A stretch of DNA of 30,819 bases from a virus. Positions 1 to 30,819 of the stretch are shown one piece after another. The stretch spans positions 1 to 30,819 of the IMG/VR virus record IMGVR_UViG_3300027714_000069; one strand, 5' to 3'. How positions within the stretch are numbered: position 1 is the stretch's first letter; every line of letters starts with the position of its first letter. A program made the translations under genes and the position numbers. Below the pieces are notes generated by a model, which had not been told where the DNA came from, made no database searches, and worked only from the letters and a program-made list of their open reading frames with translations.

Positions 1-1
1 G

Positions 2-91
2 TATATGGCGAATCGCTTTGGTGCTTTGTGGTCACACCACGCCGAACATGTTATGCAGTTTTATGACTTTGAAATAGAAGGAGTAAATTAA
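2..91 (+). CDS. C-terminal fragment of a small protein (5' truncated or 28-aa ORF)
   Basis: An open frame enters from the left edge and ends at TAA 89-91, just upstream of the next gene. The visible residues are YMANRFGALWSHHAEHVMQF followed by YDFEIEGVN. An ATG at 5-7 lies inside, so this could be a 28-residue gene or, more likely, the end of a longer one starting outside the window. It has the same strand and tight spacing as the following small genes, which fits an early phage operon. No family is recognised. Confidence 0.4.
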   Translation, partial: YMANRFGALWSHHAEHVMQFYDFEIEGVN

Positions 92-93
92 AA

Positions 94-366
94 ATGAGAA
101 AGCAGAAACTTTCACCTTTAGAAACACATGGCTCGCCTGAAGATCGAGGATCAGCGGACGCATATTATGGGCGACCCGCGCACCCTCATTACTTTCAAGA
201 CCGAAAGAAATACGATGCTATGCGAGGGACTACCTACGCAGCTACCCCGGTGTATGAAAAAGACATGACAAAAGAAGAAATTCTTAATTATTACAAAGGC
301 TTTGATGAACAATATTCGCGCAAGGACTGGGGCTACGAGCCGGGATCGCCGGAAGAGTACGAATGA
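94..366 (+). CDS. Small hypothetical phage protein, 90 aa
   Basis: This is a 90-residue hydrophilic protein, rich in Tyr, Asp and Glu, with no signal peptide or membrane segment. A ribosome binding site AAGGAG (78-83) precedes the ATG by 10 nt. The N-terminal half carries GSADAYYGRPAHPHYF, a pattern that I associate with small uncharacterised phage proteins. The C-terminal half has a short predicted helix (MTKEEILNYYKGFDEQY). Its stop overlaps the ATG of the next gene (ATGA at 363-366), so the two are probably translationally coupled. No function can be assigned. Confidence 0.75.
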   Translation: MRKQKLSPLETHGSPEDRGSADAYYGRPAHPHYFQDRKKYDAMRGTTYAATPVYEKDMTKEEILNYYKGFDEQYSRKDWGYEPGSPEEYE

Positions 367-515
367 GCGAGTTAGAAATGCTCGACTATATTAAACGCTG
401 CCTGTTAAACGATAGCGCCAGCGATGCCGAGCGACAACAGGCGGCTTTGCTTGTTGATGATCTCACAGTCCCTTATATGTTAGACTTTAAAAGGAGCCTC
501 GAAGAATGGAGTTGA
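363..515 (+). CDS. Very small hypothetical protein, 50 aa, overlapping both neighbours
   Basis: This ORF starts at ATG 363, overlapping the preceding TGA by 4 nt, and ends at TGA 513-515, overlapping the following gene by 10 nt. It encodes 50 residues beginning MSELEMLDYIKRCLL and ending KRSLEEWS, acidic and probably helical. It exactly fills what would otherwise be a 139-nt gap, and the AGGAG used by the next gene lies inside its last codons. Both points support a real coupled gene. No recognisable family. Confidence 0.6.
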   Translation: MSELEMLDYIKRCLLNDSASDAERQQAALLVDDLTVPYMLDFKRSLEEWS

Positions 516-775
516 GTAAGCGCAAGCCCCGCAAAATCTACAAAGTTGTATGTGTAAGTTGGGGCGATGCGTTTATTGAAACAGACGATTTTACATTAGA
601 AGAAGCAACGAAAACAAAACCTGTCTACAGGAAAACAATAGGCTTTTTAATTTGCAAGAATAAGTACGGGTATGTGTTAGCAACAGACCTTTACGAAAAG
701 GAATCCTATGGTATGTCTGCTAAAATGTTTATCCCTAAAGGAATGATAACCGAAGTTAAAACACTAACGTACTAA
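506..775 (+). CDS. Small hypothetical phage protein, 89 aa
   Basis: This encodes an 89-residue soluble protein with beta-rich composition (IYKVVCVSWGDAF, TIGFLICKNKYGYVLATDLY) and a C-terminal IPKGMITEV. Such a pattern is typical of small phage proteins of unknown role. AGGAG (492-496) precedes ATG 506 by about 9 nt. The last residues, TLTY, are encoded by the first units of an 8-bp tandem repeat that continues past the stop codon. There is no signal peptide or membrane helix. Function unknown. Confidence 0.75.
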   Translation: MELSKRKPRKIYKVVCVSWGDAFIETDDFTLEEATKTKPVYRKTIGFLICKNKYGYVLATDLYEKESYGMSAKMFIPKGMITEVKTLTY

Positions 776-820
776 TGCACTAATGCACTAACGTATTAAT
801 GTACTAGTACACTACTACAC
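765..820 (+). repeat. Degenerate 8-bp tandem repeat, seven units
   Basis: Seven consecutive 8-bp units read TAACGTAC, TAATGCAC, TAATGCAC, TAACGTAT, TAATGTAC, TAGTACAC and TACTACAC. The consensus is about TAAYGYAC. The first unit lies in the final codons and stop of the upstream gene; the last ends just before the ribosome binding site of the 838 gene. Because each unit carries TAA or TAG and 8 is not a multiple of 3, stops fall in all frames. Origin unknown (replication slippage or an iteron-like protein site). Confidence 0.75.
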
Positions 821-837
821 TTACGGAGTAAGTAAAG

Positions 838-1119
838 ATGAAGACCAGAACCAACCGATACATCATGACTGTAAATAAAGGCAACGATCTAGAAGAGCAC
901 GCTCTTATCAGATTTAGAAAAATGATTTCTTTTTTAAACCTGCATGTAGACCAAAAGTTTTATGTCAAGTGTCATGGAAGGTTTGGAAAGAACAACCCTA
1001 ATGCCTATAAGTATAAGACAGGAGATCTACGGAGACCTTGGAGCGAGTGTCGTCTTGAAGACGCACCACGCTTAGATGTGTATCTTCAGCCTTACAAAAA
1101 TAAGAAGATTGCTTCTTGA
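838..1119 (+). CDS. Small hypothetical basic protein, 93 aa
   Basis: The product is a 93-residue basic protein (many Lys and Arg) without signal peptide or membrane segment. GGAGTAAG (825-832) lies upstream of ATG 838 at normal spacing. Segments such as KFYVKCHGRFGKNN and LEDAPRLDVYLQPYKN suggest a small mixed alpha/beta fold. It follows the 8-bp repeat array, and its stop codon overlaps the -35 box of a candidate promoter. No recognised family. Its place among early genes suggests a host-interaction or regulatory role, but this is inference only. Confidence 0.65.
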   Translation: MKTRTNRYIMTVNKGNDLEEHALIRFRKMISFLNLHVDQKFYVKCHGRFGKNNPNAYKYKTGDLRRPWSECRLEDAPRLDVYLQPYKNKKIAS

Positions 1120-1142
1120 CATTTTCTATTTTGTACTATAAA
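1116..1142 (+). promoter_or_regulatory. Candidate sigma70-type promoter
   Basis: TTGACA (1116-1121, a perfect -35 consensus) is followed after 15 nt by TATAAA (1137-1142), or after 17 nt by the weaker TAAACT. It sits in the 54-nt gap between two + strand genes and would drive the 1174 gene and the genes beyond it. The spacer to TATAAA is shorter than ideal, so confidence is moderate. Confidence 0.4.
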
Positions 1143-1173
1143 CTCGCTATAGAGCTATGAAGGGCACAGATAT

Positions 1174-1473
1174 ATGAATCAAAAGAAGGTGAAAGCCTTA
1201 AGAAGAAAAGTAAAACCTTTTCGGGTAGAGTGGTTAAAGACACTCTTAAGTGAAGAAGAAGGAGAACGTGTCTCTATAGACAACATAGATGATTTAGCCC
1301 CTACGGAAGATTACTATGCAACTAAAGGTACTATTCGTCTTTCCTTTATGACACCGAAATGGATAATGAAAACCTTAAAGAAGAATCCTTGTATTGCTTC
1401 CTTCTCAGAGTTGTCATTCTATTATGAAGACTGGAGAAAGAAAAATAAGGAAGCGTTGAAATGGATATTATAA
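1174..1473 (+). CDS. Small hypothetical protein, 99 aa
   Basis: This 99-residue protein starts at ATG 1174, preceded by GAAGGG at a suitable distance. The N-terminus is strongly basic (MNQKKVKALRRKVKPFRVEW), followed by an acidic stretch (LLSEEEGERVSIDNIDDL) and a C-terminal half containing RLSFMTPKWIMKTLKKNP. There is no signal peptide or membrane segment. It is the first gene downstream of the candidate promoter at 1116-1142 and ends in a gap containing a small hairpin. I know of similar unnamed phage proteins but no function. Confidence 0.7.
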   Translation: MNQKKVKALRRKVKPFRVEWLKTLLSEEEGERVSIDNIDDLAPTEDYYATKGTIRLSFMTPKWIMKTLKKNPCIASFSELSFYYEDWRKKNKEALKWIL

Positions 1474-1481
1474 TTAAAGGG

Positions 1482-1500
1482 CGTTAGTCCTTCGGACAAC
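1482..1500 (+). other. Small hairpin containing a 16-bp repeat (copy 1)
   Basis: The gap between the 1174 and 1512 genes holds a stem of GTT plus GTCC pairing with GGAC plus AAC around a TTC loop, with one bulged A (1483-1500). No T-run follows, so a classical terminator is unlikely; the hairpin ends about 11 nt before ATG 1512 and could affect its translation. The 16-mer CGTTAGTCCTTCGGAC (1482-1497) recurs exactly at 3131-3146. Confidence 0.5.
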
Positions 1501-1511
1501 TGGAGCATATT

Positions 1512-2414
1512 ATGTTTAAGAATAATTTTGTAAAAGTACTGATTGTTTTACTAATTGCTGGGGGTATGTCTGCCTTTGTTGATTATCGTGGTCAACAGCA
1601 GATAGAAGCATATGAAAAAAGTACGCAAAGACAAGTTAGAAATCTTGAAAATACTCTAACGACATTGCAAAGTGAGAGTAAAAATGCAGTGTCTTTCGAG
1701 GTATTAAACCAGTCTATAGATAGCTTTCATACGGGAGTAATAAACCCTTTAGAGTCTCAGGTTGAAAGTAATGCTGCATTCGCAAGGACTTTTTCTAAGG
1801 AGCTGGAAGGTCTTCACACTACAGATACGCTTATTCAAAAAAGTAATAAGAGTATGGAAACGATGCTTTCTTTTCTTAGTGCAGAGGTTTCGTCATTATT
1901 AAATGAGGTTAGGATTGCAAATAAAAAATTAGTAGAGCACTCTGAAGTGCTTCATAAACACTGGACTAATTCTAAAGGGCCTGTACTAGAAAGTGTACAA
2001 ACTACAAAGCCTGTAGCGCCTGAACCTATAGTACCTGAACCACTTGTAGTAAGTTCTCCTAAAAAAGAAATTGTTGAAAGCAAGCCTGAAGCATCTGATG
2101 TAGTTAGTGAACTTTTTGGCGACCCGTCAGGCCCTAAATCAGAATGTTCTTATGTTTTAAAACAAGGAAGCAAGCCCAGTACTAGAGCTATTCAGCGTGC
2201 AGTAAATAGGCTAACAAAAAAAGCTAGCTATAGCGTTTCTGCCCTTTTTAATATAGTAGATGGAAAGGCTTCCGACCTAAGAGTGTACAGTAATCCAAAG
2301 GCTCCAGAGGTACTCGATAAGACTATACATAAACATGTTTCTAAGTTAGACTTTGTTTCTACTGACGGAATAATGTACGGCTGTAACATGAAATTTAATT
2401 TACAAGTAACATAG
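1512..2414 (+). CDS. TonB-like membrane-anchored protein with coiled coil
   Basis: This 300-residue protein has the layout of an energy-transducer protein. It has a short cytoplasmic N-terminus, one membrane helix (about 8-22, VKVLIVLLIAGGMSA), a long helical or coiled-coil region (about 28-150), a Pro-rich linker (about 165-180, VAPEPIVPEP) and a C-terminal domain (about 210-300). That last domain resembles TonB_C: a strand with DG turn (ALFNIVDGKASDLRVYS), a helix (PEVLDKTIHKHVSKLDF) and a final strand (GCNMKFNLQV). TonB spans the periplasm and touches the TonB box of outer-membrane receptors. The SxxxH signature of the TonB membrane helix, needed for ExbB/ExbD coupling, is absent, so it may not be energised. 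Cys 212 and Cys 291 could form a disulphide. The family call rests on pattern only; a TolA-like or unrelated fold remains possible. Confidence 0.6.
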   Translation: MFKNNFVKVLIVLLIAGGMSAFVDYRGQQQIEAYEKSTQRQVRNLENTLTTLQSESKNAVSFEVLNQSIDSFHTGVINPLESQVESNAAFARTFSKELEGLHTTDTLIQKSNKSMETMLSFLSAEVSSLLNEVRIANKKLVEHSEVLHKHWTNSKGPVLESVQTTKPVAPEPIVPEPLVVSSPKKEIVESKPEASDVVSELFGDPSGPKSECSYVLKQGSKPSTRAIQRAVNRLTKKASYSVSALFNIVDGKASDLRVYSNPKAPEVLDKTIHKHVSKLDFVSTDGIMYGCNMKFNLQVT

Positions 2415-2433
2415 AAGAGAGAGGAAAATAGTG

Positions 2434-2889
2434 ATGTCAGAAAAAAATACATTTAACGCAGCAACAGGTGTCGGTGAGGTCACAGGCCATGCTTACTATG
2501 CTAATGTAGTTACACCTAACACAACCTTCGATGATCGTTGGGAAATTAATTTAGTATTGGACGATGAAACCCTTTCTGATTTTGAGAATCGAGGGCATAC
2601 TATTAAAGAAAAAGACTACGGGAGGTTTGTAAACTTTAAAAGAAATGTGAATCGTAAAGGCGGAGGTCAAAATACTAGGCCCACTCTTGTTGATGAGGAA
2701 CGCAAACGAGTAGACACCCTGCCAAAAATAGGTAACGGTTCTTTAGTGAAGGTACAATACAGCGAATATGTTTGGAACTATAACGACAACTCAGGCAAAG
2801 GACGAGACTTGCGTGCTATACAATTGCTTGATTTAGTAGAATACAATGAGCCTGATGGTGTGGGCATGTACGACGAAGGAGCTTTTTAA
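2434..2889 (+). CDS. Single-stranded DNA-binding protein, T7 gp2.5-like
   Basis: This is a 151-residue protein that probably coats ssDNA at the replication fork and recruits polymerase and helicase. Its length, position just upstream of the primase-helicase and polymerase, OB-fold-like strand pattern (GEVTGHAYYANVV, WEINLVLDD, GSLVKVQYSEYVWNY) and acidic C-terminal tail (EYNEPDGVGMYDEGAF) match phage gp2.5-type proteins. The aromatic end of the tail is also typical. An in-frame GTG lies at 2431, but ATG 2434 is preferred because GAGAGGAA (2419-2426) is better spaced from it. No catalytic residues are expected in this family. Confidence 0.7.
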   Translation: MSEKNTFNAATGVGEVTGHAYYANVVTPNTTFDDRWEINLVLDDETLSDFENRGHTIKEKDYGRFVNFKRNVNRKGGGQNTRPTLVDEERKRVDTLPKIGNGSLVKVQYSEYVWNYNDNSGKGRDLRAIQLLDLVEYNEPDGVGMYDEGAF

Positions 2890-2891
2890 TT

Positions 2892-3203
2892 ATGACTAAA
2901 GAGGAAGTTAATAAACCTTTCATTGTTATTAATGGTGTGCAAATTTCAGCAGAAGATTTACCTGCGGAATCACAAGGTATATTCAATAGACTAAAAAAAT
3001 TAATCGCCGATAAGTCAGAGCTTACTTTAGACTTAGGAGAGAATCAGGCAAGCATTAATTTCTTTTCCGGTATACTTATTAATGTCTTTAACAAAAGTAA
3101 TTTACCGGCTGTTGATGGTTTATCTGATGACGTTAGTCCTTCGGACGATAAAGAAATTGAAGTTGAAGCTGATGAGGACAGCATAGAAAAATCTAATAAT
3201 TAG
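2892..3203 (+). CDS. Acidic hypothetical protein, 103 aa
   Basis: This 103-residue protein starts at ATG 2892, 2 nt after the SSB stop, with GAAGGAG (2876-2882) inside the end of the SSB gene. The N-terminal two thirds look folded (FIVINGVQISAEDLPAE, then a helix and INFFSGILINVFN). The C-terminal 30 residues are very acidic (SDDVSPSDDKEIEVEADEDS). A strong terminator follows, so it ends a transcription unit with the SSB. The acidic tail could mimic DNA or bind the replisome, but that is speculation. Its DNA contains the second copy of the 16-bp repeat at 3131-3146. Confidence 0.65.
   Translation: MTKEEVNKPFIVINGVQISAEDLPAESQGIFNRLKKLIADKSELTLDLGENQASINFFSGILINVFNKSNLPAVDGLSDDVSPSDDKEIEVEADEDSIEKSNN
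3131..3146 (+). repeat. 16-bp direct repeat, copy 2
   Basis: CGTTAGTCCTTCGGAC is identical to positions 1482-1497. Here it lies in coding sequence (encoding part of DDVSPSDD) and keeps only the inner GTCC-TTC-GGAC hairpin. The two copies are about 1.65 kb apart and bracket the TonB-like and SSB genes. Confidence 0.6.
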
Positions 3204-3217
3204 AAATGCGTTTACAT

Positions 3218-3262
3218 GGCTAGGCATTCCTTACTAAAAAAAGGAGTGTCTAGCCTTTTATT
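3218..3262 (+). terminator. Strong rho-independent terminator
   Basis: A 15-bp stem (two G-U pairs) forms between 3218-3232 (GGCTAGGCATTCCTT) and 3241-3255 (AAGGAGTGTCTAGCC), with an 8-nt A-rich loop and then TTTTATT. It closes the unit ending with the acidic gene. The primase gene 30 nt downstream must therefore be transcribed by read-through, or from a promoter inside or after the hairpin. Confidence 0.85.
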
Positions 3263-3283
3263 AAAAGCGGCCGGAGAAATACC

Positions 3284-4927
3284 TTGAATACAAAAGAAAA
3301 TACATTTGTAAAACACATCCCTTGTCCTTCTTGTGGGAGCAAAGACAACAACAGTTTATATACGGACGGACATACTTATTGTTTTGGATGTGAAAAAAGA
3401 ACCGACGCTGCATCTAATAACAAAGAGCATAGGCCCATCAGTACATTAGCTACTGACACTAACAGTTTCTTAAACTCCTACAAAGGATCTTATAATTCTT
3501 TAGACGATAGGAAGATTAGTCTTAAAACAGCCAAAGCTTTTGGAGTTCTTTCCAGCCCCAACAAGCATATATACCCTTACTTTAACAACAACGAAGTTGC
3601 TGCTACAAAAACAAGAGAAGTAAGCACTAAGAATTTTTACTCAGCGGGCAGCTTTGAAGGCACAGGTTTGTTTGGTGAGCAACTCTATAGAAACACAGGC
3701 GGCAAGTATCTCACAATCACTGAGGGTGAGTGCGACGCTATGGCAGTACATGAAATGTTTGGGGGCAAGTGGGCGGTAGTTTCTCTTAAGCGCGGCAGTG
3801 CTTCTGCGGTTAAAGATATACGAGAGAGCATTGAGTTTGTAGAAGCATACGATAATGTAGTGCTTGCTTTTGATAACGATACAGCAGGGCAAGACGCGGC
3901 ACGGAAGGTAGCCCGCATACTGAAGCCCAACAAAACTAAGATACTGTCTTTTCCTACAGGCTTTAAAGACGCTAACGATATGCTGAAGCAGGGAAAGTTT
4001 GAAGAGTTTACTAAATCTTGGTGGGAAGCTAAGACCTATACTCCTTCGGGAATTATAGAACTCTCTAGCAAACTAGATGATTGGCTTAACCGAGAAGATA
4101 AAAAAAGCATACCCTATCCTTGGGACGGACTTAACAAAAAACTATACGGTATGCGTAAAGGAGAATTAGTTACGCTTACAGGAGGCACGGGACTTGGTAA
4201 GTCTAGTGTAACAAGAGAGCTTGAACACTGGCTTATTAAAAACACAACAGACAATGTTGGAGTTATAGCTCTTGAAGAAAGTTGGTTGCGTACAGCAGAT
4301 GGTATTGTGGCTATAGAAGCTAACGACCGCCTAGAGTTATCTGAGAAAAGAAGTGCGTACAGCGAGGAACAATTGGTGTCCTTGTTTAATAATGTTATTG
4401 AAAAAGATAGAGTATTTATTCATTCACATTTAGGTGCTACTGATGTTGATGAAATTTTCTCTAAGCTTAGATATATTATAATAGGATGCCAGTGTGAGTG
4501 GGTTGTAGTTGACCACCTGCACATGCTTATTAATGTGATGACAGAAGGAGACGAAAGGCGCGGCATAGACAATCTAATGACACGGCTCCGTTCTTTAGTA
4601 GAAGAGACTGGCGTAGGTATGATATTAGTATCACATCTTAGAAGGGCTGCTGGAGACAAGGGGCATGAGCAGGGTGTAGAAGTATCTCTTTCTCACCTTA
4701 AAGGCTCACAAGGAATTTCACAATTGTCAGATTGTGTGATAGCTTTAGAAAGAAACCAACAGGCTGATGATCCAGAAGAAGCTAACACAACTAAGGTAAG
4801 GGTTTTAAAATCTAGGTACACAGGAGATACGGGATTAGCTTGTAGTTTAAAATACAACTCAAACACAGGAAGGCTTTATGAAACAGATATTGATTTCTCC
4901 AAACAAGATAGCACATCACCGTTTTAA
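3284..4927 (+). CDS. Bifunctional DNA primase-helicase, T7 gp4-like
   Basis: This 547-residue replisome protein should prime lagging-strand synthesis and unwind the duplex. In order, the domains are a zinc-binding motif (Cys 14, 17, 33, 36), a TOPRIM primase core (EGE with Glu 147; DND at 197-199) and a RecA-like DnaB-family helicase. The helicase has Walker A (GGTGLGKSS, about 301-309), Walker B (VVVDHLH, Asp 410), a SHLRR motif and a GSQGISQLSD segment near the end. T7 gp4 is 566 aa, so this is full length. The start is TTG 3284 with GGAG (3273-3276) 7 nt upstream; no ATG would keep the zinc motif. The 3' end overlaps the polymerase gene by 50 nt, indicating coupled expression. Confidence 0.93.
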   Translation: MNTKENTFVKHIPCPSCGSKDNNSLYTDGHTYCFGCEKRTDAASNNKEHRPISTLATDTNSFLNSYKGSYNSLDDRKISLKTAKAFGVLSSPNKHIYPYFNNNEVAATKTREVSTKNFYSAGSFEGTGLFGEQLYRNTGGKYLTITEGECDAMAVHEMFGGKWAVVSLKRGSASAVKDIRESIEFVEAYDNVVLAFDNDTAGQDAARKVARILKPNKTKILSFPTGFKDANDMLKQGKFEEFTKSWWEAKTYTPSGIIELSSKLDDWLNREDKKSIPYPWDGLNKKLYGMRKGELVTLTGGTGLGKSSVTRELEHWLIKNTTDNVGVIALEESWLRTADGIVAIEANDRLELSEKRSAYSEEQLVSLFNNVIEKDRVFIHSHLGATDVDEIFSKLRYIIIGCQCEWVVVDHLHMLINVMTEGDERRGIDNLMTRLRSLVEETGVGMILVSHLRRAAGDKGHEQGVEVSLSHLKGSQGISQLSDCVIALERNQQADDPEEANTTKVRVLKSRYTGDTGLACSLKYNSNTGRLYETDIDFSKQDSTSPF

Positions 4928-6668
4928 AAAAGTACTTTTTGATGTAGAAACAGACGGGCTAGAAGGGAATAAAATACACTGCATCGTAACTAAAGTTATT
5001 GGTGAAGAGCCTAAGTTATTTCCTCCTGACAGATTGCAAAAGGCTGTAGACATATTAGAAAGCGCTGATGTTTTAATAGGTCACAATATTATAGGCTTTG
5101 ATATACCTGTAATTAAAAAACATTTTGATGTGCGTTTAACTAACCACGTTGAAGACACGTTAGTAATATCTCGTTTAGTTAATCCCGTTCTTACCGGAGG
5201 TCACAGCTTAAGCAACTGGGGCTACCTCCTATATCCTAATGATGCCTCTAAAAGAAAAGCAGTACAGCCTGATAGTTGGGAAGAATACACCGAAGAAATG
5301 GGCGCTTACTGTATTCAAGATGTAGAACTAAATGCAGACATGTACTATAAACTACTAGGGGATCTAAAAAACTTTAGTCAAGAATCTGTAGACTTAGAAC
5401 ATGCAGTAGCTTGGATAATGAAAGAGCAAGAGTTGACGGGCTTTATGCTTGACGAAAAGAAAGCCACTCTCCTATCTGCTAAACTAAAGTCTAAGATGGC
5501 TTCGCTTGAAAAAGAAGTACACGAAACCTTTCAGCCTAAGTGGGTGGACGATAAATTAGTTACTCCTAAGTTTAACAAAAACGGTGCTTTATCAAAGTCC
5601 CCCAAACTAACTGATGAAGAACTTAGTCTATGTGAAAAAAATAACTTTAAACCTTTTATGCGGCAGAAGTGGGTAGAGTTTAACTTAGCTAGCCGCAAAC
5701 AAATTGGCGAGTACCTTATTAATTTTGGATGGAAGCCTAAAAAGTTTACTCCTACAGGGCAACCTATTGTAGACGAAGCTACACTAACAATAGTTAAGAA
5801 CATACCTGAGGCTTCTCTTATTGCAGAGTTTATGATGCTGCAGAAACGAGTAGCACAGGTTGGCTCTTGGTTAGAGCTGGCTCAAGACGGTAGGGTTCAT
5901 GGTTTTGTTATACCTAACGGAGCTATTACCGGAAGGATGTCACACCGAAGTCCTAACGTAGCTCAGACACCTAGCTCTGGAAAGCCTTACGGCAAAGAAT
6001 GCAGGGAGTGTTGGACAGTACCCCTAGGATATAAGTTAGTAGGTATAGACGCTTCTGGTCTTGAGCTTAGAGTTTTAGCACACTATATGCAAAACGAGGA
6101 TTATGTAAATGAGATCATCAACGGAGATATTCACTCTACAAATCAAGCACTTGCAGGACTTGAACTACGAAGTCAGGCGAAGACTTTCATCTATGCCCTC
6201 ATATACGGAGCCGGAGATGCTAAAATTGGAAGAGTGGTTGGAGGAAACTCAAAAGCCGGTGCAGCACTTAGGGAGCGTTTTATCCGCAATCTCCCATCAC
6301 TTGGAAATCTTACAGAAAGCGTTAAACAAAGAGCGCACAAAAACAAATACTTAAAAGCTTTAGATGGTAGGACTATACATATACGAGAAGTTTATTCTTC
6401 TTTAAATTCTTTATTGCAGGGAGGTGGGGCAATAGTTATGAAGACTGCTCTAGTGCTCTTAGACAATAAGATTAAACAGCATAAGCTAGACGCTAAGTTT
6501 GTAGCTAACATACACGACGAGTGGCAACTGGAAGTACATGCGTTGCACGCAGACCACGTAGGAAGACTAGGCGTAGAGGCTTTAGCTGAAACAGCCACAG
6601 CATTAAATATGTTTTGTCCTTTAGACGGCGAATATAAAATAGGAGATAACTGGAGTGAAACCCATTAA
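4878..6668 (+). CDS. Family A DNA polymerase with 3'-5' exonuclease, T7 gp5-like
   Basis: This 596-residue replicative polymerase has an N-terminal proofreading domain: ExoI DVETDG (Asp 22, Glu 24), ExoII GHNIIGFD and ExoIII YCIQDVELNAD. The palm follows: GRMSHRSPNVAQTPS, motif A DASGLELR (Asp 391), motif B RSQAKTFIYALIYGAG (Arg 431, Lys 435, Tyr 439) and motif C HDE (546-548). It ends NWSETH, like T7's NWAICH. At 596 aa it is about 100 residues shorter than T7 gp5, so some insertions are reduced. Tyr 439 corresponds to E. coli Phe762, the variant linked in virioplankton surveys to lytic phages. ATG 4878 lies inside the helicase gene behind AGGAAGG; no later start would keep ExoI. Confidence 0.95.
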   Translation: MKQILISPNKIAHHRFKKVLFDVETDGLEGNKIHCIVTKVIGEEPKLFPPDRLQKAVDILESADVLIGHNIIGFDIPVIKKHFDVRLTNHVEDTLVISRLVNPVLTGGHSLSNWGYLLYPNDASKRKAVQPDSWEEYTEEMGAYCIQDVELNADMYYKLLGDLKNFSQESVDLEHAVAWIMKEQELTGFMLDEKKATLLSAKLKSKMASLEKEVHETFQPKWVDDKLVTPKFNKNGALSKSPKLTDEELSLCEKNNFKPFMRQKWVEFNLASRKQIGEYLINFGWKPKKFTPTGQPIVDEATLTIVKNIPEASLIAEFMMLQKRVAQVGSWLELAQDGRVHGFVIPNGAITGRMSHRSPNVAQTPSSGKPYGKECRECWTVPLGYKLVGIDASGLELRVLAHYMQNEDYVNEIINGDIHSTNQALAGLELRSQAKTFIYALIYGAGDAKIGRVVGGNSKAGAALRERFIRNLPSLGNLTESVKQRAHKNKYLKALDGRTIHIREVYSSLNSLLQGGGAIVMKTALVLLDNKIKQHKLDAKFVANIHDEWQLEVHALHADHVGRLGVEALAETATALNMFCPLDGEYKIGDNWSETH

Positions 6669-7521
6669 AACTTTAGACACGTTAGTAGAAGACATCTACA
6701 AAGAAATATCTAAAATAAGCGAAGGCCAAACTTTAGAGGTTTCTGAAGAAGAGTTAGATGCTTTTGCGGAAGGAATGAAAAGCGCCATGCGACAGTGGCT
6801 TGTACCTAGGGAAGTTAAAAAGCCCTACTTGCGTATGTCTAATATCGGTAGGCCCGAAAGACAACTATGGTACGATATGAAAACAGACCCTAAGAAAAAC
6901 ATAGTAAGTCCTTCTACCCAAATCAAATTCTTATATGGTCATTTATTAGAAGAGGTTGTTTTGTTTTTGGTTAAGTTATCCGGGCATAAGATAACAGCCC
7001 AACAAAAAGAAGTTACTGTTAGTGGTATTAAAGGACACATGGATTGTAAGATAGACGGTGAAGTAGTGGATATTAAATCCGCCAGTAACTTTGCTTTTAG
7101 GAAGTTCTCACACGGTACGTTAGCCGATAAAGATTCCTTTGGTTACTTAGCGCAACTGTCAGCATACGAAGAGGCAGAGCAAACAACAGGCGGCGGTTTC
7201 TTAGCCATCAATAAAGAATCAGGCGAGCTTAGTTTTTTTAAACCACAGAGTTTAGATAAGCCTAATGTGCCTGCTAAGATTGAAACACTAAGACAACAAC
7301 TAAAAGAACACACACCTCCTGCTCGCTGTTACTCTCCTATACCCGACGGGGCTTTTGGAAATTTAAAACTACCTAGTGAGTGTGGCTGGTGTGCGCATAA
7401 GCACGTGTGTCATAGCGACGCTAATAACGGGAAGGGGCTAAGGACTTTTAAATACTCGAAGGGCTTTACTTACTTAACAAAGGTTGTTCGTGTTCCGAGG
7501 GTAGACGAAGTTGCCGCGTAG
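6655..7521 (+). CDS. PD-(D/E)XK nuclease, Cas4/exonuclease-like
   Basis: This 288-residue nuclease probably acts as a 5'-3' exonuclease in recombination or host DNA breakdown, the role of gp6 in T7. The core is visible: an acidic helix (YGHLLEEVVLF), GHMDCKIDG (Asp 130), VVDIKSAS (Asp 139 and Lys 141) and FGYLAQLSAYEEAEQ. Near the end comes a Cys-rich element CGWCAHKHVC, as in Cas4/RecB-type proteins. However, the N-terminal motif reads GRPERQLWYD and lacks the cysteine that would complete a Cas4 Fe-S cluster. The start is GTG 6655 with AGGAG (6641-6645), overlapping the polymerase end by 14 nt. A role in CRISPR adaptation is not suggested by context. Confidence 0.8.
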   Translation: MKPIKTLDTLVEDIYKEISKISEGQTLEVSEEELDAFAEGMKSAMRQWLVPREVKKPYLRMSNIGRPERQLWYDMKTDPKKNIVSPSTQIKFLYGHLLEEVVLFLVKLSGHKITAQQKEVTVSGIKGHMDCKIDGEVVDIKSASNFAFRKFSHGTLADKDSFGYLAQLSAYEEAEQTTGGGFLAINKESGELSFFKPQSLDKPNVPAKIETLRQQLKEHTPPARCYSPIPDGAFGNLKLPSECGWCAHKHVCHSDANNGKGLRTFKYSKGFTYLTKVVRVPRVDEVAA

Positions 7522-7927
7522 GACACCGAGAAAGGCACGACCCAGAGAAAAGAACATACCTGCAGGGTATGATAGTAAATGGGAATACGAGTTACATCAA
7601 GGCGCTCTTAGCTCTTGGAGTCACCATACTGACAAGGTATCTTATGTAGTAGAACATACTTACGAGCCTGATTTTGTAAAAGATAAATTCCTTATAGAAG
7701 CAAAGGGAAGGTTCTGGGATCACGCGGAGTACAGTAAGTATATATGGATTAGAAAAGCTTTGCCTGACACAATAGAATTTATATTCTTATTTCAAAAACC
7801 GACAGCGCCTATGCCCGGAGCAAAGAAAAGAAAAGACGGTACTAAAAGAACACACGCTGAATGGGCAGAAGCAAACAACTTTACTTGGTATAGCGAAGAT
7901 ACTTTGCCAGCGGAACTTAAGGAGTAA
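7511..7927 (+). CDS. Endonuclease I, Holliday junction resolvase (T7 gp3-like)
   Basis: This 138-residue protein of the phage endonuclease I family resolves four-way DNA junctions and, in T7, also helps degrade host DNA. Alignment by eye to T7 gp3 gives SKWEYE (Glu 25), HTYEPDF (Asp 54) and LIEAKG (Glu 63, Lys 65). These match the T7 catalytic set Glu20, Asp55, Glu65, Lys67. The C-terminal LPAEL resembles T7's IPAEW. The start is TTG 7511 with GAGG (7497-7500) upstream, overlapping the nuclease gene by 11 nt. The basic N-terminus (MPRRTPRKARPREK) is typical of DNA binding. A nuclease of the endonuclease VII type follows directly. Confidence 0.88.
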   Translation: MPRRTPRKARPREKNIPAGYDSKWEYELHQGALSSWSHHTDKVSYVVEHTYEPDFVKDKFLIEAKGRFWDHAEYSKYIWIRKALPDTIEFIFLFQKPTAPMPGAKKRKDGTKRTHAEWAEANNFTWYSEDTLPAELKE

Positions 7928-7930
7928 GTG

Positions 7931-8347
7931 ATGGGCTTTTGTAAAGTTAGCTATAATAAAGTATGGAGAGCTGCAAACAAAGAAAAAGTAGCTATATCGA
8001 ACAAAAAATACTACAGTGCAAACGTAGAAAAATATAAAAAATACAAAGTTGCAAACAGAAGTAAAACAAAGGCAGCGGATAGATTAAGAAAGTATGGTAT
8101 TACAGTAGCAGACCACGAGCTTATGTTGAAAGAACAAAAGAACAAGTGTAAAATATGTAGAGTTACTTTTGTTAATGAAAACGATAAAAACTATAAAAAA
8201 TGTTTAGGCGAGTATGTCGACCATTGTCATACCACAAACAAAGTTCGGGGGCTACTGTGTCACAAATGTAACACAGGACTTGGACTGTTTAAAGACAATA
8301 TAAAAAATTTACAGGACGCTATTAATTATTTACAGGAAACAGCATGA
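7931..8347 (+). CDS. Recombination endonuclease VII-like HNH nuclease
   Basis: This 138-residue protein has a basic helical N-terminus (rich in Lys and Tyr) and a C-terminal endonuclease VII-type domain. Two CxxC pairs (CKIC and CHKC) would bind structural zinc, and YVDHCHTTNKVRGLLC is the catalytic HNH core. T4 endonuclease VII resolves branched DNA; many phage relatives of this size are free-standing HNH nucleases of unclear role. An in-frame GTG lies at 7928, but ATG 7931 is better spaced from GGAG (7921-7924). It overlaps the next gene by 4 nt (ATGA). Together with endonuclease I it gives this phage two potential junction-cutting nucleases side by side. Confidence 0.85.
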   Translation: MGFCKVSYNKVWRAANKEKVAISNKKYYSANVEKYKKYKVANRSKTKAADRLRKYGITVADHELMLKEQKNKCKICRVTFVNENDKNYKKCLGEYVDHCHTTNKVRGLLCHKCNTGLGLFKDNIKNLQDAINYLQETA

Positions 8348-8664
8348 ACTACAAATTTGATGAAGACAAAACAATAGAAAGCATATCTCTGTATATACAA
8401 AATACTTATAGCGCACACTATGCAAAAAATAAAAAGTATCAGGCAACAGATATGATATTTGATTCTGGTTATGGTGAGGGATTTTGTCTTGGTAATATTA
8501 TGAAGTATGCTATGCGCTATAAGAAGAAAGAAGAAGGCTACTTGTTAGATATTAAAAAACTTATTCACTATGCTGTTATTCTTTACGGAGAAGAAATGAA
8601 GCGTATCTGTGCTACAGAAGCACAACAAATGGCACTAGAAGAAAACAATATGGAAAGGCATTAA
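8344..8664 (+). CDS. DUF3310-like small protein (nucleotide-kinase-like annotation)
   Basis: The product is 106 residues with the segment GFCLGNIMKYAMRYKKKEEG followed by LLDIKKLIHYAVILYGEEMK. This resembles the DUF3310 core (LGNalKYl.R...K....DLkKAihYl), common in phages and sometimes annotated as a nucleotide kinase, although the activity is poorly supported. It lies inside the replication and nucleotide-metabolism block, directly after the HNH nuclease (ATGA overlap) and two genes before ribonucleotide reductase, which fits a nucleotide-related role. There is no membrane segment. Confidence 0.6.
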   Translation: MNYKFDEDKTIESISLYIQNTYSAHYAKNKKYQATDMIFDSGYGEGFCLGNIMKYAMRYKKKEEGYLLDIKKLIHYAVILYGEEMKRICATEAQQMALEENNMERH

Positions 8665-8666
8665 TA

Positions 8667-8954
8667 ATGCTAAGATTTTTGTATATGATTCCGATTGTTG
8701 GATTAACTTTGGGGACGTACTTTTTTCTTACTTTGGATATTTCTGTAGTGGGAATGGTTTCTCTTTTAGCTATAGTCTACAGTTCTTTTTGTTTGCTTTA
8801 TGTACTTTCACAAATTTTTTATTACGGACTACGCGGGATGCTAGAAATTAATGTGGAGCTTCACGCTACTTTAATACCTCTTCTTTTTATTTTTGTATGC
8901 TCCCTATCTCTTTTATACACGACATCCCAGATTATAATACAGGATTTAAAATGA
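8667..8954 (+). CDS. Small membrane protein with three predicted helices, 95 aa
   Basis: This 95-residue, very hydrophobic protein has three likely membrane helices: about 5-21 (LYMIPIVGLTLGTYFFL), 27-48 (VGMVSLLAIVYSSFCLLYVL) and 68-86 (LIPLLFIFVCSLSLLYT). It starts 2 nt after the DUF3310-like stop, with weak AAAGG upstream, and its stop overlaps the NrdJ ATG (8951-8954). Because it lies far from the holin cluster, in the replication block, it is more likely an early inner-membrane protein (for example superinfection exclusion or host takeover) than a holin. That is inference. No family recognised. Confidence 0.65.
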   Translation: MLRFLYMIPIVGLTLGTYFFLTLDISVVGMVSLLAIVYSSFCLLYVLSQIFYYGLRGMLEINVELHATLIPLLFIFVCSLSLLYTTSQIIIQDLK

Positions 8955-10885
8955 TTGAAAAAAACATACATGGTGTAGGGCTTCCTACCAATTATCAGCA
9001 GTTCATACACCTTAGTCGATACGCTAGATGGAACGAAGATAAACAACGCAGAGAAACTTGGGACGAAACAGTTGCTCGTTACTTTGATTTCTTTGAAAGC
9101 CATTTAAAAGAAAAGCATAACTTAGAACCTTCTGTATGGTCTGCAATACGGACTACTCTTGAGAGCGGTGTTCTTACTTTAGACGTTATGCCAAGCATGA
9201 GGGCTTTGATGTCAGCAGGGAAAGCCCTTGAGCAAGACAACGTAGCAGGTTTTAACTGTAGCTACTTAGCTGTCGATACGCCTAGAGCTTTTGACGAAAC
9301 CCTGTACATACTAATGTGCGGCACAGGTGTTGGTTTCAGTGTAGAGCGCCAGTATATAAACCAACTTCCTGACTTACCGGAAGAACTGTTTGCTTCTGAT
9401 ACAGTTATTAAGGTAGCTGATTCTAAAATTGGTTGGGCTAAAGCCTACAAAGAAATGCTATCGTTACTATACGCAGGTCAGATTCCTACTTGGGATGTTA
9501 CTAACGTAAGACCATACGGAGCTAGGCTTAAAACTTTTGGTGGACGAGCTAGCGGTCCCGCTCCTTTAGAGGAACTATTTGACTTTACTATTAACATTTT
9601 TCAAAACGCAATAACAAACAAACAAAACAAACTAGAATCTCTTAACTGCCATGATTTAATGTGTAAGATCGCGGAAGTGGTTGTAGTGGGGGGAGTACGA
9701 AGAAGTGCTTTGCTTTCTCTCAGCAACCTCTCTGACTCTCGTATGCGAAATGCTAAGTCGGGAGCTTGGTGGCAGGAAAACCAGCAGCGCGCTTTATCCA
9801 ATAACTCTGTAGCCTATACCGATACAATAGACACTGCTTCCTTTATGCGAGAATGGTTATCTCTTTATGAAAGTAAAAGCGGTGAGCGAGGTATGTTCAA
9901 TCGACAGGCCGCAGCTAAACAGGCAGCTAAGAACGGCAGACGAGAAGAGTACGGAGACTTCGGTACTAATCCCTGTAGTGAAATTATTTTACGCAACAAG
10001 CAGTTCTGTAACTTAACAGAAGTTGTAGTTAGGCCCCATGATACTTTTGATAGTCTGCAAATTAAAGTTGAAGCAGCCACTATACTCGGTACGATGCAAG
10101 CAACACTAACTAACTTCCGATACTTAACAAGCAAGTGGAAGCACAATACACAAGAAGAATCTTTACTTGGGGTTTCCCTTACCGGCATTATGGATAATGT
10201 CGATATGATAAATGGCAAAATAGATTTAGAAAAGCTTAAAGATGTAGCAGTTTCTGTTAATAAAGTATGGGCTAAGAAGCTAGGTATACCCCAATCTGCA
10301 GCTATAACCTGCGTAAAACCTAGTGGAACAGTAAGTCAACTGGTCGATAGTGCTTCTGGTATTCACACTAGACATAGCCCATACTACCTCCGCACGATCC
10401 GCTCGGATAAGAAAGACCCGCTAGCTAAGATGATGGTTGATGCAGGTGTGTACTATGAAGACGATATAACTAAGCCTGACCACACCTATGTCTTTTATTT
10501 TCCTATGAAGAGTCCTAAAGGAGCATTAACTAGGAAAGATTTTACAGCTATAGAACATTTAGAAATTTGGAAAAAGTATCAAGATTTGTGGTGTGAACAT
10601 AAACCCTCTGTCACCATCTCCCTTAAGGAGGATGAATGGATGGAAGTAGGAACTTGGGTAAAGAAAAACTTTGCTGATATATCAGGAATTTCTTTCCTTC
10701 CCTACTCAGATCATTCATATAAACAAGCACCCTATCAGGAGATAACTTATAAAGAGTATCGAGAATGGCTGAAGGTAACTACAGACGACGTTGACTGGTC
10801 TAAAATTACTCAGTATGAAACTGAGGACAACACCGAGAATACTAAAGAGCTTGCGTGCAGTGCTGGCACATGTGAGATTATTTAG
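8951..10885 (+). CDS. nrdJ: Adenosylcobalamin-dependent (class II) ribonucleotide reductase
   Basis: This 644-residue enzyme reduces ribonucleotides to deoxyribonucleotides for phage replication, using coenzyme B12 to generate the radical. The substrate-site cysteine lies in FNCSY (Cys 103), the finger-loop motif NPCSE has Cys 342 and Glu 344, and KPSGTVSQL marks the phosphate-binding region. The C-terminal pair CSAGTC (Cys 636, 641) is the usual redox shuttle. An open frame extends upstream to 8897, but ATG 8951 with AGGA (8941-8944) is preferred. It overlaps the stop of the membrane-protein gene, while the longer frame would overlap that gene by 58 nt. No small subunit is needed. It implies a host that makes or imports cobalamin. 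Confidence 0.93.
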   Translation: MIEKNIHGVGLPTNYQQFIHLSRYARWNEDKQRRETWDETVARYFDFFESHLKEKHNLEPSVWSAIRTTLESGVLTLDVMPSMRALMSAGKALEQDNVAGFNCSYLAVDTPRAFDETLYILMCGTGVGFSVERQYINQLPDLPEELFASDTVIKVADSKIGWAKAYKEMLSLLYAGQIPTWDVTNVRPYGARLKTFGGRASGPAPLEELFDFTINIFQNAITNKQNKLESLNCHDLMCKIAEVVVVGGVRRSALLSLSNLSDSRMRNAKSGAWWQENQQRALSNNSVAYTDTIDTASFMREWLSLYESKSGERGMFNRQAAAKQAAKNGRREEYGDFGTNPCSEIILRNKQFCNLTEVVVRPHDTFDSLQIKVEAATILGTMQATLTNFRYLTSKWKHNTQEESLLGVSLTGIMDNVDMINGKIDLEKLKDVAVSVNKVWAKKLGIPQSAAITCVKPSGTVSQLVDSASGIHTRHSPYYLRTIRSDKKDPLAKMMVDAGVYYEDDITKPDHTYVFYFPMKSPKGALTRKDFTAIEHLEIWKKYQDLWCEHKPSVTISLKEDEWMEVGTWVKKNFADISGISFLPYSDHSYKQAPYQEITYKEYREWLKVTTDDVDWSKITQYETEDNTENTKELACSAGTCEII

Positions 10886-11112
10886 TGACTAGAAAAAAAA
10901 GAGAAGAAGCCAAGCTTTTAGGCTATGCTATTTTGTTTAATAGACAAGGACAGTTAATTACTGAAAGGACTTCTACAGATATAACAAAGTTAAAAAACCA
11001 GCTTACTAAAGAAGACTTTAATACATTGCAGGCGACAGTAAGAAGCGCTACAAGAGAACTAGACGAAGTGCATAGTAAAATAGAAGCAGACTTAAATTTT
11101 CGTAAATCATGA
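10885..11112 (+). CDS. Small hypothetical protein, 75 aa
   Basis: A 75-residue charged protein begins at GTG 10885, overlapping the NrdJ TAG by 1 nt. Only a weak ribosome site (GAG near 10875) is visible, so translation is probably coupled to NrdJ. The N-terminus is basic (MTRKKREEAKLLGYAILFN) and the C-terminal half is a predicted helix (TLQATVRSATRELDEVHSKIEADL). No family recognised. Its place at the end of the replication block suggests an accessory role. Confidence 0.65.
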   Translation: MTRKKREEAKLLGYAILFNRQGQLITERTSTDITKLKNQLTKEDFNTLQATVRSATRELDEVHSKIEADLNFRKS

Positions 11113-11125
11113 TAGGAGAACTAAG

Positions 11126-11305
11126 ATGAGCTGGTGGAAAATATTTAAAGATATGCTTACAGATAGTCCAACCGGATTAAACAATTCAGAAAGTACAGAT
11201 ACTTATGCTGTCTCTGAAGCAGCAAAGAAGGAAGCTAAAAAACCAAGAGCTAGGGATAGCCGTGGTAGGTATATTGCAAAGGACTCTGCCCCTCCCGCTA
11301 ACTAA
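11126..11305 (+). CDS. Small hypothetical protein, 59 aa
   Basis: This 59-residue ORF starts at ATG 11126 with a good ribosome site (AGGAGAA, 11114-11120) and ends at TAA 11303-11305. It begins MSWWKIFKDML, a possible amphipathic helix, and ends with a basic tail RARDSRGRYIAKDSAPPAN. It is the last + strand gene; the convergent cyclase gene ends 4 nt away. Small proteins with a similar basic RGRYIAKD tail occur in other phages in my memory, but no function is known. Confidence 0.65.
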   Translation: MSWWKIFKDMLTDSPTGLNNSESTDTYAVSEAAKKEAKKPRARDSRGRYIAKDSAPPAN

Positions 11306-11309
11306 GTTT

Positions 11310-13052
11310 TTATTTCCACGTATATACTTTTAACGGTTTGGCTTTTCCTTTGACTGTTATAGGAGCTAGTTCTTTTAAATCAAAAGAGCAATGCTTTGCA
11401 GTCTCTTCGCCTATCAGTGTACCTACGCCTGCAACCTTAGTACTTGACTCTAGTCGTGCAGCTATGTTGCAAGGATCTCCTATAAGAGAAAATGCAAACC
11501 TATCGGTAGCTCCAAAGTTTCCAGCTATACAAATGCCAGAGTTAACTCCTATACCTATTGCAATTTCAGGTATGCCTTCTTTTTTAAACTTCTTGTTTAG
11601 CTCAATGATATTCCCTTCTATTTCTTTAGCAGTCTGTAAGGCTAAGTCATGGTGGTCAGGTTGGGGAATAATAGTATTATAATGGAACATGCCTGCATCC
11701 CCAATAAACTTATCAGTACAGCCATAAAATTTATTAGCTGCCTTCACCTGTACATCAAGTACGTTATTCATAATGTAAGTAACCATCTCTGGCTCTACAG
11801 ATTCCGACAGGCTAGTGAACCCTCTTAAGTCTGTGAAGATAATACTACAGTCCACTCTGTTTCCGTTTACCTTACAAAGCTCTGGATTGTCCTGTAGCTT
11901 CTTAACCATTCGGGGATCAAGGTACTTGCCAAACTGCTTCTTAACTTGCTGTCTTAACTTGTACTGCTCTCTGAATCTAAAGTAGAACGCAGTAGCTCCT
12001 GTAATAAACTGACACAGCAGAGTCCACGTTACATCAATTAACAAGCCTTTCTGTATTAGGTAGAAGCCTACATACGCATTGCCTATTAACGTCAAGGCAA
12101 AAAGACTGATCCCTAAGGTAGTACCTAAGAGGCTTAAAATAAACCAGACTAAAACAACAGAACAAAAAAGCATTAGTAGCTCTATGCCTAAGGCGTAATC
12201 AGGAATCTGGGGGCTATTCTGTATTAGAATGCTTTCAGCAAGCGCTGCTTGTATTTTATGTGGCTCTAGTAGCCCTACAGGAGTAGCGAGTTGCGGCATT
12301 ACTCCCGGTGCAGTTACCCCCACAAACACAAACGTTCCCTCTACATTCATTTCTTGTAGCGTTGTCTGTGGTGTGTCTACCCAACTGATCCACTTACGCC
12401 CTAAAGAATCTACAGGGATCGGTGGTAGCCCTTGTACCCGTATCTCTTCTATACCATTATCGTTTGTTTTAATTATATAGGTACTGGAGTCTAACAAGAC
12501 CTTGAGTACTTCCGTACCGTAGGCAGAAACCCAACCATCAGGTGTTCTCATTAGTAGGGGTAAGCGCCTGACTAAATTATCTACATCCGTTTGCGCTACT
12601 GCGATACCAGAGTTGGAATGCTCAGACAGTATTGGAATGTTATTAAGCACGCCTTGTACTTTAAACCCTCCAATATCATCACCCATTATTACAGTGCCTG
12701 TAGTCTTGGGGTACTGGTTGTTGCTAGTTTCAAATAGGGGCAGTACAGAGGGCGCGTAACTAAGAGCCGCAGCAAATTCCTCATCGCCTCCTAATCTATC
12801 TGCATGTGGGAAACTAATCACCCATCCCACACCAATGGCCCCTGCAGTAAGTAACTCAATCTGTATTTCTGCTAATCGTTTTCGAGGTAAAGGATAACCT
12901 CCTTCTTTATCTATATCTTCTTCGGTTATATTTAAGATTGTAAAGTTACCAGAGGGTTCTGGCTGAGTAACTAAAGCATCAAAGGTTTTAAGCTTAAGAA
13001 CTTCTAAAGGTTCTACTTCAAAGGTAACAGGAATAAAAAACAGCACCAGCAA
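11310..13052 (-). CDS. CHASE2-domain class III adenylate/guanylate cyclase
   Basis: This is a 580-residue membrane sensor cyclase. An N-terminal hydrophobic anchor (LVLFFIPVTF) is followed by a periplasmic CHASE2 domain (about 15-275), three membrane helices (about 287-308, 312-333, 340-358), a linker and a catalytic domain (about 400-580). Metal-binding Asp 408 (FTDLRGFT) and Asp 452 (KFIGD), purine-binding Lys 448 and transition-state Asn 529 and Arg 533 (NIAARLE) are all present. The purine-selecting position holds Ser 522 rather than the usual Asp or Thr. The enzyme should make cyclic AMP (or GMP) in response to a periplasmic signal. The listed start is TTG without good ribosome site; AAGGAAG lies 6 nt before an in-frame ATT ending at 13068, which would add MLKIAI. 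The gene follows FecR, a pairing familiar in bacteria. Confidence 0.88.
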   Translation of the reverse strand: MLVLFFIPVTFEVEPLEVLKLKTFDALVTQPEPSGNFTILNITEEDIDKEGGYPLPRKRLAEIQIELLTAGAIGVGWVISFPHADRLGGDEEFAAALSYAPSVLPLFETSNNQYPKTTGTVIMGDDIGGFKVQGVLNNIPILSEHSNSGIAVAQTDVDNLVRRLPLLMRTPDGWVSAYGTEVLKVLLDSSTYIIKTNDNGIEEIRVQGLPPIPVDSLGRKWISWVDTPQTTLQEMNVEGTFVFVGVTAPGVMPQLATPVGLLEPHKIQAALAESILIQNSPQIPDYALGIELLMLFCSVVLVWFILSLLGTTLGISLFALTLIGNAYVGFYLIQKGLLIDVTWTLLCQFITGATAFYFRFREQYKLRQQVKKQFGKYLDPRMVKKLQDNPELCKVNGNRVDCSIIFTDLRGFTSLSESVEPEMVTYIMNNVLDVQVKAANKFYGCTDKFIGDAGMFHYNTIIPQPDHHDLALQTAKEIEGNIIELNKKFKKEGIPEIAIGIGVNSGICIAGNFGATDRFAFSLIGDPCNIAARLESSTKVAGVGTLIGEETAKHCSFDLKELAPITVKGKAKPLKVYTWK

Positions 13053-13072
13053 TATGGCTATTTTTAAAATAA

Positions 13073-14260
13073 TTAACTTCCTTGTTTAATATTAATAGTA
13101 GAAGAAGTTCCACCATTTGTAGAGATTTGATTTACCTTTCCTTCTTGGTCAATGCGTATGCTATAGGAGCCATCTTTAGGTACTTTTATTTGTAACGCAT
13201 CTTCTATCTTACGTAGGAATGTTAAGTTAACCGTTGTAGAAAAGGTACTTATCTGTGTATCTTTATCATAGCCTACGGTAGTACCTGTAACCCCGTCAGA
13301 GGACAGTGCCTTATCTGCTTTAGACAACTCATCTACATCCTGTAGTACGTCTAAAAGATCTTCAAGAAAATTACCGGCAAGATAGTCTATATCTAGTTCT
13401 TGGTATTCTAAAGAATCTTCAGCTAAAGCATCCTGATCTAGATCTTCAAACTCTAAGAAGTCTACATCAAGCACGTTATCAACAGCCGTTGTAGACTCTG
13501 TTTCTACAAGCTCTTTAGTTTCGGGAGGGTTGACAATCAACATATTGTCGATCATATCAAGTGTTAGGTTTAATATTACTGAGGGAGTAGGTGGGGTTTC
13601 AAAGTTGTACACAGTAGTAGCCTCATAGGGCTTAGTAAGAACTACATTTCCAAGAGCAGTCGAGACTTCAATTTCACCAGAGCTATTACCAAACTCGTCA
13701 GGCAATAAAATTATAAGGGCTTCTCCGGTTTCTGAAACAGTTATTGTAAAGTCAGTTCCTCTAATTGCTATAGACGCGGAGTGTGTGCGAATCTTAATGT
13801 TGTCTTTAGAAATTCTTCCTTTTGTACCCGTTATAAATCTTCCAGTACCTTTAAGAAAGTTTAACGCAAGCTCTCCCTTATTAGGATCAGTATCAAAGAT
13901 AAAACTATCTACCGTTACGTTACTGTGTTCTGTAAGACGTATAACACTATCGTCCCTAAAGGTAATACCCATCCTGCCGTTAGCAGTCTCTAATGTGTCC
14001 ATAGAGTTTATAGAGAAAGCAAGCTCGCTTTCGTAGGGCTTATCTCTTACTACTCTGGTGTTTCCTCTTAGCTCTGTAATATTTCCAACGTCAACACTAG
14101 CATCCAACTGCTGTGCCTTGATCGTTTTGGTTGATACAAATAGTACCGTTATCACCAGTAGAGGTAACAGTAAGCCAATCGCTAGCCAACGTAGAAGCTT
14201 GGTCAACTTCAAAGCTTCTAGAGTCTCCTGCATGTGTAAGGCTAAAGTAACCTTCTGCAT
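13073..14260 (-). CDS. FecR-domain secreted protein
   Basis: This is a 395-residue exported protein. After a basic n-region comes a hydrophobic segment (LAIGLLLPLLVITVLFV), probably a signal peptide cut near KA-QQLD. A FecR domain of about 150 residues follows (VGNITELRGNTRVV, GRMGITFRDDSVIRLTE, LNFLKGTGRFITG, TRTHSASIAIRGTDF-like core ending RGTDFTITV). Next are a very acidic stretch (DLDQDALAEDSLEYQELD) and a C-terminal beta-rich domain. FecR domains act as periplasmic sensors or scaffolds; next to CHASE2 cyclases they probably supply or sense the periplasmic signal. ATG 14260 has GGAG 6 nt upstream; alternatives are ATG 14299, ATG 14233 and TTG 14212. All overlap the curlin gene out of frame, so the signal peptide is encoded inside that gene. 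Confidence 0.82.
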   Translation of the reverse strand: MQKVTLALHMQETLEALKLTKLLRWLAIGLLLPLLVITVLFVSTKTIKAQQLDASVDVGNITELRGNTRVVRDKPYESELAFSINSMDTLETANGRMGITFRDDSVIRLTEHSNVTVDSFIFDTDPNKGELALNFLKGTGRFITGTKGRISKDNIKIRTHSASIAIRGTDFTITVSETGEALIILLPDEFGNSSGEIEVSTALGNVVLTKPYEATTVYNFETPPTPSVILNLTLDMIDNMLIVNPPETKELVETESTTAVDNVLDVDFLEFEDLDQDALAEDSLEYQELDIDYLAGNFLEDLLDVLQDVDELSKADKALSSDGVTGTTVGYDKDTQISTFSTTVNLTFLRKIEDALQIKVPKDGSYSIRIDQEGKVNQISTNGGTSSTINIKQGS

Positions 14261-14807
14261 ATCCGTCTCCATCATAATTAACAGTGTTACTATCGCCATC
14301 TATATCCATAAAGTTCGTTGCTGAATCTATATCAATATCTGCGTTAATAGTATTCAATGAACCTTGAACGGTCCAGTCGAGGTCTGTATTGCCGGATAGT
14401 GCTGCAGTAGCAAGATCAAGAGTAAAGGTATTACTGTCTCCTGTAACCGCTACATTAAGGTCTGAGTTATCTGCGCCAAATGTATTGGTGGGGTCTACTG
14501 TGCTTGTAAAAGAATTACTATCTCCATCAAAGTTAAAGTAGGCTGTCATAGAGTCCGCGTACATTTCACCTAAGAATTTATTCAGATTTCCTACCTGATT
14601 AATATCCAGCGTCATAGATGTACCGTTAAGATCAAGCGAAGTCATTGTTCCCGCCGTAGCCTGCAAGCCACCAATAAGGTTTCCGCTTCCAAGTTGTTCG
14701 AGATCTATGTTAGCTGTAGAGCCTATTTGATCTATATAAATTTCATTGTCTGCTGCTAAAGATAAGCCAGTGAACAATACCAATAACAAACCGATTACTT
14801 TCTTCAT
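14097..14807 (-). CDS. Curlin-repeat secreted protein (CsgA/CsgB-like)
   Basis: This 236-residue exported protein has a clear signal peptide (MKKVIGLLLVLFTGLSLAA) and then imperfect curlin-type beta-strand repeats. Early units keep the curlin signature: IYIDQIGSTANIDLEQLG and MTLDINQVGNLNKF. Later units change to GDSN forms (FNFDGDSNSF, VAVTGDSNTFTL, MDIDGDSNTVNY, THAGDSRSFEV). Curlins pass through CsgG and form amyloid fibres outside the cell; here it follows csgG directly (ATGA overlap, 14804-14807). A TTG at 14816 is possible, but ATG 14807 gives the better signal peptide. Only one curlin gene is present. Two cysteines at the C-terminus (224, 236) are unusual, and the last 164 nt also encode the FecR start. 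Amyloid formation is inferred. Confidence 0.8.
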   Translation of the reverse strand: MKKVIGLLLVLFTGLSLAADNEIYIDQIGSTANIDLEQLGSGNLIGGLQATAGTMTSLDLNGTSMTLDINQVGNLNKFLGEMYADSMTAYFNFDGDSNSFTSTVDPTNTFGADNSDLNVAVTGDSNTFTLDLATAALSGNTDLDWTVQGSLNTINADIDIDSATNFMDIDGDSNTVNYDGDGYAEGYFSLTHAGDSRSFEVDQASTLASDWLTVTSTGDNGTICINQNDQGTAVGC

Positions 14808-15658
14808 GTCTTCCAATACCCCCGAATAAATCCTACTCTAATAATTTCTAATACGCCTTCTTCTATTGCTTTCTGTAAAGCTATAGAGGTGCTTTCATTC
14901 TCAGCAACGCCTCCTTCTATTTCAATAAGTCTTGTTTCTTGTTCTATAAACCTAAAAATATCTTGCGATATACTTGCTGAAGTAATGCTCTTTGATACCA
15001 GTACCTCTATTAAGACTTCCCCTGTAGATACAGATATTAATCTTAATGTAATAGTAATAGAATCTTCTCGGTACTCTTTGCTTGTACCAATACCAAGATA
15101 GCGCGCACCAGCACCGCCTGATCGTATGTTAGTATCGTAGCTTAGTACACCGCCTTGTATGAGTAACCCTGCTAGTAACAATGGTTTTACAGCACTGTCC
15201 TCGTCAAAGGTTTCTCTTGTAGAGCGTATTAACTGGCGTTCTTTTGTTAGGCTATCCAGCCCTACCCGCTCTACTACTTGAAAGAACTCGCCGTTTGCAG
15301 CGTGCTTTAAAGCCCTAATAAGAAAAGCTTCAGGAGCCTGTGTAATGGCTGTGCTAAATAATGCAAATGCTCCGTTGCTCTTACGTTGGCCTGTCTGATC
15401 TTTAAAGCTATTGGGGTAAATAGCAACTATAGGTTTTCGTTTTGCTGGAACTACTTGTCTAAGCTCTTCTGATTGTAGCTCTAATATTGTAGACTTTTTA
15501 AGAACTACGTCGGGTATACCCCTACTTTTAATAAGCTCATCATAATTGAACGCACAGCTAGAAAGTAAAGTTACCAATAGGAACAGTAATGTTAGTCGTG
15601 CCCCCAGACCCATCTGTAATTGTGAGCGTAATTGTTTCTTCTTCAACAACATATTCAA
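14804..15658 (-). CDS. csgG: CsgG-like outer-membrane curli secretion channel (lipoprotein)
   Basis: The product is 284 residues, close to E. coli CsgG (277). A lipoprotein signal (LTLLFLLVTLLSSC) ends in a lipobox with the lipid-attachment Cys. Strong matches to CsgG follow: DQTGQRKSNGAFALFSTAIT, FLIRALKHAANGEFFQVVER, LDSLTKERQLIRSTRE, the transmembrane hairpin part RSGGAGARYLGIGTS, SVSTGEVL, IFRFIEQE and AIEEGVLEII. CsgG forms a nonameric outer-membrane pore. The start is uncertain: TTG 15658 has AGAGGG at 8 nt, ATG 15652 is badly spaced, and ATG 15613 gives a compact signal peptide without ribosome site. All lie inside csgF, out of frame. No CsgE, the periplasmic cap of the channel, is seen in the window. 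Confidence 0.93.
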   Translation of the reverse strand: MNMLLKKKQLRSQLQMGLGARLTLLFLLVTLLSSCAFNYDELIKSRGIPDVVLKKSTILELQSEELRQVVPAKRKPIVAIYPNSFKDQTGQRKSNGAFALFSTAITQAPEAFLIRALKHAANGEFFQVVERVGLDSLTKERQLIRSTRETFDEDSAVKPLLLAGLLIQGGVLSYDTNIRSGGAGARYLGIGTSKEYREDSITITLRLISVSTGEVLIEVLVSKSITSASISQDIFRFIEQETRLIEIEGGVAENESTSIALQKAIEEGVLEIIRVGFIRGYWKT

Positions 15659-16034
15659 TTGTATTACCCTCTAAGGTTAAGCTACCTGCTTGTTGGGGTG
15701 TTTCTCCAAACAACTGATCTACTAGTTGCCTACTAAGCTGTGCGTATATTCTGCTTTCGAGATTTCTAATAAATCTTGCAAGCGTTGTGTTCTCTGCTTC
15801 TCTAACTAATTCATCTGTATATGCATCTATCTCTTCTTTAATGGCGGCTCTTCTTGTAGCTTCCTGATTCTCTATCGTAAGATAATGAGAAGAAGAATTG
15901 ATGCCAGAAAAACTAGGGCTTTTAAATTTATACAGTAATTCATTTGCTTGAGCGGATATACTAAAGAAAAAAAACAGCGCCGTTAATATTAAATTAGCTA
16001 ATACAAATTGAGAGTTTCTTTTTTTCTTTAACAT
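15558..16034 (-). CDS. csgF: CsgF-like curli assembly factor
   Basis: This 158-residue secreted protein has a basic n-region (MLKKKRNSQF), a hydrophobic core (LILTALFFFFSIS) and a signal cleavage near AQA-NE. The mature start, ELLYKFKSPSFSGINSSSHY, matches the CsgF N-terminus that lines the CsgG pore ([20 protein letters not shown] in E. coli). A helix (LARFIRNLESRIYAQLSRQL) and a C-terminal beta domain (IEYVVEEETITLTITDG, TTNITVPIGNF) also follow the family order. CsgF couples CsgG to nucleation of curli subunits at the surface. It is some 20 residues longer than E. coli CsgF. The ATG overlaps the upstream stop by 1 nt with no clear ribosome site, which suggests coupling; the end overlaps csgG by up to 101 nt. 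Confidence 0.88.
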   Translation of the reverse strand: MLKKKRNSQFVLANLILTALFFFFSISAQANELLYKFKSPSFSGINSSSHYLTIENQEATRRAAIKEEIDAYTDELVREAENTTLARFIRNLESRIYAQLSRQLVDQLFGETPQQAGSLTLEGNTIEYVVEEETITLTITDGSGGTTNITVPIGNFTF

Positions 16035-16285
16035 TATTTACTTTTGTTTCTGTATAAGCGAGTTTTATTTGCTATCTTTTTTGGTTGCTTACTAACCGCC
16101 TTACCTTTTTTAGTATCTTCTCTTTTTTTCCTAGTAGTAGCAGCATAGTCCTTTGAAGATAGCGCCTTTATAGCGGCACTTGGCAAATATCTTTCGCCTG
16201 TTTTTGCTGAAGGCTTGCCGCTTTTAGTGCGCCATTTTTGATTAGTCCAAGCCTTCAAAGATTTTTGAGATTTTTTAAGAACCAT
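16034..16285 (-). CDS. Small basic conserved phage protein (DUF5872-like), 83 aa
   Basis: This 83-residue protein is extremely Lys-rich with no membrane segment. It contains SLKAWTNQKWRTKSGKPSAK, GERYLPSAAIKALSSKDYAA and TRKKREDTKKGKAVSKQPKK. I recognise this as a small family recurrent in marine phages and large viruses, which I recall as DUF5872; the name should be checked. Its function is unknown; the charge suggests nucleic acid or polyphosphate binding. It is linked by 1-nt stop/start overlaps to csgF downstream and to another basic protein upstream. The curli genes are therefore continuous with the phage's own operon rather than a loosely inserted cargo. Confidence 0.72.
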   Translation of the reverse strand: MVLKKSQKSLKAWTNQKWRTKSGKPSAKTGERYLPSAAIKALSSKDYAATTRKKREDTKKGKAVSKQPKKIANKTRLYRNKSK

Positions 16286-16458
16286 TATTTTTTGCCTTTT
16301 GCTTTTTTCTTGGCTTTCTCTGACAAGTTCTTCAAATGAAATAACTTTACACTTGTTTTAGTGTGCGATTTATTAGTATGAAGAGTACCATCCGCCATCT
16401 TATGACTAGAGCCTGTATGCTCTGTACCATCTCTTTTATAATGTTTAACGCCTTTCAT
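16285..16458 (-). CDS. Small basic hypothetical protein, 57 aa
   Basis: A 57-residue protein starts at ATG 16458 behind a perfect GGAGG ribosome site (6-nt spacer) and ends at TAA 16287-16285. It is His- and Lys-rich (MKGVKHYKRDGTEHTGSSHK, then a tail EKAKKKAKGKK). ATGA overlap with the upstream gene and 1-nt overlap with the downstream one fit the operon. The repeated GT-HT pattern (GTEHTGSSHK, GTLHTNKSHT) is reminiscent of small phage head or packaging-associated proteins, but no family is recognised. Confidence 0.7.
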   Translation of the reverse strand: MKGVKHYKRDGTEHTGSSHKMADGTLHTNKSHTKTSVKLFHLKNLSEKAKKKAKGKK

Positions 16459-16640
16459 TTGTAACCTCCACCTTTAGCTTTATATTCTTTAGCAAGCATC
16501 TGAGCTTTTCTAGCTGACCACTGGCCTGCTTTGCCACCCTTAGTTCCTGCTTTAATTTTATTAAACAATCTTTTTCTCATTGTAGGCTTTGTGTAATTTC
16601 CAGCTTCGTTTACTTTAGATTTTGTTTTCTTTTTAGGCAT
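16455..16640 (-). CDS. Small basic conserved phage protein, 61 aa (GQWSARKAQ motif)
   Basis: This 61-residue basic protein begins MPKKKTKSKVNEAGNYTKPT and carries KGGKAGQWSARKAQMLAKEY with a C-terminal GGGYK. The GQWSARKAQxLAK motif recurs in many small marine phage proteins, a family I recall as DUF6321 (name uncertain). A strong ribosome site GGGAGGG precedes the ATG. Function unknown; a virion or DNA-associated role is plausible from charge and from its place among late genes. It is the first of three small Lys-rich genes in a row. Confidence 0.72.
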   Translation of the reverse strand: MPKKKTKSKVNEAGNYTKPTMRKRLFNKIKAGTKGGKAGQWSARKAQMLAKEYKAKGGGYK

Positions 16641-16665
16641 TTAGCCCTCCCAACTTTCTAAAATT

Positions 16666-16926
16666 TTATTTATCTTTCTCATTGTTATCTGTTTTATTAT
16701 CATACTTTAGTTTTAAAACAGTGTTTATTTTTATTTGTAATCGTATCATGTCTTGGTCTAACAACCGCAGTTGATCTGTAAGTCTTATAATAGTTGTCTT
16801 CATTTCCTGTACAGCAGGATCAATTTTAGTAGTAATTGTTTGCCACACAAAGTAGACAAAATAACCAAGTCCCATTACCATTACTACAGGAAAACCAAAC
16901 TCCGAAACTACTTGTACAAGATCCAT
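16666..16926 (-). CDS. Small membrane protein with coiled coil (paralogue of upstream gene)
   Basis: This 86-residue protein has an N-terminal membrane helix (GFPVVMVMGLGYFVYFVW), then a helical region (TTIIRLTDQLRLLDQDMIRL) and a charged tail (KYDNKTDNNEKDK). It aligns along most of its length with the 98-residue protein encoded just upstream: EFGFPV/ELGLPV, YFVYFVW/YFIFLVM, DQDMIRL/NNDIIRI, VLKL/ALNL. The pair is therefore a tandem duplication. Its position next to the 3TM holin suggests a lysis-related (holin- or inner-spanin-like) function, although this topology also fits other small phage membrane proteins. Confidence 0.68.
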   Translation of the reverse strand: MDLVQVVSEFGFPVVMVMGLGYFVYFVWQTITTKIDPAVQEMKTTIIRLTDQLRLLDQDMIRLQIKINTVLKLKYDNKTDNNEKDK

Positions 16927-17222
16927 TAGTCTCGCCTTGCGTCTATCTTGCCGTCTTCAACAAAGTTTTCTGCTCTAGCAATTCTGTCAAGATCAGGAGA
17001 AAGATTCAGTGCGCTTGACACGCTGGTATCAATACGAATTATATCGTTATTCATAGTAGAAGCTCTAGTAATAAGCATCTTTGAAATAGATTGAACAGTT
17101 TCTATTTCACTTACCAAACCATTCATTAGTTGTTTCATAACCAGAAATATAAAGTAAGCCATAATAAGACCTCCCGCTACGGGAAGCCCTAGCTCACCTA
17201 TTAAGCGAGCAATCTCTTGCAT
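16926..17222 (-). CDS. Small membrane protein with coiled coil, 98 aa
   Basis: This 98-residue protein starts at ATG 17222 and ends with TAG at 16926, overlapping the next ATG by 1 nt. It has an N-terminal membrane helix (LPVAGGLIMAYFIFLVM), a helical segment (SEIETVQSISKMLITRAST) and a polar C-terminus (DLDRIARAENFVEDGK). It is the upstream member of the duplicated pair. Topology is predicted N-out with the helical tail in the cytoplasm, or the reverse. It lies directly downstream of the 3TM holin gene, so a lysis function is the best contextual guess. Confidence 0.68.
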   Translation of the reverse strand: MQEIARLIGELGLPVAGGLIMAYFIFLVMKQLMNGLVSEIETVQSISKMLITRASTMNNDIIRIDTSVSSALNLSPDLDRIARAENFVEDGKIDARRD

Positions 17223-17713
17223 TAATTTTCTTTGCTGTCAGAGTTACTAGCACCAAAGTAAAAGGATATAATCGCACTAGCTAGTCCACCTAGATAACCA
17301 AGAACAAGGTTAATCAGCGCCTCGCTGTTTTGCTCTGGAGGCTGTAGAGTTACTAAGAATATATAGCCCATAAAGCCTCCAACAACAGTGACACCTATTA
17401 CACGCGCAGTCCAGTCTTTAGAAAACCTACCTCTTGCGTCTTGTATATCAGCCGTTTCAAGAGCATACAAATCTACATCAAGCTCTTTCATCTTAACATC
17501 AAACTCTGCGTCAATCTTTTTAAGCTCTGCAAGTTGTTCTGGTGTAGCTGCTTGAATAGCCTGTTCTATTTTTTTAGGTTCAGGATCACAACCTAATGCT
17601 TCTGCTATCATATTAGCGGCCATGCCGCCCATTGGACCCCCTAGTGCAGTACCGATTGTTGGGGCTACCGCGCCAAGTATTCCTTTAACACCTTTAAATA
17701 AATTAAATTTCAT
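17222..17713 (-). CDS. Holin of the 3TM (GTA-type) family
   Basis: This 163-residue protein has a hydrophobic Gly/Ala-rich N-terminus (GILGAVAPTIGTALGGPMGG), a charged central helix (KIEQAIQAATPEQLAELKKI and ELDVDLYALETADIQDARGR) and two C-terminal membrane helices (VIGVTVVGGFMGYIFLVTL; LVLGYLGGLASAIISFYFGAS). The FYFGxS ending after a helix is characteristic of the holin family first described in gene transfer agents (three membrane helices). It probably forms inner-membrane holes that time lysis and release the muralytic enzyme. Its neighbours are two small membrane proteins downstream and the lysozyme-containing virion protein upstream. Confidence 0.78.
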   Translation of the reverse strand: MKFNLFKGVKGILGAVAPTIGTALGGPMGGMAANMIAEALGCDPEPKKIEQAIQAATPEQLAELKKIDAEFDVKMKELDVDLYALETADIQDARGRFSKDWTARVIGVTVVGGFMGYIFLVTLQPPEQNSEALINLVLGYLGGLASAIISFYFGASNSDSKEN

Positions 17714-18017
17714 AGTGATTCTCTTTTTCCTTTAGTTCTTCAGGGGTAAAGCGTATGTTACTTTGTAGTATTGTATCTATATGTTCTAAAGCTATTTCTA
17801 AAGCCATTTCTGGTAAGCCTATTAAATAAGCCTTTAGTATTTCTTCATAAACTATTTGGAACTCGTCGCGTTTTAACCAAGGCAAGTCCTGTCTAGAGCG
17901 CATCTTACAATCAATACGATACCCTCTATCTAAATCTTCTTCATAGTATCCGTGTAACGCAAAATAAATATCTTCAGAGGATTCGTTATCCACGTTGACT
18001 TCTTTTGTAAAGTACAT
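17703..18017 (-). CDS. Hypothetical acidic protein, 104 aa
   Basis: A 104-residue soluble protein starts at ATG 18017, 32 nt inside the end of the 1549-residue gene, and overlaps the holin start by 11 nt. It is acidic and mostly helical (DEFQIVYEEILKAYLIGLPE, then EMALEIALEHIDTILQSNIR and TPEELKEKEN). There is no signal peptide or membrane segment. The overlaps on both sides indicate tight coupling with late genes. No family recognised; it might be a chaperone or inhibitor for a neighbour, but nothing in the sequence decides this. Confidence 0.65.
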   Translation of the reverse strand: MYFTKEVNVDNESSEDIYFALHGYYEEDLDRGYRIDCKMRSRQDLPWLKRDEFQIVYEEILKAYLIGLPEMALEIALEHIDTILQSNIRFTPEELKEKENHYEI

Positions 18018-21000
18018 TAACTAAGCCGCCTTGATTAACGTTAGCGCGGTTAAACTGTGGTGCGTTTGCTAAAGGTTCTACAGTGTCTGACGATGGAGGT
18101 ACTCCGTCCTGAGTGCTCGGTAGCATTGCTACAGGCTCTGCTTCTTCTGCTAGGCGCTTTGCTTCTGCTAGGCGCTTTGCTTCTGCTGCTTTACGCTCGG
18201 CTTCTGCTGTTTTACGCTGGGCTTCAATCCGAGCAAGCTCTTCTTTTTGTGTCTCTGTAAGCTCGGCATAGGCTTTACCGTCAACGGTTCTTGCTAATGT
18301 TAATCCCATTGCGTGAGCTTCTTTTACATTCTTAATATAGCCTGCTGCAAATGCCGTTTGAGCTGCTCTATTGTCCATGCCTTCTGTGTTGTATCCCGCA
18401 TCTTTTCTACGTGAGTTCTTAATAAATTTTCGTCTCTCTTCTGGCGTATCACCCAGATTGTCAAAAATATCATTCCAAGCTGATGCAGCTTTGCTCGCAC
18501 CTACGTTGTAAGATACGTCCTGTAGCACGGTTTGCTGCGATGTAGTCAGTTCATCCCAAGACGTATTCCTAGCCTTAAGCTTATCGTCCCAACCGAGCCG
18601 TCGAGCTTCTGCTAGATTATTCCGAATATCCGTACGCATAATAGTACGTACGTCTTCCTCATCAAGGTATATCTCCCCATCATCGGAAGTGAACGGAATA
18701 CCGTGGATTTCCCCCGACGCCCATTCGTCTGCAGTAATCTTATGCCCGTATCCGATGTCATATGTTATTTTGCCGCTAGCTTTGTCTTTAGCGTCTTTAG
18801 AGACTGCAGGGGAATACCCTAAGTTCTTAGTAAAGCCGTGCTTCCCTTCGGCCACATAAAGCATTGCTGCGTGTTGTTCTATTGCGCTGTCAAGTGCCGC
18901 TTCTACGGCGTCAGTGGGGCTAAGTAGACCTCCTTCGTTAAAACCAAGCCTAAGGTCTTCAAGGGACACGACACCACGTTCTTCCTCGTCCCGCATAATT
19001 ACGCCAGCCTGTTCGTCGTAAGGGACTCCTGTCATTTTATCAATTCTTTCATCAGGCTCTACAGAAGCATTGGGCACATCGTAAACTATGCCACCTTTAC
19101 TTTTCGCGTAACGAATATAAACGTCTTCTTTTTTCTTAGGTTTTTCTTTTTTAACTTTTTCTTCCTTTGGTCCCTTGTCAAAATCTCTACCGGCTTTTCG
19201 TAACGCCTTTCTTGTTTCGTTAGGAAGAGCTTGGTAGAACGGAACATTTTGCGCAATTGTTTCTCCAACACCTCTACGGTAGGCAACGGCATCTATAATA
19301 TCTTGTGGAAAAGGACCAGCAAATGTTTTTAAAACAGAAGTTATTCCGCCGCTTCCTGACTCTGCACTGCGTCCATATCTTTGTGCATAATCGAAAGGCC
19401 CATAACCGCCAAACCTTCTAATCCCTTCTCCAGCCATTTCAAGAGGTGTCTTTTCTTCTCCTGTATTATAATGATAGTAGTTTTCACCACCACTTCTAAG
19501 AGTGTTTCCTAAATGAGCAATAGCAGTCATTGCAACCGTTGTCATTGCTATTTTAGGAAGTGCTTGTGTAGGGTTGTTAATACTTTCATTAGCCCAGCGT
19601 TTTAAAATAGTATTATTAAATACAGTAGGATATGCAGCAAACTGTGTTAGCAGCCGCGCGGCAGGATGGGAAAACCACAGAGGTCTATTAGCTTGTGTAG
19701 TACTAGTATCCAGAATAATTTCTTTAGCAAATCTAGTAGCACCAGCAATTAATCTATCATTATAAAAACTCTGCGCCTCTCCTTTAGTTTGATTATAAAC
19801 ACCATTATCTAAAGACTTTTTATACCAAGCTATTGCTTCTTTTGGATCAACACCTAAATCTTCTAGTTGTTCTTCATAATACCTTTTTGTAGAAAAGCGA
19901 CCCTCTCCTGATAATTTAATTAATTTACCGCCTTCTTGGTGGTTGTAAAGCGCTTCTGCTCTTTGTTTAATTAATCGTTTACCCGTAGTAAATGAAGCAA
20001 GCTGAACTGCTTTTGTCCACTGAGTAAGAAAGGTTAGTTTAAAAAAACCATTAGACAATTTTTTAAGAGTAGAGGTTTGCATTTCTTCCCCTACTAAACC
20101 TGCTAATCTTGCTTGTATCCCTTGCTCCATACCTAAACCAGCCATATATAGCTCTTTCCAATCTGCATCATCTAACTTTTTTAAACCTAACTTAAGGCGC
20201 GCTGCTCCTACAAAAGAGTCTGAGTCTTTAGTAGTTTGTCCACGCATACGGCGAATGCTACGAATCGTTGCATCAAGGCTATTTCCTACTTCTCTAGTAA
20301 CAGCCGATGCAATATCTCTTGCAACCAAGGGCGAATCACCTGCTGCCGCTCTACTAAAAAGAATTAAAGGTTCTGAAATACTAGATATAGTTACAAATGG
20401 AAGATGAGCAAGCTGCTGCGATAGCAGTATAGCATCATTAGTTACAGAGGCTGCTTTATTCTTAATTCTAGGAGACTCTATTCCGGTAACATGAAAAACT
20501 ATTTTTTTTGTTTGTTCTATTACTTTTTCTGCGCTTTCTCTTGCTGCGTTTTCGTCTAGACCTGCTGCTTTACTAGAGGCCATTAATTCTTTTCGTATAG
20601 GGCCAATCCATTTAAGTTCCATATCAGCCGCAGTTCTACCGAATTTTTCGGTCCTTGCAATAACTAGCGATGTGCTTTCAAAATATTCTTGTAAAATTGT
20701 TTCAACATCATTTTCTAAAAATTCTGCTATCTCGTTATCGTCTAAATTTTTAAGGGTTCTAGTTTTTACATAACCCGGTGAAGAGCTTGATCTGCTTGCT
20801 TCAAAAGGCTTATATTTGTTCTCTAACATGTCGTCTACAATTTTAGCAGCCTTCAACTCCTTGGCTAACGCAGTAACCCGGACATCGGTTAGTTTTGCCT
20901 CGGGAAGGCCCAGCGTTTCTCTAGCTTGCTTTCGGAAATCTACACCGAAAGTAGCTAGATCTGTTTTAATGCCGCTCTTCTTATTGGCTGACTTCGTTGG

Positions 21001-22635
21001 ATTAGCGTGTCCTGCTTTAATAAGCAAGCCTTCAAACTTAGTTCTATTTTTCATTAAATGACTATAGTTATAAATGCGGGGCAAATACCCTGCTATATAT
21101 CCAAAGCCCTTTTTAACCAAACCAGCATTTTCTAAATCCTTTTGATTTCTGTCAAGTATTTTTCTTATGCCTATATAAATTTCTTTTGTAATCCCGTCTA
21201 TGCCTTCTACATCTTTTACATTATGTATTGTTATTTTTTCATCACGCAACATACGACCAATATTATCGTTCATAGTTTTTGAAAGTTTGTTACCTACAGG
21301 CATAATACCTAACAACTTTCTGTCTGCTGCACGATCTGCCTTTTTAAGAATTACTTTTAGTGATCCTAAGTAGTCTCCCCTAAGCGCTGTTACTCGATCT
21401 CCAAAGCCAAATTCTTTAACACCAGCCTTTTTTTTCTTAAGCACCGAGTACCCAAGATCAGGATTAAGCGTAGTAAGAACTTTTCTTAAGGCCGTAGAGT
21501 TTTCTAACCAAGGAATAAGTTCTGCTGTAGGTTTAGCTATAGTCTTTGCTAGAAAGTTATATAAATTCTTTTCTGCTTTTTCTTTAATAGGGTTTATTGC
21601 TTCCACAGCACTCTTCATTCTGCTAGTTTCTAAAACCTCTTCTCTAGGCTGGTTTCCTTTAACTTCAATTTCATTTTCATTAGTGTGTTTAAATTTCTTT
21701 TTATTTAAATAATTTGACCTTTTAAGAGCACTTGCAGCAGCTAACCCGCCCCCGATTGTTCCACCAAATACACCGCCTAGCGCAGTTACTCCCGCAACAA
21801 CACCTAAGTCTATTTTATCTCTGTTTCCTAAATCAACGTCAATATCCTGTAAAAAATATTCATGTGGGCCTGCCCAAGCAGCACCCTCAATAGCTCCTAT
21901 TTTAGCTCCGCGTTTAGCGCCTTTTTTAATTTTCTTTTTTCTTAAATCTTTTCGCTTTGCTAACTGCTTAGAAGTTAATTTTTTAGCACTTCGACCTTGT
22001 TTTAACTGGCTGGCAGTTAGTTTTTTAAGTCCTGCTTTAGAGGCTGCAGCTAAAGCTCCCCTAGCGGCTACTGAGCCACCTAGTGTAGGTATTGAAAAAA
22101 TACCCGCCAATATGTTTATAGGGTCTGTAAGTACATCTATAGAAAAATCTTTAACAAAATTAAATCTTTCTTTAAAGCCCGACAACTCAGCGTTATCAAA
22201 CTGCTCTCTAAGATACGTGTAATCAGAAGCTTGTTGTTCTGTCCAGCTATTAGTTTTAACGGCCCTAAGTGCTGCAGAGGTTAAGCTGTAGTCAGAGTCT
22301 CTTAAGTATTCAAAGATGTCGTCGTTTTCGCCTACGCTTTCTAAAAACCTATTTGCAATTTTGGCAAACTTAGGAGTATTTTCAAGTTGAGTTAAAGTTT
22401 TTTTACCTCCTGCATTAGGAGTATAGGGCACAGGGGCTGCCGTTTCGTTAGCTTTCTCGGCTTCTATATACGCATTAATAGCCTCTTCATTAGCATCGCT
22501 GCTTTTTGGTTTTTCTATTAGATTAGTATATATATTGTATGCTTTGTTATCAGCATCGTCTAACCGACGACTGCTCCTACTAGTAAGACTTTCTTCTTCT
22601 TCAAGAGAAGTTAAAAATTTTTCTAGTTCAGACAT
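17986..22635 (-). CDS. Giant internal virion (ejection) protein with C-terminal lysozyme-like domain
   Basis: This 1549-residue protein is probably ejected with the DNA to cross the envelope, as T7 gp16 is. The N-terminal third is charged and helical with hydrophobic Gly/Ala segments (LTDPINILAGIFSIPTLGG; VAGVTALGGVFGGTIGGG) that could insert in membranes. The centre is long and helical. Near 1258-1430 lies a GH24-like lysozyme domain: AEGKHGF (Glu 1263, proposed catalytic), YDIGYGHKIT and LQDVSYNVG. The usual catalytic Thr is Asp in YDIGYGH. The tail (about 1465-1515) is an Ala/Glu/Lys repeat helix. In T7 gp16 the murein-cleaving domain is N-terminal, so the order is reversed here. It could also double as the endolysin, since no separate one is seen. 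Confidence 0.8.
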   Translation of the reverse strand: MSELEKFLTSLEEEESLTSRSSRRLDDADNKAYNIYTNLIEKPKSSDANEEAINAYIEAEKANETAAPVPYTPNAGGKKTLTQLENTPKFAKIANRFLESVGENDDIFEYLRDSDYSLTSAALRAVKTNSWTEQQASDYTYLREQFDNAELSGFKERFNFVKDFSIDVLTDPINILAGIFSIPTLGGSVAARGALAAASKAGLKKLTASQLKQGRSAKKLTSKQLAKRKDLRKKKIKKGAKRGAKIGAIEGAAWAGPHEYFLQDIDVDLGNRDKIDLGVVAGVTALGGVFGGTIGGGLAAASALKRSNYLNKKKFKHTNENEIEVKGNQPREEVLETSRMKSAVEAINPIKEKAEKNLYNFLAKTIAKPTAELIPWLENSTALRKVLTTLNPDLGYSVLKKKKAGVKEFGFGDRVTALRGDYLGSLKVILKKADRAADRKLLGIMPVGNKLSKTMNDNIGRMLRDEKITIHNVKDVEGIDGITKEIYIGIRKILDRNQKDLENAGLVKKGFGYIAGYLPRIYNYSHLMKNRTKFEGLLIKAGHANPTKSANKKSGIKTDLATFGVDFRKQARETLGLPEAKLTDVRVTALAKELKAAKIVDDMLENKYKPFEASRSSSSPGYVKTRTLKNLDDNEIAEFLENDVETILQEYFESTSLVIARTEKFGRTAADMELKWIGPIRKELMASSKAAGLDENAARESAEKVIEQTKKIVFHVTGIESPRIKNKAASVTNDAILLSQQLAHLPFVTISSISEPLILFSRAAAGDSPLVARDIASAVTREVGNSLDATIRSIRRMRGQTTKDSDSFVGAARLKLGLKKLDDADWKELYMAGLGMEQGIQARLAGLVGEEMQTSTLKKLSNGFFKLTFLTQWTKAVQLASFTTGKRLIKQRAEALYNHQEGGKLIKLSGEGRFSTKRYYEEQLEDLGVDPKEAIAWYKKSLDNGVYNQTKGEAQSFYNDRLIAGATRFAKEIILDTSTTQANRPLWFSHPAARLLTQFAAYPTVFNNTILKRWANESINNPTQALPKIAMTTVAMTAIAHLGNTLRSGGENYYHYNTGEEKTPLEMAGEGIRRFGGYGPFDYAQRYGRSAESGSGGITSVLKTFAGPFPQDIIDAVAYRRGVGETIAQNVPFYQALPNETRKALRKAGRDFDKGPKEEKVKKEKPKKKEDVYIRYAKSKGGIVYDVPNASVEPDERIDKMTGVPYDEQAGVIMRDEEERGVVSLEDLRLGFNEGGLLSPTDAVEAALDSAIEQHAAMLYVAEGKHGFTKNLGYSPAVSKDAKDKASGKITYDIGYGHKITADEWASGEIHGIPFTSDDGEIYLDEEDVRTIMRTDIRNNLAEARRLGWDDKLKARNTSWDELTTSQQTVLQDVSYNVGASKAASAWNDIFDNLGDTPEERRKFIKNSRRKDAGYNTEGMDNRAAQTAFAAGYIKNVKEAHAMGLTLARTVDGKAYAELTETQKEELARIEAQRKTAEAERKAAEAKRLAEAKRLAEEAEPVAMLPSTQDGVPPSSDTVEPLANAPQFNRANVNQGGLVNVLYKRSQRG
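18145..18180 (-). repeat. 18-bp tandem repeat in the ejection-protein gene
   Basis: Two perfect copies of TTCTGCTAGGCGCTTTGC (18145-18162, 18163-18180) are followed by two diverged copies up to about 18230. On the coding strand they encode AEAKRL-type units (AEAKRLAEAKRLAEEAE) of a charged helical tail. In-frame length (6 codons) suggests expansion by slippage under protein-level tolerance. Confidence 0.8.
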
Positions 22636-24749
22636 TATTTAAATTCCTCTACTTTTTGTAAAGCTTTTTCTCTTGTCAGACCTAATTTTAACAAAGCTGT
22701 ATACCTTTGATACAGAGCAGGACTATTTCTTTGTAGTTCTCTTATAGCGTTGTTTGTAGCTAGGTCTTGTTTTCCTATTTTTAATACCGCAGCAACTTGC
22801 TCATCTTCTGCGATACGCCTTCCAACGTCTTTCGCATCTTCTATAATACGACCTCCAACGTCTTTCCCCCAGTCACGAACCGCTTTATTTGTTTTTTGTT
22901 GAGCGATTGTCTGTTTCGCGCTTCTTTTTAATTCTGAGAAAGCGGGTAAATTATTTATATCCTCATTAGATAAAAAAGCAATGTCTGGATTTAATTTTCG
23001 TATAGCTGTAAGAATATCATCTGTAGGCAAAACAGATTCGTCCGTTACAGTTTCTGAATCTTCTATACTAGTATTCTCTGGGGGTCTCTGAAGTCTTTGC
23101 ATAATCTCTACTTGATCTTTACCATCAGGTGACGGTACAGAAGAAACGTAAAGATTTATAACTGCTTGTTCCTCTTCTGAACTTAGATTATCTTGTCGTG
23201 CTAATTGTATTGTATTTTTAAAATTGCTGTCCCAAACAATTTGTTGTTCTTCTTTTGTGCTGTTGTAGTAAGCTTCATTAGCAACAAACTTTCTAGTATT
23301 TTTATCCATAGAAATAGAACTTGCTCCTGTTTCTACAGCAACCGAGCTTTTGTTATACTCATACTCAGCTTTAAAACTATATCGGTCGTTACCTGTACGG
23401 GCTTTATTTGTAAAACCCTTTCTAGCTACATAAAGTGAAGCAAACTCTACTTGAAACCTAGGCTTCATTATTTCTCTTCCAAACCTTGCAATTTCTTGTT
23501 CATCATCAGAAAATTGTCGGTAAAGACTCGTAGCATACTTAGGATCGTTTTTTATTCTTAATACTATTGCGCCAACATCTTCAGAATATGTTCGTGTTAT
23601 AGCAGGATTGTCTTCTAAAAAATCTAAAAAATCCACATAGTCTTCTTCAATAATAACCTTTTTGCTTGCGCGTTGCTTAGCTACGCTGGATCCGAAATAG
23701 TCATCTGGAGCTATTGACAATCCCCTTACATCCGCGCCAACTTCAGCGTCTTTTATAAATCCTTCCAAACTTTGAAGTATTGGCAAAACAGAATCAACCA
23801 GATCAGCATGCTTTGCCTCAGTAATCTGTACGTTATAGTCTACATTGGATGCGGCTTCAATATTTGCGCTTCTAGCTCCGCTTGTTGCAAAGCCTTTTAA
23901 ATCTAAAGTATTCAGTATCCGGCCAAGTTCTGGATTAGATAAATCTAAATCTTCTAGTTTTTTAAATATATTAATACTGCCTTCATCTTCTGCTTTGCCT
24001 GAAAGCCTTCTAAATACTGCTTTAATGCCTCCAACTATATTGCTTTGCGCTCTATACTTTTCCCGCATTTGTTTATAGCTTGCTGCTTCATATTCAGTTA
24101 ACTCTACCGGCTTTAAATTTACGCCCTTCTCTAAAAGCTCTAGTCTATCAAAGTCACGCTCTTTAAAAAGATTAGGTAGTTCGTTTATAAAATTTTCAAT
24201 TCTTATAACGCCGTTATCGTCTTTAGTAAGCATTTCTTTTGCAACAGTATTAATAGCAGAGTTAAGTTGTTTAGCGTAGGCTGCAGTACCTTGCATATTT
24301 CCAAGCTCTTTTTCTCCATAGACTTCTTTAAAATAAGAATCTATTTGTGGTTTTAAGCGCTCTTTAAAAGTTTCTTTTATTCTGGTGTCGCTTAGTAACT
24401 GTGTTGCCCGTTCTTCCGGCGATAATGTTTGGGTGGTTTTTATAAAATTAGGAGTAATTGTCTGGCTTAAGAATGAAAGATTATTAATTTGCGTGGCTTG
24501 GCCTACATTATTTTTAAGTTCAAACGCTTCTGCATCGGCTAGTTGCTTTTCTCTTGCCTTATAAGCCTCTGAAAATATAGACTGCCCCGCTAGTACTAAA
24601 GCTAACGTTTTGTCAACTTTGTTGCTTCTTTTAGAGCGGTTATAAAGATCTTCTTTTTGTTCTTCTTGTCGTTGTAACAAAGAACCACCAAGCTCTGTAG
24701 CACTCATGTTTTTAGAGTTTTTAATTATATCGCTTATATTAGTAGCCAT
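22635..24749 (-). CDS. Internal virion-type structural protein, 704 aa
   Basis: This 704-residue, highly charged, mostly helical protein has no signal peptide and no clear enzyme motif. The N-terminus (MATNISDIIKNSKNM, LQRQEEQKEDLYNRSKRSNK) is followed by one short hydrophobic stretch (TLALVLAGQSIF). GGAGAG precedes ATG 24749 at about 8 nt, and the stop overlaps the next gene's ATG by 1 nt. Size, composition and location directly before the giant lysozyme-bearing protein correspond to the T7 gp15/gp16 pair, so an internal core or ejection protein is the likely role. This rests on gene order rather than recognisable sequence. Confidence 0.62.
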   Translation of the reverse strand: MATNISDIIKNSKNMSATELGGSLLQRQEEQKEDLYNRSKRSNKVDKTLALVLAGQSIFSEAYKAREKQLADAEAFELKNNVGQATQINNLSFLSQTITPNFIKTTQTLSPEERATQLLSDTRIKETFKERLKPQIDSYFKEVYGEKELGNMQGTAAYAKQLNSAINTVAKEMLTKDDNGVIRIENFINELPNLFKERDFDRLELLEKGVNLKPVELTEYEAASYKQMREKYRAQSNIVGGIKAVFRRLSGKAEDEGSINIFKKLEDLDLSNPELGRILNTLDLKGFATSGARSANIEAASNVDYNVQITEAKHADLVDSVLPILQSLEGFIKDAEVGADVRGLSIAPDDYFGSSVAKQRASKKVIIEEDYVDFLDFLEDNPAITRTYSEDVGAIVLRIKNDPKYATSLYRQFSDDEQEIARFGREIMKPRFQVEFASLYVARKGFTNKARTGNDRYSFKAEYEYNKSSVAVETGASSISMDKNTRKFVANEAYYNSTKEEQQIVWDSNFKNTIQLARQDNLSSEEEQAVINLYVSSVPSPDGKDQVEIMQRLQRPPENTSIEDSETVTDESVLPTDDILTAIRKLNPDIAFLSNEDINNLPAFSELKRSAKQTIAQQKTNKAVRDWGKDVGGRIIEDAKDVGRRIAEDEQVAAVLKIGKQDLATNNAIRELQRNSPALYQRYTALLKLGLTREKALQKVEEFK

Positions 24750-24751
24750 GT

Positions 24752-25447
24752 TTAAACTCTCCGTTTACCGAGTAAACTTTCTTGTGTAGGTTGTAAAGAC
24801 TCTGTTAGTCCGCCCGGACTAGTAGGAGCCTCTGTTGATAATGTAGCGTTTAGTCCGGTTGGACCAGCGGGTCTTTGTTTCTGTAAAATACTTTCTTTTA
24901 CTTTACTTACGTCTAAATCGGCTAACTTCTGTTTCATGCCGGGATCTACAGAGGAAGAACTAACAGTAGGTACAACGGCGTCTTGAAATCTACCCCCGCT
25001 CCCTATAGACTTTTTAGTCTCTGCGCTTACCTTTTTGTTCTGCTCTGCGCTAAACTCATCATCAGGCTCGTTCTCTGCTTCTCCGGGCCTATCGAGAACA
25101 GGGCGTATCCCTACCCTTTCTGCAACAGCTAACAAAATGTACATAGTAGGCTCTATTAACTGTAACATTAAATCAGGATTAAACTGTCCTTTTTCATATC
25201 CAGACATTAAAATTACTTTTGTTATTTCTTCAATAGGCGTTTCGTTTGCCATCAAATCTGTAACTGCAGTTAAGTTTTCGTCTTTTAATACATTTAAAAA
25301 TATTTCTTGTGTAGCCTCTCGTACAGTAGTCTGTTTAGGGGGTTGTTCCCAAGGTCTTTTTTCTTCTGAAGAATTAGTTAAAGATTGGCCCGGAATGGGT
25401 CTTTCAAAAACATGTTGTTCTACAGACGGTATTATTTTATTTTGCAT
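24752..25447 (-). CDS. Hypothetical virion-associated protein, 231 aa
   Basis: This 231-residue protein has a folded-looking central part (TVREATQEIFLNVLKDENLT; GQFNPDLMLQLIEPTMYILL) flanked by Pro/Ser/Gly-rich, low-complexity ends (GPTGLNATLSTEAPTSPGG). There is no signal peptide. It lies between two probable internal virion proteins with GGGGAAAAC upstream of its ATG, and the 704-residue gene starts 2 nt after its stop. A small head- or core-associated protein is plausible. I do not recognise a family. Confidence 0.6.
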   Translation of the reverse strand: MQNKIIPSVEQHVFERPIPGQSLTNSSEEKRPWEQPPKQTTVREATQEIFLNVLKDENLTAVTDLMANETPIEEITKVILMSGYEKGQFNPDLMLQLIEPTMYILLAVAERVGIRPVLDRPGEAENEPDDEFSAEQNKKVSAETKKSIGSGGRFQDAVVPTVSSSSVDPGMKQKLADLDVSKVKESILQKQRPAGPTGLNATLSTEAPTSPGGLTESLQPTQESLLGKRRV

Positions 25448-25456
25448 TGTTTTCCC

Positions 25457-26836
25457 CTACGCATTCATCATAGATTCGTGATACGCATTTACACCATAAT
25501 CAAAATTAGCTAGATTAAAGGTTCCTCGACCTTGCTGGAAATCATTTATGTTATAGAATTGTGCTGTGCTGCCCCCAAATGCTCTAGTATTATCAGCTCT
25601 ATTTAAAGCTAGTATTTCCTTAGACACGTTTTCAGCTATCTCGCTCCTTCTTTCTGCGGCCCTATCTTGTCGATCTTGCTCTTGTTGGGCAGCCTGTTCT
25701 TGTTCTGCTATATATTCTCTTGGGCCAGAAAGTATTTCCTCACCGGCCTCTTTTAATTTTACTCCTTCTTTAAATGTGTCTTTTAACGAATCAAATACTG
25801 AAGATTTTTCTTCTGTAACTCCCTTATAAAAAGCACTTGTGTCAATTTCTGTTTTGCCGCCGATGCCAGCAGTAAAGTCATAGTTTTCTGGTGAAAAATC
25901 TGCTTTTACAAATGGTTGATCGAGGGATGTTTTGCTTGTTATAGATGAACCTTTAGGCAAAAGGTCGCCTTTTCCTGAAAAATCTGTTGGTATAAATTCT
26001 TCGCTAACTAATTGTCCTGCTTCATCAAGGGCATCAACAAGTCCGTCAGTTGCAGTTTCTCCAACATTTCCAGCTAACGTGGTTGTGTTTGCAGTATAAG
26101 TATCTAAACTAGCTTGGCTATCCCAAATAGTTTGTTTTCCAGTTGCTTTGTCTAGTGCTCCTAAAACTTCCTCTCCGGTTATTTCAGGCTTTATACGAGT
26201 ACCATTAGCGTCTTTAAGCACATCTACTGTTCTTGAATTATTTGCTATAAGAAAATTATTACTGTTTGTTGCGGTTGCTACATTTTTAAAGTTAGTTAGT
26301 TGCGTTTCGGTTAGTGCTGAAAGCTCATCTCTGCTTAAGCTACTAAGTAATTTTCCGTCGGCAGTTTTTAAACCTAGCTTTTTATCAAAAATATTAACCT
26401 CTTTAGAGGGATCAATAAATCCTTTGGTTGCGTTGCTTACAAAATCTCTAAAGCCGCTTCCTAGACCTCTAGAGCCTGCCTTCATAAAAGGCTTGCTTAT
26501 TGTATTCAACCCTAGTTCAATACCGTCACTAATTTTGTTAAAAACAGAACCTATTCCTTTCTTAACAAAATCAGCACCTTGTTTAATTCTTAAACCTATA
26601 TCAGCAATAAATTTTCCTACGCTTCCCATTTTTCCAAGAACAGTACTTAAACCTTTCATAAAAAGATTGCCTGCACCTGCAGTAACAAAGCCAACTAAAA
26701 AATTTAAAGCAATAGATCCTAAAGGCCCTAGCTTACCAAATGCTTTAGCAAGTTTGCCAAAACCTTTTTTAAGAGTCTTGCCTATTTTCTTAAAAACCTT
26801 TTTAAAGCCTTTAAATATTTTTTTGAAAAATCCCAT
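25457..26836 (-). CDS. Cationic amphipathic internal virion protein (gp14-like role), 459 aa
   Basis: This 459-residue protein has a remarkable N-terminus: about 37 residues of Lys/Phe/Gly-rich amphipathic helix (MGFFKKIFKGFKKVFKKIGK and continuing KGFGKLAKAFGKLGPLG). Hydrophobic Gly/Ala segments follow (LNFLVGFVTAGAGNLFMKGL), then a polar region and a charged Gln-rich helix (EQEQAAQQEQDRQDRAAERR). Such N-termini recur in short-tailed marine phages upstream of internal core proteins and look membrane-active, like antimicrobial peptides. It could help form the ejection channel in the host envelope, as T7 gp14 does. AGGAATAAAC precedes the ATG. Function is inferred from context and composition. 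Confidence 0.62.
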   Translation of the reverse strand: MGFFKKIFKGFKKVFKKIGKTLKKGFGKLAKAFGKLGPLGSIALNFLVGFVTAGAGNLFMKGLSTVLGKMGSVGKFIADIGLRIKQGADFVKKGIGSVFNKISDGIELGLNTISKPFMKAGSRGLGSGFRDFVSNATKGFIDPSKEVNIFDKKLGLKTADGKLLSSLSRDELSALTETQLTNFKNVATATNSNNFLIANNSRTVDVLKDANGTRIKPEITGEEVLGALDKATGKQTIWDSQASLDTYTANTTTLAGNVGETATDGLVDALDEAGQLVSEEFIPTDFSGKGDLLPKGSSITSKTSLDQPFVKADFSPENYDFTAGIGGKTEIDTSAFYKGVTEEKSSVFDSLKDTFKEGVKLKEAGEEILSGPREYIAEQEQAAQQEQDRQDRAAERRSEIAENVSKEILALNRADNTRAFGGSTAQFYNINDFQQGRGTFNLANFDYGVNAYHESMMNA

Positions 26837-26876
26837 GTTTATTCCTCTGTTTTATCTGTGGAGTAAAAAGTTTTAG

Positions 26877-29800
26877 TTATTCTATATAAAAGCTTTTTAT
26901 TAAGCCCGCTATGCCAGTTAGTGTTGAAGACCAATTAGTGCTTTCTTTAGTAGCTGCACTATCGTTACCTAAAGCAGAAACCATTAACGCAGTTTTACGG
27001 GCCTCTTCATTATCCCACCTTCTAAAATTAAACTCTGCTTGATCTTTAAGTTCTTGCCATAAAAAATTCTGTGCCGCCATAGACATACCATAGGCGTTCT
27101 GAGCATTCTGTTGATTAATTGCATTTTGAGCTGCAGTATCTAGTGTATTGGCCTGTCTACGCCACGCAACATTGCTTTGAGCAATCGCTGATTCATTTTG
27201 AGTATTAAACTTTTCAAGTTGGAAATCTTGAGAAGCGTTAAACTGTGATACCTGTGTTTGCAACTGGGCCTCAAGTTTACTAGCTTCTCGTTCGTTTCCT
27301 ACTCGTCTAGCTTCGGCGGCATTAGCAGAAGAAGTATTAAGCTGCTCCATGCCATTGCGTTGTGCAACATTAAACTGACTCATGTTAGCAGCAAGACTTT
27401 GCATAAACTGATTAGTTTGGTTTTCGCTGGTCGCATTAAACTGTAGAGCAGCGTTTGCACTAGCTTGATCTGATAACAATCTTTGTTGCTCTTGTTGCGA
27501 GTTCATCATATTAGACTGTTGTTCGTTACTAAGATTAGCCATATCCATTGTTAAAAAGTTTTTGGCATTAGTAACAACTAGGTTTTCTCTAGTAGATAAA
27601 TTAGCCATGTCCATTGCAGCCAGCGCTGTAGCATTTTGCAAAATACTTTGTTGCTCTGCACTCATGTTATTGATTTGTACAGTCTGCATAAATTTACTGT
27701 TAGCAAGTTCTACTTGTTGTGCCGTACTGAACTTCGCCATATCCATATTAGCAACCATATTAGCGTTCTGCATGGCTGTCTGTTGGTCAACATTAAGCTG
27801 TGCTATGCCCATTGAGCTAGCTAACTCAGCGTTCTTAATGTTCGTGTTCATTTGAGCATTAAGGTTTGCTAAGGAGCTTTGTTGTGCAGCACTTAAGTTT
27901 TCAGCCCCCGCTTGATTAAGCGCTGAAAGGTTTGCTAATTCCATTTGCTGTGCGTTACTTAGATTTGCAAGATCCATTTGTTGTTTAAATCCAGCGTTCT
28001 TAGACAAGAAATCTGCAGCGCTTTGCATCTCTAGTATTTTTTGTTGGTTCTCTGCATTTTGATTAGCGCCTTCAGCATTGGCTTCTATTTGAAGCTCTGC
28101 CATGCTCATTTGCTGCTCATTGCCTAGCGTTTGCATGTTGGCTTGTTGTTGGTTTTGAGATGTAAGAACAGCCGCTTGTTGTTGATTTTGTAAGTTTTGT
28201 GTTCTTGTTACCTGCGCCTGCTCGGCAGAGGTTAGTACTGCCTGTTGATTAAACTGACTTTGCAGTGTCTTCATCTGCTGAGAATACTGAGCAGTCTGAC
28301 TAGAAGCATCTTGACGATTAGCTAAGTTTTGCAATCGTAGTTGCTGTTCTTGAGTAGATCCTTGTAGATTAGCCTGTTGCTGATTATTTAAATTCTGCGT
28401 TGCTCTAGCTTGCAGGGCTTGTGCGTTGCTCTGCGCCATCGGAAAAGCACTTTGAATAATAGCATTAAAGAGAGAGTCCCGGCCTACTGTAGAGACACTC
28501 AGGCCCCTCTGTGCCATTCCTTGATTAACAGCATCAACTGCTGGTTTAGCCCAAGTAGGTATAGTACCGTTTTCCAGTCCACCCAATAAGGTTTCCATCT
28601 GAGAAGACACTAGAGCCTCGGTAGGCAAAGCAGCAATAGCCGCCTGTACTTCTACAGTTTCACCAGCTAACTGAGCTACCATAGTGGCAGGATCTTCTAC
28701 AACTGCAGCAGCAATGTTTGAAGGAATATTGGCAACTTCTGCTACCATATTTGCAGCAGCGCCTATGGCTGCCGTTCCTGTGACTGCTCTGGATTTAGTG
28801 GCTTGATAGCCTACTATGCCTATAATTTGTGCAGAATCAGCGCTCTGAGCGTTTCCTGTAATTGCCTGTCTTTCGTTTATTTCTGCTTGAGCATTAGCAG
28901 CAACGCCTGCGCCTGTGTTTTTAACTTCAGGAACAAAAGCATTACCAGAAATAATAGCATCTACGTTATCGGCTACTCCAATGGCAGCTTCTGCTTCAGA
29001 TATAAAAGCAGCAGGGCCAGCGGCTGTAAGCTGTCCTTGTATGTCTTGTATTGGGCCTCCGGTAACTGTTCCTTCAGCAGCAGTAACAGAAGTAGTTCCT
29101 GCTTTTGCGGCTTCAAATGTACTGGTAGCAACACCGGGGCCTACAGAGCCTGCTGCTGCAGTACCTGTAGAAACGATTTCGTTACTTGTTGCATTTTGTG
29201 AAACAGCCTTTCTTTCTCCGTTTGGCCCATAGGCCCATTTCATACCATCGGGGGGCATGTCTGCGGGATAATTAAATTCAGGGGGAGCGGTATCACTGTA
29301 ACCTGCAGGCATTGAATCAGCTACACCAGAGGCTACCGCATCCGTTCCTGCTTGCATTTGGAAAGAAGGGTCACTGGGGTCTAAAGTAGTTGAAGTAAGA
29401 GGATTTCCCTTAGAATCTAGTACAGTTTTGGCCTCTGGAATTGTAGGCAAAGAAGTGTTTGAGAAATCTCCCTTAGCTATAGATTCTGCATTTCTACCTG
29501 TTTCAAGCGCTCGAAGATTTTTTTCAGCCGTCATATTGTCTAGCGTGGCTGTGTTTTGTTCTGTAGTTGTTTGCCCCCTAATCCATCTAGTTCCGTCAAA
29601 AGTATAGGGAACACCGTTAGAATGTGTTAGTTTTTGTCCAACAACAAACCCACTCGTATCGAGAGCAGTAGTCCTTGAAGGCTCTCCGGGTTTTTCGCTT
29701 TTCCCTCTAGTAACTAGATTACCAGTGGCGTCTATCTCCATGTCGCTTTTCCAAACAAGATCCGGTATTTCTACTGAAGGTGGTACTACTGGTGTTTCTA

Positions 29801-30134
29801 CGTCTGGTTCTACGTCTGGTTCTACGTCTGGTTCTACGTCTGGTTCTACTGGGTTTTCTGGAGTGACTGCATTATTTGCTGATGGAATGTTCTTGTTAGG
29901 AGTGGGGTCAAACGTAGGAGAACTACCTTCGCCGGAACCAGATCCTAAAAATTCTGTAGCAGGGGCAACCGTAGGAGAACTACTTGGACTGGGTTTTGGA
30001 ATATAACCTAAAGGATCGTAAGGAGTACCGTCCGCATTTGTAATTTTATAAGTAGATCCTCCGGGAGCATAGCCAACTCGTCCGCCTTTTCGATAATCTT
30101 CTCGTTTTTTATTTTTATTTCTTTTACGTGGCAT
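26877..30134 (-). CDS. Large Q/N-rich helical-repeat virion protein, 1085 aa
   Basis: This 1085-residue protein begins with a basic tag (MPRKRNKNKKREDYRKGGRV, GYAPGG) as in many marine phage structural proteins. A Pro/Ser region follows with four EPDV units (97-112), then an Ala/Thr/Gly-rich middle (about 250-540). A long Gln/Asn/Ala-rich helical region (about 565-1020) contains 22-residue repeats, clearest at about 708-885 (MDMANLSxxxxxxxxNAxxFL type). The period of 22, twice 11, suits a hendecad coiled coil. It sits between tail-fibre-side genes and internal virion proteins, so a long fibrous or core virion protein is likely. AGGGACTACT lies before ATG 30134. No catalytic motif. The repeats make short-read assembly errors possible. 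Confidence 0.68.
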   Translation of the reverse strand: MPRKRNKNKKREDYRKGGRVGYAPGGSTYKITNADGTPYDPLGYIPKPSPSSSPTVAPATEFLGSGSGEGSSPTFDPTPNKNIPSANNAVTPENPVEPDVEPDVEPDVEPDVETPVVPPSVEIPDLVWKSDMEIDATGNLVTRGKSEKPGEPSRTTALDTSGFVVGQKLTHSNGVPYTFDGTRWIRGQTTTEQNTATLDNMTAEKNLRALETGRNAESIAKGDFSNTSLPTIPEAKTVLDSKGNPLTSTTLDPSDPSFQMQAGTDAVASGVADSMPAGYSDTAPPEFNYPADMPPDGMKWAYGPNGERKAVSQNATSNEIVSTGTAAAGSVGPGVATSTFEAAKAGTTSVTAAEGTVTGGPIQDIQGQLTAAGPAAFISEAEAAIGVADNVDAIISGNAFVPEVKNTGAGVAANAQAEINERQAITGNAQSADSAQIIGIVGYQATKSRAVTGTAAIGAAANMVAEVANIPSNIAAAVVEDPATMVAQLAGETVEVQAAIAALPTEALVSSQMETLLGGLENGTIPTWAKPAVDAVNQGMAQRGLSVSTVGRDSLFNAIIQSAFPMAQSNAQALQARATQNLNNQQQANLQGSTQEQQLRLQNLANRQDASSQTAQYSQQMKTLQSQFNQQAVLTSAEQAQVTRTQNLQNQQQAAVLTSQNQQQANMQTLGNEQQMSMAELQIEANAEGANQNAENQQKILEMQSAADFLSKNAGFKQQMDLANLSNAQQMELANLSALNQAGAENLSAAQQSSLANLNAQMNTNIKNAELASSMGIAQLNVDQQTAMQNANMVANMDMAKFSTAQQVELANSKFMQTVQINNMSAEQQSILQNATALAAMDMANLSTRENLVVTNAKNFLTMDMANLSNEQQSNMMNSQQEQQRLLSDQASANAALQFNATSENQTNQFMQSLAANMSQFNVAQRNGMEQLNTSSANAAEARRVGNEREASKLEAQLQTQVSQFNASQDFQLEKFNTQNESAIAQSNVAWRRQANTLDTAAQNAINQQNAQNAYGMSMAAQNFLWQELKDQAEFNFRRWDNEEARKTALMVSALGNDSAATKESTNWSSTLTGIAGLIKSFYIE
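27480..28010 (-). repeat. Degenerate 66-bp (22-codon) repeats
   Basis: The coding strand carries about eight imperfect units encoding LSxxQQxxxxNAxxxxxMDMAN-type 22-mers, for example MAKFSTAQQVELANSKFM, NNMSAEQQSILQNATAL and MANLSNEQQSNMMNSQ. Copies are diverged at DNA level, so they are old duplications kept by protein constraint rather than a recent expansion. Confidence 0.65.
29796..29843 (-). repeat. 12-bp tandem repeat, four perfect copies (EPDV units)
   Basis: Four identical copies of TTCTACGTCTGG (+ strand reading) are followed by a partial fifth at 29844. They encode EPDVEPDVEPDVEPDV in the Pro-rich linker of the 1085-residue protein. Perfect identity indicates recent slippage, so copy number may vary between related phages. 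Confidence 0.88.
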
Positions 30135-30142
30135 AGTAGTCC

Positions 30143-30382
30143 CTAATTAGTTTTAGCTTCAAAAAGTTTATCGAGTTTAACCTCAAGTTTATTAAGCATG
30201 CGGATAAGTCTATCCATAGTGTTTTCTAGTTCGTTTTTGGTAGTATAGTTTTTAGCAAGCTCTTCTCTAGTTTTATTTAAAAGAACATCTATCCTTTTAA
30301 TTTCTACAAAGTTCTGTCGTATACTATATATAATAGGTGCTATTATAAAGGTAAGGAATGTATTCCATAGTTCCATATCCAT
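30143..30382 (-). CDS. Small membrane protein with coiled coil, 79 aa
   Basis: This 79-residue protein has an N-terminal hydrophobic helix (LWNTFLTFIIAPIIYSI) followed by a charged coiled-coil (EIKRIDVLLNKTREELAKNY; NTMDRLIRMLNKLEVKLDKL). The start is ATG 30382 or ATG 30376; neither has a strong ribosome site. Topology resembles an inner-membrane spanin or small phage membrane protein. It is separated by 8 nt from the 1085-residue gene. It is similar in design, but not clearly in sequence, to the pair at 16666-17222. Confidence 0.6.
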   Translation of the reverse strand: MDMELWNTFLTFIIAPIIYSIRQNFVEIKRIDVLLNKTREELAKNYTTKNELENTMDRLIRMLNKLEVKLDKLFEAKTN

Positions 30383-30391
30383 GAGATAAGA

Positions 30392-30679
30392 TTAATTAGC
30401 CGCTATATAGTTTGTGCCGGTTGTTACCGCAGCCACGTGCGTGGTCTTTAGACCAGAAGCAGCTCCTGCAATATCAGGTGTATCATCAGAAGCATCCGCC
30501 GGAGCATAAAGCAGAATTGTAGAAAGATGATCTACGTTTTGCTGCACTTTCGCGTTGATTGCTGCTTGATCTGCTAGACCATAAGCATAACGAGAAGAGG
30601 CTCCGTCTGTATTAATTCCATTGATTAAGTCTACTGAATCGGACCCTGCTGCTAAACATTCTGTTACTGTTTGTGCCAT
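30392..30679 (-). CDS. Small hypothetical protein, 95 aa (probable virion-associated)
   Basis: A 95-residue Ala/Thr/Ser-rich protein starts at ATG 30679 with GGAG 8 nt upstream. It has no signal peptide or membrane helix. The sequence alternates helix (GLADQAAINAKVQQNVDHLS) with small-residue stretches (PADASDDTPDIAGAASGLKT, THVAAVTTGTNYIAAN), a composition common in phage structural proteins. It directly follows the tail-fibre gene by 2 nt. No family recognised. Confidence 0.6.
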   Translation of the reverse strand: MAQTVTECLAAGSDSVDLINGINTDGASSRYAYGLADQAAINAKVQQNVDHLSTILLYAPADASDDTPDIAGAASGLKTTHVAAVTTGTNYIAAN

Positions 30680-30681
30680 TT

Positions 30682-30819
30682 TTATTCTCCGTTACATTTA
30701 CATCGTGGTTTAGATTCTAGCTCTGCTATTTTTGCAGAAAGCTCTTGTACTGCTTTGACCAGCATGGGTACTAGATTACCCTGTGATAACTGCTGTGTCC
30801 CGTCAGGGTCTTCATGCCA
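30682..30819 (-). CDS. Tail fibre protein, C-terminal fragment (S74 intramolecular chaperone end)
   Basis: An open frame enters from the right edge and ends at TAA 30684-30682; 45 residues are visible. They include QGNLVPMLVKAVQELSAKIA, the typical terminal helix of the peptidase S74 / chaperone-of-endosialidase domain that trimerises and then cleaves itself from tail fibres and spikes. The end is SKPRCKCNGE, with a CxC. The protein's N-terminal bulk is outside the window. It places the receptor-binding gene at the upstream side of this late operon. Confidence 0.8.
   Translation of the reverse strand, partial: WHEDPDGTQQLSQGNLVPMLVKAVQELSAKIAELESKPRCKCNGE

Follow-up and report, generated by a model that had tools for sequence, protein, structure and literature searches.

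TonB and TolA are entry routes into Gram-negative cells for many phages and bacteriocins. Both proteins contact their motors via the SHLS residues in the membrane helix, and their C-terminal domains bind targets by beta-strand addition (PMC12204202). According to the title of Howard et al. 2001 (cited in PMC9769762), transport through FecA and FhuA is inhibited when a periplasmic TonB domain is produced in vivo. A phage protein acting on this machinery is Cor of phi80 and N15, which inactivates the TonB-dependent receptor FhuA (PMC11436027).

Mobile elements repeatedly carry motorless TonB or TolA domains, as seen in lambdoid phages and in Klebsiella plasmids. With E. coli TonB as the query, tblastn found small TonB-domain proteins in phage 21, JLK-2012, ev017, Perceval and Klebsiella ST13-OXA48phi12.4. 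The three lambdoid proteins that were inspected (phage 21 UMO75484, JLK-2012, ST13-OXA48phi12.4) have a lipobox, lack a spanning part and are encoded in or near the lysis region. PHROG 1267, which is annotated as an Rz-like spanin and is matched by the ORF L126:1090-1806, is also matched by the E. coli TonB C-terminal domain at 3e-16; the family probably consists of TonB-domain lipoproteins and is misannotated. Beside a colicin-E3-like bacteriocin operon, a Klebsiella plasmid encodes a TolA-domain lipoprotein and, directly after it, a secreted TonB-domain protein (L170:5549-6282, NZ_CP082044). This pair recurs on many Klebsiella plasmids, with TolA-domain matches in 744 plasmid records, and possibly serves tolerance to Tol- or Ton-dependent bacteriocins.

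The window, i.e. the whole analysed stretch of 30,819 nucleotides (IMG/VR record IMGVR_UViG_3300027714_000069), contains an ORF at 1512-2414 whose product is very probably a motorless protein of the TonB/TolA type. The features of the locus are the following:

1174..1473, + strand: phrog_37981 protein, frequent upstream neighbour
1502..1505, + strand: GGAG, Shine-Dalgarno-like, 6 nt 5′ of the ATG (read from the sequence)
1512..2414, + strand: whole gene of the motorless TonB/TolA-type protein (very probable identity), ATG start, 300 aa
1524..1580, + strand: transmembrane helix (residues 5-23) lacking SxxxH, His and acidic residues
1584..1967, + strand: helical spacer, residues 25-152; AlphaFold helix of low confidence, under purifying selection in relatives
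1968..2132, + strand: Pro-rich linker, residues 153-207, probably disordered (sequence; pLDDT <50)
2133..2411, + strand: TonB/TolA-type C-terminal domain, residues 208-300 (AlphaFold, structure searches, Pfam in relatives)
2145..2147, + strand: Cys212, invariant (32/32 aligned; also 28/28 in A1)
2382..2384, + strand: Cys291, invariant (32/32 aligned; also 28/28 in A1)
2373..2411, + strand: beta3, final strand of the domain, residues 288-300; shows the strongest conservation within it and is a candidate ligand-binding edge
2431..2889, + strand: gp2.5-like ssDNA-binding protein (SSB), constant downstream neighbour

The short N-terminal tail (MFK) is followed by a hydrophobic helix at approximately residues 5-23 (mean hydropathy 2.07), a long charged stretch, the Pro-rich linker (VAPEPIVPEPLVV...) and the C-terminal domain. 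AlphaFold, supplied with a 28-member alignment, predicted helices of low confidence for residues 3-152, disorder for 153-209 and a confident domain for 210-300. The Pro-rich periplasm-spanning region expected of TonB is present as the linker 153-207 and is preceded by helix. Translation, AlphaFold and structure search all agreed with the arrangement described in the sequence-only reading: membrane anchor, helical spacer, Pro-rich linker and a TonB_C-like C-terminal domain.

Related contigs were gathered by primase and SSB searches. The family, which is undescribed, comprises 52 distinct ORFs located just 5′ of the SSB and primase genes on marine podovirus contigs, often directly 3′ of a phrog_37981 gene. 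ORF 1512-2414 is a real gene, because the 51 further distinct homologous ORFs occupy the same slot where the contig shows it, and because close pairs have a median dN/dS of 0.18-0.35 in each of its segments, which indicates purifying selection along the whole protein. Its position 5′ of the SSB, primase and polymerase genes suggests early expression. The gene is not universal, since the nearby clades L075, L076, L067, L171 and HTVC115P lack it. In one relative (L003:3781-4227) the ORF encodes a membrane helix and a coil, and the SSB gene follows too closely to leave space for the C-terminal domain; this represents either natural loss or an assembly error.

The C-terminal domain is the best-conserved part of the family (59% mean pairwise identity), and within it the last strand has a mean entropy of 0.63 bits, compared with 0.97-1.54 elsewhere. 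The spacer carries the motif KRFIEYEVxMSKKSI, whose conservation in relatives suggests that this segment may do more than span. The window protein does not keep the motif (window 1584-1976, residues 25-155) and is therefore an outlier of the family, with 17% identity in the spacer and 44% in the C-terminal domain.

The predicted C-terminal domain of the window protein (pLDDT ~90) has the element order alpha-beta-beta-alpha-beta. In a Foldseek search of the PDB the first 14 rows were all TonB-family C-terminal domains (TonB, FusB, HasB); the E-values were modest, with a best E of 6e-3 at probability 1.0. After re-alignment with VIA the first 14 rows were TonB or FusB, with Z 8.9 to 5.7 over 75-90 residues, the best being the TonB C-terminal domain 1u07. 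TolA followed with Z ~5, and unrelated folds did not exceed Z 3.9, except for two rows that matched the helical spacer. The resemblance to TonB_C noticed in the sequence-only reading was thus borne out by the predicted fold, for which TonB domains ranked first, TolA lower, and which was not that of an unrelated family.

Sequence profiles gave a fainter picture. HMMER did not find a TonB_C match in the window protein. Among 26 domains of relatives Pfam TonB_C (PF03544) matched 11 (best E 9.7e-5) and was the sole family matched by more than four members; TIGR01352 tonB_Cterm matched 6 of 28 relatives, and the AgmX/PglI C-terminal model 11 of 28. These matches, coming from the relatives and not from the window protein, weakly suggest a domain of TonB_C type. 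When aligned by hhalign with TonB C-terminal domains, the phage profile kept the structural register (E 7e-4, probability only 26%), and the motif SVSALFNI-VDGKASDLRV fell on QVKVKFDVTPDGRVDNVQI of TonB. The P value was 0.002 against the TonB set and 0.3 against marine TolA. With profiles this shallow the pairwise hhalign probabilities stay low (13-26%), and we take these comparisons as support for the register, not as proof. The TolA family PF06519 did not match the phage domain, but it also misses real marine TolA. SAR11 TolA, considered as the origin of the phage domain, was unsupported by the profile comparison with marine TolA.

Searches for other homologues of the window protein were negative. 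HMMER comparisons of the whole protein and of the C-terminal domain alone with Pfam, PHROGs and PDB sequences gave coiled-coil or chance matches only, and tblastn against 50,697 phage records gave no convincing relative. A GTDB genome scan with the alignment of the C-terminal domain did not find a cellular homologue. The structure search of BFVD returned nothing convincing, a result that does not show absence.

In a sister clade (L072, L164-L167), whose primase is 71% identical, the same slot holds a shorter protein composed of a transmembrane helix, a spacer, a Pro/Glu linker and a small domain. It had no phmmer match to the family, and the hhalign signal was faint (E 0.002, probability 13%). 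Modelled on its own shallow alignment, the domain again had the order alpha-beta-beta-alpha-beta (pLDDT ~51-85), and TonB/TolA C-terminal domains dominated the top of the structure searches with Z at most 7.0. For this model of middling confidence, TolA domains stood first in VIA by a slight margin (Z 7.0). The two cysteines are at places comparable to those of the family. Although such Z values are not proof alone, the agreement of slot and build makes a chance likeness of fold unlikely.

The contact with the motor is missing. The SxxxH signature, which the sequence-only reading had found lacking, is absent from the membrane helix of the window protein and of all 46 full-length members, and the helix has no conserved histidine or acidic residue in the family. 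As a control, 16 of 17 TolA proteins from Pelagibacteraceae contained SxxxH, and the 17th was a truncated gene call. A search of the window and of 11 related, fragmentary records revealed no ExbB/TolQ-family gene, and a tol-pal operon context around the TonB-like gene was not seen in the window or its relatives. A transducer build without motor contact in every full-length member suggests selection for binding without pulling. The lack of motor-binding residues, and of a phage motor gene in these 12 records, weakens the earlier idea that the protein redirects uptake of vitamin B12. For the same reasons a working transducer that aids cobalamin import for the phage class II ribonucleotide reductase is highly improbable, even though the reductase gene is common downstream of the TonB-like gene.

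Two cysteines of the C-terminal domain are kept in all 46 full-length members, and in these proteins the pair C212 and C291 are the sole cysteines outside the membrane helix or a probably over-extended start. The short N-terminal tail, the transmembrane helix and the conserved pair fit an N-in topology, in which the protein would be periplasmic and C212 and C291 would form a disulfide.

With TonB the phage protein shares the membrane helix, a periplasm-spanning part with a Pro-rich stretch and a C-terminal domain of the same element order (Z 8.9 to 1u07). It differs from TonB by the absence of SxxxH and of NQPQYP, by the long helical spacer and the two invariant cysteines, and in being a phage gene product without motor partners. 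The likeness to TolA includes the same build, the helical spacer, a related C-terminal fold (Z ~5) and two cysteines in the domain, but again SxxxH is missing, the cysteines are elsewhere and the profile does not match marine TolA. The lambdoid lipoproteins (PHROG 1267) resemble it as phage-encoded, motorless TonB C-terminal domains; they are, however, proteins of 108-122 aa with signal peptide and lipobox, belong to temperate phages and are recognisable by BLAST, whereas the window protein has a transmembrane helix without lipobox and a 128-residue spacer. The Klebsiella proteins are likewise encoded by a mobile element and carry a TonB or TolA domain without motor contact, but they are plasmid-borne and short, in secreted or lipoprotein form. 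To our knowledge no TonB-like domain has been described in Cor, whose build is unrelated to that of the window protein; the likeness lies in the inactivation of a TonB-dependent receptor, the target of a decoy being putative here. What is new at this locus is a full transducer build without motor contact in a protein whose gene is conserved within a group of marine phages.

We propose that the phage protein would be anchored in the inner membrane and exposed to the periplasm. It is built in three parts like the force transducers TonB and TolA, yet its membrane helix lacks the residues for contact with the ExbB/TolQ motor. Produced early in infection, the rod could span the periplasm to the outer membrane: a spacer of approximately 128 helical residues, with a rise of 0.15 nm per residue, would measure ~19 nm, which together with the linker would be long enough. 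The C-terminal domain would then hold, by beta-strand addition and without pulling, the outer-membrane-side partner of the host transducer. Since TonB and TolA domains bind by strand addition, the ligand contact would be expected on an edge strand. For a rod that cannot be pulled, competition with the host's own transducer would be the simplest consequence, and the protein would act as a competitive decoy or tether that blocks host Ton or Tol function. Likely benefits would be that later phages or bacteriocins needing that machinery are shut out, or that the envelope is loosened for lysis. We hold this reading, a motorless decoy or tether that reaches the outer membrane and blocks Ton or Tol, tentatively, as having somewhat less than an even chance of being correct.

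Which system would be the target depends on the host. By polymerase, primase and virion protein the closest cultured relatives are Pelagibacter phages, with only 38-49% identity. A primase relative (71%) lies in a MAG labelled Pelagibacter and another (55%) in a Sphingobacteriales MAG, both without a recognisable TonB-like gene. No tRNAs that could serve as a host clue were found in the window. These data give a weak hint toward Pelagibacteraceae; the GC content of the window (39%) is higher than that of the relatives (32-35%), and its host may therefore differ from theirs.

We surveyed 60 genomes of the family of the Pelagibacter MAG, Pelagibacteraceae. TonB_C was found in none and TonB-dependent receptor barrels in 13, whereas TolB and an ExbB/TolQ-family gene were each present in 56 (the latter in the tol operon where looked at); the operons inspected read TolQ-TolR-TolA-TolB. 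Ca. Pelagibacter ubique is likewise reported to have no TonB-dependent transporter (PMC3400609). A decoy for TonB boxes would be of little use in a host like this, and TolB would be the natural partner. Given these counts, Tol-Pal is an equal candidate to the TonB box as target. Of the TonB-mimic proposal in the sequence-only reading, an inner-membrane-anchored mimic without motor-binding motif, probably periplasmic, still stands; its TonB-box target is weakened by the Pelagibacteraceae hints.

The decoy reading can be narrowed in two ways. In one, which follows the main idea of the sequence-only reading, the protein occupies the TonB boxes of outer-membrane receptors and thereby keeps out phages or bacteriocins that depend on TonB. 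The C-terminal domain is nearer TonB than TolA by fold and by profile, the lambdoid phages carry TonB-domain lipoproteins, and Cor provides a precedent, but the survey counts, the situation in Ca. Pelagibacter ubique and the absence of the NQPQYP segment of E. coli TonB from the phage domain make this form rather unlikely. In the other, the protein competes with host TolA for TolB and weakens Tol-Pal and the outer membrane, thereby aiding lysis or blocking Tol-dependent phages or bacteriocins. A helical spacer is also found in gamma-proteobacterial TolA (PMC12204202), Tol-Pal is near-universal in Pelagibacteraceae, and the bacteriocin plasmid of Klebsiella has a TolA-domain lipoprotein beside its TonB-domain protein. 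The sister-clade model, which ranks TolA domains first in VIA, points the same way, but is of middling confidence, and both the failure of the phage profile to match marine TolA domains and the different cysteine positions argue against TolA. This form is, to a similar degree, rather unlikely.

In another reading, an inner-membrane, spanin-like protein could grip the outer membrane with a TonB-type domain, as the layout of transmembrane helix, long helix and C-terminal, outer-membrane-facing domain resembles that of an i-spanin; residues 5-60 gave a weak Rz-like match (E 0.1), and in HTVC115P a lysozyme-like gene is located just 5′ of the SSB gene. Of the i-spanin hallmarks, a single transmembrane helix and a periplasmic coiled coil, the former is present, and the helix after it is predicted with low confidence. 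The lipobox scan of the window found CsgG only, there is no o-spanin-like lipoprotein gene nearby, and the TonB-like gene sits in the replication block. We know of no spanin with a TonB_C domain, and consider an envelope linker for lysis unlikely.

On the - strand of the window, at 11310-16034, genes for a CHASE2-cyclase, FecR, an unassigned ORF, CsgG and CsgF form a curli-type cassette. Pelagiphages are already known to carry such a cassette (PMC9599517), and methylophage Melnitz to carry CsgGF (PMC9004378). In L058, L104, L147 and L148 the cassette, as far as each contig extends, precedes the TonB-like gene and is co-oriented with it. In the window it follows the reductase gene and runs opposite to the TonB-like gene. 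The differing place and strand indicate that it has moved. In L123, where the TonB-like ORF is broken, the cyclase occupies the same place as in the L058 group. Five contigs thus have the cyclase, along with FecR and CsgG if the contig is long enough, 5′ of the TonB-like gene (or of its slot) and in the same orientation. This would suit a protein that serves in the periplasm as a scaffold for an envelope system encoded by the phage, for example this cassette, and that is unrelated to host Ton or Tol. Most relatives carrying the TonB-like gene show no curli-type cassette in the available sequence, and we regard the scaffold as very unlikely.

If the decoy or tether reading is true, it would constitute a directly testable mechanism of exclusion or takeover, would explain the orphan TonB and TolA domains scattered over phages and bacteriocin plasmids, and would offer natural motorless proteins as probes of Ton and Tol function. 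The broader proposition, that a marine podovirus group disables the Ton or Tol motor with a motorless transducer, an undescribed mode of takeover that recurs as the orphan domains of lambdoid phages and bacteriocin plasmids, is possible but doubtful. We came across no published description of a protein resembling TonB or TolA in phages of this kind, and neither name occurs in the main text of the article on pelagiphages with curli genes.

Two further observations concern other regions. At 16669-17222 on the - strand of the window, a tandem pair of paralogous genes (phrog_18771) possibly functions in lysis; the first of them has a weak holin match (E 0.014). The early region of one relative (L003:1515-2657) contains an ORF that resembles a DNA cytosine-methyltransferase, recognised by eye only.
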